Shown here: piece after piece, positions 1 through 64,000 of the stretch
Layout: the number at the start of each line of letters is the position of its first letter
Position numbering within the stretch: the first letter of the stretch is position 1
Origin: Eubacterium sp.
GTDB taxonomy: Bacteria > Bacillota > Clostridia > Lachnospirales > Lachnospiraceae
Reading direction: 5' to 3'
Assembly (NCBI GenBank): GCA_017477505.1
Contig: JAFUVQ010000015.1
Location: 22,192 to 86,191 of the forward strand
DNA length: 64,000 nt
Notes under the pieces: generated by a model
The model's database searches: none
Told to the model about the DNA's origin: nothing
Seen by the model: only the letters and a program-made list of their open reading frames with translations
Program-made: the position numbers and the translations under genes

Positions 1-282
1 TATGGCTATATCAAGGATCCGAGCACGTATCAGGATGCAGTTTCAATCATTGATGAAGATAATCTTCAGAAGATAGCAACGGATATGCAGATAGACTACA
101 TTCACATGCAGAGGACCGGGGATATAGATTATGTCCTTAATACCATCAAGGCTGCCAGCAAGTCCATAATAGACGAGGGCAAGGGCGTAAACTATGAGGA
201 CACATATTTCTGGTATGTGATACCGCTTATACTTCTCCTTCTTGCAGAAGTAGTCATTTATATAAGACGGGGTAGATTATAG
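1..282 (+). CDS. C-terminal end of a VWA-domain (BatA/BatB-like) membrane protein, 5' truncated by window
   Basis: The reading frame is open from the first base, so only the last 93 residues are present. They hold the end of a soluble domain (DNLQKIATDMQIDYIHM), then one hydrophobic helix (about 18 residues ending LAEVVIYI) and a short basic tail RRGRL. This matches the C-terminal membrane anchor of von Willebrand factor A proteins in MoxR/DUF58/VWA/TPR (Bat) operons. The next gene encodes a TPR protein starting three bases after the stop, which is the usual order in those operons. The VWA MIDAS motif lies outside the window, so the family call rests on tail architecture and context. The role of such operons, envelope stress or chaperone-like functions, is known only loosely. 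Confidence 0.55.
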   Translation, partial: YGYIKDPSTYQDAVSIIDEDNLQKIATDMQIDYIHMQRTGDIDYVLNTIKAASKSIIDEGKGVNYEDTYFWYVIPLILLLLAEVVIYIRRGRL

Positions 283-285
283 GAT

Positions 286-1158
286 ATGAAGAAAGAAAAA
301 AAGAAGAAGGCTGAAAACTCTATAGGCAATAATGATGCCGAAAAGAGAATATTCGGTTTTATAGATACCGGCGCCGAGGCACGGCATACCCTTCTTGTTG
401 TTGATATTGCCTGCACGGTGATTCTGATACTGGCCATCATGCTGGTTGCGAGATTCATCATGAACCAGGTATTTCTTTCCAAGTACAACAAAGGAAAGTA
501 TGATTCCGGCATAGAATCCGTGCTGAAATACGGAAATATAAATGAGGGGTATCTTCCTTACTACAACTCCGGTAATCAGCATTATAAAAATGAAGAGTAT
601 GACGAGGCTATCGTTGATTATGAGCGTGCACTTACATATTACATTCCTGAAGGCAAGGAATGCGATATACGTGTGAATCTCGCTCTTGCAATGCTTCAGA
701 AGATTGATTTTGATCATATCGATACCGAGAATGAAAAGGAAGTAAAGAAGGTCATAAGCCAGCTTCTTGCTGCCAGAGAAGTTCTTACGGAAGTGGGCTG
801 TGCCGATCCTCAGGGAACTGACGGTCATGACGAGGATGCCGAACAGCTTAAGCAGGATATCGATAAGATGATTCAGGAGCTTCAGCAGTATCTGGATGAG
901 GAAGATCAGGACGATAATCAGGACCAGCAGGATCAGCAGGATCAACAGGATGATCAGCAGAACCAGCAGCAGAATCAGCAGAATCAGTCCCAGAGAGAAA
1001 AGGAAGTCCAGGAGCAGCTTGAGAAACAGAAGCAGGAAAACCTTCAGGAAAGAAATGAAACCCAGAACACCTTCAATGAGCAGGGCAAAAACCCTAACGG
1101 CGGTGGCGAAGAAGGAGAAGGTGAAGGCGGTGGCGAATGGAATGGAAAAACATGGTAA
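286..1158 (+). CDS. Membrane-anchored TPR protein (BatC-like)
   Basis: The 290-residue protein has a charged Lys/Glu N-terminus, one transmembrane helix at about residues 43-63 (ILILAIMLVARFIM), then a tetratricopeptide region at about 95-150. The motif YYNSGNQHYKNEEYDEAIVDY is a textbook TPR helix pair. The C-terminal third is low complexity, first Gln/Asp-rich (repeated DQQDQQ) and then Gly/Glu-rich. Position directly after a VWA protein suggests the TPR partner of a Bat operon. Its start lies three bases after the preceding stop with no strong Shine-Dalgarno, so translational coupling is likely. The disordered tail may be an interaction region; this is inference. Confidence 0.7.
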   Translation: MKKEKKKKAENSIGNNDAEKRIFGFIDTGAEARHTLLVVDIACTVILILAIMLVARFIMNQVFLSKYNKGKYDSGIESVLKYGNINEGYLPYYNSGNQHYKNEEYDEAIVDYERALTYYIPEGKECDIRVNLALAMLQKIDFDHIDTENEKEVKKVISQLLAAREVLTEVGCADPQGTDGHDEDAEQLKQDIDKMIQELQQYLDEEDQDDNQDQQDQQDQQDDQQNQQQNQQNQSQREKEVQEQLEKQKQENLQERNETQNTFNEQGKNPNGGGEEGEGEGGGEWNGKTW

Positions 1159-1164
1159 TGCCAC

Positions 1165-1193
1165 TTGTTAATGATGAATGTTTAATATATAAT
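1165..1193 (+). promoter_or_regulatory. Sigma-A type promoter for the DUF975 gene
   Basis: A -35 box TTGTTA (1165-1170) and a perfect -10 box TATAAT (1188-1193) are 17 bases apart. They sit 38 bases upstream of the ATG at 1231, which is preceded by a strong AAAGGAGG ribosome site. The gene is therefore probably transcribed separately from the Bat-like operon. Confidence 0.7.
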
Positions 1194-1230
1194 GTGGTAG
1201 TCATCTATTGACGAAAAGGAGGTTAAAAAG

Positions 1231-2199
1231 ATGAACAGAGCTTATCTTAAAGAGCGAGGCAAGGCTGCATTCAAGAATAATTACTGGTTCTGCGTACTTG
1301 TGGCTCTCATTACCGGAGTTGCAACAGGAAGTTCCGGCGGAGGTGCCGGCAGTAGCAGCAGCAGTAATCTGCAGCAGTCAATGCAGAATATGGATATCAG
1401 CCGTGAACAGGCAATGGGTATCTTAATCGGAATTATGGTGACAGCACTTCTCATCTCACTTGTTGCTTTTGCTGTAAAGATATTTGCGCTTAATCCGCTT
1501 CTTGTCGGATGCCGCAGATTCTGGGCTGTTAACTCAATTACAAAAGCAGGTATGGGTGAACTCGGATGGGGCTTCAAGAACGGTCATTACAAGAATGTTA
1601 TGAAGACTATGTTCATGAAAGATCTTTTCATTTTCCTGTGGTCATTGCTTTTCATTATTCCGGGTATCATCAAGACATATGAATACTATATGGTTGATTA
1701 TATTCTTACTGAAAATCCGGATATGGACTGGCATGATGCTCTTGAGCAGAGTAAGCAGATGATGTATGGAAACAAGTTCGATACATTTATACTTGAACTT
1801 TCATTCTTTGGCTGGGCACTTCTCGGAGTGTTAACCTGTGGAATTCTTCTGATATTCTATGTTAATCCATATATGCTCGCAACATTTGCCGAGCTTTACC
1901 ATAGTTTAAGAGGACCTGGATACAATCCTGGCGGAAACTATGTTGTTAATGGTCCTTCAGGTTTTGCAAATGACCCGAGATATGGTTACAATCCTGATCA
2001 GCAGGCTCAGCCTGCACAGCAGCCGGGTTATTATGATCCTTCAACAGGTGAGAGAGTTGTAATGACTCCTCAGCAGCCTCAGGATCAGGGATATTATGAT
2101 CCGAGTCAGGGACAGGGATATTATGATCCTAACCAGGGACAGGGATATTACGATCCTAACCAGGGACAGGGTTATGATCCGAACAACCCATATGTATAA
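1231..2199 (+). CDS. DUF975 family multi-pass membrane protein with YYDPNQGQG tail repeats
   Basis: The 322-residue protein begins MNRAYLKERGKAAFKNNYW, the usual start of DUF975 proteins, and has several hydrophobic helices through about residue 225. Examples are ILIGIMVTALLISLVAF and FIFLWSLLFIIPGIIKTYEYYM. The segment YMVDYILTENPDMDWHDALEQSK is a conserved feature of the family. A Ser/Gly-rich stretch at residues 31-46 looks extracytoplasmic. The C-terminal 90 residues are soluble and repetitive, with YYDP(S/N)QGQG units, and do not belong to the domain. The start is set by AAAGGAGG eight bases upstream. A hairpin terminator follows. Function is unknown beyond membrane location. Confidence 0.85.
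   Translation: MNRAYLKERGKAAFKNNYWFCVLVALITGVATGSSGGGAGSSSSSNLQQSMQNMDISREQAMGILIGIMVTALLISLVAFAVKIFALNPLLVGCRRFWAVNSITKAGMGELGWGFKNGHYKNVMKTMFMKDLFIFLWSLLFIIPGIIKTYEYYMVDYILTENPDMDWHDALEQSKQMMYGNKFDTFILELSFFGWALLGVLTCGILLIFYVNPYMLATFAELYHSLRGPGYNPGGNYVVNGPSGFANDPRYGYNPDQQAQPAQQPGYYDPSTGERVVMTPQQPQDQGYYDPSQGQGYYDPNQGQGYYDPNQGQGYDPNNPYV
2086..2181 (+). repeat. 27-bp in-frame tandem repeat
   Basis: Three near-identical 27-bp units start at 2086, 2113 and 2140, followed by a partial fourth. Each encodes QGYYDPNQG. Differences are mostly synonymous. It is a coding tandem repeat prone to copy-number change. Confidence 0.85.
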
Positions 2200-2242
2200 T
2201 CCTTACTGATTTATTTCGTGAGGAAATAATTAAAACTATTTG

Positions 2243-2275
2243 AGCGGTAGGCTGTAAATCAACCTGCCGCTTTTG
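2243..2275 (+). terminator. Rho-independent terminator after the DUF975 gene
   Basis: AGCGGTAGG (2243-2251) pairs with CCTGCCGCT (2263-2271), a 9-bp stem with one G-T pair, followed directly by TTTTG. It ends the upstream transcript. The next promoter overlaps the tail. Confidence 0.75.
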
Positions 2276-2303
2276 TTGAACAAAAGGCGATTTAGACTAT
2301 ATT
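2276..2303 (+). promoter_or_regulatory. Promoter for ppa-pyrB-pyrI
   Basis: TTGAAC (2276-2281) and TATATT (2298-2303) are 16 bases apart, 19 bases before the ppa start. No attenuator or PyrR-binding structure is visible in the short leader. Confidence 0.5.
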
Positions 2304-2321
2304 AAAGAATGGAGGCGGCTT

Positions 2322-2858
2322 ATGAATATCTGGCATGATATTGATGACAGTAGGATTTTCCCTACGGACTTTATTTCTGTAATAGAGATAAGCAGGGGCA
2401 GCGGCATGAAGTATGAGCTTGACAAAGAGACCGGTATGCTCATGCTTGACAGAGTGCTTTATACTGCGACACATTATCCGGCAAACTATGGTTTTATTCC
2501 GAGAACTCTCGGCGATGATCACGACCCGCTTGATGTTCTGGTTCTCTGTTCCGAGAATATCAGGCCTCTGACTTTGGTCCGTTCATATCCGATAGGAGTG
2601 CTCCGAATGCTTGACAGCGGTCTCGGTGATGAGAAGATAATAGCAGTTCCATACGGAGATCCTACCTATAACTGCTATACCGATATATCTGAGCTGCCCA
2701 AGCATATATTTGATGAAATTCAGCATTTCTTCACTGTCTACAAAAACCTTGAGGGCAAAGAAACACAGGTTGATGATGTTCAGAATGCCGTGGAAGCTGT
2801 CGGCGTGATCGAACATTGTATAGAAAATTACAAGAAAAAGTATGGAGGAAATGAATAA
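2322..2858 (+). CDS. ppa: Inorganic pyrophosphatase, family I
   Basis: The 178-residue cytoplasmic enzyme hydrolyses pyrophosphate to phosphate, pulling biosynthetic reactions forward. The family I signature DDHDPLDVLVL is present at residues 65-75, holding metal-binding aspartates. It is preceded by YPANYGFIPRTL, the conserved segment with the active-site Tyr/Asn. Length matches bacterial soluble PPases. The start follows GGAGG by six bases. The stop codon abuts the pyrB ATG (TAAATG), and pyrB's ribosome site GGAGG lies inside the ppa end. Pyrophosphatase is therefore co-expressed with pyrimidine synthesis. Confidence 0.93.
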   Translation: MNIWHDIDDSRIFPTDFISVIEISRGSGMKYELDKETGMLMLDRVLYTATHYPANYGFIPRTLGDDHDPLDVLVLCSENIRPLTLVRSYPIGVLRMLDSGLGDEKIIAVPYGDPTYNCYTDISELPKHIFDEIQHFFTVYKNLEGKETQVDDVQNAVEAVGVIEHCIENYKKKYGGNE

Positions 2859-3773
2859 ATGAGACATCTTATAGATCCTATGGATCTCTCAGTGGAAGAG
2901 TTGGATGAGATCCTTGCACTTGCACAGGATATCATTAAGGATAAAGACAAATATGCGGAGACCTGCAAGCGTAAAAAGATAGCGACTCTTTTTTATGAGC
3001 CAAGTACCAGAACCAGACTGAGCTTTGAATCGGCTATGATAGAACTGGGCGGTTCTGTTATAGGTTTTTCCGAGGCATCATCCTCATCGGTTTCAAAAGG
3101 AGAGAGTATTGAGGATACGGTAAGGGTTGTAGGCTGTTTTGCAGACATAATCGCAATGAGACATCCGAACGAGGGCGCACCGCTCCTTGCATCCATGTAT
3201 TCACCTGTTCCCATCATAAATGCGGGAGACGGCGGACACAATCATCCTACACAGACTCTTACAGACCTGCTTACCATACTTCGTGAGAAGGGAAGACTCT
3301 CCGATATGACTATAGGCTTCTGCGGAGACCTTAAGTTCGGCAGGACAGTACATTCACTTGTTAAGGCAATGTCAAGGTACAGCGGCATTAAATTTGTATT
3401 TATTTCTCCTAAAGAACTGAAGATTCCGGAGTATCTTCTTTCTGAAGTGGTTGAGCCAGCGGGAATACCTTATGAAGAGGTTACAAGTCTCGAGGATGCA
3501 ATGCCGGATCTGGATATGCTTTATATGACCAGAGTACAGAGAGAACGTTTCTTCAATGAGGCTGATTATGTAAGACTCAAAGATACCTACATACTTGATG
3601 ATAAAAAACTTATTCCTGCAAAGAAGGATATGGTTATACTTCATCCGCTTCCACGTGTAAATGAAATAAGCGTGACGGTGGATAAAGATCCAAGAGCGGC
3701 ATATTTCAGACAGGTACTGAACGGAAAGTATGTAAGGATGGCACTTATACTCAAGCTGCTTGAGCTTATGTAA
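2859..3773 (+). CDS. pyrB: Aspartate carbamoyltransferase catalytic subunit
   Basis: This 304-residue enzyme condenses carbamoyl phosphate with aspartate to N-carbamoylaspartate, the committed step of pyrimidine synthesis. The carbamoyl-phosphate loop STRTRLSFE occurs at about residue 48. The Ser-Lys loop [10 protein letters not shown] is at about 76-85, and HPTQTLTDL and HPLPRVNEI carry further active-site residues. Length matches E. coli PyrB. The regulatory chain gene follows after 25 bases, implying the allosteric holoenzyme made of catalytic trimers and regulatory dimers. No pyrimidine attenuator is evident. Confidence 0.96.
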
Positions 3774-3798
3774 AATGAATAGATGGGAGAGATAAGTC

Positions 3799-4212
3799 AT
3801 GAAGATTGACAGTATTCAGAACGGAATAGTTCTTGATCATATAACGGCCGGTAAGGCTATGCAGATATATAAGGATCTGGGTCTGGGAGACCTTGACTGC
3901 AGCGTGGCTCTGATTCAGAATGTCAAGTCCGGAAAGATGGGCAAGAAAGACATCATCAAGATAGATATGTCTTATGACATAAATCTTGATGTAATAGGAT
4001 ATATAGATCCGGATATCACAGTCAGTATCATTAAGGATGGAGAGACCATAGAGAAGAAGAAAGTGGATCTTCCCAGAGAACTGGTGAATATTAAGAAATG
4101 CCGTAATCCAAGATGCATTACGGCAATCGAGCCGGGGATTCCGCACATCTTTAAATTGACTGATGAGAAGAACAGAGTCTATAGATGCATATACTGTGAA
4201 GCAGATAAATAG
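3799..4212 (+). CDS. pyrI: Aspartate carbamoyltransferase regulatory subunit
   Basis: The 137-residue protein binds nucleotide effectors in its N-terminal domain and contacts PyrB through a C-terminal zinc domain. The four zinc cysteines are visible as C-x4-C in CRNPRC and C-x2-C in CIYC near the C-terminus. The N-terminal GIVLDHITAGKAMQIYKDLGL matches the allosteric domain. It is immediately downstream of pyrB with its own GGGAGA ribosome site. Regulatory chains occur in only some Firmicutes, so feedback control of this ATCase is expected here. Confidence 0.95.
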   Translation: MKIDSIQNGIVLDHITAGKAMQIYKDLGLGDLDCSVALIQNVKSGKMGKKDIIKIDMSYDINLDVIGYIDPDITVSIIKDGETIEKKKVDLPRELVNIKKCRNPRCITAIEPGIPHIFKLTDEKNRVYRCIYCEADK

Positions 4213-4252
4213 CAGCTCATTTGACACTTGTAACACTTTTGTAACAAAGTTG

Positions 4253-4281
4253 TTTACTAAGAAAGTCTTTTGTGTTATAAT
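4253..4281 (+). promoter_or_regulatory. Extended -10 promoter upstream of murA
   Basis: TTTACT (4253-4258) lies 17 bases before TATAAT (4276-4281), and TG at 4273-4274 makes an extended -10 (TGTTATAAT). The site is 60 bases before the murA ATG. A pair of TTGTAACA repeats (4228-4235 and 4239-4246) lies just upstream and could bind a regulator. Confidence 0.7.
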
Positions 4282-4340
4282 TCTACGGATTAGGTCATAG
4301 GATAATTAAGAAATTCTTAATACATTAGGAGCCGTGTTAA

Positions 4341-5645
4341 ATGGAACAGTATGTGATTAAGGGCGGTAAACCGCTTGAGGGAGAAGTGGTTATCGCCGGA
4401 GCAAAGAATGCCGCACTCGGCATACTTGCTGCTACAGTCATGACAGATGATGTCTGTATCATTGAAAATGTACCATTTGTAAGTGATACAAGGACACTTC
4501 TTAAAGCAATAGAGAATATAGGTGCAACAGTAGAGTATCTTGACAGACATACAGTTAAGATATGTGCAGGTGGAATACACTCGGATGAGAACCTTTCTGT
4601 TGACGATGAATATATAAGAAGAATAAGGGCGTCTTACTATCTGATAGGAGCGCTCCTTGGTAAGTTTAAGTACGCAGACGTAGCCCTTCCGGGAGGATGT
4701 GATATAGGTGCAAGACCTATAGATCTCCATATCAAGGGTTTTGAGAAGCTTGGTGCTGATGTCAGTATCATAAGCGGCGGTAAGATAGTAGCTAAGGCTG
4801 AGAGACTTATAGGCTCTCACATCTATCTTGATACCGTTTCAGTTGGTGCGACCATTAACATCATGCTTGCTGCTGTTCTTGCAGAAGGCAAGACGACTAT
4901 CGAGAATGCAGCCAAGGAACCGCACATAGTTGATGTTGCCAACTTCCTGAACTCAATGGGAGCAAATATCAAGGGTGCAGGTACTGACGTCATCCGAATA
5001 AGAGGAGTTGCGAGACTGCATGGTTCAGAGTACTCCATAATTCCGGATCAGATTGAGGCCGGAACCTTTATGGCAATGGCAGTTGCCACAAGAGGTAATA
5101 TACTTATAAAGAATGTTATTCCGAAGCATTTAGAGTCAATCTCTTCAAAGTTCACTGAGATGGGCGCTAAGGTTATCGAATATGATGACAGTGTCAGGGT
5201 TATGGCTGACGGAGAACTGAAGTCTACGCATATCAAGACACTTCCTTATCCGGGATTTCCTACGGATATGCAGGCACAGATGGCTGTGACACTCGCTCTT
5301 TCAACAGGTACGAGTATCGTAACGGAAAGTATATTTGAGAATCGTTTCAGATATGTATCCGAGCTTAACAAGATGGGTGCAGGCATAAGGGTTGAAGGCA
5401 ATACTGCCATCATCAGCGGGGTGCCGAGATTTACGGGAGCCATGCTTACCGCATCGGATCTAAGAGCCGGTGCAGCACTTGTTATAGCGGGGCTTGCAGC
5501 TGACGGATATACTTATATTGATGAGATCAGATATGTACTCCGCGGATATGAAGATTTTGATGAAAAAATCAGAAATCTCGGCGGCGAGATTGAGATAGCT
5601 GAATCCGAAGAGGATATTACGAGATTTAAACTTAAGGTTGTTTAG
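4341..5645 (+). CDS. murA: UDP-N-acetylglucosamine 1-carboxyvinyltransferase
   Basis: MurA transfers enolpyruvate from PEP to UDP-GlcNAc, the first committed step of peptidoglycan synthesis, in the cytoplasm. The 434-residue sequence has the substrate-binding [10 protein letters not shown] near residue 22 and the loop [14 protein letters not shown], whose cysteine (about residue 119) is the catalytic residue and fosfomycin target. Length fits the family. Firmicutes often have two MurA paralogues; which one this is cannot be told from the window. Its promoter is visible upstream, and metG follows after 14 bases, so the two are probably cotranscribed. Confidence 0.96.
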
Positions 5646-5659
5646 GGGGTATTTAAAGT

Positions 5660-7654
5660 ATGGCAAAGAGACCTTACTACATTACAACAGCTATAGCATA
5701 TGCATCAGGTAAACCTCATATAGGCAATACCTATGAGATAGTGCTGGCTGACAGTATAGCAAGATATAAAAGATTCACAGGATTTGATGTACGCTTCATG
5801 ACCGGTACGGATGAGCATGGTCAGAAGATTGAGACAAAGGCATTTGAAAGCCTTAATACTCCAAAGGAGTATGTAGATGAAGTTTCAGCTGAGATCAAGA
5901 GAATCTGGGATCTCATGAATACTTCTTATGACCGTTTTATCAGAACTACCGATGAGGATCATGAGAAGCAGGTACAGAAGATATTCAGAAAGCTTTATGA
6001 TAAGGGTGATATCTACAAAGGAAAGTACAAAGGTCTTTACTGCACACCTTGTGAAAGTTTCTGGACAGAGAGCCAGCTTGTTGACGGCAAATGTCCTGAC
6101 TGTGGACGTGAAGTAAAGCCGGCAGAAGAAGAGGCGTATTTCTTTAAAATGAGCAAGTATGCTCCACGACTTATCAAATATATCGAGGATCATCCTGAAT
6201 TCATTCAGCCTGAAGCCAGAAAGAATGAGATGGTAAATACCTTCCTTAAGCCGGGACTTCAGGATCTCTGTGTTTCAAGGACTTCATTCAAGTGGGGAAT
6301 TCCGGTTGATTTTGATCCTAAGCATGTAGTTTATGTTTGGATAGATGCACTTTCAAACTATATTACCGGCCTCGGTTATGATGCGGACGGTAACAGCAGT
6401 GACCTCTTTAAGAAGTACTGGCCTGCTGACCTTCACCTTATAGGTAAAGATATACTTCGTTTCCATACTATTTACTGGCCTATAATGCTCATGGCACTTG
6501 ACCTTCCGCTTCCTAAGCAGGTATTCGGTCATCCATGGCTTATTCAGAGCGATGGCAAGATGAGCAAGTCCAGAGGAAATGTGCTCTATGCAGATGATAT
6601 GGTTGCTGAGTTCGGCGTAGATGCAGTTCGTTATTTCGTGCTTCATGAGATGCCATTTGAAAATGATGGAGTTGTTTCATGGGAGCTTCTTATAGAGAGA
6701 ATCAATTCCGATCTTGCCAATACACTCGGAAACCTTGTTAACAGAACAGTTTCCATGATCAATAAGTACTTTGACGGCGTGGTATTCGACAAGGGCGTTA
6801 AGAGCGATGTTGATGACGACCTTAAAAAGACTGTTATGGATGCCCGTATAAAGGTTAACCAGTGCATGGATAAGCTCCGTGTGGCTGATGCCATAACAGA
6901 GATTTTCAATCTTTTCAGAAGATGCAACAAATATATTGATGAGACTATGCCTTGGGCACTTGCAAAAGAAGAGGGAGAGCAGGACAGACTTGCAACTGTT
7001 CTTTATAACCTGGTTGAGAGTATTACTATAGGTGCATCACTCCTCGAACCATTTATGCCTGAAACCTCTGATAAGATTGTTAAGCAGTTAAATACTGAAA
7101 AGAGAAAGGTTATAGAACTCGGTACCTTCGGATTATATCCTTCAGGAAACAGAGTTACGGATACGCCTGAGATTCTTTTCGCAAGGATAGATGTGGAGAA
7201 GAAGCTTGATGAACTTGCTGTGAAGTTCCCTCCAAAGGATCCTGAACCGGAGGTTAAGGAGGAGAAGAAGCCGAAGCAGGAAGAGAAGCCTGCTGTGATT
7301 CCTTCACTTGATAATATCAAGAAGCAGGAGATTACGATTGAGGAATTTGACAGGATGCAGCTCCAGATAGGAGAGGTTCTTTCCTGTGAGGAAGTGCCGA
7401 ATTCCAATAAGCTTATCTGTTCACAGGTTCAGATAGCCGGAAGAGTGCTTCAGATTGTTTCAGGAATCAAGAAGTATTATCCGCCTGAAGTTATGAAGGG
7501 TAAGAAGGTTGTTGTAATAACAAACCTTAAGCCTGTAAAGCTTGCAGGAGTTCTTTCAGAGGGTATGCTCCTCTGTGCAGAAGACAGCAAGGGAGGTCTT
7601 TCACTTCTTACAGCTGAGGATCCTGATATTGAAGCAGGTTCAATGATAAGCTAA
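5660..7654 (+). CDS. metG: Methionyl-tRNA synthetase with C-terminal tRNA-binding domain
   Basis: This class I synthetase of 664 residues charges tRNA-Met. The HIGH-type motif is HIGN (residue about 19), and the KMSKS motif occurs as KMSKSRGN at about 300. The zinc knuckle cysteines are in CTPCESFW and CPDCG (about 130-150). A Lys/Glu-rich linker near residue 530 leads to an Arc1p/EMAP-like OB-fold domain (MQLQIGEVLSCEEVPNSNKL) that binds tRNA and supports dimerisation. No T-box precedes it, and the gap to murA is only 14 bases. A strong hairpin terminator follows. Confidence 0.97.
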   Translation: MAKRPYYITTAIAYASGKPHIGNTYEIVLADSIARYKRFTGFDVRFMTGTDEHGQKIETKAFESLNTPKEYVDEVSAEIKRIWDLMNTSYDRFIRTTDEDHEKQVQKIFRKLYDKGDIYKGKYKGLYCTPCESFWTESQLVDGKCPDCGREVKPAEEEAYFFKMSKYAPRLIKYIEDHPEFIQPEARKNEMVNTFLKPGLQDLCVSRTSFKWGIPVDFDPKHVVYVWIDALSNYITGLGYDADGNSSDLFKKYWPADLHLIGKDILRFHTIYWPIMLMALDLPLPKQVFGHPWLIQSDGKMSKSRGNVLYADDMVAEFGVDAVRYFVLHEMPFENDGVVSWELLIERINSDLANTLGNLVNRTVSMINKYFDGVVFDKGVKSDVDDDLKKTVMDARIKVNQCMDKLRVADAITEIFNLFRRCNKYIDETMPWALAKEEGEQDRLATVLYNLVESITIGASLLEPFMPETSDKIVKQLNTEKRKVIELGTFGLYPSGNRVTDTPEILFARIDVEKKLDELAVKFPPKDPEPEVKEEKKPKQEEKPAVIPSLDNIKKQEITIEEFDRMQLQIGEVLSCEEVPNSNKLICSQVQIAGRVLQIVSGIKKYYPPEVMKGKKVVVITNLKPVKLAGVLSEGMLLCAEDSKGGLSLLTAEDPDIEAGSMIS

Positions 7655-7669
7655 TCAATAAAGTCATAT

Positions 7670-7707
7670 AAAGAACGGGTGTCATGTTTCCATGACACCC
7701 GTTCTTT
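7670..7707. terminator. Bidirectional terminator between metG and the convergent zinc-ribbon gene
   Basis: A perfect 17-bp inverted repeat (7670-7686 with 7691-7707) encloses a 4-base loop TTTC. The ends are A/T-rich on both sides, so it can terminate metG on the plus strand and the convergent gene on the minus strand. Confidence 0.9.
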
Positions 7708-7721
7708 ATGTAATCGATTAT

Positions 7722-8279
7722 TTACTTTATAATTCTGATCTTTCCGAAGAAGAGAGCTGCCTTTGCTCTTCCGCGTAATGCTCCGATAATTGCTATTACA
7801 AGCATTACAGTACAGAAGATATCCCAAAGGAAGTAAACTATCGCTCCTACGACAGGAATGAAAGACAGTACACTGGGGGCTACCATAAAGATGCTGAGAA
7901 CCAGTGACTGATTCATATGGAACCTGAGATATTCTGATTTCTCGCTGTGAGGGCACATGATCGCAAGCATTATAACTCCGATGAATCCGCTATATGCAGC
8001 TATTGCCCAGAAGTAATCATGAAGATTTTTGATGCTTGCATATCTGTCTATAGTAAGCTCATCACCATATGAAGCCGGTGCACCTGAAGATACGGGTGAT
8101 GACTCATATGTCTGATACTGCTGCTGTTGATATTGAGCCTGATCATAATTCTGATACTGCTGATCGTAACTTCCCTGATACTGCTGATAGTCATTTGCCT
8201 GAATTGTCATATTAGCTCCGCATGATGGGCATACGGATGAACCGTCCGGTACATTTGCACCGCAATTACTACAAAACAT
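7722..8279 (-). CDS. Zinc-ribbon membrane protein with DUF4870-like domain
   Basis: The 185-residue protein begins MFCSNCGANVPDGSSVCPSCG, a zinc ribbon with cysteines at 3, 6, 17 and 20. A Gln/Tyr-rich linker (QYQGSYDQQYQNYDQ) follows, then three to four hydrophobic helices with the EYLRFHMNQSLVLSIF motif typical of DUF4870/Tic20-like proteins. The chosen ATG has GGAG seven bases upstream; an in-frame TTG four codons earlier overlaps that ribosome site and is rejected. Its function is unknown. The domain combination is common in Lachnospiraceae and suggests a small integral membrane protein with a cytosolic zinc-binding head. Confidence 0.75.
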   Translation of the reverse strand: MFCSNCGANVPDGSSVCPSCGANMTIQANDYQQYQGSYDQQYQNYDQAQYQQQQYQTYESSPVSSGAPASYGDELTIDRYASIKNLHDYFWAIAAYSGFIGVIMLAIMCPHSEKSEYLRFHMNQSLVLSIFMVAPSVLSFIPVVGAIVYFLWDIFCTVMLVIAIIGALRGRAKAALFFGKIRIIK

Positions 8280-8408
8280 AATACACTCCAATCTGCTGCA
8301 AAATACAGCTGCATAATTAAATGATTTACGTATGCCTGATGCATCAGGCCATAGTTCTGAAACTAATTTTAGCTTTTTTTCAAATAACTGTCAACACTCG
8401 TGCGAATC

Positions 8409-8417
8409 TGTTATAAT
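8409..8417 (+). promoter_or_regulatory. Extended -10 promoter for the transglutaminase-like gene
   Basis: TGTTATAAT combines TG (8409-8410) with a perfect -10 box (8412-8417). A weak -35, TCAACA, lies 15 bases upstream. The leader to the ATG at 8520 is about 95 bases. The promoter falls inside the longer open frame, which argues against the upstream GTG start at 8400. Confidence 0.6.
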
Positions 8418-8519
8418 GTTCTATGCAGGTACAGTTTCCGAAGACAGGGTCTATGTAAAAATGCAGGCTGGATTATCTGCTTCTTCTCGGATTGTTATTT
8501 ATCAATGAGGGGTTTTAGT

Positions 8520-9728
8520 ATGAGAAATAACAATATATTCAGTTTATTAGGCAAAATAGGTGCATTGGTTGGGGTAGTCATAGCTTTTGTACTTATGTTT
8601 TTTCTGGCCGGATGGATGCGTGAAAAATTCTTCAGTAAGTTTGCTGATAAGGACTCTGTGAAAATAGTCGATGGCTATGAAGGTGATATTCCGGAAATCG
8701 AATATTTCAAGACCCGTGAAGAGATTGAAGCATATCTTAATTCTGAGGTTGACAATGGTGCGAATGGAAATATTCATATAGATATTGATGCGAGCTTTAC
8801 CGATGATGATATAAAGAGTTTCTATAAGAGTATCGATCCTTTTAAAGGAAGAGTTAAATCCTACATTACCGCCACTTCTACGGAACAGGATGGAGACGGC
8901 CCGGTTCTTGAATCTGCTTATGCCAGCGTTAATTATGATTTTGTCCGTTCCGATGAAATGTACGTATATGATAGTATGAAGAACGGTAAGGAGATTCCGG
9001 CGGAAAGAAAAGAAGCAGCAGAATTAAAGGAAGTCTGTGAAAAATTTCTCAAGGAAGAAATAACAGAATCTATGAGTGATTATGAAAAGGAATTAGCCAT
9101 TCACGATTTTATCATCAATTCCTGTGAGTATTCGGATGTGAGTGAAGCTACATATCAGCATGGGGCGTACGGGGCTCTTGTAAAGGGTGATGCATGGTGT
9201 GAAGGATATTCAAGGGCAGCGGCACTTCTCCTCAGATTGTGTGATATCGATGCAAAGCTTATAAAAGGATTTGTGGGTGAGAATCCCGAAGGTAAGGACT
9301 CCAATCATATGTGGAATCAGGTTAAACTCGGAAATACCTGGTATCATCTTGATCTCACCATGGATGATCCCAAAAGAGAGAATCCGGTAATATGCCACCT
9401 TTACTTAAATGTTTCCGATGATAAGATGGCAGCTGACAGAAGCTGGGACAGAGAAAACTCCGAGACCTGTCCATCAATGTCCGATAATTATTTTGTAAGG
9501 AACAGGATTTCATTTTCTGATGATGAAAGCCTGCAGCAATATATCAGAAGTGAACTTCAAAACGGAAACCGGGAGAGGATTGAATGCGGTATAACATCCA
9601 ATCTGGATCTAAGTGATGAAACTCTATATTTTATGTTTGATTACGAAAATGTAACGAATTATATGAAATACAAACTCGGCGAAGAAAAATACGAATCGCT
9701 TGAGATAGTTTTTAATGTGCAGCAATAG
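8520..9728 (+). CDS. Membrane-anchored transglutaminase-like (papain-fold) protein
   Basis: The 402-residue protein has an N-terminal signal anchor (about residues 10-32, LVGVVIAFVLMFFLAGW). The extracytoplasmic part carries a transglutaminase core with a visible triad: Cys in GDAWCEGYSRA (about 225), His in SNHMWNQV (about 262) and Asp in WYHLDLTMDDP (about 277). Such bacterial proteins act as proteases, peptide cross-linkers or wall-modifying enzymes; the substrate here is unknown. The start ATG follows GAGGGG, and an upstream in-frame GTG overlaps the promoter. It sits ahead of the ATP-grasp/glycosyltransferase pair, suggesting an envelope role, which is inference. Confidence 0.8.
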   Translation: MRNNNIFSLLGKIGALVGVVIAFVLMFFLAGWMREKFFSKFADKDSVKIVDGYEGDIPEIEYFKTREEIEAYLNSEVDNGANGNIHIDIDASFTDDDIKSFYKSIDPFKGRVKSYITATSTEQDGDGPVLESAYASVNYDFVRSDEMYVYDSMKNGKEIPAERKEAAELKEVCEKFLKEEITESMSDYEKELAIHDFIINSCEYSDVSEATYQHGAYGALVKGDAWCEGYSRAAALLLRLCDIDAKLIKGFVGENPEGKDSNHMWNQVKLGNTWYHLDLTMDDPKRENPVICHLYLNVSDDKMAADRSWDRENSETCPSMSDNYFVRNRISFSDDESLQQYIRSELQNGNRERIECGITSNLDLSDETLYFMFDYENVTNYMKYKLGEEKYESLEIVFNVQQ

Positions 9729-9761
9729 TGGCTGTAAGTCTATGAAAGGAAAGATTTGAAA

Positions 9762-10790
9762 ATGAAGGTAATGCTGACGTCGGTGGGACGCCGCGCTTAT
9801 ATGGTTAAGTATTTTAAGGAGGCACTGGGCACTGATGGCGAAGTGCATGTATGTAACTCGGATGACCTTACGGTTGCATTTAATTATGCGGACAAAGCTG
9901 TAATATCTCCTATGATATATGACGAGGGCTACATTCCATTTCTCATTAATTACTGTAAAGAAAATGAGATAGATATGATAGTTTCACTGTTTGATATAGA
10001 TCTTCTGGTTCTGTCGAAGGCTAAGGACAGATTCGCAGAGGTTGGAACCAGGGTTGTAGTCGGGGACGAATGGTTTGTAGATATATGTAATGACAAATGG
10101 AAAACATTTGTATTCCTAAAAGAAAACGGCTTTGACACGCCAAAGACATATCTGAGATTAAAGGATGTCGAAGAGGCTTTATCTAAAGGTGAGGCCGAAT
10201 TTCCATTTATAGTCAAGCCCAGATTCGGAATGGGCTCCATCGCGGTTGCGACTGCTAATGATATGGACGAACTCAGGTTTTATGCAAAGCGTAATGCAAA
10301 AGAGGTTGAGCATTCTTACCTTCGTTTTGAGTCGGCAGCTGCTTCAAGAGAGGAATGGCTCATATTCCAGGAATGTATAGACGGACAGGAATACGGGGCA
10401 GACGTAATAAACGATTTTTCCGGAAATGTAAGAGAGATTGTTATAAGGAAGAAACTTGCCATGAGGTCCGGAGAGACTGATATTGCTGAGATAGAAGAGA
10501 ATGATTCTATCAGGGATGCAATGAAAAAACTCGGAGAAATCTCAAAGCATATCGGGAATATGGATGTGGATGTATTTCTGAAAGATGATAAGGTTTATGT
10601 ACTTGAAATGAATGCACGTTTTGGCGGTGGCTACCCGTTCAGTCATGTGGCCGGATGTAACCTTCCCCTTGCGCTGGTCAAGTGGTGTGCCGGCGAAGAG
10701 GTTGATGACGGATTACTCCGTGCCAGACCGGGAACAAGGGCATTTAAGGAATTGGAAATGTGCGCTAAGAGGGAGAGTGTGGGGAAATGA
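9762..10790 (+). CDS. ATP-grasp domain protein (carbamoyl-phosphate-synthase-like ligase)
   Basis: The 342-residue protein has an N-terminal Rossmann-like segment (VMLTSVGRRAYMVKYF), a central ATP-grasp lid (FIVKPRFGMGSIAVA, about residue 149) and the metal-binding motif VLEMNARFGGGYPFSH near residue 282. ATP-grasp enzymes activate a carboxylate as acyl-phosphate and join it to an amine or thiol. The start is ATG at 9762 with AAAGGAAAG nine bases upstream, and the TTG two codons earlier is too close to the ribosome site. The last four bases overlap the next gene (ATGA), so the two proteins are translationally coupled and probably act in one pathway, perhaps aminoacylating a sugar. Substrate unknown. 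Confidence 0.75.
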   Translation: MKVMLTSVGRRAYMVKYFKEALGTDGEVHVCNSDDLTVAFNYADKAVISPMIYDEGYIPFLINYCKENEIDMIVSLFDIDLLVLSKAKDRFAEVGTRVVVGDEWFVDICNDKWKTFVFLKENGFDTPKTYLRLKDVEEALSKGEAEFPFIVKPRFGMGSIAVATANDMDELRFYAKRNAKEVEHSYLRFESAAASREEWLIFQECIDGQEYGADVINDFSGNVREIVIRKKLAMRSGETDIAEIEENDSIRDAMKKLGEISKHIGNMDVDVFLKDDKVYVLEMNARFGGGYPFSHVAGCNLPLALVKWCAGEEVDDGLLRARPGTRAFKELEMCAKRESVGK

Positions 10791-11908
10791 ACAGAATAAT
10801 TCATCTTCCGTTTTATGATAAGTTCACTGAACAGTATATAGCCTTCATGAAATATCATTTTGATGATAAGGTTCGCCAGAGCTTTATTGTAAGGAAAAAT
10901 GATGATAAGTATTCCATAGGAGAAGGCAGGAATATTATAAAGATAGCTGAATATAAAGAACTGAAGACAGATCCGAGAATTCGTAAGAGGCTCATTGCTG
11001 CAGATAAGATCATTATCAGCGGAAATTTCCCTTTTGAAAACTATGTAAAATACCTTCCACCGTCAGTATGGAAGAAGGTTTATATTCAGTTCTGGGGCGC
11101 GGATCTTTATCTCTACAGGGATGGAAAGGGACTGAAGTTTACGGCTGCAAGAATGATAATGAGATTTCTGGTTAAGACCGGAACAGGAGTTATCAATCTT
11201 ATAGATGAAGATTACAGACAGTTTGAAAAGATATTCTGCAGAGTTCCGGAAGCAAAGCATTTTGTAGCGGGAGTTCCGAATGATCCTCTTAAAAAAGATA
11301 ACTTCAGTGAGTTCTGGCCTGCCATGGCCAATGAGGCTTCGGATTCAAATAATAAAGAGAACGGTAAGTTATCTGCAACCTACCGGATCCTTGTAGGTAA
11401 TGCCGCATATCCTGAGAATCAGCATAAGGAAGCATTTGAGATAATCCGTGATATGAAGCAGAGAGAAGGCTTTGAAGGAATCAGAGTTGAGGCAGTGGTT
11501 CCTCTTTCATATGGCGATGAGGCCTATAAGGAAGAAGTTATGAGATTTGGCAGGGAAATCCTTGGCGATTCATTTGTACCTGTCACCGACTATATGGCAA
11601 AGCCGGATTATATAAGATTTATCGCGGGCTGTGACATGGCTGTTTTTAACAATAACCGCCAACAGGCTCTGGGAAATATCTGTATCATGATGAACCTCGG
11701 AAGAAAGGTTTTCATCCGTGACGATACACCTATGTGGGATTATTTCCTTGGAAGAGGTTATTATGTGTATAATATTAAAGACTTTAAGAATGCGTCACCT
11801 GAGGAGCTTTTCACACTGCCCAAAGATGCCCTTATGAAGAATATCCATGAGCAGGAAGAGAGAGCAGGCGAAGATCTGAGGGACTGGAAAAATATCCTGC
11901 TGAAATAA
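10787..11908 (+). CDS. WecF-like glycosyltransferase (GT56, TDP-Fuc4NAc transferase family)
   Basis: The 373-residue protein shows the GT56 layout: N-terminal IIHLPFYDKFTEQYIAFM, YIQFWGADLYLYR at about residue 100, VGNAAYPENQHKEAF at about 203, the SYGDEAYKEEVMRFG segment at about 243 and RQQALGN near 300. Enterobacterial WecF adds Fuc4NAc to lipid II in common-antigen synthesis. In a Gram-positive the acceptor is probably a different undecaprenyl-linked glycan, so the specific activity should not be copied. Coupling to the ATP-grasp gene by a 4-base overlap suggests joint synthesis of an amino-acid-modified sugar, which is inference. Confidence 0.75.
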   Translation: MNRIIHLPFYDKFTEQYIAFMKYHFDDKVRQSFIVRKNDDKYSIGEGRNIIKIAEYKELKTDPRIRKRLIAADKIIISGNFPFENYVKYLPPSVWKKVYIQFWGADLYLYRDGKGLKFTAARMIMRFLVKTGTGVINLIDEDYRQFEKIFCRVPEAKHFVAGVPNDPLKKDNFSEFWPAMANEASDSNNKENGKLSATYRILVGNAAYPENQHKEAFEIIRDMKQREGFEGIRVEAVVPLSYGDEAYKEEVMRFGREILGDSFVPVTDYMAKPDYIRFIAGCDMAVFNNNRQQALGNICIMMNLGRKVFIRDDTPMWDYFLGRGYYVYNIKDFKNASPEELFTLPKDALMKNIHEQEERAGEDLRDWKNILLK

Positions 11909-11969
11909 TGGTGGATTATACATAAGTGATGTAAATAGACACTGAATTCTGTGATGAGATAGACCCGGT

Positions 11970-12992
11970 ATGAAACAAAGAATTAAAGAATTTGATATGA
12001 TAAGGGCTATAGTTCCGTTTGGGATAATTATTTATCACTTCCAATGTCATTCTAAAAGCCCGTTTAAGCTGCTCCCCGACTATGCAAATGGAAACTGGGG
12101 AGCTCCTTTTGTTGTCATTTTTCTTGTGCTTTCCGGTGCATCACTATATTACAATTATCCAAAGATTGAATCATTGAAGGAGTACTATAAGAAAAGATTC
12201 CTTGCCATAATGCCATGCTTTTATCTGGTCTGGTTTTATTTCTACGTTGAGAAGGTTCTTTTGACAAAGGATTTCTTCTTTGCCGGTCCGCCATGGAAGA
12301 TGCTTCTTTCTTTGATCGGTATGGATGGTTATCTTAACAGCACTATTCCGGGATACTATTTCGTAGGGGAGTGGTTTCTTGGAGCTTTGGTTATTATGTA
12401 TCTTATATACCCGCTGCTCCTGAAGGCTTACTCAAAGAAACCGGCATTAACAGCAGCCGTAGTACTGCTGATATTTGCATTGGCAATGGGAATCAAAGGC
12501 GCGAAGGACTTCGGCCTTGGAGTAAAGCTTCCCTTCTATGTATATGGTTTTCCCGGAATTCCATCCTGTCTTTTCTCTTTCTTCATGGGAATGGTGCTTG
12601 TATCAAAGCTGAAGGATAAAGACAGCTTCATCATTGACAATAAGATTCTTCTGCCGGTGTCTGCTGTTATTATTATACTTGCACTTTTCTTTAAGGTGCC
12701 GGTTTATTATGCATTTACATGGGATCTCCTCGGGACGGCCTTCTTTATAGTCATTTATCATCTCTCGAAACTTATATTTAAGCTTGATAAAAAAGAAAAG
12801 CTTGCCACTTTCATCAAAAAAGCAGCAAGTATAAGCTATCCGATATTCCTTGTGCAGCACCAGATAATCTGCAAAGTGGTTTCGGCATATGATCCGTTAA
12901 CTCTTTCAGGAACCATACTTATGATACTGGCAAGTTCCCTTCTTTGTATTATTGCCGCAACTGTCCTGACTTATGGCACAAAAACAAAATAA
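11970..12992 (+). CDS. Acyltransferase 3 family membrane protein
   Basis: The 340-residue protein has about ten hydrophobic helices. Its N-terminus, KEFDMIRAIVPFGIIIYHF, is the family start with its key histidine. Short basic loops such as YYKKRFLAIMPCFYLVWF follow. Members O-acylate extracytoplasmic glycans from acyl-CoA. It lies just after the WecF-like gene with a 61-base gap, fitting decoration of the same polymer. The ribosome site is weak. Acceptor and acyl group cannot be read from sequence. Confidence 0.8.
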   Translation: MKQRIKEFDMIRAIVPFGIIIYHFQCHSKSPFKLLPDYANGNWGAPFVVIFLVLSGASLYYNYPKIESLKEYYKKRFLAIMPCFYLVWFYFYVEKVLLTKDFFFAGPPWKMLLSLIGMDGYLNSTIPGYYFVGEWFLGALVIMYLIYPLLLKAYSKKPALTAAVVLLIFALAMGIKGAKDFGLGVKLPFYVYGFPGIPSCLFSFFMGMVLVSKLKDKDSFIIDNKILLPVSAVIIILALFFKVPVYYAFTWDLLGTAFFIVIYHLSKLIFKLDKKEKLATFIKKAASISYPIFLVQHQIICKVVSAYDPLTLSGTILMILASSLLCIIAATVLTYGTKTK

Positions 12993-13060
12993 GCGGTAAG
13001 AAAAGAGAAATCACGACGAATACAAGGTGAAGCTTTTTATTGACGGGAATGGTAAATATA

Positions 13061-13375
13061 ATGGACGATAATAAAAAAAAGTGGCTCTATTCCAGAGATA
13101 ATCTTATGACAGCAGTCAGATCACTGGGTTATCCGGATAAACTGGGTGAAGAAATAGTCAAAAATCTCGGAAGCCCTAAAGCGATGGACAGAATGACTTC
13201 ATACATTTATCAGGCTAAACCCGGCAGAGTGGAAGATGTTATTGATGAAATGCTTGCCATCCGAAGTGAGATAGAGACCTGGAGAGCAAAGAAAAACAGT
13301 GAAGAGGCCAATGCCAGGTATAACGAGATGTTATATTATGGACTTGGAAATGATGACGATGATACAGGAGTGTGA
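13061..13375 (+). CDS. Conserved hypothetical acidic protein
   Basis: The 104-residue soluble protein is mostly helical, running MDDNKKKWLYSRDNLMTAVRS to an acidic tail GNDDDDTGV. No domain is recognised. ATG at 13061 is preferred, with GGTAAATATA just upstream. In-frame alternatives lie at 13049 (ATG) and 13040 (TTG). It ends three bases before the DUF3592 gene, whose ribosome site AGGAG is in its last codons, so the two are probably coupled. A regulatory or adaptor role is possible but unsupported. Confidence 0.5.
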   Translation: MDDNKKKWLYSRDNLMTAVRSLGYPDKLGEEIVKNLGSPKAMDRMTSYIYQAKPGRVEDVIDEMLAIRSEIETWRAKKNSEEANARYNEMLYYGLGNDDDDTGV

Positions 13376-13378
13376 ACA

Positions 13379-13798
13379 ATGGGAATTGGCGCTATAATAG
13401 TAGGATTGATTTTATTTGGGTTACAGGCACTGATATTTTATTTTATAATCACAGATATCATAAGAATAAATGCATGTTCGGAAAGAGTAAATGGTAAAGT
13501 AAAGTCAGTAACAGAAGAACAGGAAAAACATAAAGATTCTAAAACAGGAAAAACAGAATATAGTTATAGTTATAAAGTTACTTTTGAATACAATTATAAT
13601 GGTCAAACCTATGAGTCGACTCGTAACTATAGTAATCATTGCAGATACTCCAGAGGTGATGATGCTGAAATAAAGATAAATCCACGTAAACCGGAAGAAA
13701 CCTGGACAAAAGATGAACTTAAAAATCTTTTGGGCCTGTCTCTATCAATCCCGCTTTTTTTGTTTTTTGATCTGATATATATAGAGTCTTTTTTTTAA
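13379..13798 (+). CDS. DUF3592-type membrane protein
   Basis: The 139-residue protein has one long N-terminal hydrophobic segment (IGAIIVGLILFGLQALIFYFI). An extracytoplasmic beta-rich domain follows (TEYSYSYKVTFEYNYNGQTY, then EIKINPRKPEETW), and a C-terminal helix ends the protein. The VTFEY...NG..Y.....Y and IKINPRKPEE patterns fit DUF3592. Function is unknown. Codon usage is more AT-rich than in the upstream core genes, and decayed sequence follows, so the accessory region probably begins about here. Confidence 0.65.
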   Translation: MGIGAIIVGLILFGLQALIFYFIITDIIRINACSERVNGKVKSVTEEQEKHKDSKTGKTEYSYSYKVTFEYNYNGQTYESTRNYSNHCRYSRGDDAEIKINPRKPEETWTKDELKNLLGLSLSIPLFLFFDLIYIESFF

Positions 13799-14013
13799 AT
13801 GAATTTGTGAGTCCTGCATTTTTTGCATTCTAAGAAGACAGAATCATGTTGGCAACAGTAATTCTTCTAAGGCAAATGGATTTCTGGATGTAAGTCTGGA
13901 GAGGGCAGTAAAAATATCTATACCATTTTTTGAACATGTTTCAATGTATGTTCTGACATCTGCAAAGTATTCTGCAGATTTGATACTCTGGTATTGTCCT
14001 GATATTTTAAGTT
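13799..14013. other. Non-coding, apparently decayed stretch
   Basis: No frame with a credible start or ribosome site is seen. The sequence is AT-rich and contains short fragments without recognisable protein similarity. It leads into the remnant at 14014 and is best read as degraded DNA at the edge of the accessory region. Confidence 0.5.
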
Positions 14014-14226
14014 TTGTTTTTTCTCATCGTTTTCATAGTAGTGCCCTTGAGAATTCTATATATATCTCACGATGAAGACGGCAGCTGGCAATTCTTATGC
14101 GGTGGTAATCATAGAGAAGAGGATGCAAGGATTGTTTCTTTAGCTGATATTTTGAAGATTGATGCATCTGTATCGGTATATGCTGATTTGGATTACGGTG
14201 AATGTGTCGAAATTGGTAATTTATGA
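14014..14226 (+). pseudogene. Remnant of a DUF2185/immunity-like protein
   Basis: The segment ILYISHDEDGSWQFLCGG and then EEDARIVSLADILKIDASV resembles the C-terminal half of small DUF2185-like proteins often found in immunity or defence neighbourhoods. The N-terminal part is missing. The frame opens with a TTG lacking a ribosome site and runs through about 13 unrelated hydrophobic residues. The macro-domain remnant starts 12 bases later with its own GAGGG ribosome site. The family name is tentative. Confidence 0.45.
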
Positions 14227-14238
14227 GGGAAATAAAAG

Positions 14239-14688
14239 ATGAGCAAAATAACTCTTATCAACGCATCATGCGCTGATCAAAATGTAGATGTAGTTGTAAA
14301 TGCGGCGAACAGCGGGCTTCTTGCCGGTGGCGGTATCTGCGGGGTGATTTTTCGTAAAGCGGGTTATGCTGAACTTACTGCAGCATGCAGCGAGCACAGT
14401 ACGCCGCTAATAGTAAAAGACGTTCTGTTTCTTAAGCAGAAGTCAAATGAATCGACGACTAAGGATAAGCAGCTGCATCGGCCTGAGGAACAGGCTGTTG
14501 TGGGCGAACTTGATTTTAATACTGCCGAAAGGGATGACGGCCGGGAATGGGGGCTTATCCGCAGGTTCGGATATGACAGGAGCTCCGGAGACAGTACAGG
14601 GACTGAATGGAAGAACAGGTACGGCGTGGCAAGTCTCCCTACCGTTTCATTTATCATAATGATGATCATCGCACTTATTATGGGATAA
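14239..14688 (+). pseudogene. Truncated macro domain joined to an unrelated membrane-tail fragment
   Basis: The first 57 residues are a clear macro-domain N-terminus: ITLINASCADQNVDVVVNAANSG, the ADP-ribose-binding LLAGGGICGVI, then AGYAELTAAC. Macro domains bind or remove ADP-ribose and normally span 150-180 residues. Here the fold stops and continues as an unrelated polar stretch (LKQKSNESTTKDKQLHRPEEQ) ending in a hydrophobic tail FIIMMIIALIMG. The start is well formed (GAGGGAAATAAAAG then ATG), so a chimeric protein could be made. Most of the ADP-ribose fold is missing, so loss of function is likely. Confidence 0.6.
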
Positions 14689-14796
14689 TCATATGTTCAA
14701 GAATATAGATATAGTATTAAAAAAGAATATCCTCACCGAGTACGGTTTCATCCAGGGAGCCTTTCATCTCTATGTCCTGGTGGTGGTGCCGAAGGT

Positions 14797-14883
14797 AGTC
14801 CCCGTGTCCCAAAAAGGAAACTGCGCCTCACGGCGCAGTCATGAATGAAAGAGCGAGTTATTTGAGCGTATAACTCGCTCTTT
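14797..14883. repeat. REP-like palindromic element, copy A
   Basis: It contains AGTCCCCGTGTCCC, then the hairpin CTGCGCC-TCAC-GGCGCAG, then a perfect 14-bp inverted repeat (AAAGAGCGAGTTAT with ATAACTCGCTCTTT). A second copy in the same orientation lies at 17135-17226, 2.35 kb away. GTGTCCC-type palindromes are often linked to RAYT/IS200-like transposases in Firmicutes, but none is in this window. Confidence 0.75.
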
Positions 14884-14966
14884 GCTGTCTAAGCACTGCA
14901 AAATCCAACTGGTAGTTGTTTGCGTAATAGCGTTATTTAGTGATATTATTGCTGTTATAGAGGATG

Positions 14967-15019
14967 ATATTGAAATAATTATACTTTTTCGATGTTTTTA
15001 TATTGAAATAATTATACTT
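14967..15019. repeat. 20-bp exact direct repeat, 33-bp period
   Basis: ATATTGAAATAATTATACTT occurs at 14967-14986 and again at 15000-15019 with 13 bases between. Each copy could contain a TATACT -10 box. No function is assigned. Confidence 0.7.
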
Positions 15020-15193
15020 GAATGCATGGAGTTTAGCGAATAATAATATCCGCGCATAAATTACTGGAATGGAAAAACAAATATTGTCCGGATTATGGAA
15101 TGCGGCAATAAACCGAACTAATTTGCAAAAATACATTGAAAGTTCGGATTGGTTTAAATGAAAATGAGCCTGCAAAGATCGAGGTGAGACCAT

Positions 15194-17132
15194 ATGGCCA
15201 GAAAAGAAACAAAAGACAAATTCATTAAACTGATGCAAAAACAGGAGAAGCGCCAAGCCAAAGAAAAGGAAATGCAGGCTGCTGCTCAGCCGGATTCTGC
15301 GCAGAAAAATGACAGCAGCGTTGTTCTAGCCAAGAGTACAAAACTGGCTTTCTTCAAGCAGTACTACACATATCAGGCCTTTCTCGAGATTCATCCACAG
15401 AACAATCTTTCCATCGAACACTGTTTATTCCAAGACCATTCTTTACATCATGCGCTGGTTCCGCAACCGCCTTGGTGACGAGATATTTGAGCGTTACCCG
15501 GATGTGACTTTCCTAAGAGATGATTACCCTCGTCCGGAGGACTATCTACATTTTCAAAAAGAAAAAATGAAGAATATATATGGTTTCAGCTTCATCGATT
15601 TCGAAGCTGCATATATGAGTGAAAATGATGCGTGGCTGGTCCGCCTCACTGAGCCTGATAATGGAAATGAAAAGCTCGACGTTCATGGACGTAACTTTAC
15701 TACCGAACTCTTTGTGTATAAACTGGATGCTTCAGTTGCGCTCGGAATCCGCGAGTCGTGCAGGGAGCCGGAAGCAAATACCATAGATGCAGCGGACTAC
15801 AGGCCGGGATTCGTCAGAGATATGTTTTATGATGAAGACCTTCTTATAACTGAGTTTGGGATTGACAAAAAGTATTCATTTTCATCTAAACCGATAATTC
15901 TGAATGGCAAGTCCGGCGAGGCCTGCGAAGAGATATACCGTGATCTGATCGCGTCAAGTTATCGGCAGCAGCCGATACTCTTCATTCCCGGCGAATACTA
16001 TAAAGACAACGCCGAAGAGGTGGATAAGAAGACTAAGAGTCTACTGGGCTTTGCCCACGTGGTTGTCTGGGAGGGCAGCGCGGCAAAACTCTTCGGACAG
16101 ATTATGGAAAATGATGATCTTCTTGATGTGGCAAATGAAGGGCAGCTGGTTTTCTACAGAACCTCAAATCATCAGGAATATCCATCAGATTATTATGAAT
16201 CGGACATCGATAACCTTCTCGATGATATCAAAACTCTGGCGCAGAAGGATCCCTGCAGGAAGCATGTGGACTTCAAAGATTTTGCCTTCAAGCCTTCATG
16301 GTGGGAACTTAATAAGCCTGATAAACGTGATGAGATAAAGGCAGACATCAAAGAACTGTCAAATGTATATGAGAAGAAACTGTCTGATCTGAAGATACAA
16401 TTCGAGGATTTAGGACGGGACAATGATATCCTCCAGCGTCGGCTCGACAAGCTGGAATCCGAGAACAAAAAGCTCGATAAGGAAAATGCCAAAACATTCA
16501 GTGACATTTGCAGATACAAGGATGAAAATGAACGGTTTTATGCTGAGATAGAGGAACTAAAGAACAAACTCCGGAAGAACGAAGCTGAAAAGCTACAGGA
16601 AGAAATCATCCATCGGGGAATCATAGATTCCGAAAAGGAAAGATATAAGCCGATTATTAACCTTCCTTCGGTAACAAAGGATATTAAGGATAATCTTCTG
16701 GCATGGGTTGAGAAGTATTACTCGGACACCATAGAGATTCATCCGAAAGCAGTCAGGTCGCTTAAAGATGACAATAGAAATATAGATTGGCACCGTCTCT
16801 GCATGATGATACATTACCTGTCCGGTTACACCATATACAGAAATGGAGGCGGCGCTGCCATCAATCTTTCAGCTGCCCGCGAATACGATCCGGAAGAATC
16901 CGGTTACACCGTTGAGCCTGTAAGCAGCGGCCACGGCTCCACCGAACTTTTCAAGGACAAATACACCATAACCGTAAACGGCAAAGACGTGATAATGGAC
17001 ATGCACATCAAGTACGGCAAAGGCCTCGATGCCAACATGATCAGAGTATACTTCTACTACGACCCCGACGCCGGCAAAACCATAATCGGCTACATGCCCG
17101 GCCACCTCCCCACCCGCGCCGACACCCATTAA
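15194..17132 (+). pseudogene. Frameshifted large coiled-coil protein of unknown function
   Basis: Two overlapping frames form one gene. The first (from ATG 15194, Lys/Gln-rich, then KLAFFKQYYTYQAFLEIHPQ) reads sensibly to about 15418. The continuation then lies in another frame (NTVYSKTILYIMRWFRNRLG) through to 17132. One extra base or two missing bases near 15416-15420 would join them into a protein of about 645 residues. The second part has an alpha/beta region (QQPILFIPGEYYKDN, about 240 residues in), a coiled coil at 16330-16600 (ENKKLDKENAK) and a C-terminal domain. No family is recognised. The last 90 codons are strongly C-ending, unlike the rest. REP-like elements flank the gene, and a defence or accessory role is only a guess. 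Confidence 0.6.
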
Positions 17133-17134
17133 AT

Positions 17135-17226
17135 GGGACACGGGGCAGTCCCCGTGTCCCAAAATGAAACTGCGCCTCACGGCGCAGCATTGAATAAAAG
17201 AGCGAGTTATACGAGCGTATAATTCG
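17135..17226. repeat. REP-like palindromic element, copy B
   Basis: Starting three bases after the frameshifted gene's stop, GGGACACGGGG (17135-17145) pairs perfectly with CCCCGTGTCCC (17150-17160) around a 4-base loop. It is followed by the same CTGCGCC-TCAC-GGCGCAG hairpin and GAGCGAGTTAT segment as copy A. Its final hairpin arm is decayed (TATAATTCGC). Confidence 0.75.
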
Positions 17227-17273
17227 CAAAGACAAACAAAGCTCTTTACGACAAGATAAGGAGGAATAAAGAT

Positions 17274-17471
17274 ATGTGTCAGGCATTAATGGAAATAATG
17301 AGCGAAGAAGTAAAAGAAAGAGAAGATGCGGCTGCAATTGCAGCTACTGATGCTACACAGAGATCGGATTTAAGAAATCTCATGGAAGCATTAAACTATA
17401 CCGCAGAGCAGGCTATGGATATTTTAAAGATTCCACAGGAAAAACGAGAGAGTCTATTAGCCAATCTCTAA
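17274..17471 (+). CDS. Short protein resembling the C-terminal tail of Rpn/PD-(D/E)XK transposase-like nucleases
   Basis: The 65-residue protein starts MCQALMEIMSEEVKEREDA and ends NLMEALNYTAEQAMDILKIPQEKRESLLANL. The C-terminal helix pair, LM..L..T.EQAM..L.IP, resembles the tail of Rpn-family recombination-promoting nucleases that are abundant in Lachnospiraceae. The nuclease domain itself is absent. A strong AAGGAGGAATAAAG ribosome site precedes the ATG, so it may still be expressed, possibly as a small antagonist or as a relic. Internal small products are known for Rpn genes, but that role here is inference. Confidence 0.5.
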   Translation: MCQALMEIMSEEVKEREDAAAIAATDATQRSDLRNLMEALNYTAEQAMDILKIPQEKRESLLANL

Positions 17472-17875
17472 CCTTCCATCTCTTTATTCTTCATCACAAA
17501 TATGATAAAATATACCCGTTACTATCTGAAGAAAACCAGGGGGCAATGGGTGACTGAAGATGAGGGGTAAGAGACAGCAAAAGCATAATAGTAACGGCAT
17601 GTGATAATACAGAGCAGACAGGAAATGACGACCTGTCTGCTCTTTGTGGTTTCTAACGGAATTGAAATGAAATCCATAAATATTCGATAGTGCAGAACAA
17701 TTCAGTATAATCTATCCTAGAAAGAACCTAAGGTAGAGGCAAGCTATTCTTTGGGGATGGAGAAGAGTCAGGGGATTAGTGATAGAGGTGTTTTTGTATA
17801 AGATATTATGATAAACAACCATAAAAGTGAAAGAAAAATAGATATTACTTTGGAATGAATAGTAGGGGGATTGAA
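17472..17875. other. Intergenic stretch with terminator and promoter-like box
   Basis: No gene is seen. A 12-bp hairpin terminator lies at 17611-17643. A TATAAT box at 17706-17711 could drive the GIY-YIG gene with a leader of about 160 bases. The leader is AT-rich with no recognised riboswitch. Confidence 0.5.
17611..17643 (+). terminator. Hairpin terminator
   Basis: AGAGCAGACAGG (17611-17622) pairs perfectly with CCTGTCTGCTCT (17632-17643) around a 9-base loop and is followed by TTGTGGTTT. It lies about 140 bases after the small Rpn-like gene. Confidence 0.7.
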
Positions 17876-18661
17876 ATGAATTTAGATCAATTATTGTCGC
17901 TTGAGGGGATAAAGGACTATAACATCTTCTGGTTTGGTACAGATATTGCTGATAGTTATATGAATGATGATGGTCCAATTGTTGATACATTGGAATTATC
18001 AAAATCAAGACCAAGGTCAGAAGATACTATCTATGTCATTATGTCCGGAATTAATAAGTATAAATGCAGGTATCGCTTTGCAGCTAAAATGATCAAGACA
18101 GAAAGTGAAAAGACTTTTCGCTGGGAACGTGTTCCCATAAAGTTGGATGAATATGCCGGCAGAATGATTTTTTACCGTGAGAGAGGTTTCTCGTTTTATA
18201 ATAATGATGTTACAGGCCCAGATTTTATTGTTGAAGAGATTTGGGGGAAGAAAGAAGATAGAACAGTTGTTCCTTTCAATAACTATGATGAAGTAGAATT
18301 ATCATTTAAAGAGCTTCGCGAAATGATTGATGGTCATTATTATGATTATTATAATGCACTCTCTGTTGTAAAAGGCATTTATATGATCATTGATGGTAAT
18401 ACCGGAAAGCTCTATATTGGAAGTGCTTACGGTGGTGATGGAATCTGGGGTAGATGGTCCTCATATGCTGATACATGTCATGGTGGTAATTATGAGCTTC
18501 AGAAGCTTTATGACGAAAATGGTGAAGAATACTTTTATAAGTTCAAGTACATTATCTTGCAGATTCTTCCGATGAGGATGTCAGATAAAGAAGTGATAGA
18601 GATGGAGTCCAAGTACAAAAACAGATATCTTACAAGAGAGTTTGGACTTAATGATAATTAA
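17876..18661 (+). CDS. GIY-YIG nuclease domain protein
   Basis: The 261-residue protein has an unassigned N-terminal domain (LLSLEGIKDYNIFWFGTDIAD) and a C-terminal GIY-YIG domain. The core reads GIYMIIDGNTGKLYIGSAYG, and the downstream GRWSSYADTCHGGN supplies the usual arginine. The start is set by TAGGGGGAT before ATG 17876, and an in-frame ATG seven codons earlier overlaps that site. Similar two-domain proteins occur in defence and mobile regions; the N-terminal part may recognise a target. A GNAT-domain gene follows 15 bases later, so the two are likely cotranscribed. Confidence 0.75.
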   Translation: MNLDQLLSLEGIKDYNIFWFGTDIADSYMNDDGPIVDTLELSKSRPRSEDTIYVIMSGINKYKCRYRFAAKMIKTESEKTFRWERVPIKLDEYAGRMIFYRERGFSFYNNDVTGPDFIVEEIWGKKEDRTVVPFNNYDEVELSFKELREMIDGHYYDYYNALSVVKGIYMIIDGNTGKLYIGSAYGGDGIWGRWSSYADTCHGGNYELQKLYDENGEEYFYKFKYIILQILPMRMSDKEVIEMESKYKNRYLTREFGLNDN

Positions 18662-18676
18662 TCTGGAGATATGAGT

Positions 18677-19645
18677 ATGTCACATTTATACATATCAAAA
18701 TTTCAGTCAGAAGAAGGAAAAGATCTTTATGGGTTATTCTATGATGACGCTTATGGAAAGAAATGTCCTTATAATGAGAACTGGAAGCATGTTGCATTTG
18801 CTACAGATAAAGAGGCGAATGAAAAGCTCAAGCTGATTGAAGATGAACGAAAAAGAGAAGATGAAGCAGAACCATTTTCGGATGAAGATGCAAGAAAGTT
18901 TGCTGAAAACTATAAGTGGAAGTTTGCAACTACATATGCAAAAACAGCTCCTCATGAATATTTGGTAAAGTTATGGCTGCCTGATGAAGATCAAATATTT
19001 TACGAAAGATTTGTAGCATCAATGAAGAAGAACTCAGTTGTAGGATATTTCTATGGACATGAAAACAAATACTTTATTCTTGGAAATTACTATTATTGGT
19101 TCATGGGGCAGCATGATAACATGGCAGTAGATCTGATCAATAGGACTACGGTTGATAATCTCGAATATCGCGATGGCGCATATTATTATAAGGGTAAACA
19201 TGAAGAAAAGACTTATGAAGTACTTAGAGCTGAGGAAGAGTGGCAGCGTGCCGGTGCATACTCGGTTCGAGTTCAGGGAATGAACAGGCAGTATCATATT
19301 CCACTTAGAGAAGAGTTTGATGAGCATGACTGTGATGGCACTAAGTATATTGTATTGCTTGATGATGGATATCCGGTGGCGACATGTAGATTTTATAAGA
19401 TTAGCGATAAGGTAGTGATATTAGGAAGATTAGTTGTTCTTCCGGAGTATCGTGGAAGAGGTCTGGGAGTAAAAGTTCTAGAAGAAGCTGAAGCTTGGAT
19501 CAAGGAATTGGACTATAGTGAGATTAAGATTGACAGCAGGGTGAATGCCAAGGGGTTCTATGAGAAAGCTGGATTTAATCAGATTGATGATACAGTGATA
19601 AAGAGCGGAGATTTTGACTGTATTAAGATGCATAAGATTATTTAG
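18677..19645 (+). CDS. Multidomain protein with C-terminal GNAT acetyltransferase
   Basis: The 322-residue protein has a charged N-terminal region, a middle domain around YFYGHENKYFILGNYYYWFMG, and a C-terminal GNAT fold. The acetyl-CoA loop is visible as VLPEYRGRGLGVKVL, with the FYEKAGF C-terminal motif. ATG 18677 is preferred because GGAG lies eight bases upstream; the ATG at 18671 is only two bases from it. The gene directly follows the GIY-YIG gene. The acetylation target is unknown, and the first two domains are not recognised. Confidence 0.7.
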   Translation: MSHLYISKFQSEEGKDLYGLFYDDAYGKKCPYNENWKHVAFATDKEANEKLKLIEDERKREDEAEPFSDEDARKFAENYKWKFATTYAKTAPHEYLVKLWLPDEDQIFYERFVASMKKNSVVGYFYGHENKYFILGNYYYWFMGQHDNMAVDLINRTTVDNLEYRDGAYYYKGKHEEKTYEVLRAEEEWQRAGAYSVRVQGMNRQYHIPLREEFDEHDCDGTKYIVLLDDGYPVATCRFYKISDKVVILGRLVVLPEYRGRGLGVKVLEEAEAWIKELDYSEIKIDSRVNAKGFYEKAGFNQIDDTVIKSGDFDCIKMHKII

Positions 19646-19688
19646 AAAATACGTAAGAAATCATTTGTTTTGATTATGGGAGAATGAA

Positions 19689-20048
19689 ATGGGTACAAGA
19701 GCAGATAAAGCAGTGAATAATCATAAGAGTTTTCATACATGTTCCGGATCGGTTCTGGAAGCATTTGCGGATGTAATAGGAATAAGTGAGGCAGAGGCTA
19801 AGTCTATATCCATGCCATTTGCAGGTGGCAGAATGGGTAAGTGCGGCGCAGTGCTTTCTGCTGAATATGTCCTGGAACAGAAATACGGAGCCGAGGCTGC
19901 AAAAAAGATTGAAGAATTTGAAGAGAGATTCAAGGCTGCTGATAAGGGTTCAGTGATGTGTTCGGACTTAAGAGGTAAAGTACCAGGTTCCTGCAGAGCT
20001 TGTGTTACTGATGCAGCAAAGATACTTGAGGATATGATAGAGGGATAA
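19689..20048 (+). CDS. C_GCAxxG_C_C family probable redox protein
   Basis: The 119-residue protein has the spaced cysteines of this family: CSGSVLEAF near the N-terminus, GKCGAVLSAEYVL centrally, MCSDLRG, and CRACV near the end. The family is thought to be redox-active or metal-binding, but its biochemical role is not established. A GGGAGA ribosome site precedes the ATG. The next gene, another small cysteine-containing protein, begins five bases after the stop, so they form a pair. Confidence 0.75.
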   Translation: MGTRADKAVNNHKSFHTCSGSVLEAFADVIGISEAEAKSISMPFAGGRMGKCGAVLSAEYVLEQKYGAEAAKKIEEFEERFKAADKGSVMCSDLRGKVPGSCRACVTDAAKILEDMIEG

Positions 20049-20053
20049 ATAAG

Positions 20054-20281
20054 ATGAGTATTCTTATAAAAGATACAACAAGGGAAGAACGAGAAAGAAT
20101 AGTGGCTGAGTCTATCGGCAATGTCAATGGTTCTTGTGATGGATGTATGTCAGGGCTGGCTGATATGTATCAGGATTATATAGATGGTAAGAAAGAAATC
20201 CGCGAGATAAATATGGAGTTCAAGGCTCATTATGAATCTGGTGTTGAAGGCCCTGAGAAGGCGGATTGTGGATATAAGTAA
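20054..20281 (+). CDS. Small conserved cysteine-containing protein
   Basis: The 75-residue soluble protein has TTREERERIVAESIG, then SCDGCMSGLADMYQDYIDG and a final cysteine in KADCGYK. The C-x2-C pair suggests metal or redox chemistry. Short proteins of this type are widespread in Clostridia without assigned function. It follows the C_GCAxxG_C_C gene by five bases, consistent with a shared redox role, which is inference. Confidence 0.6.
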   Translation: MSILIKDTTREERERIVAESIGNVNGSCDGCMSGLADMYQDYIDGKKEIREINMEFKAHYESGVEGPEKADCGYK

Positions 20282-20474
20282 TATGGAAATAGCAACGATT
20301 ACATTTCGGCTTCATTAGGGATTGAAAAGTATCCTAAAGTCTAGAAAATGTTTTTTGATGATTATATTTTAACCCACAAGGTTACTTGCATATATCCAGA
20401 TAAAGTGTTAGATTATGAGAGACGAAGGAAATAAGGAACCTTCACAGAATATATTATGAAAGGTAAGAAAGACA

Positions 20475-20600
20475 ATGTACGCTCTTAGAAACATACAATT
20501 TAATAAGATGCAGAAAAACGTTCAGTTCTTTAATAATAAGAAATCTGGACTAGTTTTGATGTCCTTATTAGAAAGTATGTGTAGAGAAAAGATTGTCTGA
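20475..20600 (+). CDS. Possible small ORF, 41 residues
   Basis: ATG at 20475 is preceded by GAAAGGTAAGAAAGACA, a fair ribosome site, and encodes a basic peptide starting MYALRNIQFNKMQKNVQFF. A terminator-like hairpin follows 28 bases after the stop. No similarity is recognised, and it may be chance. Confidence 0.25.
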   Translation: MYALRNIQFNKMQKNVQFFNNKKSGLVLMSLLESMCREKIV

Positions 20601-20628
20601 TATAAAGCAGATATATTATTGTATGCAC

Positions 20629-20660
20629 ACCGCTTGTCTAATAAGGCAAGCGGTTATTTT
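20629..20660 (+). terminator. Terminator-like hairpin just before the tRNA array
   Basis: ACCGCTTG (20629-20636) pairs with CAAGCGGT (20647-20654) around a 10-base loop and is followed by TATTTTTA. It ends ten bases before the first tRNA. It may separate the array from upstream transcription or be a processing structure. Confidence 0.6.
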
Positions 20661-20669
20661 TATGCTTTT

Positions 20670-20742
20670 GGGAAGGTAGCTCCAATGGTAGAGCGATGGG
20701 TTGAAGCTCCATGCGGTACAGGTTCGAATCCTGTTCTTCCCA
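20670..20742 (+). tRNA. tRNA-Phe (GAA)
   Basis: The 73-nt cloverleaf has acceptor GGGAAGG/TCTTCCC, D arm GCTC/GAGC, T arm ACAGG/CCTGT with TTCGAAT loop, and anticodon loop TTGAAGC. Discriminator A; CCA is not encoded. Confidence 0.85.
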
Positions 20743-20744
20743 CT

Positions 20745-20815
20745 TGGCAGTTCGTCTAATGGTAAGACTCGGGACTTTGATTCCTGAAATACGGGTTCAA
20801 TTCCCGTACTGCTAG
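20745..20815 (+). tRNA. tRNA-Gln (TTG)
   Basis: The 71-nt gene has acceptor TGGCAGT/ACTGCTA with one G-T pair, anticodon stem CGGGA/TCCTG and loop CTTTGAT, and T arm ACGGG/CCCGT. Discriminator G. It starts two bases after tRNA-Phe. Confidence 0.88.
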
Positions 20816-20818
20816 TAT

Positions 20819-20889
20819 AGCCGATTGGTGTAATGGTAACACTTCTGATTCTGACTCAGAGGTTCTTGGTTCGAATCCAAGGTCGGCTG
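20819..20889 (+). tRNA. tRNA-Gln (CTG)
   Basis: The 71-nt gene has acceptor AGCCGAT/GTCGGCT, anticodon stem TCTGA/TCAGA with loop TTCTGAC, and T arm CTTGG/CCAAG. Discriminator G. Two glutamine isoacceptors lie side by side. Confidence 0.88.
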
Positions 20890-20895
20890 CTTCTT

Positions 20896-20969
20896 AGGAA
20901 AGTAGCTCAGATGGTGAGAGCGGCGGCCTTATAAGCCGTGTGTCGGGAGTTCGAGTCTCCCCTTTCCTA
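20896..20969 (+). tRNA. tRNA-Ile (TAT), unusual in bacteria
   Basis: The 74-nt gene has acceptor AGGAAAG/CTTTCCT, anticodon stem GCGGC/GCCGT and loop CTTATAA, giving anticodon UAU for the AUA codon. Most bacteria read AUA with a CAU tRNA modified by TilS, so a UAU isoacceptor is uncommon. All arms are well paired. Confidence 0.85.
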
Positions 20970-20976
20970 TAAATAT

Positions 20977-21049
20977 TGCAGAGTAGCTCAGTTGGCAGAG
21001 CAATCCCTTCATACGGGAGAGGTCATGAGTTCAAATCTCATTTCTGCAA
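20977..21049 (+). tRNA. tRNA-Met (CAT), probably elongator
   Basis: The 73-nt gene has acceptor TGCAGAG/TTCTGCA, loop TTCATAC and T arm ATGAG/CTCAT. The anticodon stem ATCCC/GGGAG has one A-G mismatch at its outer pair. The first acceptor pair is T-A and there is no GGG/CCC anticodon stem of initiator type, so elongator Met is preferred. Ile2 with lysidine cannot be excluded. Confidence 0.75.
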
Positions 21050-21054
21050 CATAA

Positions 21055-21127
21055 GGGTGTGTAGCTTAGTTGGCAGAGCAACGGGCCTTTAACCCGTAGG
21101 TCGAGAGTTCAAGTCTCTCCACACTCA
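21055..21127 (+). tRNA. tRNA-Lys (TTT) with C at position 33
   Basis: The 73-nt gene has acceptor GGGTGTG/CACACTC, anticodon stem ACGGG/CCCGT and T arm GAGAG/CTCTC, all well paired. The 7-base anticodon loop is CCTTTAA, so position 33, almost always U, is C. The anticodon would be UUU. Confidence 0.75.
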
Positions 21128-21131
21128 ATAT

Positions 21132-21203
21132 ATCCGTGTAGAACAATGGTAGTTCGGCTCCCTGTTAAGGAGAAGGTTGTAGGTTCGAGTCCTACCACGG
21201 GTG
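21132..21203 (+). tRNA. tRNA-Asn (GTT)
   Basis: The 72-nt gene has acceptor ATCCGTG/CACGGGT with one T-G pair, anticodon loop CTGTTAA, and T arm GTAGG/CCTAC. The outer anticodon-stem pair is a G-A mismatch. Discriminator G. Confidence 0.85.
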
Positions 21204-21208
21204 CATCT

Positions 21209-21281
21209 GGATGTATAGCTTAGTTGGTAGAGCAGGAAACTCTTAATTTCAAGGTCGGGAGTTCGAGTCTCCCTACATCCA
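21209..21281 (+). tRNA. tRNA-Lys (CTT)
   Basis: The 73-nt gene has acceptor GGATGTA/TACATCC, anticodon loop CTCTTAA, and T arm GGGAG/CTCCC. The anticodon stem GGAAA/TTTCA has one outer mismatch. It is the second lysine isoacceptor of the array. Confidence 0.85.
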
Positions 21282-21314
21282 TTCAGTCTAGAAGGAAGGA
21301 GGTAAAACGGAAAA

Positions 21315-21545
21315 ATGGTAGAGTATCCGGTTATTGATCTGCACAGCACTGGTGCTAGGATCAATGAGCTAAGACGTGAAAGAGGAATTACGGTGGACGA
21401 ATTGCGTATTTATCTTGGAATGAACAACCCAAACTCAATCTATAAGTGGTTCAGGGGAGAAGTTCTTCCAACACTTGAGAACATGTACGCTCTGTCTGTA
21501 ATCCTCGAAGTACCTATTGATGAGATTATTGGGAGGACAGCATAG
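21315..21545 (+). CDS. Small XRE-type helix-turn-helix regulator
   Basis: The 76-residue protein is essentially one HTH_3/XRE domain: INELRRERGITVDELRIYLG, then NPNSIYKWFRGEVLPTLENMYALS and a final IDEIIGRTA. The start follows AAGGAAGGAGG. It begins 34 bases after the last tRNA with no terminator between, so it may be cotranscribed with the array. It could control the array or nearby accessory genes, but its target is unknown. Confidence 0.8.
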   Translation: MVEYPVIDLHSTGARINELRRERGITVDELRIYLGMNNPNSIYKWFRGEVLPTLENMYALSVILEVPIDEIIGRTA

Positions 21546-21578
21546 TGGACAATATGATACAGAATGAACAGAAAGAAT

Positions 21579-21619
21579 AACACGCTAAATCTCGTTATAA
21601 TATTGAGATTTAGCGTGTT
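21579..21619. terminator. Bidirectional hairpin terminator
   Basis: A perfect 15-bp inverted repeat, 21579-21593 with 21605-21619 (AACACGCTAAATCTC arm), has an 11-base loop and flanking T/A runs. It serves the regulator on the plus strand and thpR on the minus strand. Confidence 0.85.
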
Positions 21620-21624
21620 TTGTT

Positions 21625-22122
21625 TTATGCACTTCCAAGTTCGGTATAGATCATTCCATGTTTTCCTCTGTCAGAACGGTAGAGAGTTATCTTATTAACC
21701 GTCATAGACTTATGAGGTATTGATATCCCAGGCATTCCTTTATGACATACAGCTTTTCGAATAAGTGTAATGTGCGGAGAGAATTTCTTCTTATCGTATG
21801 GAATTCCTGCATCGGAAAGATAATGGCGGAGTGATCTGACTACAGCTCTTAGTTCTTCTGAATTATCAAGACCGGCCCACCATAAGTCTCCGAAGTTTCC
21901 AAATCCTTTAAGTGAGATGTTGAATGGCTTAAAACTTACATTCTCCATCGCCTGAAGTACATGATCAGGATCTGGATAATCACCAATAAATGCAAGAGTA
22001 ATGTGAGTATTATCTATAGCAGTATAGTTACCGGTAACACCGGCTTTTTTCATATTGACTTGTATTTCCATGAGGGCATTCTTGATATTTGGTTCTAGTT
22101 CTATTGCTATAAATAATCTCAT
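21625..22122 (-). CDS. thpR: RNA 2',3'-cyclic phosphodiesterase (2H family)
   Basis: The 165-residue cytoplasmic protein has both 2H motifs: HITLAF at residues 40-45 and HITLIRK at 117-123. The N-terminus, MRLFIAIELEPNIKNALMEI, is typical of the ThpR/LigT family. Members hydrolyse 2',3'-cyclic phosphates on RNA ends and can ligate 2'-5' bonds in vitro; the physiological substrate is unclear. It lies between a tRNA array and the restriction locus, convergent with the HTH gene, and may act in RNA repair or processing, which is inference. Confidence 0.88.
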   Translation of the reverse strand: MRLFIAIELEPNIKNALMEIQVNMKKAGVTGNYTAIDNTHITLAFIGDYPDPDHVLQAMENVSFKPFNISLKGFGNFGDLWWAGLDNSEELRAVVRSLRHYLSDAGIPYDKKKFSPHITLIRKAVCHKGMPGISIPHKSMTVNKITLYRSDRGKHGMIYTELGSA

Positions 22123-22220
22123 AATAATGGTTCCTGTTTGATGATGTAATCTCGAAGATATATTGGCTGCTGCAGGTTTTTAAATATTGCACCTGTCCCT
22201 TTTATAATATACTTAAACTG

Positions 22221-22229
22221 TGGTATAAT
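22221..22229 (+). promoter_or_regulatory. Extended -10 promoter, likely for the hsd operon
   Basis: TGGTATAAT has TG plus a perfect -10 box at 22224-22229. No good -35 is seen. It originally may have driven the regulator remnant and now could serve hsdM 280 bases downstream. Confidence 0.5.
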
Positions 22230-22324
22230 GTTTCATGGTTTCTATTGTATATATATGGGGATAATGTGCAATAGTTATGATGGGTAAAAAACAAAAATTA
22301 TAATTATTATATTTGCCTAAAATA

Positions 22325-22453
22325 ATGCAAGAGCAGACAGATGATACACATATGCTTACTATGCCTCAGATTATTGTAGAACTTACAAAGTATGACATTG
22401 AAGTGCAACGTAAAAGTATAAGTGACATTCTGGCTGCTCTTCAGTGTTTATAG
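22325..22453 (+). pseudogene. N-terminal remnant of a WYL-type transcriptional regulator
   Basis: The 42 codons read MQEQTDDTHMLTMPQIIVEL, then TKYDIEVQRKSISDILAAL, and stop. The T.PQI...L..Y.I...RKSI..DI..L pattern is the winged-HTH start of WYL-domain regulators, which are often linked to defence loci. The rest of the gene, including the WYL domain, is missing. No good ribosome site is seen. Confidence 0.55.
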
Positions 22454-22508
22454 AAGCCTATAGATAATACATTTATAAAGAAATAAATTGAAAGTGAGGA
22501 TATTTATA

Positions 22509-24014
22509 ATGGCAGATAAGACTCAGGCTAATATTGGATTTGAGAAGCAGATATGGGATGCAGCGTGTGTTCTTTGGGGACATATACCTGCGGCAGAATA
22601 TAGAAAAGTTATTATAGGACTTATATTCCTTCGTTATGTGTCTACAGCATTTGAACGTAGATATGAAGAGTTGGTTGCTGAAGGTGATGGCTTTGAAGAT
22701 GATCGTGATGCCTATACTATGGAGAATATCTTCTTTGTTCCTGAAGAAGCTAGATGGAGTACTATTTCTTCAGCTGCCCATACTCCGGAAATTGGGAAAG
22801 TAGTAGATGATGCCATGAGAGCTATCGAAGCAGAGAATAAAGTGCTTAAGGGCGTTCTTCCTATGAATTATGCAAACCCGGATCTGGATAAGCAGGTTCT
22901 TGGAGATGTGGTTGATATCTTTACAAATATGGATATGGGAGATGCTGAGGAAAGTCAGGATCTTCTTGGTAGAGTATATGAGTATTGTATAGCTCAGTTT
23001 GCAGAGGTAGAAGGTAAAGGTGGTGGAGAATTCTATACACCATCTAGTGTTGTTCGTACATTAGTTGAAATACTTAAGCCATTCTCTAATTGTAGAGTAT
23101 ATGATCCTTGCTGTGGATCAGGCGGTATGTTTGTTCAGAGTGCAAAGTTTATTAAAGCTCATACTGGAACTAGAGGAAATATATCGGTTTATGGTCAGGA
23201 AGCAAATGCCGATACCTGGAAGATGGCAAAGATGAATATGGCTATCCGTGGTATAGATGCAGATTTTGGGCCTCATCAGGCAGATACATTTACAAATGAT
23301 CTTCATCCTACACTTAAGGCAGACTTTATCCTGGCAAATCCTCCATTCAATTACCATCCTTGGAATCAGGAAAAACTGACAGAAGATAAAAGATGGAAGT
23401 ATGGACTTCCTCCAGCAGGTAATGCAAACTATGCATGGATACAGCATATGATTCATCATCTTGCTCCTAATGGAAAGATAGGTCTCGTCCTTGCTAATGG
23501 TGCGTTATCTACACAGTCAAGTGGCGAAGGAGAGATTAGAAAGAAGATTATTGAAGATGATCTGATAGAAGGAATCATAGCTCTTCCTACACAGCTTTTC
23601 TATAGTGTTACAATTCCTGTTACACTTTGGTTCATATCAAGAAATAAAAAGCAAAAAGGAAAAACTCTTTTCATAGATGCTAGAAAAATGGGGCATATGA
23701 TTGACCGTAAGCATCGAGACTTTACGGATGAAGACATCATGAAGCTTGCTGATACATTCGAGTCATTCCAGAATGGAACACTTGAAGATGAAAAAGGTTA
23801 TTGTTCTGTAGCAACACTTCAAGATATAGAAAAGCAGGATTATATTTTGACTCCAGGTAGATATGTAGGAATAGAAGAGCAGGAAGATGATGGAGAACCA
23901 TTTGAGGAGAAGATGGCAAGACTTACATCAGAGCTTTCGGATATGTTTGAGAAATCTCATGAATTAGAAGATGAGATCAGAAGAAAATTGGGGGCGATAG
24001 GATATGAATTATAA
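22509..24014 (+). CDS. hsdM: Type I restriction-modification DNA methyltransferase subunit
   Basis: The 501-residue protein has the HsdM N-terminal helical domain (IWDAACVLWGHIPAAEYRKV), SAM motif I as YDPCCGSGGMF (about residue 197) and the catalytic NPPF as ANPPFNYHPW (about 278). HsdM methylates N6 of adenine within the site chosen by HsdS and is needed for both modification and cleavage. ATG 22509 follows AGTGAGGA, and an in-frame TTG seven codons earlier is rejected. The gene overlaps the start of the broken hsdS by 11 bases, the normal M-S arrangement. Confidence 0.95.
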   Translation: MADKTQANIGFEKQIWDAACVLWGHIPAAEYRKVIIGLIFLRYVSTAFERRYEELVAEGDGFEDDRDAYTMENIFFVPEEARWSTISSAAHTPEIGKVVDDAMRAIEAENKVLKGVLPMNYANPDLDKQVLGDVVDIFTNMDMGDAEESQDLLGRVYEYCIAQFAEVEGKGGGEFYTPSSVVRTLVEILKPFSNCRVYDPCCGSGGMFVQSAKFIKAHTGTRGNISVYGQEANADTWKMAKMNMAIRGIDADFGPHQADTFTNDLHPTLKADFILANPPFNYHPWNQEKLTEDKRWKYGLPPAGNANYAWIQHMIHHLAPNGKIGLVLANGALSTQSSGEGEIRKKIIEDDLIEGIIALPTQLFYSVTIPVTLWFISRNKKQKGKTLFIDARKMGHMIDRKHRDFTDEDIMKLADTFESFQNGTLEDEKGYCSVATLQDIEKQDYILTPGRYVGIEEQEDDGEPFEEKMARLTSELSDMFEKSHELEDEIRRKLGAIGYEL

Positions 24015-24546
24015 GTTAAAAGATATATGTTTAACAGTAACAGACGGTTCTCATTATAGCCCCAAGGGGGTAATCAATGGTTATCCTATGTTTTCTGTTA
24101 AAGATATGCTTGAATATGGATTTGAATATTCAAATTGCAAATGAATTAGTGAAGAAGATTTTGAAAAAATGAAAAATAGTGGATGTGTGCCACAAGAAGG
24201 AGATGTTTTAGTTGCAAAAGATGGAAGCTATTTGAAGGAAATATTTGTGTGTGAAAAAACGAAAGAAGAGGCAATTCTTTCTTCAATAGCAATATTTAGA
24301 CCTAATCAAGATATAGTTACGCCATATTATTTGAACTACTTGTTAAAATCTCCAAGAGTATATAACTATATTTCTACCAATTGTGTGTCTGGCTCCGCTT
24401 TGCCTAGAATAGTACTAAAGACATTTAAAGATGTTGAACTAGAAGTGCCTAATTTGGATATACAAAACAAAGTTGTTTCTATATTGAAAAGTTTAGATGA
24501 TAAAATTCAATGTAACTCGAGAATAAACGATTATTTAGCGGCTTAG
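24004..24546 (+). pseudogene. hsdS: Type I specificity subunit, 5' half only, with in-frame stop
   Basis: The frame begins MNYKLKDICLTVTDGSHYSP, a normal HsdS TRD1 start, but meets TGA at 24142-24144 after 46 codons. It then continues without further stops through ISEEDFEKMK, a complete TRD, and the central conserved LDDKIQCNSRINDYL. It ends in Ala-Ala-stop at 24546, where the second half should begin. The missing half lies next to it in reverse orientation, with a 15-bp inverted repeat at the break. Without the TGA it would encode a 180-residue half subunit in this orientation. As read, HsdS1 is inactive. Confidence 0.85.
24523..24537 (+). repeat. Inverted repeat 1-left, cassette 1 boundary
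   Basis: ATAAACGATTATTTA encodes INDYL at the end of the hsdS central conserved region. Its exact reverse complement lies at 25197-25211. Recombination between them would flip the 3' half into frame. Confidence 0.9.
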
Positions 24547-25211
24547 ATGTCAAGGTTGGATACATCCAGTTCCCCTGACATCAGCTTAGGTAACAGTGTA
24601 TCTCTCATTTCTGCAAGCGAATCGTTTTCAAGTTGGTTGTTAAGAATTTGCTTGAACATTGGTCCAGCTACAGAATGGAAACGGGATATCTCATCATAAG
24701 CAGGAATTATAAACGGCATAGCCTTAATAATCTTAGAATTAACCGCAGTTGCTATTGAAGAAGTACTTCCCATCGTTTGATAGTTAAAATCCTTCAGATA
24801 GCAATAAAGATATTCATTGATAAATGGCTTATCCGTTTTGAAATGGGCAATAGCCTCATTGGTGGTCATCTCACCATGTGTTATTGCAATTCTACCAACA
24901 GTAAGTTTAAAGCTTAAAAGGACTGTGTTGCTGGGAATGACTTTTATGTTGAACTTATCAACGGCCTCCTGAGTAAGCTGCTCGGAGCTTTTACAGATAT
25001 AAGTTCCACAACTACCCATATCTGAGATGGATACCCAAGTCACATCGGCCGGGTCGGTAGTAAACCATTGATGCTCCTTCCGGGGAGGAGTTTTACCAAT
25101 AGCGATATCAAAGTATTCTTCTGCTCGGCACTCGCGACGTTGATCATTTGTTGTGGAAACGAACATTTCGCGATAAAGAGCTTGAACTTGCTGAAGTAAA
25201 TAATCGTTTAT
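24543..25211 (-). pseudogene. hsdS: Inverted hsdS 3' half cassette (silent)
   Basis: Read on the minus strand from the repeat at 25211, the frame gives INDYLLQQVQALYREMF, a second target-recognition domain (AIGKTPPRKEHQWFTTDPADVTW), and the C-terminal region SLAEMRDTLLPKLMSGELDV to the stop at 24543. This is exactly the second half of a type I specificity subunit, without its own start or ribosome site. The frame stays open upstream into antisense of rhuM, but that part is not credible. After inversion it would follow the 5' half in frame (NDYL-LQQ). TRD2 differs from that of the second hsdS copy. Confidence 0.9.
25197..25211 (-). repeat. Inverted repeat 1-right, cassette 1 boundary
   Basis: TAAATAATCGTTTAT is the exact 15-bp reverse complement of 24523-24537. 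It lies 31 bases before the rhuM start, whose ribosome site AAAGGA stays outside the invertible segment. Confidence 0.9.
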
Positions 25212-25242
25212 GTAAGAATGGATAAATGAAAGGACAGAATAT

Positions 25243-26286
25243 ATGTCTAAAAAGAATAAAAGTGAAATAACTGTTCGCTCGAGCGCGGCTGAGTATTTAA
25301 CATATGTTGCATCAACAGGGGACAATCCACAGAACATAGAGATTCGTTATGAAGATGAAAATATATGGCTGACTCAGAAGGTTATGGCGAAGTTGTATGA
25401 GGTTACGGTTCCCACTGTTAACTATCATATAAATAAGATATTCAAGGATTCAGAACTTCAGAAGGATTCAGTTATTAGAAAATTTCTAATAACTGCCGAT
25501 GATGGTAAACCATATAATACAAATCATTATTCTCTTGAAATGATTATTGCAGTGGGTTTTAAGGTTAACTCTGAAAAAGCGGTACAGTTCAGAAAATGGG
25601 TGAACAACATTGCCAAAGAATATACCATCAAAGGATGGGTTATGGATGTTGAAAGACTCAAAAGAGGTACATACTTAACAGACAAGTATTTTGAAGAACA
25701 ACTCGAGCGAGTCAGAGAAATAAGGATAAGTGAAAGGAAATTTTATCAAAAAGTTACAGATCTTTATGCTACCGCTTTAGATTATGATAAAGATGCCCTT
25801 GCAACAAAAAGGTTTTATTCAACAGTACAAAACAAAATGCATTATGCTGTTCATGGGCATACGGCAGCAGAATTAATTGTTGAACGAGCGGATCATACCA
25901 AGGAACATATGGGATTAACAACATGGGCAGATGCTCCCGACGGTAAGATAAGAAAAAGTGATGTAACCATTGCAAAGAATTACCTTAGTGAGTTCGAGAT
26001 GGGGCAGTTAGAAAGAATGGTCACAGCTTATTTGGATTTTGCGGAATCAATGGCCGAAAGACATATTCCGCTTACGATGAAGGATTGGGAAACCCGTTTA
26101 AATGGTTTTATAGAGATGTTTGAGTATGGTTTATTAAAAGATGCTGGAAAAGTATCTGCTGAAATAGCTAAGCTTCATGCTGAAAGTGAATTTGAGAAAT
26201 ATAGAGTAATCCAGGATGAATTGTTTTTGTCTGATTTCGATAAGTATATGATAGAACTAGAAAACAAAGTTAAAAAGGACGAATAA
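25243..26286 (+). CDS. rhuM: RhuM family protein
   Basis: The 347-residue protein has the RhuM signature: IEIRYEDENIWLTQKVMAKLYEVTVPTVNYHI, a DNA-binding-like N-terminal domain, then HYSLEMIIAVGFKVNSEKAVQFRKWVN and a C-terminal Fic-like/helical region (YAVHGHTAAELIVERADH). RhuM proteins are frequent companions inside type I R-M and defence loci; their activity is not established. The start follows GAAAGGAC. It sits directly after the inverted hsdS cassette, inside the R-M gene set. Confidence 0.85.
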   Translation: MSKKNKSEITVRSSAAEYLTYVASTGDNPQNIEIRYEDENIWLTQKVMAKLYEVTVPTVNYHINKIFKDSELQKDSVIRKFLITADDGKPYNTNHYSLEMIIAVGFKVNSEKAVQFRKWVNNIAKEYTIKGWVMDVERLKRGTYLTDKYFEEQLERVREIRISERKFYQKVTDLYATALDYDKDALATKRFYSTVQNKMHYAVHGHTAAELIVERADHTKEHMGLTTWADAPDGKIRKSDVTIAKNYLSEFEMGQLERMVTAYLDFAESMAERHIPLTMKDWETRLNGFIEMFEYGLLKDAGKVSAEIAKLHAESEFEKYRVIQDELFLSDFDKYMIELENKVKKDE

Positions 26287-26383
26287 GCACAATTATATCA
26301 CAATAATAACTCTATGGACGGCGGAGAAAATACTAGTGGACAGCCGTCTGTGTCGTTCTCTGGAAAAAGGAAGGAGAATTGAC

Positions 26384-27370
26384 ATGAAAGAAGAATTGAT
26401 AAATGATATTTTGCAACGTATGTTATCGAGTCTCGATAATATGCAAATGAGGCATCTGGAGCAAGTGCTTAAACAATCATTTCTTTATTATGATGTAATT
26501 GATACAGAGAAGAATATAGAAAAAGATGATACTGACGATATTGTAGAAAGGTTTATATCTGCTAAGAGGATAGAAGGTTGTTCAGAGAAAACATTGAAAT
26601 ATTATCAAACTACAATTGATGCGATGGTAGTAGCTGTTAATAAGAATGTCCAGCGGATTCAAACAGAAGATTTACGTTTATATCTAACCCAATATCAAGA
26701 AAAACATAAGTCGAGTCGAGTGACAATCGATAACATTAGAAGAATTCTATCAAGTTTCTTTTCATGGATGGAGGATGAAGATTATATTATTAAAAGTCCA
26801 GTAAGACGCATACATAAGATAAAAACTGCCAGTAGTATAAAAGAAACATATTCTGATGAAGAGTTAGAAAAAATGAGAGATAATTGTGAGGAATTACGTG
26901 ATCTGGCGATTATAGATATGCTTGCATCGACAGGGATGCGTGTTGGTGAAATGGTATTGCTTAATCGTGATGATATTAACTTTGCAGAACGTGAATGTGT
27001 AGTATTTGGTAAGGGCGATAAAGAACGGATAGTATATTTTGATGCAAGGACAAAATTGCATCTTCAGGAATATATAGATAGTCGGACGGATGATAATCCC
27101 GCATTGTTCGTAACACTTAGAGCTCCATATAAGCGTATACAAATAGGTGGCATTGAACATCGGTTACGAGAGATGGGAAAGCAGTTAAATATACAAAAAG
27201 TCCATCCGCATAAATTCAGACGGACGCTTGCAACAATGGCTATTGATAAAGGGATGCCTATAGAACAGTTACAGAGGCTCTTAGGACATCAGCGGATAGA
27301 TACTACATTACAGTATGCAATGGTTAAACAAAGTAATGTAAAAATAGCACATAAGAAATACATTGGATGA
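26384..27370 (+). CDS. Tyrosine site-specific recombinase, candidate hsdS invertase
   Basis: The 328-residue integrase has a SAM-like core-binding domain (FISAKRIEGCSEKTLKYYQ, about 50-140) and a catalytic domain. Visible catalytic residues are Arg in STGMRVGEM (about 185), HPHKFRR (His/Arg, about 275), His in LLGHQRIDTT (about 302) and Tyr in LQYAMV (about 311). ATG 26384 follows GAAGGAGAAT; an in-frame GTG 16 codons earlier lacks a ribosome site. It lies between two hsdS copies and 12 bases from the second, the position seen for recombinases that invert hsdS in phase-variable type I systems. No prophage genes are nearby. Confidence 0.9.
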   Translation: MKEELINDILQRMLSSLDNMQMRHLEQVLKQSFLYYDVIDTEKNIEKDDTDDIVERFISAKRIEGCSEKTLKYYQTTIDAMVVAVNKNVQRIQTEDLRLYLTQYQEKHKSSRVTIDNIRRILSSFFSWMEDEDYIIKSPVRRIHKIKTASSIKETYSDEELEKMRDNCEELRDLAIIDMLASTGMRVGEMVLLNRDDINFAERECVVFGKGDKERIVYFDARTKLHLQEYIDSRTDDNPALFVTLRAPYKRIQIGGIEHRLREMGKQLNIQKVHPHKFRRTLATMAIDKGMPIEQLQRLLGHQRIDTTLQYAMVKQSNVKIAHKKYIG

Positions 27371-27382
27371 AAGGATGATTAT

Positions 27383-28534
27383 ATGAAACAAGTTGAATAT
27401 CAATTTGATGAGGTGGTAACACTCTTTGATAAGCAAAGGGTTCCTTTGTCATCAATGGAACGATCAAAGAGACAAGGTTCATATAGATATTATGGTGCAC
27501 AGGGAATCATAGATTATATTGACGATTATATTTTTGATGGAGAGTATATTCTACTTGCGGAGGACGGTGAAAACCTTAAATCGAATAAGCAAGACTTAGC
27601 ACAGTTGGTAGATGGGAAATTTTGGGTAAATAATCATGCACATATTTTGCGAACAAAAGAAGTATGTCGACTGCGTTATTTCTACTTTTGGATTAATAGC
27701 AAAAATTTGACGGAGTATGTGACTGGATCGGCGCAACCAAAACTGAGTCAGGGAAGCCTCAAAAAGATGATTATTCCACTTCCGACATTAGAAATACAGG
27801 ATAAGATTCTAAGTATTATAACACCGATAGATGAAAAGATAAAGGAGAATGCTAGGGTAAACGATAATTTAACTCAACAAGCTCGTTCGTTGTATCAGGC
27901 TTGGTTTGTTGATTATGAGCCGTTTGGTGGCTCTGCTCCTTCCGATTGGTCAAATGTATCTCTAGGGCAGGTGGCCATAATGAAGACTGATAGCTGGTCT
28001 CCAGTCAAAAATCCGGATGATGTGGTAGAGCACTATAGTATCCCGGCATATGATGAGCAGTATTATCCAGTATTTGAAAGTGCCACGGATATCAAAAGCA
28101 ATAAATACATTCTTACACCGGACTCAGTAATGATATCCAAGCTGAATCCTGATACAAAGAGAATATGGCGGCCTATTTGTCTATCAGCAAATTCGGTATG
28201 CTCCACGGAGTTTATTGTCTATGAAGCAAGAAAGAACGACCAAAAGGATTTTATTTATTCGATTCTTGATAGCGTTCCTTTCTTTAACTATTTATGTGCT
28301 CACACCACAGGTTCAACGAACAGTCGCCAAAGAGCAACACCGAAAGCTACATTGGATTTTAGTTTTCAGTTGCCACCTGATAACGTAATTAAGGACTTTT
28401 GTCAGCTCGTAACTCCGATGTATGATCTGATAGCGTCCAACATTGTTGAAAACCAGTCATTAGCGCAAACAAGAGATAGTTTACTTCCACGCTTAATGAC
28501 AGGTGAACTGGATGTTTCCAACCTCGACCTCTAA
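27383..28534 (+). CDS. hsdS: Type I specificity subunit, intact copy with invertible 3' half
   Basis: The 383-residue protein has two target-recognition domains, at about 1-140 and 190-340, each followed by a conserved helical region: LSIITPIDEKIKENARVNDNL in the middle and SLAQTRDSLLPRLMTGELDV at the end. It would choose a bipartite DNA site and hold two HsdM subunits. The start follows AAAGGATG. Inverted repeats at 27859-27871 and 28540-28552 bracket its second half. Flipping that segment would replace it with Leu-Ala-Ala-stop, the ending now seen in the first copy. In this orientation it is the functional specificity gene of the locus. Confidence 0.92.
   Translation: MKQVEYQFDEVVTLFDKQRVPLSSMERSKRQGSYRYYGAQGIIDYIDDYIFDGEYILLAEDGENLKSNKQDLAQLVDGKFWVNNHAHILRTKEVCRLRYFYFWINSKNLTEYVTGSAQPKLSQGSLKKMIIPLPTLEIQDKILSIITPIDEKIKENARVNDNLTQQARSLYQAWFVDYEPFGGSAPSDWSNVSLGQVAIMKTDSWSPVKNPDDVVEHYSIPAYDEQYYPVFESATDIKSNKYILTPDSVMISKLNPDTKRIWRPICLSANSVCSTEFIVYEARKNDQKDFIYSILDSVPFFNYLCAHTTGSTNSRQRATPKATLDFSFQLPPDNVIKDFCQLVTPMYDLIASNIVENQSLAQTRDSLLPRLMTGELDVSNLDL
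27859..27871 (+). repeat. Inverted repeat 2-left, cassette 2 boundary
   Basis: AAACGATAATTTA encodes part of VNDNL in the central conserved region. The exact reverse complement is at 28540-28552, just after the stop codon. It differs at one base from the matching segment of repeat 1. Confidence 0.88.
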
Positions 28535-28539
28535 GCCGC

Positions 28540-28552
28540 TAAATTATCGTTT
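28540..28552 (-). repeat. Inverted repeat 2-right, cassette 2 boundary
   Basis: TAAATTATCGTTT lies five bases after the hsdS stop and just before the GGAGAG ribosome site of the next gene. On the reverse strand it continues AGCGGCTTAG, which would supply the alternative stop after inversion. Confidence 0.88.
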
Positions 28553-28567
28553 TGGAGAGAATGAAAT

Positions 28568-29182
28568 ATGGATAAAAAAGAACAGCTAATATCTTTGCAT
28601 TATAAGAGCATTATAGAAAATGTGTCTTTTGACGAATACGATATATTAGGCTTTTTGATTTTTTCAAGAAATACGATTAGAACTTATGGTTTATATTATT
28701 TGTTGGAGTTTGCTGATTTAATAGCTCATAGAGGTAGAGATCGTGGTGCAATAATGGATTCTATAAAAGGCGCACATGATAATTCTTATGAGACTCAAGA
28801 AGGAACAAAAAAGCTTAAAGGATATAACGGGATAACAAAAGATTGTTTAGAAATAGAATTAAGAAAGCTTTGTAAAATATTAGGGATAAAAACCTCTGAT
28901 GAATCTATATATGATATCATTCTTTGCATTTATTCATTAGCGCAGTTTTCAGAATATAAGAAGGAGCAAGTGAATGGTAAAGTATTGCTCGTTCAAACAA
29001 AGAATGGTTTGGGACTAACTACTGCAGAGGATTACCCGAGTGCCCCGTTTGTATGTTTTTCTATTCTGGACAATTGTAAGTTTAATATTGAATATAGTGG
29101 TGGATATATAGATAAGCCGGTTGAAGCAGTAAGAGTCGATGGGCGACTTAGACTTAAAAACGAAGATGGATTTGTTATTTGA
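28568..29182 (+). CDS. Unknown protein encoded between hsdS and hsdR
   Basis: The 204-residue soluble protein starts MDKKEQLISLHYKSIIENVSF and contains the striking segment LLEFADLIAHRGRDRGAIMDSI, then a C-terminal beta-rich part (NIEYSGGYIDKPVEAVRVDG). It has no transmembrane helix and no family that I recognise. A GGAGAG ribosome site precedes it, and hsdR starts 15 bases after its stop, so it is inside the R-M operon. It could be an accessory defence factor or a regulator of restriction. Confidence 0.65.
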   Translation: MDKKEQLISLHYKSIIENVSFDEYDILGFLIFSRNTIRTYGLYYLLEFADLIAHRGRDRGAIMDSIKGAHDNSYETQEGTKKLKGYNGITKDCLEIELRKLCKILGIKTSDESIYDIILCIYSLAQFSEYKKEQVNGKVLLVQTKNGLGLTTAEDYPSAPFVCFSILDNCKFNIEYSGGYIDKPVEAVRVDGRLRLKNEDGFVI

Positions 29183-29196
29183 AAAGAGGTGAAAAA

Positions 29197-32100
29197 ATGT
29201 CTGATTTCTACACCGAAGCAAATTATGAGAATTCTCTCATAGAATTATTTCAAAATATGGGATACCAATATGCATATGGACCTGATATTGAAAGGGATTA
29301 TAAGAGTCCTTTATATGATGATGTCCTTTTAGACTCATTATATAGACTGAATCCATCATTACCTGATTCGGCTATTCAGGATGCCCTGTATAAACTGAAG
29401 AACTTTGAAAATGGAACACTTGTGCAGAAGAATACAGTCTTCATGAATTATCTACAGAATGGTATAGAAGTAAGTTTCCATGATAAAGGAGAGACTAAGT
29501 CTGATATTGTTTATATTGTAGATTACGAAAATGTAGATAATAACAGTTTTATAGTGGCTAATCAGTGGACATTTATAGAGAATAGTAATAAGCGTCCGGA
29601 TGTACTTCTATTCTTAAATGGAATTCCGGTTGTCCTTATTGAACTTAAATCCCCTTCGAGAGAAGAGACAGATGCGTCGGAAGCATATCTGCAGATAAGA
29701 AATTATATGCAGGAGATACCTTCGATGTTTAACTATAATGCTATCTGCGTTATGAGTGATATGTCTATATCTAAGGCAGGAACTATCACTTCAGGTGAAG
29801 ATAGATATATGGAATGGAAAACAAAGGATGGTAATTATGAGAATACTCAGTATGCTCAGTTTGATACATTCTTTGAGGGGATATTTGAGAAGGGACGTTT
29901 TTTAGATATCCTGAAGAACTTCATTTGTTTCAATGTAGAAGGAATAAATTCATATAAGATATTAGCTGGATATCACCAGTATTTTGCGGTTCGTAAGGCT
30001 ATTGAAAGTACTAAAAAGGCAGCTGCTGAGGATGGCGATGGAAAAGGTGGTGTATTCTGGCATACTCAGGGCTCAGGAAAATCTCTATCGATGGTGTTTT
30101 ATGCTCATCTGCTTCAGCAGGCACTTAATAGTCCGACTATAGTTGTTATTACAGATAGAAATGATCTTGACGATCAGCTGTTCTCTCAGTTTGCAAGATG
30201 TAGTGACTTCTTGCGACAAAAGCCGGAACACGCTAACAGCAGAGAACATTTAATGACATGGCTAAATTCCAAGAAGGCTAATGGAATTATATTTACAACA
30301 ATGCAGAAGTTTGAGGAGTCATCCACAGCTCTTTCGGATAGGAAGAATATTATTGTTATGGCAGATGAAGCCCATCGGAGTCAGTATGGTCTTACTGAAA
30401 AAATTAAGATGGTTACTAATGAAGATGGTGAGCAGGAAGCTAAACGTGTAGTTGGTACAGCTCGTATAATCCGTGACTGTCTTCCAAATGCCACATTTAT
30501 CGGATTTACAGGAACTCCTGTTTCCTCAGCGGATCACAATACCAGAGCTGTGTTCGGAGATTACATAGATGTTTATGATATGACTCAGGCTGTAGAAGAT
30601 GGTGCTACAAGACCTGTTTATTATGAAAGCCGTGTAGTAAAACTTAATCTTGATGAGAATACGATAAAGCTTATTGATCAGGAATATGACATGATCGAAG
30701 CAACTGATCAAGCTGATGAAGCTGTTATACAGAAGAGTAAGCAGACTCTTGGAAAGATGGAAGCTATCTTAGGAAATCCTCAGACTATTAATTCTCTTGT
30801 AAATGATATTTTGGATCACTATGAGAATTATCGTGCTAATCTGCTTACTGGAAAGGCTATGATAGTTGCATATTCCAGAGGGATAGCTCTTGATATATAT
30901 AATAAGATTCTTGAACTTAGACCGGGTTGGAAAGAGAAGGTTGCTTTAGTTATGACTGAAAGCAACAAAGATCCGGAAGAGTGGAGAAAGATTATAGGAA
31001 ATAAGACACATAGGAATGAACTCGCAAAACAGTTTAAGGATAACAACAGTCCGCTTAAGATAGCTATAGTTGTTGATATGTGGCTTACCGGATTTGATGT
31101 TCCATCACTTGCTACTATGTATGTATATAAGCCTATGTCCGGTCATAATCTTATGCAGGCTATAGCAAGAGTAAACCGTGTATTTAAGGATAAAGAAGGT
31201 GGTCTGGTTATTGATTATGTTGGTATCGCCAGAGCACTTAAGCAGGCTATGAATGACTATACGTCTCGTGATCAGAAGAATTACGGTGACACAGATGTTG
31301 CTAAGGTGGCTTATCCTAAGTTCCAGGAAAAACTTGAAGTTTGTCGTGATCTCCTGCACGAGTACAGTTACGAAGAATTCATGAATGGCTCTGATCTGGA
31401 CAGAGCAAAAGTTATTACCGGGGCGGTGAACTATGTTGCAGCACCTGATAAAGAGGATATTCTTAAATCATTTATAAAAGAGGCTTACCTTCTTCATCAG
31501 GCATTATCACTTTGTTCATCACTTACATCAGAATCTGAAAGACTTGAAGCTGCTTTTTTTGAGGCGGTTCGAGTTATGGCTAATCGTATTCTTATTGATG
31601 GCGGAAAGAGTAAGCTGTCACTTAAAGAACTTAATAGCCAGATAAATGAGCTTCTAAAACAGAGTATTAAGAGTGATGGAGTAATTAATCTGTTTGAATC
31701 AAAGGAAACTTTTTCATTATTTGATCCAAAGTTCCTTGAAGAAATATCCAGGATGAAGCAGAAAAACCTTGCTGTAGAACTCCTAAAGAAACTTATAGCG
31801 GAGCAGATCGCTATTTATCGAAGATCAAATGTTGTAAAATCTGAAAAATTCAGTGAGATCATACAGCGCGTTATGAATCAATATCTAAATGGCCTTCTGA
31901 CTAACCAGCAGGTTATTGATGAACTCATGAAACTTGCACAGGAGATTCAGGAGAGTAAGCAAGCTGGAAATGATATGGGACTCACAGATGAGGAACTGGC
32001 ATTCTACGATGCACTTACCAAACCGGAGGCAATAAAAGATTTTTATGAGAATGAGGAGCTGGTAGCTCTTACAAAGGAGCTTACAGAAACCCTTAGAAAG

Positions 32101-32406
32101 AATAAAACTATTGATTGGCAAAAACGTGAAACAGCAAGGGCAAAGATGCGTATGCTGATCAAAAAATTACTAAAGAAGTATAAATATCCTCCTGAGGGGA
32201 TGGAGGATGCTCTTGAAACAGTTATGGTACAGTGTGAACTCTGGACTGATAACAATGATATGGGGGATCAGGTTTCAGAGTATGCTACTTCTTATTCAGA
32301 AGTATTTACGAAAAAGGAGACGGCATTTAACTATGGACAGAATAATAGTCCGGAATTGATGGTGGCAGAGCCCAGTGCTTACGGACACAAACATCCAAAT
32401 GAATAA
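29197..32406 (+). CDS. hsdR: Type I restriction endonuclease/translocase subunit
   Basis: The 1069-residue protein has an N-terminal PD-(D/E)XK nuclease with PDVLLFLNGIPVVLIELKSP (about 134-153). It is followed by an SF2 translocase with Walker A HTQGSGKSLSM (about 288), DEAHRSQYG (about 390), FIGFTGTP (about 433) and motif VI near NLMQAIARVNRVF. HsdR binds the HsdM2S complex, translocates DNA and cleaves at a distance. ATG 29197 follows AAAGAGGTG. All catalytic motifs are present, so restriction is predicted to be active when HsdS is. Confidence 0.95.
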   Translation: MSDFYTEANYENSLIELFQNMGYQYAYGPDIERDYKSPLYDDVLLDSLYRLNPSLPDSAIQDALYKLKNFENGTLVQKNTVFMNYLQNGIEVSFHDKGETKSDIVYIVDYENVDNNSFIVANQWTFIENSNKRPDVLLFLNGIPVVLIELKSPSREETDASEAYLQIRNYMQEIPSMFNYNAICVMSDMSISKAGTITSGEDRYMEWKTKDGNYENTQYAQFDTFFEGIFEKGRFLDILKNFICFNVEGINSYKILAGYHQYFAVRKAIESTKKAAAEDGDGKGGVFWHTQGSGKSLSMVFYAHLLQQALNSPTIVVITDRNDLDDQLFSQFARCSDFLRQKPEHANSREHLMTWLNSKKANGIIFTTMQKFEESSTALSDRKNIIVMADEAHRSQYGLTEKIKMVTNEDGEQEAKRVVGTARIIRDCLPNATFIGFTGTPVSSADHNTRAVFGDYIDVYDMTQAVEDGATRPVYYESRVVKLNLDENTIKLIDQEYDMIEATDQADEAVIQKSKQTLGKMEAILGNPQTINSLVNDILDHYENYRANLLTGKAMIVAYSRGIALDIYNKILELRPGWKEKVALVMTESNKDPEEWRKIIGNKTHRNELAKQFKDNNSPLKIAIVVDMWLTGFDVPSLATMYVYKPMSGHNLMQAIARVNRVFKDKEGGLVIDYVGIARALKQAMNDYTSRDQKNYGDTDVAKVAYPKFQEKLEVCRDLLHEYSYEEFMNGSDLDRAKVITGAVNYVAAPDKEDILKSFIKEAYLLHQALSLCSSLTSESERLEAAFFEAVRVMANRILIDGGKSKLSLKELNSQINELLKQSIKSDGVINLFESKETFSLFDPKFLEEISRMKQKNLAVELLKKLIAEQIAIYRRSNVVKSEKFSEIIQRVMNQYLNGLLTNQQVIDELMKLAQEIQESKQAGNDMGLTDEELAFYDALTKPEAIKDFYENEELVALTKELTETLRKNKTIDWQKRETARAKMRMLIKKLLKKYKYPPEGMEDALETVMVQCELWTDNNDMGDQVSEYATSYSEVFTKKETAFNYGQNNSPELMVAEPSAYGHKHPNE

Positions 32407-32431
32407 TTACTTAGAAAGAAGAGAGGGAAAA

Positions 32432-33613
32432 ATGAAACTTGACGAGAGACTATTTTTGCACGATTCTGATCGCGCGGCGCTTGATGCACTGAAGGCAATA
32501 CCGGGGTTTCATCAGTTGATGAAAGCATTTATGAAGGTGTGGAGTGAACAGCAGTTTAAACTGATCAACATGTCTACAAATCTACGACTGGGCGAGGATC
32601 AGATGCCGGAAATCTATCATCTGCTTCCACCGATCTGTGAGAAATTGGGGATAGAGGAACCTGAGTTATATGTTGAACTCGATGTAAGACCCAATGCATA
32701 TACTTACGGTGACACGAAGCCTTTCATAGTTCTTACTTCAGGGCTGTTTGAAACCATCCCGGCAGAATTGATTCCAACGGTAATTGCTCATGAATGTGGT
32801 CATATTGCATGTCATCATACTCTTTATACTACTATGGGACGTCTTATACTAACGGGAGCATCTCAGTTTGTGTCAGGAATTGGGAGCCTTGCGCTATATA
32901 CGATACAGATTGCATTTGCATATTGGATGAGATGCAGTGAATATTCTGCTGACAGAGCAGCAATTCTATGCGATGGTTCTGCAGACAAAATAATGAATAT
33001 GTGCATGAGATTTGCAGGCTTCGATAAGGATATTACCGAGGATGCAAATTTTGACAGCTTCATGAAACAGGCTGAAGAGTACCGGGCGATGGTCAATGAC
33101 TCAAAATGGAATAAAACCCTTGAATTTATACTTGTAAAAGATAGAGATCATCCGTTTAACGCAGTTAGAGCTTACGAAGCACGTGAATGGGCAAATACGG
33201 AGCAGTTCCGAAGCATTTTTGCCTATATGTCAGGGGAAGGGGAAATGCCGAAGATTACAAAAGGACCGGATGAACCCGCATCACAGGATATTCCGGCAGA
33301 CCCAAGTGAGCCGTCAGGAGAAATTGTATCTGACAATGTATCAGATACATCGGATGAATTGTATCCATCTACGCAGATATCTATTTTCGATGGATACAAA
33401 TATTTCATCGGGAAAGATACAGAAGTGGTGAAGAAGGTCCTTTCGGATCTTGGATTCACGAATATCACTGTTATGGAATATCCAATATCAAGATTTAATC
33501 TTCTTACCAAACCGAATACTGTCGCGAAAATATCAATCGCGGATAATGAAGAGTTTACTGCAGGAACAGTATTTGAATTTAATGCAAGGATAGTGCTTTA
33601 TAGTTATAAATAA
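32432..33613 (+). CDS. M48-family zinc metallopeptidase
   Basis: The 393-residue protein carries the zinc motif HECGH (about residue 119) in PTVIAHECGHIACHHTL, with the downstream ECGS-like helix CSEYSADRAAILC supplying the third ligand. A hydrophobic stretch between them resembles the membrane hairpin of HtpX-like proteases. The C-terminus has a Pro/Ser/Asp-rich linker and a small beta-rich domain (IFDGYKYFIGKDTEVVKK). The start ATG follows AGAGAGGG and lies 25 bases after hsdR, so it may be part of the operon. Its target is unknown. Confidence 0.82.
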   Translation: MKLDERLFLHDSDRAALDALKAIPGFHQLMKAFMKVWSEQQFKLINMSTNLRLGEDQMPEIYHLLPPICEKLGIEEPELYVELDVRPNAYTYGDTKPFIVLTSGLFETIPAELIPTVIAHECGHIACHHTLYTTMGRLILTGASQFVSGIGSLALYTIQIAFAYWMRCSEYSADRAAILCDGSADKIMNMCMRFAGFDKDITEDANFDSFMKQAEEYRAMVNDSKWNKTLEFILVKDRDHPFNAVRAYEAREWANTEQFRSIFAYMSGEGEMPKITKGPDEPASQDIPADPSEPSGEIVSDNVSDTSDELYPSTQISIFDGYKYFIGKDTEVVKKVLSDLGFTNITVMEYPISRFNLLTKPNTVAKISIADNEEFTAGTVFEFNARIVLYSYK

Positions 33614-34082
33614 TGTTATCGAAATAACTATATAGTATAAGATTACCCGATTTTATTCTTTCACACATTACGAATTTGACCCTTTGTTAGAACAATAGCA
33701 AAAAAGGAGCATTTTCAATATCCAGTAGATTTAGTCAAGGAAGTCCGTTTTTAGTCAAGGAATTAGTCGAAGAAAAATGGTTATGAAGTCAAGAAGGACC
33801 CAAGAAAGCTTGTATTTCGGGAATCCTTCTTGACTAAAATAGGATGAGGAATTTTAAAAATTAGTCAAGGCTTAGTTCTTGCGATACCAGTCTGTCTCGT
33901 AGCCGTCGGCGCATATCAGGAGGAAGATTAGTTTGTACCTGTATTTTGAAGAAATAAAATGTGGGTTGTTACAGCCGGAGTTTTAGTATAAAATAGTATA
34001 ATTAGTTTGCTATATATCCGTTGGTTGTTTGTTGGAAAGAAAACAGCCGGATAAAGAATAGTCAGATAGGTAACCGAGGACA
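33614..34082. other. Boundary region between the R-M island and the polysaccharide locus
   Basis: No gene is seen. It holds the TTAGTCAAGG repeat cluster (33731-33870) and a TATAAT box at 33997-34002, 81 bases before the flippase start. That box has no clear -35. Confidence 0.55.
33731..33870. repeat. Cluster of TTAGTCAAGG repeats with a 12-bp inverted repeat
   Basis: TTAGTCAAGG occurs at 33731, 33751 and 33861 on the plus strand. AGTCAAGAAGGA (33787-33798) pairs with TCCTTCTTGACT (33824-33835) around a 25-base loop. The cluster is non-coding and not a known element to me. Confidence 0.75.
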
Positions 34083-35531
34083 ATGGAGCAGGATAATAAC
34101 GCAAAGGTGCTGTCGAATTTTGGCTGGAGATTTGCCGAGAGAGTAGCAGCGCAGCTTATAACTTTAATAGTTTCAATCGTTCTGGCGAGGATTTTGTCGG
34201 TTGAAGAATTTGGTATAGTTTCGCTCGTAACGATTTTCCTGACTCTTGCGCAGGTGTTCGTGGACAGTGGTATGGCAAATGCCCTGATTCAGAAGAAGGA
34301 AACGGATGAACTGGACTTTTCGTCAGTTTTCTATTTTAACCTGGTGACCGGCGTTATTATTTATGCCATTCTGTTTTTTGTATCACCTTTTATAGCAAAG
34401 TTTTATAAAGATCCGGCACTTACACCGATGATGAGGGTTCTCTTTGTAACGGTTATTGTTTCCGGAGTTAAGAATATACAGCAGGCCTATGTTTCGAGAA
34501 AACTCATTTTTAAAAAGTTCTTCTTCTCGACTCTGATAGGAACCATTATTTCGGCTTTTATCGGAATAGGCATGGCCATGATGCATTTCGGGGCATGGGC
34601 TGTGATAGCGCAGCAGCTATCCAATAATATCATAGATACTACGATTCTCTGGTTCACTGTCAGATGGCGCCCGCAGAAGAAGTTCTCAATGGAAAGGCTG
34701 AAGAAACTCTTTTCATTTGGATGGAAACTCCTTGTTTCCGCGCTTCTTAATACGCTTTATGATAATCTCAGAGATCTTATCATAGGCAGGAAGTATACGA
34801 AGAGCGACCTTTCATTTTACAATAAAGGAAAGCAGATTCCGCAGATTGTGGTTTATAACATCAATACATCCATGAACAGCGTGCTGCTTCCGGTAATGTC
34901 AAAGGAACAGAATAACAAAGAAGCGGTAAAGAATATGATGCGCCGCACCATCAAGGTGAGTTCCTACGTGCTTCTTCCCTGCATGCTGGGACTTATAGCT
35001 GTTGCGGAGCCTCTCACCTCATTTATCTTTACGGATAAATGGCTGCCCATGGTTCCGTATATGAGGATTTTCTGTTTCTGCTATGCACTTTACCCGATTC
35101 ATACGGCGAATCTGAATGCCATAAATGCCATAGGAAGGAGCGATATCTTCCTTAAACTTGAGATTGCCAAGAAGGCAGTGGGACTTGCGGGACTTCTTAT
35201 ATCCATAAGATTCGGTGTGCTTGCAATGGCATATGCAATGGTAGTGACGGATATAATCTGCACCATCATAAATGCTTATCCAAACAAAGGACTTCTGGAT
35301 TACGGTTATATGGAACAGCTGAAGGATATACTTCCAAATGTATTTGTTTCGGTAACTATGATGGGCGTTGTGCTGGCACTGAATTATCTTCCGATAACCG
35401 GTAGTTTGATAAAATTGCTGATAATGCTTCCTGTGGGTGCCGGAGTATATATTATACTTTCAAAACTGTTTAAACTGGATAGCTTTGATTACCTGCTTCA
35501 GGTTTTGAACCGTTTGCTGCGTCGTAAGTAG
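34083..35531 (+). CDS. Lipopolysaccharide/polysaccharide flippase (Wzx/MOP superfamily)
   Basis: The 482-residue protein has 12-14 hydrophobic helices and begins NFGWRFAERVAAQLITLIVSIVLARILSVEEFG, the family start. DSGMANALIQKKE and the central FSFGWKLLVSALLNTLYDNLRDLIIG segments are typical of WzxC-like exporters. It would flip lipid-linked oligosaccharides across the membrane. It opens the surface-polysaccharide cluster. A second export route, an ABC transporter, lies 8 kb downstream, so more than one polymer may be made. The ribosome site GAGGA is close to the ATG. Confidence 0.88.
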   Translation: MEQDNNAKVLSNFGWRFAERVAAQLITLIVSIVLARILSVEEFGIVSLVTIFLTLAQVFVDSGMANALIQKKETDELDFSSVFYFNLVTGVIIYAILFFVSPFIAKFYKDPALTPMMRVLFVTVIVSGVKNIQQAYVSRKLIFKKFFFSTLIGTIISAFIGIGMAMMHFGAWAVIAQQLSNNIIDTTILWFTVRWRPQKKFSMERLKKLFSFGWKLLVSALLNTLYDNLRDLIIGRKYTKSDLSFYNKGKQIPQIVVYNINTSMNSVLLPVMSKEQNNKEAVKNMMRRTIKVSSYVLLPCMLGLIAVAEPLTSFIFTDKWLPMVPYMRIFCFCYALYPIHTANLNAINAIGRSDIFLKLEIAKKAVGLAGLLISIRFGVLAMAYAMVVTDIICTIINAYPNKGLLDYGYMEQLKDILPNVFVSVTMMGVVLALNYLPITGSLIKLLIMLPVGAGVYIILSKLFKLDSFDYLLQVLNRLLRRK

Positions 35532-35569
35532 GGAGCCATACATAAGTGGAGCAACAGAAAGAGATAAAA

Positions 35570-36670
35570 ATGAGTAAAATATTTGTTACATCACCTTCGA
35601 TGCCAAGCCTCGAAGAGTATACTGATGAAATAAAAGATATATGGGAGAGCAGATGGCTCACAAATATGGGTGCCAAGCATGAAGAGCTTCGAAAAGGTCT
35701 TAAGGAATACCTCGGAGTTTCCAGGCTGGAACTTTTTACAAACGGTCATATGGCACTTGAACTTCTGATTCAGGCCATGGGACTGACAGGGGAAGTTATC
35801 ACCACACCATTTACATTTGCATCCACAACACATGCTATCGTCAGAAATGGGCTGACGCCTGTTTTCTGTGATATCGATCCTGCGACATATACCATGGATC
35901 CGTCAAAGATAGAGGCATTGATAACAGAAAAAACCTCCTGCATAATTCCGGTTCACGTTTACGGAAATATGTGTAATACGGATGCCATAGAAGAGATTGC
36001 CCGAAAGCATGGTCTTAAAGTAATATATGATGCGGCTCACACCTTCGGAGTTAAGTATAAAGGGCGTGGGGCAGGAAGCTACGGTGACGCATCAATCTTC
36101 AGCTTCCATGCCACAAAAGTTTATAACACCATAGAGGGCGGGGCTGTTGCCTATAAGGATGACGAGGTCGGAGAAAAGCTTTATGAGCTGAAGAATTTCG
36201 GTATTCATGATGCAGAATCAGTTCCCGGAATAGGTGCAAATGCAAAGATGAATGAATTTGCGGCTGCCATGGGAATCTGCAACCTCCGTCATATAGATGA
36301 AGAAATAGCAAAGCGAAAGAAAGTTTATGAAAGATATATGGAACGGCTTGAAGGATGCGCCGGACTTAAACTTCCGTATGTGGGAAAGGATACAGTACCG
36401 AACTATGCTTACTTCCCTGTAGTATTTGAAGATGCCTTCGGCAGAACCCGGGACGAGGTTTTCGATGCCCTTGCTTCTCATGACATAGTTGCAAGGAAGT
36501 ATTTCTATCCTATAACCAGCAGCTTTGAAGCTTATAGAGACCGCTTCAAGGCAGAGGATACGCCGGTCGCACTGGACATAAGTAAGAGAGTTCTCACCCT
36601 TCCGATGTACGCCGGTCTTGATCTTTCAGACGTAGATATGATTGCAGATGTAATACTGATGAATAAATAG
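35570..36670 (+). CDS. DegT/DnrJ/EryC1/StrS-type sugar aminotransferase
   Basis: The 366-residue PLP enzyme has MPSLEEYTDEIKDIWESRWL at the N-terminus and TNGHMALELLIQAMGL. The PLP-lysine lies in FSFHATKVYNTIEGG (about residue 180). Family members transaminate keto-sugar nucleotides to amino sugars for surface glycans. ATG 35570 is chosen because the protein then begins at the conserved KIFVTSPSMPS. A GTG at 35546 with GGGAG upstream remains possible. The GT2 gene follows 10 bases later. Confidence 0.87.
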   Translation: MSKIFVTSPSMPSLEEYTDEIKDIWESRWLTNMGAKHEELRKGLKEYLGVSRLELFTNGHMALELLIQAMGLTGEVITTPFTFASTTHAIVRNGLTPVFCDIDPATYTMDPSKIEALITEKTSCIIPVHVYGNMCNTDAIEEIARKHGLKVIYDAAHTFGVKYKGRGAGSYGDASIFSFHATKVYNTIEGGAVAYKDDEVGEKLYELKNFGIHDAESVPGIGANAKMNEFAAAMGICNLRHIDEEIAKRKKVYERYMERLEGCAGLKLPYVGKDTVPNYAYFPVVFEDAFGRTRDEVFDALASHDIVARKYFYPITSSFEAYRDRFKAEDTPVALDISKRVLTLPMYAGLDLSDVDMIADVILMNK

Positions 36671-36680
36671 GACTCAAACC

Positions 36681-37373
36681 ATGAAAAAAGTATTGATTCT
36701 GATTCCGGCCTATAACGAAGCCGGAAGTATAGAAAAAGTTGTAGATGATCTTCGTGACAGATTCTCTGATTATGATTATCTTATAGTAAATGACGGCTCA
36801 AAGGATGATACCCTGAATGTATGCAGAAAACGTGGATACAGAGTCATGACATTTCCGGTCAACCTTGGACTTGAATGCGGTTTTGTAGCCGGAATGAAGT
36901 ATGCCTACAGAAAAGGATATGACTACCTTGTGCAGTTTGACGCGGACGGTCAGCACATTTCCGACTATCTTGATGATATCTATGATGAGATAGAGAAGGG
37001 ATTTGATATAGTTATAGGCTCACGTTTTGCAAAGGAGAAAAAGCCTACATCACTTAGAATGCTGGGAAGCAGACTTATATCCGGAGCCATAAAGCTTACA
37101 ACGGGAAATACCATTAAGGACCCAACCTCGGGAATGAGAATGTATAACCGGAGATGTATGGAAATATTTGCCAAAGAGATCAACTATGGACCTGAGCCGG
37201 ATACCATTTCCTATCTTATGAAAAATGGATTCAGGGTTTCGGAAGTTCAGGTGGAAATGAGAGAGCGTGAGACTGGAACCAGTTATCTTACTATCTCCAA
37301 GTCTATCGCATATATGTTAAAGATTCTTACATCAATCCTGTTTATCCAGAATTTCAGAAGGAAGGTGAAGTAG
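36681..37373 (+). CDS. Family 2 glycosyltransferase (DPM1-like)
   Basis: The 230-residue protein starts with the GT-A nucleotide-binding strand VLILIPAYNEAGSIEKVV, then YLIVNDGSKDDT and the DXD region FDADGQH (about residue 93). DPTSGMRMYN and ETGTSYLTISKS near the end are typical of polyprenyl-phosphate sugar transferases. It has no membrane helices of its own. The next gene encodes a DUF2304 protein, a frequent partner that probably provides the membrane part. Confidence 0.88.
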   Translation: MKKVLILIPAYNEAGSIEKVVDDLRDRFSDYDYLIVNDGSKDDTLNVCRKRGYRVMTFPVNLGLECGFVAGMKYAYRKGYDYLVQFDADGQHISDYLDDIYDEIEKGFDIVIGSRFAKEKKPTSLRMLGSRLISGAIKLTTGNTIKDPTSGMRMYNRRCMEIFAKEINYGPEPDTISYLMKNGFRVSEVQVEMRERETGTSYLTISKSIAYMLKILTSILFIQNFRRKVK

Positions 37374-37374
37374 T

Positions 37375-37752
37375 ATGTCCCTAACACTGAGAATATTTCT
37401 GATCGTTTTTTCATTTCTTTCGATATTTTACATTATAAGAAAGATAAGGAAATCCAGTCTTCGTATAGATATATCTATATTCTGGATCGTGTTTGCGGTG
37501 CTGCTCATAGTGCTGAGTATTTTCCCGGGAATAGCCATGGGACTCGCGAAACTTATGGGAGTTATATCCACGGTAAACCTTATCTATCTGTTTATGATTT
37601 TTATACTTCTCCTTTATGCATTTTCCATGACACTTAAGATGTCGGAACTGGAGAATAAGATAAATGAGCTGACAGAGGAAATCGCCATCAAAGAAAGAAT
37701 GACAAAGGATAAGAAAGAGAAGCAGAACGTCAGAATCAGAAGAGGTAGATAA
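37375..37752 (+). CDS. DUF2304 membrane protein
   Basis: The 125-residue protein has three hydrophobic helices (ISIFWIVFAVLLIVLSIF is the second) and a basic/coiled C-terminal tail (SELENKINELTEEIAIKERM). This is the DUF2304 layout. The gene starts one base after the GT2 stop, with GGAAGGTGA as ribosome site, so the two are tightly coupled. It may anchor or assist the glycosyltransferase. Confidence 0.8.
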   Translation: MSLTLRIFLIVFSFLSIFYIIRKIRKSSLRIDISIFWIVFAVLLIVLSIFPGIAMGLAKLMGVISTVNLIYLFMIFILLLYAFSMTLKMSELENKINELTEEIAIKERMTKDKKEKQNVRIRRGR

Positions 37753-37754
37753 TC

Positions 37755-39995
37755 TTGAGTATCAGCAGATTGAAAATTTTTATATCCGTATTCATCATAG
37801 TTCTTCTTGCGGGAGTGTCTATGGCATTTTTCTTCCACGCCGATGAGCATGCCATATCCGGTGCGTGGTATGAAGAGAGCATGAAGACAACCACATTTGG
37901 ATATGATGTAAGCGTACTTCCGAGTAACGCCAAGGATTATTATTATAAGATAAATGATGAGAATGCGTATATCGATATAGTTTCGGGCAGAGTCGGTTTC
38001 GAGGGAATGCCATGCGACAGCGTTATCATAAGATTCAAGAGTCTTGCCGAAAAAGATGAAAATGTAAGGTTTGTTGTTTTTGATGAGTCCGGAAATGAGG
38101 CGTATTCCATGGATGTGCCATGGAAGAAAGGAAGCATTTATTTTAAAGCGGATCTTTCAGCTGTTCCCGACAATGTGAAGGAACTTCTCAGCAGGGAGAG
38201 CATTCATGTAAGAGCATATGTAGGTGAAAGCTTTGATATGCCGATGGCCTATATATCGGTTCCCGATAATTCGGCCAGACTTACCAGGATGGCACTTGTG
38301 GCAGCCGTGGTTTTGGCACTTGTGGCAGCCGCCATGTTTGCATTTATAAAGCCTTTGGCAAAGCTTATATCGGCATTTGTCGGACTTATAAAACGCCTGA
38401 TAGATTATATAAAAGAGAATAAAAGGACGGTCCTCAGCCATGTGGCAGGATTTTTTGCATGCGGGGTTATTTCCACTATTGCGGCTCTTATAACATCACT
38501 TGTTACGAAAAAAGGGTTCGGAATTCCTCTCGCTTCACTTTATTTCCTCGGCTTTTCATTTATCTATATGGTCATCTTCATGAGGAAGATATTTGAGAAG
38601 AGGATAGAAGTTTTCGGAACATTACTTACTCTTATAATCGGTACGGTCTTCAGTTTTGCTGCACCTGCGGCAACAGGTCTTAACTTTGACGATCAGGATC
38701 ATTTCATAAAAGTTGTCTATATGTCCACTTTCCTTGAGAGAAGAGTCAGCTTCGCGGACTGGGACAACATAGTTGAAGCAAGATCGGCGCTCATCCTGGG
38801 CGATACATTTGAATATGATAAAAGAGAAGCTTTAAATGAATTCAGAAATGAAATGGAGCGGGAGCATTACTTCGTAAGTACCAGCCCCGGGGCTTCAATA
38901 ATAGAAATGAAGAATCTTTCCTATGTAACATCGGTTATACCTTTCTTCATAGGGAAGCTCTTACATCTTCCGTGGAATATAAGATTCATGCTGGGACGCT
39001 GGGGAACGGTAATCTTCCTTACTATCGTTGCTTATTATTCAATGAAGTCGCTCAGAAGCGGAAAGATGATAGCCTTTATGGTGGCGGCCATGCCGGGAGT
39101 TATATTCCTTGCTGCAAGCTATTCATATGATATATGGCTTCTTGGCTGCATAATGCTGGGACTGGCCATGTTCTTTGGGGAAAAGCAGTATACGGAGCAT
39201 CATCTTCCTCTGAAGATCGCGCTCTGGATGTCGGTGATTCTTTTCTGTTCAAACTTTTCAAAACCGATATATTTTCCGCTGTTTGTAATCGCATTCTTCA
39301 TGCCGATGTACAAATTTAAGAACAAGCGTAATTACTGGCTATACAAGCTCCTGAATGTATTTACCATGGCACTGCCTGTGATGATGGTCCTTATCAGTAC
39401 ACTGATGCCGGGACTCGGCGGAGGAGATACAAGAGGTGAAGAGGGCGTAAATGCGGCAGGTCAGTACGAAACATTTATGAATAATCCTATACATGGTATA
39501 ATAATCATCGGCCGGTATCTGATCACCTACCTGAATCCTTTCTTTGAAAGAACAGCATGGTTTAACCGCCTGGGATATATGGGTACCATGAAGATAGGTA
39601 TATACGGAGCCATAGTGCTTACAGTATGTTCCTTCCTTTCCGTTAACAGGAAGGAAACAGCAAAGTTTCCATGGTGGTACAGACTCGGAGTTCTGGCTGT
39701 TTATGTGGTGATAGGATTCTTCGCTGCATTTTCAATGTATATAATGTTTACGCCTGTAGGAGTAGAGACTGTTTACGGATGCCAGGCGAGATATATACTT
39801 CCGGCGGTATTCCCGGTACTTTTCGCATGTACCAGGTGGTCCGGCGGAGCACTTCTGGACAGAGTTCCTGCACTTGACAATTTTGCAAAGAAGCCTCTGT
39901 TCGGATGCTCAAAATCATACTTGAGAGATGTGATGATCGCGCTTCTGATACTTCTGCCGAATATGCTGGGAGTTTACCAGTATCTGGTAAGATAA
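37755..39995 (+). CDS. DUF2142 multi-pass membrane protein
   Basis: The 746-residue protein has an N-terminal helix, an extracytoplasmic beta-rich domain of about 150 residues, then about ten hydrophobic helices. The segment ATGLNFDDQDHFIKVVYMST matches the DUF2142 glycosyltransferase-like loop with acidic residues after the first C-terminal-half helices. The start codon is TTG two bases after the DUF2304 stop, with AGAGGT upstream. It probably acts on lipid-linked sugars in envelope glycan assembly, but its activity is not established. Confidence 0.8.
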   Translation: MSISRLKIFISVFIIVLLAGVSMAFFFHADEHAISGAWYEESMKTTTFGYDVSVLPSNAKDYYYKINDENAYIDIVSGRVGFEGMPCDSVIIRFKSLAEKDENVRFVVFDESGNEAYSMDVPWKKGSIYFKADLSAVPDNVKELLSRESIHVRAYVGESFDMPMAYISVPDNSARLTRMALVAAVVLALVAAAMFAFIKPLAKLISAFVGLIKRLIDYIKENKRTVLSHVAGFFACGVISTIAALITSLVTKKGFGIPLASLYFLGFSFIYMVIFMRKIFEKRIEVFGTLLTLIIGTVFSFAAPAATGLNFDDQDHFIKVVYMSTFLERRVSFADWDNIVEARSALILGDTFEYDKREALNEFRNEMEREHYFVSTSPGASIIEMKNLSYVTSVIPFFIGKLLHLPWNIRFMLGRWGTVIFLTIVAYYSMKSLRSGKMIAFMVAAMPGVIFLAASYSYDIWLLGCIMLGLAMFFGEKQYTEHHLPLKIALWMSVILFCSNFSKPIYFPLFVIAFFMPMYKFKNKRNYWLYKLLNVFTMALPVMMVLISTLMPGLGGGDTRGEEGVNAAGQYETFMNNPIHGIIIIGRYLITYLNPFFERTAWFNRLGYMGTMKIGIYGAIVLTVCSFLSVNRKETAKFPWWYRLGVLAVYVVIGFFAAFSMYIMFTPVGVETVYGCQARYILPAVFPVLFACTRWSGGALLDRVPALDNFAKKPLFGCSKSYLRDVMIALLILLPNMLGVYQYLVR

Positions 39996-40042
39996 TGTCA
40001 GTTAACATATGAAAATATTAAACATGTTTGGAGGTTTTTAAG

Positions 40043-41260
40043 ATGTTTAAAGTAAATGAAGATTATATGAAATTACCGGGAAGTTATCTCTTCTCAACCA
40101 TTGCAAAGAAGGTTTCCGCATTTACAGAGGCAAATCCCGACAAGAAGATCATAAGACTTGGAATCGGTGATGTTACACAGCCTCTCTGCCCAGCAGTTAT
40201 CAAGGCTCTTCACAGTGCTGTTGATGAGATGGCAAGTGCTGAGACATTTAAGGGATATGCGCCTGATCTCGGATATGCATTTCTCAGGGAAACTATAAGG
40301 GATAAGGTATTTAAGCCGCTTGGTGCAGAAGTTTCAGCTGACGAGATTTTTATCAGCGACGGGGCCAAGTCTGATTCTGGAAATATTCAGGAGATTTTCT
40401 CCAGAGATACTAAGGTTGCAGTCTGTGATCCTGTTTATCCTGTTTATGTTGATACAAATGTAATGGGTGGCAGAACAGGCACTTACGATGCGGCAACAGG
40501 TCTCTGGAGCAACGTTATCTACATGCCTTGTACTGCAGAAAATGATTTTGTTGCAAGTCTTCCTAAGGAAGTTCCGGATCTTATATATCTCTGCTTCCCT
40601 AACAATCCTACAGGTGCTTCCATAACAAAGGCAAGACTGCAGGAATGGGTTGATTATGCAAATGAAAATAAGGCTGTTATAGTTTATGACGCAGCATATG
40701 AGGCATATATCAGCGAAGAAGGCGTTCCTCATTCAATCTATGAATGCGAGGGCGCAAGAAGCTGTGCTATAGAGATAAGAAGTTTCTCAAAGAATGCGGG
40801 ATTTACCGGAACACGTCTCGGTTATACTGTTGTTCCAAAGGACATTAAGACAGACGACGGTGTAATGCTTCGTGATCTCTGGGCAAGACGTCACGGAACA
40901 AAGTTCAACGGAGCTCCTTATATAATCCAGAAGGCAGGAGAGGCTGTATTCTCAGAAGAGGGACAGAAGGAAACAGGAGAGCAGATTGCATATTACATGA
41001 ATAATGCAGCTTATATTAAAAACGGACTTGCAGAGGCAGGTTACAGTGTTTACGGCGGCGTGAATGCTCCTTATATCTGGCTTAAGACTCCTGACAATAT
41101 GACTTCATGGGAATTCTTTGATCATCTGCTTGCTTCTGCCAATGTAGTCGGAACTCCGGGTTCAGGATTCGGTCCGAGCGGTGAAGGATACTTCAGACTG
41201 ACAGCATTCGGAAGTTATGAGAATACTGTTGAAGCTATTAAGAGGATTAAGAGTATCTAG
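40043..41260 (+). CDS. dapL: LL-diaminopimelate aminotransferase
   Basis: DapL converts tetrahydrodipicolinate to LL-diaminopimelate in one step for lysine and peptidoglycan. The 405-residue protein has the family start NEDYMKLPGSYLFSTIAKKV, GIGDVTQPL, CFPNNPTGA and the PLP-lysine in SFSKNAGFTGTRLGY. ATG 40043 has GGAGG eight bases upstream; the frame-extending TTG at 40028 overlaps that site. It is a housekeeping enzyme placed inside a polysaccharide locus with its own 32-base spacer. Confidence 0.94.
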   Translation: MFKVNEDYMKLPGSYLFSTIAKKVSAFTEANPDKKIIRLGIGDVTQPLCPAVIKALHSAVDEMASAETFKGYAPDLGYAFLRETIRDKVFKPLGAEVSADEIFISDGAKSDSGNIQEIFSRDTKVAVCDPVYPVYVDTNVMGGRTGTYDAATGLWSNVIYMPCTAENDFVASLPKEVPDLIYLCFPNNPTGASITKARLQEWVDYANENKAVIVYDAAYEAYISEEGVPHSIYECEGARSCAIEIRSFSKNAGFTGTRLGYTVVPKDIKTDDGVMLRDLWARRHGTKFNGAPYIIQKAGEAVFSEEGQKETGEQIAYYMNNAAYIKNGLAEAGYSVYGGVNAPYIWLKTPDNMTSWEFFDHLLASANVVGTPGSGFGPSGEGYFRLTAFGSYENTVEAIKRIKSI

Positions 41261-41341
41261 TGCTAGTGACGATTGACATATGCTATACATGACGATTATT
41301 ACATTGTTAAAAAAAATAGTTAATATCAAAGGATGTTTAAA

Positions 41342-41908
41342 ATGGGTAAAATTACAGTTGAGACATGTGAGATTGAAGGTTTGAAGGTTATTACCCCAAC
41401 CGTATTTGGTGACGAGAGGGGTTACTTCATGGAGACATATAATTATAATGATTTTAAAGAAGCCGGTATTGATCAGGTATTCGTTCAGGACAACCAGTCA
41501 ATGTCTAAGAAGGGTGTCCTGAGGGGGCTTCATTTCCAGATCAACTTTCCGCAGGATAAGCTCGTAAGAGTAGTATCCGGTGAGGTTTTTGATGTGGCTG
41601 TCGATCTCAGACCGGGCAGCAAAACTTTCGGAAAATGGTACGGTGTAAGACTTTCTGCAGAGAATAAGAAGCAGTTCTTCATCCCGAAGAATTTTGCTCA
41701 CGGTTTTATCGTTCTTTCAGAGACAGCTGAATTCTGCTACAAATGTACCGATTTTTATCATCCGAACGATGAAGGCGGCCTCCTCTGGTCAGATCCGGAA
41801 ATAGGAGTTGACTGGCCTATTCCGGAAGGTATGACTGTGGATGACCTTATCATTTCCGATAAAGATCATAAGTGGGGCGGTATCAAAGAGTATATGGCAT
41901 CCAGATAG
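41342..41908 (+). CDS. rfbC: dTDP-4-dehydrorhamnose 3,5-epimerase
   Basis: The 188-residue cupin enzyme epimerises the keto-deoxy sugar in dTDP-L-rhamnose synthesis. Diagnostic motifs are GYFMETYNYNDF, VLRGLHFQ with its catalytic histidine, DLRPGSKTFGKWYG, and FFIPKNFAHGFIVLS. The start ATG follows AAAGGATG by eight bases. rfbA, rfbB and rfbD are not in the window, so they must be elsewhere if rhamnose is made. The ABC permease gene follows after 13 bases. Confidence 0.93.
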   Translation: MGKITVETCEIEGLKVITPTVFGDERGYFMETYNYNDFKEAGIDQVFVQDNQSMSKKGVLRGLHFQINFPQDKLVRVVSGEVFDVAVDLRPGSKTFGKWYGVRLSAENKKQFFIPKNFAHGFIVLSETAEFCYKCTDFYHPNDEGGLLWSDPEIGVDWPIPEGMTVDDLIISDKDHKWGGIKEYMASR

Positions 41909-41921
41909 AGAAAACTGAAGT

Positions 41922-42731
41922 ATGAAAAGTTCAATCGAGATCATTAAAAATATAATAAAGAATTGGAAGCTGTCCCGGTCTCTGGCCAGAAATGATTTCA
42001 GGATGAAGTTTGCCGGCTCCTATCTGGGAGTTGTATGGGCATTTATTCAGCCTGTTGTAACTGTGCTTGTTTACTGGTTTGTATTTCAGGTGGGACTGCG
42101 TCATGGAACCGTAGGGCAGTACCCTTATGTGGTTTATCTCATAGCCGGTCTTATGCCGTGGTTTTTTATAGCTGATGCCCTTTCGGGAGGAGCAAGTGCA
42201 TTTACGGATTATAACTATCTGGTCAAGCAGGTTGTTTTTAATATCAGCATACTTCCATTTGTAAAGATAGTATCGGCTTTCTATGTGCATATCTTTTTTG
42301 CATTGGTAACCATAATAATACTTGCACTTTACGGCTTCCCGCCGGATTTCTACGACCTGCAGATCGTTTATTATATGTTCTGCAGCTTTGTGCTGGTTCT
42401 GGGACTTTCGTATCTCTTTTCATCAATGGTTGTTTTTGCCAGGGATGTCAAGCAGATCATCAATATATTTGTAATTCAGATAGGCGTATGGATCACTCCT
42501 ATCATGTGGGATGCGCAGCAGATGCTGAGTCCGAAACTTCAGGCTGTATTTAAACTGAATCCATTTTACTACATTACCGAAGGTTACAGGGATGCGCTTC
42601 TCTATAAGCATTTCTTCTGGGAATCAAGACCAAGGTGGACTCTGTATTTCTGGGCGATAACGATTCTCCTCTTTATATTCGGAGCAAGAGTATACAAACG
42701 TTCCAAGCCAAGCTTTGCGGACCTTCTGTAG
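41922..42731 (+). CDS. wzm: Polysaccharide ABC exporter permease (Wzm/TagG-like)
   Basis: The 269-residue ABC-2 permease has six hydrophobic helices and the family motifs DFRMKFAGSYLGVVWAFIQP near the N-terminus and LKLNPF-type FKLNPFYYITEGYRD near the C-terminus. With the ATPase 122 bases downstream, it exports a finished lipid-linked polymer. It is coupled to rfbC by a 13-base gap. Confidence 0.9.
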   Translation: MKSSIEIIKNIIKNWKLSRSLARNDFRMKFAGSYLGVVWAFIQPVVTVLVYWFVFQVGLRHGTVGQYPYVVYLIAGLMPWFFIADALSGGASAFTDYNYLVKQVVFNISILPFVKIVSAFYVHIFFALVTIIILALYGFPPDFYDLQIVYYMFCSFVLVLGLSYLFSSMVVFARDVKQIINIFVIQIGVWITPIMWDAQQMLSPKLQAVFKLNPFYYITEGYRDALLYKHFFWESRPRWTLYFWAITILLFIFGARVYKRSKPSFADLL

Positions 42732-42768
42732 TGCCATCCGGTCACAGCGGCCAATTGTAAGAAGTCGG

Positions 42769-42795
42769 CTGACGCTGACACGAAGCCCGCGTCAG
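42769..42795 (+). other. GC-rich hairpin between wzm and wzt
   Basis: CTGACGC (42769-42775) pairs with GCGTCAG (42789-42795), and a second overlapping stem (AAGCCCGC with GCGGGGCTT) is possible. There is no T run, so it is more likely an RNA stability or processing element than a terminator. Confidence 0.4.
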
Positions 42796-42853
42796 GTCTT
42801 TCGGGCGGGGCTTGAATCATAAGATAAAGATATAACATTTACGGATAATAAGA

Positions 42854-44062
42854 ATGTCAGAAAATGCAATTTCAGTAAAAAATATACATAAGATGTATAA
42901 GCTCTATGCTTCGAAAATGGACAGGATTTATGATGCCCTTGGGGTGACTCCTCTTTCAAAATATAAGAAGCATAATGCTCTTAACGGAGTAAGCTTCGAT
43001 GTTGCAAAGGGTGAATGCATCGGTATCATAGGAACAAACGGAGCCGGAAAGTCTACGATCCTGAAGATTATTACAGGCGTTGTCAGTCCTACTTCAGGTG
43101 AGATAGAGGTAAACGGAAGGATTTCCGCACTTCTTGAACTGGGAGCGGGCTTCAATCAGGAATATACCGGAATTGAGAATATCTACCTTAACGGAACCAT
43201 GATCGGAATGTCCAAAGAAGAGGTGGATGAAAAACTGGATGATATACTCAAGTTTGCTGATATAGGTGAATATGTCTATCAGCCGGTTAAAACTTATTCA
43301 TCGGGTATGTTTGTGCGTCTTGCATTTGCAGTCGCCATAAATGTAGATCCCGAGATACTGATCGTTGATGAAGCGCTTTCGGTAGGAGATGTATTCTTCC
43401 AGGCAAAGTGTTATCAGAAATTCGAAGAATTCAAGAATGCGGGAAAGACTATACTTTTTGTAAGTCATGACCTTTCCAGTATAGAGAAATACTGTGACAG
43501 AGCCATTCTCCTCAATAAGGGTGAACTTGTCTGTGACGGAACTCCGAAAGATACCATAGATCTTTATAAGCAGATTCTGGTGGGCCAGAGTGAAGGGGGT
43601 AAGCTTCGACGCACTGAGGACGGAACTCAGGATTATGGCGACAAGAAGGTCGAGATCGCCGATTATCATTTCTTTGATGATACAGGAAGAGAAACCACGA
43701 CCTACATGAAGGGAAGTGAGTTTTCCGTTAAAGTAAAGATTCATGCAAATGAGGATGTTGAGGCACCGATAGTTGCTCTGACCATCAGAAATATTAAGGG
43801 AATCGATGTTACCGGTACAAATACCATGATGGAAAAGTGTGACGTCGGCCCACTTAAAGCAGGTGAGGAGCGAACTGTTACATTTACCCAGAAAGTAGAC
43901 CTTCAGGGCGGTGAATATCTTATATCTCTTGGATGCACCCGCTTTGAGGAATATGAACTCCGTGTATATCACAGACTTTACGATGTTACCTCTATCTCAG
44001 TAGTATCATCGAAGGATACTGTGGGATATTATGATATGAATTCAGTGGTTACCATTGAATAG
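42854..44062 (+). CDS. wzt: Polysaccharide ABC exporter ATPase with Wzt C-terminal domain
   Basis: The 402-residue protein has Walker A GTNGAGKST (about residue 60), the signature YSSGMFVRLAF (about 148), Walker B EILIVDEALSVGD and the H-loop LFVSHDL. After about residue 245 an additional beta-sandwich region (KVEIADYHFFDDTGRETTTY) matches the Wzt C-terminal domain that recognises the polymer's capping sugar. This suggests export of a finished, terminally modified O-antigen-like polysaccharide. Confidence 0.9.
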   Translation: MSENAISVKNIHKMYKLYASKMDRIYDALGVTPLSKYKKHNALNGVSFDVAKGECIGIIGTNGAGKSTILKIITGVVSPTSGEIEVNGRISALLELGAGFNQEYTGIENIYLNGTMIGMSKEEVDEKLDDILKFADIGEYVYQPVKTYSSGMFVRLAFAVAINVDPEILIVDEALSVGDVFFQAKCYQKFEEFKNAGKTILFVSHDLSSIEKYCDRAILLNKGELVCDGTPKDTIDLYKQILVGQSEGGKLRRTEDGTQDYGDKKVEIADYHFFDDTGRETTTYMKGSEFSVKVKIHANEDVEAPIVALTIRNIKGIDVTGTNTMMEKCDVGPLKAGEERTVTFTQKVDLQGGEYLISLGCTRFEEYELRVYHRLYDVTSISVVSSKDTVGYYDMNSVVTIE

Positions 44063-44084
44063 GTAAGTTATCGGAGAAAATGCA

Positions 44085-45620
44085 ATGATATATAATGATG
44101 AACTAAAGTGTATTCATAAGAACCTTCTCTCCTGGTACGGGTTATCGGGAGAGTGTTTCTATGTCAGCGGAAATTCCGGACGGGATGGCGCTGCTGACTC
44201 TGTCACTGTTTTTCCGGATGAAAAGTACGATAATATCATTATAGTTCCCGATGAATCCATGGATATCATTTCCATGGTTTCCGGTGCTGTCAGCCATCTT
44301 AAGGAAGACGGCCGCCTGATAGTGGCTGCCGATAATAAGTTTGCCCTTAAGTATTTTTCGGGAGTTGCAAATGAATCCTCCGGAAGATACTTCGGCAGTA
44401 TTACATCAAAAGATTCTTCAACTGTTTCTCTTAGGGATATTAATGATTTAGAAGCTTTAGGGCTTTACGTAGAAGAAAAATATTATCCTTATCCCGACTT
44501 CAGACTTCCGCGATCTATCTACAGATCTGATTTTGTAAATGAAATGAAGATCAATCCGGCAGTCTTTACCCCTGCATATGATAAAGACAGATATGTACTC
44601 TTTGACGAAGAATCAGCCATGAGAGAGATGATAAAAGAAGGAATATGGGAGAACTTCGTTAATTCGTATCTTCTGGTATTAAAGAAGTACAGCGCCTCGA
44701 TTCCGGATAAGAAGGCTGAGCCGGATGGAATGCTTTATGCAAGATTCAATACCGAACGTGCGCCTCAGTACAGGGTGGATACTTTTATAAAGAGAAAAGA
44801 CGGAAAGCTTTTTGTAGAGAAGAAGGCTGATTCCGAAGAAGCAGTCGCACATCTTGAAAAGATAAATGAGAATTATAAGCTGTTAACCGGGCTGTATCGC
44901 TTTATAAAGCCGGTTCCGTGTGATGCAGCAGAAAATGGTGTACTTAGCTTTGAATATGTCGAAGGTAAGACTCTTGACAGGAAACTCTATGAGTCGATCA
45001 TTTATATTCAGACACATGGAGATTCCATAAATGACAGGCCGGAGGCTGATGATCAGAACGGGAGACGTGATCAGACTGCCAGGATCCTGGCAGAGTTTGA
45101 AAAGACTCTGAATACAGTATTTGATTATAATCCTGAGGCTCTTACACCGGATGGGATTCCGGGACTTGCAAATGTGGACTGCATCCTCAGTAATTTCATC
45201 GAAGATAATGAGGGGACTGTAAGGCTTATTGATTATGAATGGGTTTATGAGAAGAACGTAAATCCGGAATATCTTAAATACAGAACCTGCTTCTATTTTT
45301 ATCAGGATCATCCCGATATTGAAGCAGTGCTTCCGTTTAAGGTACTTATGGAACATTTCGGAATAGATGAGAAGAAATGCGGGAAGTTTGCTGAGATGGA
45401 GGATAAGTTCCAGCAGAAGGTTTACGGAGAAAACTGGAAATATCAGATAACAAGAAATTATGCTAAGAAGAATATCTCCTTTGAAGGACTTGAAGAGGAT
45501 TTCAGGCTTAAGGAGAATCATATAAAGAATCTGGAGGAATCCAATGCCCGCCTTAGAAGGGCACTTAAGAATCCCGTGGCGGGAGTAAGCGAATTCCTTC
45601 ACAAAAAATTCAGCAAATAG
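44085..45620 (+). CDS. Two-domain methyltransferase-like/kinase-like protein
   Basis: The 511-residue protein has an N-terminal part resembling a degenerate SAM-methyltransferase fold (SGAVSHLKEDGRLIVAADNKFALKYFSG). The C-terminal half, from about residue 225, looks kinase-like: FVEKKADSEEA, then a gap, then VDCILSNFIE and RLIDYEWVY as possible catalytic and metal-binding loops. A coiled segment ends the protein. It follows wzt by 22 bases. In Wzm/Wzt loci such proteins cap the growing chain with methyl or phosphate groups, which Wzt then recognises; that is the best guess here, not shown. Confidence 0.55.
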   Translation: MIYNDELKCIHKNLLSWYGLSGECFYVSGNSGRDGAADSVTVFPDEKYDNIIIVPDESMDIISMVSGAVSHLKEDGRLIVAADNKFALKYFSGVANESSGRYFGSITSKDSSTVSLRDINDLEALGLYVEEKYYPYPDFRLPRSIYRSDFVNEMKINPAVFTPAYDKDRYVLFDEESAMREMIKEGIWENFVNSYLLVLKKYSASIPDKKAEPDGMLYARFNTERAPQYRVDTFIKRKDGKLFVEKKADSEEAVAHLEKINENYKLLTGLYRFIKPVPCDAAENGVLSFEYVEGKTLDRKLYESIIYIQTHGDSINDRPEADDQNGRRDQTARILAEFEKTLNTVFDYNPEALTPDGIPGLANVDCILSNFIEDNEGTVRLIDYEWVYEKNVNPEYLKYRTCFYFYQDHPDIEAVLPFKVLMEHFGIDEKKCGKFAEMEDKFQQKVYGENWKYQITRNYAKKNISFEGLEEDFRLKENHIKNLEESNARLRRALKNPVAGVSEFLHKKFSK

Positions 45621-45631
45621 TCAGTAAAATG

Positions 45632-45640
45632 TGGTATAAT
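45632..45640 (+). promoter_or_regulatory. Extended -10 promoter of the hydrolase operon
   Basis: TGGTATAAT has TG plus a perfect -10 at 45635-45640. No consensus -35 is present. The predicted leader is about 105 bases and contains a weak GAGG/CCTC stem. No known riboswitch is recognised. Confidence 0.6.
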
Positions 45641-45750
45641 CACAATATCTATGGACTTACGTGAGGATGACCGGAGGAGAGACAGAAGAAAATAGGTTCT
45701 TTTGCCTCTTTTTCGTATAGTAGAAAATAATTAGTAGAACGGAGAAGGAC

Positions 45751-48417
45751 ATGAAAAAAGGACTAAAAAGATTAGCAGCAACACTTCTTGCAGGGGCATT
45801 GACTGTCGGCGCGGCATTTGCGGCTCCTGTCACAGGTTTCACCAGATACGCTGAGGAAGGCACGGTAAAGGAGGCAGAAGCTGCTGTTCCTTATAATTAC
45901 GCAAAACTTCTTCAGCAGTCACTGTATTTCTATGATGCAAATATGTGCGGCACCGATGTTACGAATGCCAGTCTCCACAGCTGGAGGAACAACTGCCATA
46001 CATTTGACAAAACAACCTACAGAAGAAGCGATGGCAGTACGGTAACGGTCGATCTTACAGGCGGATATCATGATGCCGGAGATCATGTTAAGTTCGGTCT
46101 TCCCGCAGCATATTCCGCATTTGTGCTCGGAATGAGCTACGACACCAATAAAGATGCATATCAGACTGCATCCCAGACAGGCCATCTTCAGAAGATCACT
46201 ACCCGTTTTGCTGATTATTTTGTAAAATGTACCGTTCTTAATTCGGCAGGTACAAAGGTTGAAGCATTCTGTGTACAGGTAGGACAGGGTGGCGCAGGAT
46301 ATGACCACGGTTACTGGGGAGCTCCCGAGAATCAGTCAAATGCCAACAGACCTTTCTATTTCTCGGGTGCAAATGATCCTTCAACCGACATAGTCAGCCT
46401 ATCAGTTGCTGCGCTTGCCATGCAGTATAAGAATTTCGGCGGACAGAAGTACCTTGATACAGCCAAGAAGCTTTTCGCATATGCAAGAGATAATCAGAAG
46501 GCTACAAATCATTCGGCAGGAAGCTTCTATAATTCAAGTTCATGGGCAGATGACTACTGCCTCGCGGCAACTATTCTTTACAAAGTTACAAATGACAGCC
46601 AGTATCTGAATGAATATAACAGATACAGCTCACAGGCACTTTATGTTGGCTGGCCGCTTTCATGGGATGATACCAAGGCAGCTGTTGCTTTCTATAACGG
46701 AAAGAGCGATCAGCTTTCACCGAACAAGATAGGCGGCTCGACAGTTGACGGCGTATACAAATGTATTAATGACTGGGGTTCATGCCGTTACAATACCTCA
46801 ATGCAGTATATGGCTCTTATGTATGATAAGCTCACGGGAACCAATACCTACAGAGGCTGGGCTGAGCAGCAGATGAATTATATACTCGGTTCAAACCCGA
46901 GAAACCAGTGCTATGTATGCGGCTTTGCGTCAAACAGCTCAAAGTATCCTCACCACAGGGCGGCATCCGGATACACCGGTGGAACAAAGGGAACAACAGC
47001 TCAGGCACACGTACTTACAGGTGCTCTTGTAGGCGGCCCGGGAATGGGAGGCAATTATCAGGATACTGCTGATAATTATCAGTTCAATGAAGTTGCTCTT
47101 GATTACAATGCAACACTTGTTGCTGCGGCAGCTGCAATCTACAGTGGTCACAAGGGTGAAGCAACCGTTGACGGAAGTCTCTATATGGACGGACCTGTGA
47201 CGGTTTATAACGGAGTGGATTATGCACCTGTCTATAATTTTGAATATTACATGAATAAATATCCGGATCTTAAGAAGGCATTCGGAAATGATTCTCAGAG
47301 GGCACTTCAGCATTTCGTAAATAACGGAATGAAGGAGGGAAGACAGGCCATCGCTACATTTGACGTAAATTCTTATAAGAATGCAAATGTAGATCTTCGT
47401 AATGAGTTTGGTACCGACCTTACAAAGTATTATCTTCACTATGTGAAGTACGGAAAGAATGAGGTATCAAGACGCGGAACAACAACAGGCGTAAATGCTC
47501 CTGTAGGAACAGTTACAAAGTTTAATGGTGTAAATTATGCGGCTGTATATAATTATGCATATTATACATCCAAGTATCCTGACCTTAAGAATGTATACGG
47601 AAATGATGATGTCAGAACTCTGCAGCACTTCGTTAACTTCGGAATGAAGGAAGGAAGACAGGCAAGCGCTGATTTCGATATCATTGCTTATGCATACAGC
47701 CATGCGGACATCAGACATATCTATAAGAATGATCTTGTAAAATACTATATGCATTTCATCAACTTCGGAAAGAAGGAAGGACGAAAGGCAACCGTAACAA
47801 GAGTCATGAAGAATTATGCCGTTATATATAACGGTGTGAATTACGCAGATGTATTCGACTGGAATTACTACACGCACTATTATCCTGACATCAAGAAGGC
47901 TTACGGTTTTGACGATGCGGCTGCGCTCCGTCATTTCGTGGTTTTCGGAATGAAGGAAGGAAGACAGGCTAAGGCTACATTTGATGTTAAATCCTATAAG
48001 AATGCATATGCTGACCTCCGAAGTGCCTATGCAAATGATTATACCAGATATTATCTTCATTATATAAATGCAGGTAAGTCTGAAGGAAGAAATAAGACAA
48101 CAGGAATCACATCTCCTATAGGATATGTGACAAAACTTGGCGGAGTTGATTATTCGGCTGTTTATGACTTTGAATACTATCTTGCCAATAACAAGGATGT
48201 AAGAAGAGCTCTCGGAAGAGACGATGTCGAAGTTCTTAAGCAGTTTGTAAATTACGGAATGAAGGAAGGAAGACGCGCCAGCGCTGAGTTTGATGTGAAT
48301 TATTACAAAAACAGTAATAAGGATCTGAGAAAGGCGTATGGTAACGATCTTGCCAGGTACTATCTGCACTATATCAAGGCAGGTAAGAAAGAAGGAAGAA
48401 GGGGTTCTGCACAGTGA
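45751..48417 (+). CDS. Secreted GH9 endoglucanase-type enzyme with four KEGR modules
   Basis: The 888-residue protein has a signal peptide (KKGLKRLAATLLAGALTVGA), then a GH9 catalytic domain at about 48-470. Visible active-site segments are GGYHDAGDHVKFGLP with the catalytic aspartates (about 105-115), YPHHRAASG (about 400) and NEVALDYNA with the acid glutamate (about 446). GH9 enzymes cleave beta-1,4-glucans. No carbohydrate-binding module or dockerin is present. The C-terminal 400 residues are four two-part repeats (NGVDY, then KYPDLK, HFVNFGMKEGR, DLR, YYLHY and GKKEGR). It is the first gene of a four-gene operon, and its stop overlaps the next GTG start. Confidence 0.93.
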   Translation: MKKGLKRLAATLLAGALTVGAAFAAPVTGFTRYAEEGTVKEAEAAVPYNYAKLLQQSLYFYDANMCGTDVTNASLHSWRNNCHTFDKTTYRRSDGSTVTVDLTGGYHDAGDHVKFGLPAAYSAFVLGMSYDTNKDAYQTASQTGHLQKITTRFADYFVKCTVLNSAGTKVEAFCVQVGQGGAGYDHGYWGAPENQSNANRPFYFSGANDPSTDIVSLSVAALAMQYKNFGGQKYLDTAKKLFAYARDNQKATNHSAGSFYNSSSWADDYCLAATILYKVTNDSQYLNEYNRYSSQALYVGWPLSWDDTKAAVAFYNGKSDQLSPNKIGGSTVDGVYKCINDWGSCRYNTSMQYMALMYDKLTGTNTYRGWAEQQMNYILGSNPRNQCYVCGFASNSSKYPHHRAASGYTGGTKGTTAQAHVLTGALVGGPGMGGNYQDTADNYQFNEVALDYNATLVAAAAAIYSGHKGEATVDGSLYMDGPVTVYNGVDYAPVYNFEYYMNKYPDLKKAFGNDSQRALQHFVNNGMKEGRQAIATFDVNSYKNANVDLRNEFGTDLTKYYLHYVKYGKNEVSRRGTTTGVNAPVGTVTKFNGVNYAAVYNYAYYTSKYPDLKNVYGNDDVRTLQHFVNFGMKEGRQASADFDIIAYAYSHADIRHIYKNDLVKYYMHFINFGKKEGRKATVTRVMKNYAVIYNGVNYADVFDWNYYTHYYPDIKKAYGFDDAAALRHFVVFGMKEGRQAKATFDVKSYKNAYADLRSAYANDYTRYYLHYINAGKSEGRNKTTGITSPIGYVTKLGGVDYSAVYDFEYYLANNKDVRRALGRDDVEVLKQFVNYGMKEGRRASAEFDVNYYKNSNKDLRKAYGNDLARYYLHYIKAGKKEGRRGSAQ
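47197..48414 (+). repeat. KEGR modules 1-4 of the GH9 protein
   Basis: Four units of about 95 residues, each an A half (NGVDY to FGMKEGR) and a B half (FDVxSYKN to GKKEGR), are separated by Thr/Gly/Pro linkers. Confidence 0.9.
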
Positions 48418-51203
48418 GAAGAAAGATAGCTTTTGTACTTGCCGGGGCAATGATCCTGGCAGGTGCAGCAGGAAATTATAACGGGATAAACCGTGTAGAG
48501 GCTGGCAGTACCGGCTCCTACGGTTATTCCTCGGAAAAATATGCCGATGGTGAACTTTCCGGAGAATATGATATTGCGGACGGAACACTGGGAGGCGGAA
48601 CCGGAAACTCATATGGCATGGCATCGGACAATGACGGTCTCAGCCCGATTGATGAGAATCTGGTTTATGACACGGATACCGGATCACAGGATGATCTTCT
48701 TTCTGATGAAATGAAAGATCTGATAGAAAATGCTGATTTCTATATTAATCCTGATGATGAGGATTCATATGGGGATTTCATGGACGGCAGAGAAAATGCC
48801 ACCCCGGGTGATGCGACTCCGGGCGATGCCGATGGAAATGAAGATGGCGACGATTCTTTGGTTCCCGGAGATGAGGAAAGTCTGGAAAATTCCTATAACT
48901 ATTATGATATGAGAACTACAGGAAATATCACTTCCGTAAAGAATCAGGGCGGCTACAATACCTGCTGGGCTTTCGGTGCAACGGGTATGGCTGAGACATC
49001 TATGCTGAAGCAGGGATTTGTATCAAAAAATGCTTCCGGAACAACTCCTGATTATTCGGAATTCCAGCTTGCTTACTTTACCTATCACAGCAGTGCTACT
49101 AAGGATCCTCTCGGAAATCTTGAAGGGGATTATAACATGGTAGGAAGCAGTAACAGGGATTTCCTGGAAAATGGAGGAAGCCCTCTTGTTTCACAGTTTA
49201 CTCTGGCAAGCTGGGTCGGACTTGTAGATGAGTCTCTGGCACCGTATTCATCAGCGAGAGCAACGGCTGTACTTGATCCTTCTCTTGAATACACACGCAA
49301 CGCTGTTCACATGAAGGATTCACGTCTTGTTGAAAATGTCAACAGGGACTATGTAAAAGATCTTATCCTTACATATGGTGCAGCCATAACGGGAATTAAG
49401 TTTGATACATCATATTTTGCAAGAGACGGTGTCTCATATGTTTATCCAAATCAGACTATGCCCGGTCATGCAGTCCTTCTTATAGGATGGGATGACAGCT
49501 ACAGTAGAAATAACTTTTCATATACACCAGAAGGCGACGGCGCCTGGCTGGTAAAGAACAGCTGGGGTAAGGGTAATCATGATTATTTCTGGATATCATA
49601 TTATGATCCTACACTGCTGAGAAAATATAATTCTCTTTCTGGAAAAAGAAGTATGAATACATCATCTGCTTTCAGATTTGAACCGGCAGGAGATTATGAT
49701 TTCAATTATCAGTACGACGGCGGCTATGGTAATCAGACATATAATCTGACCAACGGCAATTCAATTGCCAATATATTTAAGATAAGTGGAGATATGGCTG
49801 AAAGGCTTTCGGCAGTTTCATTTGCACTTGCCGATGACAATGTGGATTATTCAATTCAGCTTTACAGGAATCCGAAGGCAGCCTATGGCGGTTCGGAACT
49901 TGATCCTGTTTCAGGAACGCCTGTGCTTGCCAGACCTGTAACCGGCAGAACTGATTATGCCGGTATATACACGGTTAAACTCGGCAGCTCACCGGTATTC
50001 TACGAAGGCGAGACTGTTTCAATTGTTATAACACTGAGTGATAGCGACAGTGGGGACAGCAAGACAACCATATACCTTGACGGACATTATTCCGACAGCT
50101 CATATAATTTCTACAGTCACGTTGAGCCGAATCAGTCTTTCCTCGTAGAAAACGGAATTACCAAGGACCTTTACAGAACAAGGTTCGTGACAGGCACTGA
50201 CGCAAGTGGAAACAGAACTTATGTATATGGTTCCGATGTGGGACTCTGTGCCAGAATCAAGGCATTTACTACTATTGAAAGAACTGTAAAGACCAGCTAT
50301 GCAACGGTATATGACGGCATAGATTACAGTTCGGTTTATGACTATAATTACTATGTTTCAAAATATCCTGACGTTTGGAAGGCATTAAAGGCAAATGATG
50401 CTGCGGTTCTGCGTCACTTCGTACTCTTCGGCATGAAAGAGGGAAGACGCGGCAACGATGCATTTGACGTTTATTCATATAAGAATGCTTACGCCGATCT
50501 CAGAAATGTCTATGGCGATAATCTTGCTGCCTACTATCAGCATTATGCCAGATGGGGCAGAAAAGAAGGCAGGAACCGGATCAAGAACGTGACCACCAGA
50601 GTAGGAAAAGTTACGATGCTGGACGGTGTGGATTACAGTGCGGTATTTGATGCGGATTATTATTTTGGCAAGAATCCTGATATAGTAAAAGCTTATGGAA
50701 CAAATAATGATATTGCGGCGCTCCGTCATTTCGTAAACTTCGGCATGGCCGAAGGACGTAAGGGAAATGCACCGTTTAATGTAATCTCTTATGCTTACAG
50801 GTATCCGGATATTCGTCATATCTATAAGAATGACCTCAAGAGATATTATATGCACTTCCAGAATTTTGGTAAGAAAGAAGGCCGTGTGGGCATAGGATGT
50901 ACCGAGATGCGGGGATATTACACAAGCTATTCAGGAACGGATTATAGTCTTGTATATGATTACAATCACTATGTTTTAAGATATCCTGATATCAAGAAAG
51001 CATATGGACTAGATGATCAGAGAACCCTTGAGCATTTTGTTAAATTTGGAATGTCGGAGGGCAGACAGGCTAAAACGACATTTAATTTAAATGTATATAA
51101 ATCTAAAAATGCTGACTTAGTTAAGGTATATGGCACAAATAATGCTAACTACTATGTGCACTATATCAAGTTCGGCTATAAAGAAGGAAGAAAGGCTTAC
51201 TGA
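48414..51203 (+). CDS. Secreted papain-like (C1) cysteine protease with lectin-like domain and three KEGR modules
   Basis: The 929-residue protein starts at a GTG overlapping the GH9 stop and has a signal peptide (KIAFVLAGAMILAGAAG). An acidic Asp/Gly/Pro linker leads to a C1 domain with Gln-Gly then Cys184 in NQGGYNTCWAFG, His352 in PGHAVLLIGWDDSY and Asn382 in WLVKNSWG. A beta-rich region (about 420-600, SIANIFKISGDMAERLSAVSF) matches the lectin-like domain that follows such proteases. Three two-part KEGR repeats end the protein. It probably processes or turns over surface proteins. The next gene starts one base after its stop. Confidence 0.9.
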   Translation: MRRKIAFVLAGAMILAGAAGNYNGINRVEAGSTGSYGYSSEKYADGELSGEYDIADGTLGGGTGNSYGMASDNDGLSPIDENLVYDTDTGSQDDLLSDEMKDLIENADFYINPDDEDSYGDFMDGRENATPGDATPGDADGNEDGDDSLVPGDEESLENSYNYYDMRTTGNITSVKNQGGYNTCWAFGATGMAETSMLKQGFVSKNASGTTPDYSEFQLAYFTYHSSATKDPLGNLEGDYNMVGSSNRDFLENGGSPLVSQFTLASWVGLVDESLAPYSSARATAVLDPSLEYTRNAVHMKDSRLVENVNRDYVKDLILTYGAAITGIKFDTSYFARDGVSYVYPNQTMPGHAVLLIGWDDSYSRNNFSYTPEGDGAWLVKNSWGKGNHDYFWISYYDPTLLRKYNSLSGKRSMNTSSAFRFEPAGDYDFNYQYDGGYGNQTYNLTNGNSIANIFKISGDMAERLSAVSFALADDNVDYSIQLYRNPKAAYGGSELDPVSGTPVLARPVTGRTDYAGIYTVKLGSSPVFYEGETVSIVITLSDSDSGDSKTTIYLDGHYSDSSYNFYSHVEPNQSFLVENGITKDLYRTRFVTGTDASGNRTYVYGSDVGLCARIKAFTTIERTVKTSYATVYDGIDYSSVYDYNYYVSKYPDVWKALKANDAAVLRHFVLFGMKEGRRGNDAFDVYSYKNAYADLRNVYGDNLAAYYQHYARWGRKEGRNRIKNVTTRVGKVTMLDGVDYSAVFDADYYFGKNPDIVKAYGTNNDIAALRHFVNFGMAEGRKGNAPFNVISYAYRYPDIRHIYKNDLKRYYMHFQNFGKKEGRVGIGCTEMRGYYTSYSGTDYSLVYDYNHYVLRYPDIKKAYGLDDQRTLEHFVKFGMSEGRQAKTTFNLNVYKSKNADLVKVYGTNNANYYVHYIKFGYKEGRKAY
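50293..51200 (+). repeat. KEGR modules 1-3 of the C1 protease
   Basis: Three A+B units follow the same pattern as in the GH9 protein, for example YPDVWKAL, HFVLFGMKEGR and YYMHFQNFGKKEGR. Confidence 0.9.
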
Positions 51204-51204
51204 T

Positions 51205-54200
51205 ATGCGAAAACTAAAGCGGATCCTTGCGATGGGACTTGCGGCAGCGATGCTTATAACTGCTCCGGGATTCAGGAGTATGAGCTTTGCTGCGGAAGCG
51301 GACACATATGAGAAAATCGAAGAAACATTCACTACAGACGATGCTGACAGTATTGACAGGGAAGATACAGCGGATACAGATGATGTCACGGATACAGATG
51401 ATGCCACTGAGACAGATGATGCAACTGAGACAGATGATGCCACTGAGACAGATGATGCAACTGTGACAAGTGATGCAACTGTGACAGATGCCGAGGAGGA
51501 ATTCTCCGTAGATTACATGGTTGTCGGAAATAATGCCCTCACCCTTGGAGAAGAGCAGTTTGTCTACATTAAACTCGGAAGCGGAAATGCCGAAGAGGCT
51601 GCAGACACCGGTGCATTTGTTGTTACTGATACGGAAACTGAAGAAGAGTTTATCGTTGAGGGAGAAGCAGTATCCGAAGACGAGATAGTAGTTAAGTTTA
51701 CTCCGGAAAACTCCGGAAGCTATAGCTTCACTGCATTTGGAGACGATGAAAATACAGTGTATTTCGGCGTTGATACGGCAGCTTTAGTCGAGGCGGATGC
51801 ATGGCTTGCTGAGGAAAGTACGCCTGGGGATGCTTATACCGTTGATACGGACGATAAAGCTGATGATTACGCTGATGATGACGCAGATGATGAAACAGAG
51901 AAGGAAGAAATCGGGATATCGGATGATATGACGCTTTCACTTCCAGAGGGAATCGACAACGTAGGTACGAATAACGGAAAGATTGTCATAGCTCTTAATG
52001 CGGAACGTGATGATACCAGAACAGATAAGGCCTATGATGCCGGTATTGTAAAGACATATAACGGTTCAAGGATTGCCGAAAATGTGATCAATGGTAAGGT
52101 TCAGCAGTTCCTTTTCGAATATCTCTCCGAATATAATTGTGAGGTTTACAAGGTTCCGAGATATTCACTTTATGACTACGGTGATAAGACATCATATCAG
52201 ATGAGAGTTGACTATGCGGTAGGCAAGGCTGCGGATGTATTCGTTACCTTCGGACTTGATGACAGTGCAGACACTACTGTAACAGGTGCATATATCATCA
52301 TTCAGAATGCCAATCTTAAACCTGATTTCAATACCATCGGCAAGGGACTTGCCACTCAGATACTTGCAAGACTTACAGCTCTTGGACTTACAAGCAGGGG
52401 CACAATCATAAGAAGTTCTGAGGATGACAAATACAGTGACGGAAGTGCCGAGGACTGGTACGGATATTTAAGACGTCCCAAGCTCTGCAATCTTCCGGCA
52501 ATCATGATAAAGCATGCTTATCTTTCAAACGCTTCCGATTATCAGAAGTATCTTTCAAGTGATGATAAGCTCCGTGCCCTTGCAAAAGCAGATGCGGAAG
52601 GAATCATAGCTTACTATAAGCTTGTTAAGAAAAGTGAAGTTCCGGTAGAAGATAATCCTGCTATTAATATCTGTAACGGCGTTGATTATTCACCGGTTTA
52701 TAATTATGAATATTACATAGCAAATAATCCGGATCTTAAGTCAGCCTTCGGTACAGGAAGTAAGGCGGACAGAGAGAAGGCTATAAGACATTTTGTTTTA
52801 TATGGAATGAATGAAGTGCGTCGCGCAAGTGCCGACTTTGATCCTCTTTCATATATCTATGCCTATCCCGATCTCAGAAATGCATATCAGACCAATTGGT
52901 CAAGATATTATACACATTATCTGACATGGGGTAAGAATGAGGGCAGAGTGGCAACAGGAGTAACCTCAAGAGTAGGCTCCGTGACGGTATTTGAAGGCGT
53001 TAATTACAGTGCTGTATTTAATGTTGATTATTATCTTGAAAAGAATCCTGATGTCAAAGCGGCTCTGGGAACAAATAATGATATCGGAATACTCAGACAT
53101 TTCGTACTTTTCGGAATGAATGAGGGAAGAGCTTCTAAGGCAAGTTTTGAACTTAAGTCCTATGCTTACGCTCATGCGGACTTAAGACGTGCATTTGGAA
53201 ATGATTATAAGAAATATTACATGCATTATCTGAATTACGGCAAGAGGGAAGGCAGAATAGCAAAGGGTATTACAGCCATGGCACATCCTGTCACAGTAAA
53301 GGATGGTGTGGATTACAGCTGCATTTATGACTGTAATTATTATATTACATACAGCAAGGATGTAATGCGTGCTTACAGATTCCGTGATGACCTTATACTT
53401 GAGCATTTCATTAATTACGGAATGAAAGAATGCCGCCGTGCAAGTGAGAACTTTAATGTATATGCATATGCCAACAGATATTCAGATCTTCAGAAGATGT
53501 ATGGCACCAGCTTTTATAAATACTATATTCATTTCCTTAAGTTCGGATATAAGGAAGGCCGTAACGGCAAGGGAGATGATACAGAATATAAACCTATCCC
53601 GTTTGACATATCGGAAGCTGAAAGACAGGTGTGGATATACCTTCGTTCCGAGGGTTATTCGGATTACGCCATAGCCGGAATCATAGGCTGTATGTACTGT
53701 GAATCAAATATTCAGTCAGATATTATCGAAGCGGAGTTTGTAAAGGACTTCCCTGACAGAGCAACTATTATTGCAGACCTGGATGCTTATTGTAAGGATT
53801 ACCTCTTCCCGTATTACGAAAACAGAGGAATCGCCATAAGCCGTAACGGATATCTTAACAGCACTGACAGCAAGTATTATCCGGGACTCGGACTTATACA
53901 GTGGACAGGTCCGAGAGCATATAACCTGCTCCATTACAATATGAGTACCAATACTGTATCGGCAAATTACATTAATTCTGACTGGAACAGGATAGAAGTA
54001 CAGCTCAGTTTCTTCATACGTTATGAGAATTCTTACAGAGTAAGCTTTTGGAAGGCCTATAAGGCTATAGCGCCGCTGGATGAAGAAACCGATCAGGAAT
54101 GTGTTGAAAGGGCAACTGAAGAATTCTTCAGTACCATCATGCTGCCGGGTAATCATTCGGATACATTCCTTATCCCGAGAAAGAGCTACGCCGTAAAAGC

Positions 54201-54219
54201 TTTTAACAAGGTAAATTAG
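51205..54219 (+). CDS. Secreted protein: degenerate amidase_3 domain, three KEGR modules, phage-type lysozyme domain
   Basis: The 1004-residue protein has a signal peptide (RILAMGLAAAMLITAPGF) and an Asp/Thr-rich tandem repeat (ATETDD, about 60-95). A domain at about 255-475 follows the order of N-acetylmuramoyl-L-alanine amidases, but its zinc ligands and catalytic Glu appear replaced (ALNAERDD for DPGHGG, VTFGLDDS for SIHAN, IMIKHAYLSN for VLVExGFLSN). Three KEGR modules follow. The C-terminal domain matches phage tail lysozymes (AGIIGCMYCESN with Glu at about 833, and GLGLIQWTGPRAYNLL). ATG 51205 follows GGAAGAAAGG; earlier in-frame starts lie inside the protease gene. Muralytic activity is expected only from the last domain. 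Confidence 0.82.
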   Translation: MRKLKRILAMGLAAAMLITAPGFRSMSFAAEADTYEKIEETFTTDDADSIDREDTADTDDVTDTDDATETDDATETDDATETDDATVTSDATVTDAEEEFSVDYMVVGNNALTLGEEQFVYIKLGSGNAEEAADTGAFVVTDTETEEEFIVEGEAVSEDEIVVKFTPENSGSYSFTAFGDDENTVYFGVDTAALVEADAWLAEESTPGDAYTVDTDDKADDYADDDADDETEKEEIGISDDMTLSLPEGIDNVGTNNGKIVIALNAERDDTRTDKAYDAGIVKTYNGSRIAENVINGKVQQFLFEYLSEYNCEVYKVPRYSLYDYGDKTSYQMRVDYAVGKAADVFVTFGLDDSADTTVTGAYIIIQNANLKPDFNTIGKGLATQILARLTALGLTSRGTIIRSSEDDKYSDGSAEDWYGYLRRPKLCNLPAIMIKHAYLSNASDYQKYLSSDDKLRALAKADAEGIIAYYKLVKKSEVPVEDNPAINICNGVDYSPVYNYEYYIANNPDLKSAFGTGSKADREKAIRHFVLYGMNEVRRASADFDPLSYIYAYPDLRNAYQTNWSRYYTHYLTWGKNEGRVATGVTSRVGSVTVFEGVNYSAVFNVDYYLEKNPDVKAALGTNNDIGILRHFVLFGMNEGRASKASFELKSYAYAHADLRRAFGNDYKKYYMHYLNYGKREGRIAKGITAMAHPVTVKDGVDYSCIYDCNYYITYSKDVMRAYRFRDDLILEHFINYGMKECRRASENFNVYAYANRYSDLQKMYGTSFYKYYIHFLKFGYKEGRNGKGDDTEYKPIPFDISEAERQVWIYLRSEGYSDYAIAGIIGCMYCESNIQSDIIEAEFVKDFPDRATIIADLDAYCKDYLFPYYENRGIAISRNGYLNSTDSKYYPGLGLIQWTGPRAYNLLHYNMSTNTVSANYINSDWNRIEVQLSFFIRYENSYRVSFWKAYKAIAPLDEETDQECVERATEEFFSTIMLPGNHSDTFLIPRKSYAVKAFNKVN
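52663..53571 (+). repeat. KEGR modules 1-3 of the amidase-like/lysozyme protein
   Basis: Three A+B units lie between two catalytic-type domains, so the array is internal here and not C-terminal. Examples are HFVLYGMNEVR, HFVLFGMNEGR and HFINYGMKECR. Confidence 0.9.
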
Positions 54220-54237
54220 ACATAAACGGAGGACTAA

Positions 54238-56394
54238 ATGAGAATTGGAAAGATAGTACTTGCGGCCTCCATTGCCGCGGTATTACTTGGAGGAAACGGA
54301 ATTACCGCAGAAGCCGCGGAGGCTTCGGCACCGGAAAAAGCCACATTGACTGATGCCCTGGTTCAGGGCGCGGAAGGTGGAGTGGATACAAATCAGACAG
54401 AAGGTACGAGCGACAAGAACAATGGTGGAAATGCTGACAGCAAGGGCAATGTCGGAAACACCGACAACAAGGGCATCGTCGGAAGTACAGACACCAGGGA
54501 TAACGCCGGCGATATAGAAGATACGGGCAGTACCGGCAGCATGGGTGATACTGACGAACCTGAGGAAAAGGTGCAGCATGTGACTGTCCTGGATGGCGTG
54601 GATTACAGCGCTGTATATGATTATGATTATTATGTAACACGTTACCCGGATATAGCTGCGGTATATAAAGGGGACGAAACCAAGACACTCTGGCATTTCG
54701 TTAATTTCGGAATGAAAGAAGCCAGAAGAGGAAACGAAACATTTGACATTAATTCTTACAGGAATCAGTACCAGGATCTGAGAGTTGCCTACGGCACAAA
54801 TTATCAGAGATATTATATGCATTACGTGAACTTTGGTTCTAAAGAGAACCGAGTTGCCACAGGCGTTGACAGTATTCAGAATCCTGTTACTGTAAAAGAC
54901 GGTGTTAATTATGCACCGGTATATGACTATTTCTACTACATTCAGAAATATCCGGATATAGCTGCGGCATATAAAGGGGATGACGTAAAAACCCTTTGGC
55001 ATTTCACCAATTTCGGTATGAATGAAAAACGTGTAGGAAATGATGCGTTTGACGTTGACTCTTATATTTTTTCTTATGTAGATCTTAGAAATGTATATGG
55101 GCTTAATACGGGAAGCTACTATAAGCATTATGCCATGTTCGGTTCAAAGGAAGGGCGTACTGCAAAGGGCGTTACCGCTAGAGTCGGTGGAGTTACTTCT
55201 TACGCCGGAGTGGATTACAGCGCAGTATTCGATGCTGATTATTATTTCACTGTCAACAAGGACGTAAGACGTGCCTATGGCTGGAATAATGATATAGTAG
55301 GCCTTATTCATTTCATCAAATGCGGTATGAATGAAGGAAGACAGGCTTCGGAGAATTTCGATGTTAAGTCTTATAGAAATGCATACGATGATGTAAGACA
55401 TCTCTATAGAAATGATTATAAAGCCTATTATCAGCATTATATGAAGTACGGGAAAAATGAAGGAAGAACAGCTGTAAATGTAAATGAGCTGAAGAATCCT
55501 CTTACCATTTATTCCGGAATTCAGATGGAATCTATCTATGATTATTATTTTTATATCAAATATCATCCGGATGTTTATGCAGCCTTCGGTGATGATGATA
55601 TAAGCATATTGAATCACTTTGTAAAGTATGGTCTGAGGGAGAACCGTATTGCCAAGGCGGATTACGATAAGGAATTCTACAAGGAAATGCAGTTCGTAAT
55701 GAACGAGAGATCCAACTTTACGCTTAACGGCCGTAAGTATCATATGAATAAGGATGGCAATATCACTTCGTGGTTCGGAATTGATATTTCTGCATATAAT
55801 GGTGATATTGACTGGAATGCGGTTAAGAATGACGGAGTTGAATTCGTTATCATAAGAGCGGGCTTCAGAGGCTACGGCACATTTAAGCTTGCCGAAGATA
55901 AGAGATTCATGCAGAACCTTATAGGCGCCAACAAGGCAGGAATTAAAGTCGGAGTATATTTCTTTACGGAAGCCATAAATGAAACGGAAGCTCAGGAGGA
56001 AGCTCAGTTTGTAGTCAATCTTATCAAGAATTACGGAGGAAAGGTTGAACTTCCTATATTCGTAGACACGGAAGCACAGTATGATGAGGATGGTAATCTT
56101 ACCAGACATTCACAGCTTGATCCTGAAACAAGGACCAAGGTTGTAGCGGCTTTCTGTCAGAAGGTAAAGAGTCTGGGTTACACACCGGGATATTATGCAG
56201 GTTATTACTGGCCGCTTTATCCTGATGCACTTACAGAATATATGAGATGGTTCCCGCATTATCCGTCAGACATCAATCAGGAGATAAATCTTCTGGATAA
56301 GCATGGACTTCCATACAGAATATGGCAGTACACCAGCAGCGGAAGAGTAAAAGGTATCAACAGCTACGTTGATATGAATATATGGTATAATTAA
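54238..56394 (+). CDS. Secreted GH25 lysozyme with 3.5 KEGR modules
   Basis: The 718-residue protein has a signal peptide (GKIVLAASIAAVLLGG) and a Gly/Asn/Asp-rich linker. Three full KEGR modules plus one A half (about 115-478) come before the catalytic domain. The GH25 domain (about 510-718) shows FGIDISAYNGDIDW, FVIIRAGFRGYG, PIFVDTEAQ with the catalytic acidic pair, and a final IWQYTSSGRVKGINSYVDM. It hydrolyses the MurNAc-GlcNAc bond of peptidoglycan. It is the last gene of the operon, 18 bases after the previous stop, and a strong terminator follows. Confidence 0.93.
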   Translation: MRIGKIVLAASIAAVLLGGNGITAEAAEASAPEKATLTDALVQGAEGGVDTNQTEGTSDKNNGGNADSKGNVGNTDNKGIVGSTDTRDNAGDIEDTGSTGSMGDTDEPEEKVQHVTVLDGVDYSAVYDYDYYVTRYPDIAAVYKGDETKTLWHFVNFGMKEARRGNETFDINSYRNQYQDLRVAYGTNYQRYYMHYVNFGSKENRVATGVDSIQNPVTVKDGVNYAPVYDYFYYIQKYPDIAAAYKGDDVKTLWHFTNFGMNEKRVGNDAFDVDSYIFSYVDLRNVYGLNTGSYYKHYAMFGSKEGRTAKGVTARVGGVTSYAGVDYSAVFDADYYFTVNKDVRRAYGWNNDIVGLIHFIKCGMNEGRQASENFDVKSYRNAYDDVRHLYRNDYKAYYQHYMKYGKNEGRTAVNVNELKNPLTIYSGIQMESIYDYYFYIKYHPDVYAAFGDDDISILNHFVKYGLRENRIAKADYDKEFYKEMQFVMNERSNFTLNGRKYHMNKDGNITSWFGIDISAYNGDIDWNAVKNDGVEFVIIRAGFRGYGTFKLAEDKRFMQNLIGANKAGIKVGVYFFTEAINETEAQEEAQFVVNLIKNYGGKVELPIFVDTEAQYDEDGNLTRHSQLDPETRTKVVAAFCQKVKSLGYTPGYYAGYYWPLYPDALTEYMRWFPHYPSDINQEINLLDKHGLPYRIWQYTSSGRVKGINSYVDMNIWYN
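54580..55671 (+). repeat. KEGR modules 1-3.5 of the GH25 lysozyme
   Basis: Seven half-repeats precede the catalytic domain. The arrays are thus C-terminal, internal or N-terminal to the enzyme in different genes of one operon. Confidence 0.9.
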
Positions 56395-56397
56395 ATC

Positions 56398-56429
56398 AAA
56401 AACCTCTATCCGGCGGGATAGAGGTTTTT
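56398..56429. terminator. Terminator ending the hydrolase operon
   Basis: A 14-bp perfect stem (56398-56411 with 56416-56429) with loop GGCG ends in a T run. It can also act for luxS on the opposite strand. Confidence 0.9.
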
Positions 56430-56458
56430 GGTTTGTGTGCCTTTCGGCCTGCATTTGT

Positions 56459-56983
56459 TTATGAATCAAAGAACTGCTGTCCGTCGTCTGTTACGAGGCG
56501 GTCGGCTTTCGGATATTCAAAGATGGCATCATTATTCTTGTTTGCTTCGAGATAGGATGCAAATTCATCAGCATACCATTTTGCCATCTCCAGGTTATGC
56601 AGACGGTAGTTTCCGCAATTCTCGGGAGTAGTGCCGGGAACTACATCAACACTGTCAACGGATCTGAAGGCACTGAGCAGAAGGTCAAATATTTCCTTCG
56701 GTGCACGGTTTCCCTTGAGTATCAGATAAAATCCGGTAAGACATCCCATAGGCCCCCAGTAAATGACTTCATCCTTCCAATCAGCATCATTCCTGAGATA
56801 GGTTGCTATAATGTGCTCAAGTGAATGCATTGCCGAAACATCTACAGCAGGCTCCCTGTTTGGTTTCTTAAGTCTTATATCGTAGGTCGTAACTGAGTAT
56901 TCACCGAGGCGGTCAACCCTGCTGGTGAATATTCCGGGTACAATTCGTGTATGGTCTACCGAAAAACTCTGTATTAATTCCAT
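56459..56983 (-). CDS. luxS: S-ribosylhomocysteine lyase
   Basis: LuxS cleaves S-ribosylhomocysteine to homocysteine and the AI-2 precursor DPD in the activated methyl cycle. The 174-residue protein has the metal motif HSLEH (His53, Glu56, His57), catalytic Cys81 in GPMGCLTGFY, and the third ligand Cys123 in ENCGNY. The ATG is preceded by TTAAGGAGGAAAGAACG; upstream in-frame starts precede that site. It is convergent with the hydrolase operon and has its own promoter. Confidence 0.96.
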   Translation of the reverse strand: MELIQSFSVDHTRIVPGIFTSRVDRLGEYSVTTYDIRLKKPNREPAVDVSAMHSLEHIIATYLRNDADWKDEVIYWGPMGCLTGFYLILKGNRAPKEIFDLLLSAFRSVDSVDVVPGTTPENCGNYRLHNLEMAKWYADEFASYLEANKNNDAIFEYPKADRLVTDDGQQFFDS

Positions 56984-57028
56984 CGTTCTTTCCTCCTTAA
57001 AACCTGACGGTCTGATTATACTCATGTC

Positions 57029-57058
57029 ATTATACTACAAGACATACCATATAACCAA
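57029..57058 (-). promoter_or_regulatory. Promoter of luxS
   Basis: Read on the minus strand, TTGGTT (57053-57058) and TATAAT (57029-57034) are 18 bases apart. A second TATAAT lies at 57015-57020. Both precede the luxS ribosome site. Confidence 0.6.
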
Positions 57059-57121
57059 ATGATTATTGATTTTTGGTCAGAAGCCCATATACCGGGTCTG
57101 TTCCCGCGGCGAAAGGTCTTA

Positions 57122-57150
57122 TTGAAATGCACATGGAAAAATGCTATCAT
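57122..57150 (+). promoter_or_regulatory. Promoter of the acyl-transfer cluster
   Basis: TTGAAA (57122-57127) and TATCAT (57145-57150) are 17 bases apart, about 113 bases before the SGNH start. It is divergent from luxS. Confidence 0.65.
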
Positions 57151-57263
57151 ATACCGTGTATGTCATTTTTTGAATAGCAGGGAACTGAGTTTCCTGTTAT
57201 ACAAGGGGAAGCACATTCGTGCGACATACTTTATTCAGGCATCATAGAGAGGAACAGTCCGTA

Positions 57264-58109
57264 ATGAAAGGGAATAATAAATTATTTACATATGTAGTGG
57301 CAGTAGCGGTGATAGGTCTACTGCTTCTTATTGTGTTAAAAGTTGTGGGCAGCAATTCCGAGAAGAAGAAGCAGGCCAACGTATCCGAAGGTGTTGCTTA
57401 TCTTAAGGGACTCGAGGCTCAGGACACAAACGAGATTAATGCCATAAAGGAAGAAAGACGCCGTGCAGAGATCAAGGCGGAGCTTGAGGAGAAGAAAGCG
57501 GCCCTTCAGAATGAGGATGTTGATGTATGGTCACTTTTTGAAGATTATGCATTGCTTGGCGATTCCCGTGGCGTTGGTTTCTCATATTACAAATGTCTTG
57601 CTCCCGAGAGAGTCTTCGCGGGCGCAGGATGGACTATAAGAAATATCGAAGAACAGGTTCCGAGTCTTAAGGCTCTTAATCCCAGCTCGATATTCCTGTG
57701 CTTCGGCCTTAATGATACTTCCATAGGTTTCTGGAAAACTCCCGAAGAGTATGCAAATGGTATGCAGGAAGTTCTTGAGATGCTTCAGCGTGAGCTTCCG
57801 AATGCAACAATATACGTAAATTCTATACTTCCGGCACAGGAGGTTGCATTTGCAAAGAGCTCCAAGTGGCGTGAGATTCCTCAGTACAGTGCAGCTGTAA
57901 AGAAGCGTTGCGCCGAGATGGGAGTTCCTTTTGTTGATAATGACGGTATAGCAGCGAAGTATTCCGACCTCTATGATATTGACGGTATCCATCTGAGACG
58001 TGAATTCTACAGGTACTGGGGTATCGATATGATTGGTGTTTATTATGATGTTCAGGCGGGCATGTATGAGTCAGGCGTTGCCACCAATACGGATGCCGAT
58101 GCTGAATAA
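57264..58109 (+). CDS. Membrane-anchored SGNH/GDSL hydrolase
   Basis: The 281-residue protein has an N-terminal signal anchor (FTYVVAVAVIGLLLLIVL), a charged helical stretch (EEKKAALQ), and an extracytoplasmic SGNH domain. The Ser is in LLGDSRGVGFSYY (about residue 101), the Asn in LCFGLNDTS, and the Asp-x-x-His in DIDGIHLR (about 238). Such proteins add or remove O-acetyl groups on glycans. The ATG follows AGAGAGGAA; an earlier in-frame GTG precedes that site. It heads a set with DUF4358, MBOAT and DHHW genes. Confidence 0.85.
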   Translation: MKGNNKLFTYVVAVAVIGLLLLIVLKVVGSNSEKKKQANVSEGVAYLKGLEAQDTNEINAIKEERRRAEIKAELEEKKAALQNEDVDVWSLFEDYALLGDSRGVGFSYYKCLAPERVFAGAGWTIRNIEEQVPSLKALNPSSIFLCFGLNDTSIGFWKTPEEYANGMQEVLEMLQRELPNATIYVNSILPAQEVAFAKSSKWREIPQYSAAVKKRCAEMGVPFVDNDGIAAKYSDLYDIDGIHLRREFYRYWGIDMIGVYYDVQAGMYESGVATNTDADAE

Positions 58110-58256
58110 TATTTAAGGATGCTTATATTGTGAAATTATTTGTCTCAATGAGAGAAGATCTCCACTTATTTATGTGGTGGATTATGCGAGATTTATATAT
58201 GTAATAAATATGAGTAAGTCTGCAATTGATGTGCGGACTGTAAAAGAGGAGCATGA

Positions 58257-58766
58257 ATGGACGAAAGAAAAGAAGGATTTGACATAGCAGCGGCACCGGT
58301 CTTTACTGCGTTAAAGATCGTAGCGCTGGTTCTTATGGTCATTTTTATTATAAGTGAATACAGCTTTGACAGAGAGAGTAAAGCGGCATTTGAGGATGTT
58401 AGTAAGGCGGTGTCCGAAAGATTCAGTCAGAAGAACGTCATCACCGGTGACAATCAGATGATAAAGCGTCTTTATGGCATAGACCCTAATGAATACTCGG
58501 ATGTTCTGCTTTATTATCCATCTACAAATATGGGTTCCGAGGAACTGCTTCTTGTAAAGCTGAACGATCTCTCCCAGCAGGAAACTGTTAAGAAGGCCAT
58601 GGAGGAGAGAGTGGATTCTCAGAAAAATGTATTTGAAGGCTATGCTCCCGATCAGGTGGCAATGCTTGAGAAGGCAAAGGTTGATGTAGAGGGTAATTAT
58701 ATTCTTATGGTTTCTGCGGAGAATCCGGATGAGATCGTAAGCGATTTTCTTAAAGCTATCAAATAA
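58257..58766 (+). CDS. DUF4358 membrane-anchored protein
   Basis: The 169-residue protein has one transmembrane helix (LKIVALVLMVIFIISEYSF) followed by an extracytoplasmic domain. The segment KRLYGIDPNEYSDVLLYYPSTNMGSEELLLVKL is diagnostic of DUF4358. The start follows AAAGAGGA. DUF4358 genes commonly sit beside MBOAT and DHHW genes in Clostridia, as here, and are thought to belong to an acylation apparatus. Their exact role is unknown. Confidence 0.85.
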   Translation: MDERKEGFDIAAAPVFTALKIVALVLMVIFIISEYSFDRESKAAFEDVSKAVSERFSQKNVITGDNQMIKRLYGIDPNEYSDVLLYYPSTNMGSEELLLVKLNDLSQQETVKKAMEERVDSQKNVFEGYAPDQVAMLEKAKVDVEGNYILMVSAENPDEIVSDFLKAIK

Positions 58767-58790
58767 TTCATATATAACGGGAGGAATACC

Positions 58791-60146
58791 GTGACTTTCA
58801 GCAGTTTGGTCTTTATATTCATATTTCTGCCTGTAACGCTTCTTCTTTATGCGTTGATACCGGGAAATAAGGTAAAGCAGATTATCATATTTATAGCAGG
58901 TCTATTGTTCTATGCATGGGGAAGCCCTAAACACCTTCTTCTGCTTCTCATTTCAGTACTTTTCCATTATGCAACGGGAATGGAAATCGCAAAGCAGGAG
59001 GAGAGAGGAGCTTACTTTACCAAGAAGCTTACAATGCTTATAACAGTCGGCGTTGATGTTCTTGTTCTCATACTTTATAAGTACACAGGACTTTCACTTC
59101 CGATAGGTATATCATTCTTTACTTTCTCGGAGATTTCCTACATCATGGATATTTACTGGGGCAAGGCTCCGGTTACCGCAAATCCGTTTGACTCTGCATT
59201 GTATATTACATTTTTCCCGAAGCTTATATCCGGTCCTATAGTTCAGTACAAGGATTTTTCGGCTCAGCTTCGGAGCCTTAATTTTAAAAGAGCTAATATT
59301 GCAAAAGGCATGAACCTTTTTATGATCGGTCTTTTCAAGAAGGTTCTTATAGCTGATAACCTTGGTGTTGCTTTTAATGCGGCATATGCGGTTGATGGCA
59401 AAGCTACGGTTACGGCGTGGCTGGGTATGATATTCTATTCGCTTCAGCTTTACTTCGATTTCAGTGGTTACTCCGATATGGCCATAGGTCTTGCTCAGAT
59501 GTTCGGGTTCAAATTCGAGAAGAATTTTGATTACCCGTATACTGCAAAGAATATGACAGACTTCTGGAGGAAATGGCATATATCTCTCGGTGCATGGTTC
59601 AGGGATTATGTATATATTCCTCTCGGCGGAAACAGATGCGCACCGGTAATCCAGGCAAGAAACCTTGCGGTAGTATGGATACTTACGGGACTCTGGCATG
59701 GTTCAACACTGAACTATCTTGCATGGGGTATCTACCACGGTATATTTGTACTCCTTGAAAAATTCGTTATAAAGAAGAATCTGGACTTCCTTCCGGATGC
59801 ACTCAGGGCCGTGATGACGAGTCTTGTGGCTTTCGTTGGCTGGATATTCTTCTTTACACCTAACCTCGGTGGTTCATTCCATTACATTGGAGAACTTTTC
59901 GGCGCAGGTGGCGGCGGATTCTGGAACGGCACAACTACATTTATCTTAAAAGAGAATTTGCTTTTGATGGTTATAGCATTCCTGTTCTGCGGTCCTTACC
60001 TTAAGAAGCTGCATGACAAATATGCATTTAAAGAAGGCGGAATCATGAGGTACGTTTCAATAGCGGCTTATATAATTCTGTTCCTGCTCTGCATAGTTAA
60101 TCTTGTAAGTGCAACCTACAATACATTCCTCTACTTCCAGTTCTGA
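58791..60146 (+). CDS. MBOAT family O-acyltransferase (DltB/AlgI-like)
   Basis: The 451-residue protein has ten or more hydrophobic helices and the MBOAT core FWRKWHISLGAWFRDYVYIPLGG (about 255-280). The catalytic histidine is in TGLWHGSTLNYLAWG (about 303). FPKLISGPIVQY near residue 145 is also conserved. It moves acyl groups across the membrane for transfer to an extracytoplasmic polymer. The start is GTG with GGGAGG upstream. It works with the DHHW protein encoded next. Confidence 0.93.
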   Translation: MTFSSLVFIFIFLPVTLLLYALIPGNKVKQIIIFIAGLLFYAWGSPKHLLLLLISVLFHYATGMEIAKQEERGAYFTKKLTMLITVGVDVLVLILYKYTGLSLPIGISFFTFSEISYIMDIYWGKAPVTANPFDSALYITFFPKLISGPIVQYKDFSAQLRSLNFKRANIAKGMNLFMIGLFKKVLIADNLGVAFNAAYAVDGKATVTAWLGMIFYSLQLYFDFSGYSDMAIGLAQMFGFKFEKNFDYPYTAKNMTDFWRKWHISLGAWFRDYVYIPLGGNRCAPVIQARNLAVVWILTGLWHGSTLNYLAWGIYHGIFVLLEKFVIKKNLDFLPDALRAVMTSLVAFVGWIFFFTPNLGGSFHYIGELFGAGGGGFWNGTTTFILKENLLLMVIAFLFCGPYLKKLHDKYAFKEGGIMRYVSIAAYIILFLLCIVNLVSATYNTFLYFQF

Positions 60147-60172
60147 TGTGACAGAGAATGACGCATCTGATG

Positions 60173-60242
60173 TAGAGAAATGCTGAAAGAGATATATTAA
60201 TTGAAAAATATTGATAGAGAAATACTGGTAGAGATATATTAA
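60173..60242 (+). repeat. 28-bp imperfect direct repeat between MBOAT and DHHW genes
   Basis: Copies at 60173-60200 and 60215-60242 match at 25 of 28 positions (both end GAGATATATTAA). They are non-coding. They could separate or tune expression of the two genes. Confidence 0.7.
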
Positions 60243-60300
60243 AGAGTGATACATTGATTAAGAGAAGCTGCCGCATCGAAAAGGCAGCGGAGACGTGATT

Positions 60301-61590
60301 ATGGATAGAGAAAGAAAAAGCAGAAGATCCTCTCAGAAAAAAATCATAGCGGCTAACAGAAAAGCACATAATACTCTGCTTACAAGTATAGTCCTGTTGT
60401 TAATTGTGGTCTTCTTTGTGGCAAATATAATATCAAAGGATAAGACATTCTCCGACAATGAGAACAGACCTCTTGCGGCCAGACCTAAGATAGGGGTTGA
60501 GAGTGTGAAGAGCGGAACTTTCGCAAGAGATTTCGATTCTTACTATGCAGATCAGTTTGTTGGAAGAGATGCATGGATGAAGGCTAAGTATAACCTTGAT
60601 TATCTGATGGGTAAGCGTGAGTTCAGCAATATCTATATCGGTAAGAAGGGATATCTTCTTCAGGCACCTGCAACACCGAACGAGGAAGCAGTGAAGAATA
60701 CTATCTCTGCCATGAATGCTTTCGCCGGCAAATATCCTGATGCGAAGATGTACGCTTTGATCGTACCTGATGCGGCATCCATAATGCCGGAGATGCTTCC
60801 GGCCAAGGCACCTGTACGTAATCAGGTTAAGGATATTGCGGATATAGAAGGAAAACTTCTGGGCTCTTTCCGTGTCATAGATGCGGCAGACTCTCTTAAC
60901 AGTGCATATAAGAATGCAAATGACGCTACAAAAGAAAAGGGACTTTACTACAGAACCGACCACCACTGGACAAGCCTCGGAGCGCTTGCTGTTTTCCAGG
61001 ATGCAACAAGTACACTGGGACTCAGTATGGAGGGAGTTACATATACACCGCATACTGTTTCGGAATCCTTCCGCGGTACACTTGCCAGCAGGAGCGGAAA
61101 TCTTTCACATGAAGATACTATAGTAGTTTATGAGCCTACGGGCACGGATATTATCTATAATGTTTATTATCCGGATTCTCAGTTAAGGTCAAGATCCATG
61201 TTCATGGTTGACCAGCTTAAAGAGAAGGATCAGTATACCGTATTCTTCGGAGGCAATCATCCGGTTGTTGAGATAGAGACTACGAGCCAGAGCGGAAGAA
61301 ATCTCCTTATCTTCAAGGATTCTTACGCAAACAGCTTTATTCAGTTTCTGACTCCTTTCTATGAGCATATAATACTCGTGGATCCGAGATACTATTATGA
61401 TGATGTATCTTCAGTAATGAAGACCTACGGTATCACAGATGTTATGTACTTATACAGTGCAGACACCTTTGTAGTTGATACATCATTGGCAGACACGCTT
61501 AATGCGGCTGTTAACGGAGGTGTGGAAGGCAGTGAAGGAGGAACTGTCTCAACACCTACCGATGCATCTCCGGGAGATGCCGGAGAATAG
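60301..61590 (+). CDS. DHHW/AlgX-like acetylation partner protein
   Basis: The 429-residue protein has an N-terminal anchor (LLTSIVLLLIVVFFVANII) and an extracytoplasmic SGNH-like domain. YRTDHHWTSLGA (about residue 217) is the DHHW family signature, and IFKDSYANSF further on is the Ser-containing motif. The Gly/Ser/Thr-rich tail has no anchor. Such proteins transfer acyl groups delivered by MBOAT onto polysaccharide. ATG 60301 follows GCGGAGACG; an in-frame GTG two codons earlier is less likely. Confidence 0.88.
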   Translation: MDRERKSRRSSQKKIIAANRKAHNTLLTSIVLLLIVVFFVANIISKDKTFSDNENRPLAARPKIGVESVKSGTFARDFDSYYADQFVGRDAWMKAKYNLDYLMGKREFSNIYIGKKGYLLQAPATPNEEAVKNTISAMNAFAGKYPDAKMYALIVPDAASIMPEMLPAKAPVRNQVKDIADIEGKLLGSFRVIDAADSLNSAYKNANDATKEKGLYYRTDHHWTSLGALAVFQDATSTLGLSMEGVTYTPHTVSESFRGTLASRSGNLSHEDTIVVYEPTGTDIIYNVYYPDSQLRSRSMFMVDQLKEKDQYTVFFGGNHPVVEIETTSQSGRNLLIFKDSYANSFIQFLTPFYEHIILVDPRYYYDDVSSVMKTYGITDVMYLYSADTFVVDTSLADTLNAAVNGGVEGSEGGTVSTPTDASPGDAGE

Positions 61591-61652
61591 TCGGCCGGAT
61601 TGACTTGAATGCCATGTAGTAACTAAATTTAATAGGAGAAGGAGGAAAGCGT

Positions 61653-64000
61653 ATGAGGAGTATTAAAAAGGGGATTAGTATACTTCTTTCATCGGCTATG
61701 ATGATCGGTACATTTGCAGCGGGACCTGTGGGAAGTCTCGGAAATGTTTATGCCGAGGGGGCTGACTCGGCTTATGAGATCGATGCGGATGATGAGGCAG
61801 TGAATGGGATTGTGACTGATGACCTCACTGATGATGTTCTTGGAGAGGGTGACGAAGCCTGTGAACTCTGGGAATATCCGGGCGAGATAAAGGAGCTTGC
61901 TGAGGGAACTACAAAACTTGTCGGAGATGTCAAATACAATGTACTTATACCTGACAATGGTGATCAGCCCGGAGATGATGTAAGCTACAGTGAAGATGAA
62001 GGAAAACTCTATAAATTTGTTATTCCGGCCAAAACCGTTGCGACAGTAAGTCCTGTAATTAACGCTGACAGTTATGATAGTTTCAAATTATTTGTAAGTC
62101 TTGAAAAGACTAATAGTGATGAACACTTTTCTGATGTTTCGGATTACCATCCTTCAGAATCTATTGTTAATGGGCTTGAAGACGAAAAGGTAATCTATGT
62201 ATGGTGGACTTATTATAATGAACCTGACACGGATTTTGTCATTTCGTTTACCCCTTTGAACAATTTAATGATGGAAACAGTTGTACCCGGAGCGGCCGTT
62301 CTACTCAGTGAAGGAGAGAATGAATGTGATGTGACAGATGAGGTGCAGTATGTCGAACATCATGAATATTATGATTTAGATGAAAATTATTATGATGAAT
62401 ACAGATATAGAAGTGCAAAGATATACAAGGCTGTAATTCCTTCAGGTAAAGTGGCTGATTTTTCGATTGAAGGTATGCCTTCCGCTGAAGAGGATGAGTT
62501 GATCGGAGGTGTAGATTTTTATGAGAATCTGGAGAACAGCTCTAAATGGTTCCCGGTTTCACCGGATATATCATACTCAACGATAAACAATACTGATCAG
62601 GATAAGACAGTATACATTTTCATATATCGATATGATGAAAAACTGAATGAGTTTAAGATAAACGTTACCTTAAACGAGACAGAGAATCTTTCGATAGTTA
62701 ATCATACGGCTGATGCAAAGACTCTTCAGGAAGGTGATAATATACTTTCTGATGATGACAAATTTATTGCATTATATCCGGTTGCCACGTATGATTTTGA
62801 TATTTATAAGCATGTAATAAGTAATAATATTGATTCCGGTGTTCTGTATAAGGTCGCGGTCCCTGCAGGAAATGCAGTAAGACTTACCAAAAAACTGGCT
62901 GAGGGATATTCGGATTTTATCGCATATGAAGCCTTTGATAAGTATTATTCGATTACAGAAATGTATAGTGAACCGGTTTTTCTTGTCAATGATTCCTCTG
63001 AGGAGGCAACTTATTATTTATGGTGGTATAATCTGTCAGATGATAGTGATGGTACTGTAATTAATGTGCAGTATTTTAATATGGACGATTATACATATGA
63101 AAAAGCCAAAAGCAGTGCCAAAGTACTGAAAAAGGGAGATAATTCTATAGATTCTGCCAATGATTCTACCGTATACTTTTATTATTATGAATTTACGGAT
63201 GAGGAAACCGGGTATGGTATTACCCTTCGTCGGGGTTCAAATCTTATCTACTGTAAATATACAGTTCCTGCCGGAACAACGGTTTCATTTAAATCAGATT
63301 ACGAATATGGAAGTATGTATCTGATATATGGTGAAGGAGAAGGAAAACAGGACTGGTGTTCTTTATCTGGTATGGCCACTTATTCAAACGGAGATTCAGA
63401 GCCTAAAGATATATATCTTATCTTAGAACCTGACGACTATAATGCAGAGTTCACAATTACTGCCACTGAGGAAAGTCTGGATAATTTTCTTGTTGAGAAT
63501 CTTCCTGATGACGTAAAGATAAAGCTGGAAGATGGAGATAATCTTGTAGAACTGAATAAGTCTTCTAAGGTTGCTCTTTGTTATTACAATAGATACGGTT
63601 CTCAGGATGAGGAAAAAGAATATCGGATCAGGTATGCGGATGTATTCTATTTTGATGTACCTAAAGGGAAAATGGCTAAAGTAACTCCTGTATCTGAGGA
63701 TATTGAAGCTTCTTATTATTTTATCGGGGATCTGAATAAGAGTCCTGAATATTATGATCCTGATGATGAAAATGATGATGCAAATACTGTTATAAATACA
63801 GATGAAGAAGTAAAAAGAGTTTACCTCGTTGTTGACGCATATAATTACAATACAGAAAACAAGGAGATTAACCTAAAGCTTTCATTTGAAGATGCAGGCT
63901 CGAAACAGATTTCAGCTTATGCGGACAGTGCGGCGGTACTTACTGAAGGAAAGAATTCTGTTAAGAGCGACGGAGCTGTAACAGCTATAGTGAAGGATAT
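61653..64000 (+). CDS. Large secreted repeat protein, 3' end beyond the window
   Basis: ATG 61653 follows AGGAGAAGGAGG. The open frame runs to the window edge (782 codons) with no stop. It begins with a signal peptide (SIKKGISILLSSAMMIGTFA). It then contains five or six related units of roughly 120-140 residues, each with an L.EG.N start (LSEGENECDV, LQEGDNILSD, LKKGDNSIDS, LEDGDNLVEL, LTEGKNSVKS) and a later VPAG-type strand (IPSGKVADF, VPAGNAVRL, VPAGTTVSF, VPKGKMAKV). The sequence is acidic and Tyr-rich. No enzyme domain is seen in the part present. The repeats are probably beta-sandwiches of an adhesin or scaffold, which is inference. The sequence does not carry KEGR modules. Confidence 0.75.
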   Translation, partial: MRSIKKGISILLSSAMMIGTFAAGPVGSLGNVYAEGADSAYEIDADDEAVNGIVTDDLTDDVLGEGDEACELWEYPGEIKELAEGTTKLVGDVKYNVLIPDNGDQPGDDVSYSEDEGKLYKFVIPAKTVATVSPVINADSYDSFKLFVSLEKTNSDEHFSDVSDYHPSESIVNGLEDEKVIYVWWTYYNEPDTDFVISFTPLNNLMMETVVPGAAVLLSEGENECDVTDEVQYVEHHEYYDLDENYYDEYRYRSAKIYKAVIPSGKVADFSIEGMPSAEEDELIGGVDFYENLENSSKWFPVSPDISYSTINNTDQDKTVYIFIYRYDEKLNEFKINVTLNETENLSIVNHTADAKTLQEGDNILSDDDKFIALYPVATYDFDIYKHVISNNIDSGVLYKVAVPAGNAVRLTKKLAEGYSDFIAYEAFDKYYSITEMYSEPVFLVNDSSEEATYYLWWYNLSDDSDGTVINVQYFNMDDYTYEKAKSSAKVLKKGDNSIDSANDSTVYFYYYEFTDEETGYGITLRRGSNLIYCKYTVPAGTTVSFKSDYEYGSMYLIYGEGEGKQDWCSLSGMATYSNGDSEPKDIYLILEPDDYNAEFTITATEESLDNFLVENLPDDVKIKLEDGDNLVELNKSSKVALCYYNRYGSQDEEKEYRIRYADVFYFDVPKGKMAKVTPVSEDIEASYYFIGDLNKSPEYYDPDDENDDANTVINTDEEVKRVYLVVDAYNYNTENKEINLKLSFEDAGSKQISAYADSAAVLTEGKNSVKSDGAVTAIVKD

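Follow-up and report, generated by a model that had tools for sequence, protein, structure and literature searches.

Judged from assembled sequence, the two hsdS genes described here belong to a family of type I loci that very probably work as coupled switches, in which two 5' halves would be combined with two 3' halves so that one hsdS is complete at a time. In most relatives, one hsdS is complete, the other is cut short after its 5' half by a built-in stop, and the two 3' halves trade genes. The copy in the window, i.e., the whole 64 kb stretch of DNA that was analysed, comes from a gut bacterium; it looks partly broken and departs from its relatives. There, hsdM and hsdR enclose two co-directional hsdS genes with an Xer-type recombinase between them, and both hsdS 5' halves lie on the plus strand (Table 1). 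Pfam Methylase_S matches hsdS2 as well as the two separate pieces, the 5' half of hsdS1 and the inverted 3' half, and profile A3 matches the solved S subunits 1yf2, 3okg, 2y7c and 7bst. Exactly one hsdS is complete, namely hsdS2, in which a 5' half (27383-27871) is fused in frame with a 3' half (27872-28534); hsdS1 is half-length. The recombinase gene has an in-frame GTG at 26336, upstream of the given start, and the 204-aa ORF had no match in Pfam, NCBIfam or PADLOC (E 0.001).

Table 1. Features of the hsdS switch locus (window coordinates)
Feature	Position	Strand	Evidence or sequence
hsdM, type I methyltransferase subunit	22488..24014	+	Pfam N6_Mtase 3.9e-111, HsdM_N
hsdS1 5' half (TRD-A), standing end INDYL-AA-stop	24004..24546	+	translation; Methylase_S 5.3e-10 on 24169-24543
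Site 1	24524..24537	+	TAAACGATTATTTA, centre CGATT; 13-nt core AAACGATTATTTA at 24525-24537
Cassette 1, inverted hsdS 3' half	24538..25196	-	Methylase_S 6.6e-08
Site 2	25197..25210	-	TAAACGATTATTTA, centre CGATT; 13-nt core AAACGATTATTTA at 25197-25209
RhuM-family gene, cargo slot between cassette 1 and recombinase	25243..26286	+	Pfam Virulence_RhuM 2e-105; PADLOC PDC-S05 8.1e-146
Tyrosine recombinase, XerA type	26384..27370	+	Pfam Phage_integrase 3.5e-31; NCBIfam recomb_XerA_Arch 244.8 bits (cutoff 220)
hsdS2, complete, 383 aa	27383..28534	+	Methylase_S 1.4e-22; translation
Site 3	27858..27871	+	TAAACGATAATTTA, centre CGATA; 13-nt core AAACGATAATTTA at 27859-27871
Site 4	28540..28553	-	AAAACGATAATTTA, centre CGATA; 13-nt core AAACGATAATTTA at 28540-28552
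204-aa ORF, between hsdS2 and hsdR	28568..29182	+
hsdR, type I restriction subunit	29179..32406	+	Pfam HSDR_N 7e-40, T1RH-like_C 1.5e-91

Each hsdS 3' half is enclosed by convergent sites of 13-15 nt. With up to one mismatch allowed, the 64 kb window holds five site matches, i.e., the four exact sites and one stray, compared with a mean of 0.47 and a maximum of 3 in 100 shuffled windows. The first-pass annotation had placed inverted repeats around both 3' halves, starting in the central conserved codons, and these correspond to the four convergent exact sites; the common terminal sequence that it described behind each 3' half is GCGGCTTAG, which in each cassette comes after the site core at its stop end. 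Its reading of the frames also agrees with translation: hsdS1 as it stands ends INDYLAA-stop (annotated as NDYL-AA-stop) next to an inverted cassette 1, whose 3' half is open on the minus strand for 221 codons from site 2 and ends SNLDI-stop, and inversion of the in-frame cassette 2 in silico yields an hsdS2 ending VNDNLAA-stop (predicted as NDNL-AA-stop). Two features had been missed, i.e., the one-base difference in site centre between cassettes 1 and 2, and an in-frame TGA at hsdS1 codon 47 (24142-24144), because of which neither orientation, as assembled, yields an intact product from ATG 24004.

The survey of relatives covered 208 recombinase-bearing loci, fetched from a part of the places found and, for one search, from the best 80 matches. 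Two site-bounded cassettes flank the recombinase in 92 non-duplicate loci, the window included, and cassette states are the arrangements present in the assemblies. Outside the parity count lie 12 duplicates and the 39 of 143 loci that yielded a single cassette, because the contig ended or the second cassette went unrecognised; of these 39 cassettes, 16 are forward and 23 inverted, and the centres match in 37. In L030 and L203, the centres differ by one base within the cassette, which counts against the coupled model. Among plasmid and phage matches, 13 of 17 were fetched (H13 and H15-H17 were left out); three of the fetched loci (L216, L222 and L223) contain no such cassettes and L214 contains only one. 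Sites were paired with at most one centre mismatch within a cassette, with none preferred, and centre-sharing cassette pairs were favoured. An earlier count used a narrower site pattern, under which L201 had an inverted middle segment and was discordant; this locus is absent from the final, wider count of 92 loci, which is reported here.

The strongest regularity among these loci is that one cassette is forward and the other inverted, which holds in 86 of 92 (binomial p 3e-19, assuming independent cassettes and unrelated loci). Near-identical strains are present among the 92; when they are allowed for by clustering the recombinases at 95% nucleotide identity, 77 of 83 clusters are wholly discordant. 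The complete gene is hsdS1 in 33 loci and hsdS2 in 45, and its identity changes 26 times on the recombinase tree, compared with 25.1 +- 2.3 changes in 300 shuffles of the 78 labelled loci. Given this lack of tree signal, it appears that the states turn over quickly while parity persists. In six loci, the middle segment (recombinase and second 5' half) is inverted with its sites intact, and all six are discordant. The six exceptions to parity, which count against the coupled model, have both cassettes inverted (L166, L169, L186 and L215, the last a complete plasmid) or both forward (L146 and L228). The two 3' halves of L146 are 100% identical, and a chimeric assembly is possible; L228 is a 3.2 kb contig.

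The sites themselves vary in concert. Fifteen different five-base centres occur, and in 91 of 92 loci, under pairing that favours centre-sharing cassettes, all four sites have the same one; in a stricter count based on a 14-mer pattern, with the same limit of one centre mismatch and no such favouring, this is true of 76 of 77 loci. Beyond the sites, over 40 nt (n=90 loci), stop ends are more alike within a locus than between loci (identity 0.66 vs 0.48), whereas start ends hardly exceed their control (0.53 vs 0.49) and unlike ends of the same locus reach about 0.30. The annotation's proposal that each hsdS gene can take a complete or a half-length form is borne out by the out-of-frame orientation, in which 180 of 184 cassettes meet a stop within 12 codons of the site, 154 of them after exactly six codons (codon 7). 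Three different stop codons are used. Nonetheless, T or C occupies the third position of the last codon in 0.93 of the 184 halves, compared with 0.06 to 0.88 for the preceding eleven codons, and with this control the built-in stop argues only modestly for selection on the half-gene end.

Within this context, the window is the sole locus of the 92 with different centres in its two cassettes. Since hsdS2 is complete, hsdS1 is a half containing a TGA, and the centres differ, hsdS2 is expected to be functional, whereas exchange with cassette 1 would be weak or lost. Whether the locus is fully locked, with hsdS1 dead and hsdS2 fixed as the complete gene, we regard as evenly balanced. The TGA and the unlike centres point in that direction, as does contig C10 of the same genome, where a truncated recombinase adjoins an orphan 3' half cassette. 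However, the recombinase has an intact reading frame, none of the four sites is missing, the centres agree within each cassette, and the TGA might be an assembly error in a draft of 76 contigs. The closest of 239 5' halves compared, duplicates included, is only 49% identical to that of hsdS1 (L106) and is open at the TGA position.

That 3' halves move between genes is most evident in Lactococcus plasmids. pJM2A and pUC073A carry A-P forward and C-Q inverted, whereas pUCCL627F carries A-Q forward and C-P inverted, and the 5' halves (520 nt compared) and the 3' halves P and Q are 100% identical among the three. Related halves (88% and 82%) likewise occupy exchanged positions in L132 and L157. 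Together with parity in 86 of 92 loci, the exchange in Lactococcus indicates that the two genes are coupled and that TRDs are swapped. Against the coupled model, pJM1A (L219) is discordant, yet one 3' half occurs in both of its genes. Judging from strain names, L217 and L219 are probably plasmid loci that have already been described, in an account whose available part gives neither mechanism nor arrangement.

In the coupled model, the recombinase would join sites of different cassettes, i.e., the outer pair (1x4), the inner pair (2x3), or sites in a direct exchange; such joining would preserve the state with one forward cassette, and flips of a single cassette would be rare or weeded out. Parity might also arise if cassettes flip freely and cells or lineages with two or zero complete genes are removed, either by selection or by deletion between like ends that lie as direct repeats. 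We consider this unlikely, although it deserves attention, since it accounts for the same 86 of 92 loci and rare concordant loci do exist. Site order makes the like ends direct repeats in concordant states, and the stop ends share the extra identity noted above; moreover, L030 resembles a deleted, apparently fixed relative, with one complete hsdS, a recombinase match of only 162 aa and one leftover site. However, where the middle segment is inverted, the solo cassette lacks a 5' half and its orientation should be neutral, yet discordance holds in six of six loci, a small number, and, as we understand the paper, the S. suis long reads contain no molecules with two complete or only truncated genes (PMC10790761).

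More doubtful is the idea that parity reflects a strict recombination rule, in which two successive like-end inversions (outer, then inner) pass through a recombinase-inverted intermediate and conserve the forward count; the one-base centre change in the window may then have divided a coupled switch with four alleles into two flips that run separately. If so, the uncoupled locus would behave as the first-pass annotation proposed. Like-end pairing alone cannot turn an S1-complete into an S2-complete locus, although both are common, which counts against it; shuffling through direct repeats, as in tvr, may provide the route between these states.

Least probable are independent in-place flips of each 3' half, without TRD swapping, that alternate a two-TRD subunit with a one-TRD subunit acting as a homodimer on palindromes, as the annotation suggested: although cassettes occur in both orientations beside identical 5' halves (L122 and L124, with 5' halves 100% and S1 3' halves 99.8% identical, inverted in place) and the codon-7 stop recurs with three stop codons, independent toggles should leave half of the loci concordant, whereas 6 of 92 are, 3' halves change genes in the Lactococcus plasmids and L132/L157, and each of the 22 complete loci of S. 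suis was reported with a single complete hsdS (PMC10790761). The accompanying change in site symmetry is unsupported. In the part of the account available, the S subunits of EcoR124I and EcoDXXI, when truncated, and the natural NgoAV read palindromes as dimers (PMC3874165). However, the motifs reported for wild-type S. suis, with a truncated and a complete hsdS, are two bipartite ones, and none is palindromic (PMC10790761). The built-in stop is modest evidence, and the half-length form lacks EQQAxAxF, the consensus segment after the site, which is probably part of the dimerisation helix.

The coupled reading finds its closest counterpart in SsuCC20p of Streptococcus suis (Roodsant et al. 2023, PMC10790761). 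There, too, hsdM, hsdR and two hsdS genes, both readable when complete, are arranged around an Xer-type recombinase; the second and fourth TRDs each lie between identical 14-nt convergent repeats, and the TRDs invert together or change place. Four alleles occur, complete genes in either position methylate, each of the 22 complete S. suis loci had one complete hsdS, and xerD is required (PMC10790761). The centre of the SsuCC20p repeat TAAATCATCATTTA, TCATC, is present in 5 of the 92 loci here. In the window, each 3' TRD likewise lies between convergent repeats, one in the central conserved codons and the other past the 3' end; the two repeat sets of the window differ by one base (CGATT vs CGATA), whereas the remaining 91 of the 92 loci have two identical sets. 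For this reason, the window is best classed as a diverged SsuCC20p-type copy that would work like that kind, rather than as a typical member; it also differs in the RhuM gene in the gap and the interrupted hsdS1.

Other systems are more distant. Listeria CC8 and CC4 and SpnIII of S. pneumoniae are likewise type I loci that shuffle TRDs, with repeats in central hsdS and a tyrosine recombinase flanked by hsdS genes (PMC4783014, PMC7662400, PMC7394358, PMC6620402). According to the available parts of these accounts, the Listeria repeats are placed close to the 5' end and between TRDs, whereas each 3' half in the window has two sites of its own, and the second hsdS of CC4 is inactive. The CC8 kind was rejected, as its hsdS genes are described as opposed and those of the window are both on the plus strand. 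In SpnIV/tvr of S. pneumoniae, a locus-encoded tyrosine recombinase also relocates hsdS pieces; the portion of that account at hand describes direct repeats and circular intermediates, whereas the loci here have convergent site pairs and inverted cassettes (PMC6265443).

The SsuCC20p design in streptococci and its need for the recombinase are already known, and that type was found in streptococci only (PMC10790761). An inverted recombinase was not seen in S. suis, and the five S. agalactiae strains that had it had lost the repeats (PMC10790761). What is new is the spread past streptococci, parity across 83 recombinase clusters, the concerted site centres, the six inverted-middle loci with intact sites, and the odd copy in the window. 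A phylum is named for 51 of the 92 loci, i.e., 46 Bacillota, two Spirochaetota, two Pseudomonadota and one Bacteroidota; the five loci outside Bacillota all come from metagenome bins. Both parity and the inverted-middle form speak directly to how the switch works, and a switch described from streptococci becomes a widespread class.

The locus in the window lies on contig C44, one of 76 contigs in a 3.2-Mb draft, and comprises, in order, hsdM, the 5' half of hsdS1, an inverted 3' half, a RhuM gene, a XerA-type tyrosine recombinase, a complete hsdS2, a 204-aa ORF and hsdR. The first-pass annotation had described two cassettes, i.e., hsdS 3' halves each enclosed by convergent sites and supplied with built-in stops, and the four sites and the stops are borne out in the sequence. 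It had overlooked that codon 47 of hsdS1 is an in-frame TGA and that the site centre (the five middle bases; CGATT in cassette 1, CGATA in cassette 2) differs by one base between the two cassettes. The 204-aa ORF, immediately 5' of hsdR, has no family match in Pfam, NCBIfam or PADLOC. On contig C10 of the same genome, an orphan hsdS 3' half lacking a 5' half adjoins a KilA-N gene and a truncated recombinase; over 656 nt it shares 98.5% identity with the in-frame joined 3' half of a second genome (G002, locus L030).

Features of the hsdS locus in the window and of the orphan 3' half elsewhere in the genome
Feature	Position	Strand	Remark
hsdS1 5' half, cassette 1 and its sites	24004-25210		
Cargo gene	25243-26286		RhuM; PADLOC also PDC-S05
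Recombinase	26384-27370	+	
hsdS2 (5' half and cassette 2) and its sites	27383-28553		
204-aa ORF	28568-29182		
Orphan hsdS 3' half	C10:12401-13084 (L012:4402-5085)		lies between two intact sites, centre CGATA

Relatives were sought through the recombinase, which was found, the window's genome counted, in 7/61 genomes of the genus (E 1e-50) and 45/396 of the family (1e-80) and, by profile, in 50/393 of the order (1e-110), 20/393 of the class (1e-140) and 6/398 of the phylum (1e-140). One scan across genome contigs, from which the best 80 of 557 were taken, one of viral contigs (32 loci), 13 plasmid records and four phages were added; these sets overlap. A subset was fetched with flanks, and the final count covers 208 loci, of which 143 have at least one cassette by our own definition and 104 have one on either side of the recombinase; removal of 12 duplicates leaves 92, including the window.

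In 86 of these 92 loci the cassettes are discordant, i.e., one is forward and the other inverted. Both 5' halves (A of S1, C of S2) run with the recombinase in 83 loci, among which S1 is inverted and S2 forward in 45, the reverse holds in 33, both are inverted in four and both are forward in one. Six further loci have an inverted middle segment, which places one cassette between A and C, both facing it, and leaves the other cassette on its own; they split four and two between the discordant kinds, with none concordant, and all six have an hsdM match on the strand opposite the recombinase (only approx. 25% identical in L067 and L076). Among the three loci with an unclassed middle, the two discordant kinds are represented once each, and the third locus has both cassettes forward. 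The state of a locus does not follow the recombinase tree. Two loci carry the same 3' half in both genes: L146, which is both-forward, and pJM1A, which is discordant although the Lactococcus half P occurs twice (A-P inverted, C-P forward). A mixed culture could have given rise to both as chimeras. One contig of Ruminococcus flavefaciens YRD2003 holds two such systems with unlike centres (L159 and L169; CGATA and TGAAA), and in L169 both cassettes are inverted.

The 3' halves also change places between genes. Those of pJM2A and pUC073A are exchanged relative to pUCCL627F, with 5' halves identical across the compared 520 nt and 3' halves identical across 633 and 646 nt; between L132 and L157, halves that are related (88% and 82% identical) have traded positions. 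Although 15 centre forms occur among the 92 loci, 91 have one centre common to all four sites, as would be expected if sites recombine across cassettes and require matching centres. Such a requirement would accord with tyrosine recombinases in general. The window is the sole exception among the 92, and its mismatch may affect exchange. Beyond the 92, two loci with a single cassette, L030 and L203, have centres that differ between that cassette's two sites. L030, from the same genus, retains a single complete hsdS, a leftover site and a recombinase match of only 162 aa, as though a deletion had fixed the locus.

With the sites numbered 1(+), 2(-), 3(+) and 4(-), inversion between 1 and 4 or 2 and 3, or an orientation-keeping swap of both cassettes, would keep discordance, whereas a flip between 1 and 2 or 3 and 4 would break it; the order of the inversions we infer. 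The observed parity thus counts against flips inside a cassette being frequent, or else in favour of their products being lost. If each end is matched to its like, start to start and stop to stop, the matches are the inverted pairs 1/4 and 2/3 in discordant states and direct repeats in concordant ones. Stop ends are clearly more alike within a locus than between loci (identity 0.66 vs. 0.48), start ends hardly so (0.53 vs. 0.49). Pairing of like ends could provide a physical basis for the exchange and account for how few loci are concordant, but turnover between S1-complete and S2-complete states is left unexplained by it.

The first-pass annotation had also suggested that half-length subunits, working as dimers on symmetric sites, could let the cell change site symmetry. 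Outside the window, in loci whose two 5' halves run in the normal direction, the product predicted from the first ATG has a median of 181 aa for the incomplete gene (147-231, n=85) and 392 aa for the complete one (n=76). Half-length S subunits are described as able to act as dimers (PMC3874165), but such a role for the products of these loci finds no support here, and the wild-type S. suis methylome, as reported (PMC10790761), contains bipartite motifs only.

A cargo slot separates cassette 1 from the recombinase; in 15 of 83 loci its length exceeds 600 nt. Seven of ten scanned gaps (the window and nine other loci) yielded a family, i.e., RhuM (two, one being the window), Fic, zeta-like, HepT, nucleotidyltransferase and DUF4160, and three yielded none. 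The archaeal Methanosphaera plasmid pNP174 carries a recombinase 58% identical, next to which lies a pair of inverted repeats of 16 nt; the annotation shows no hsd genes in its vicinity.

The observation is real and the coupled switch interesting, but systems of this kind have been known since 2023, when SsuCC20p, of the same design, was described and tested (Roodsant et al., PMC10790761). That study reported one complete hsdS in every assembly with a complete locus (22 S. suis isolates), switching that requires xerD, and a position downstream of xerD that is also transcribed and methylating; its authors settled on no mechanism. Surveys that found inverted repeats across many hsdS loci (PMC7394358) and type I locus inversions in 13 species (PMC5903667) may include loci of this type. 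Placed alongside SsuCC20p, the locus in the window is a diverged copy.
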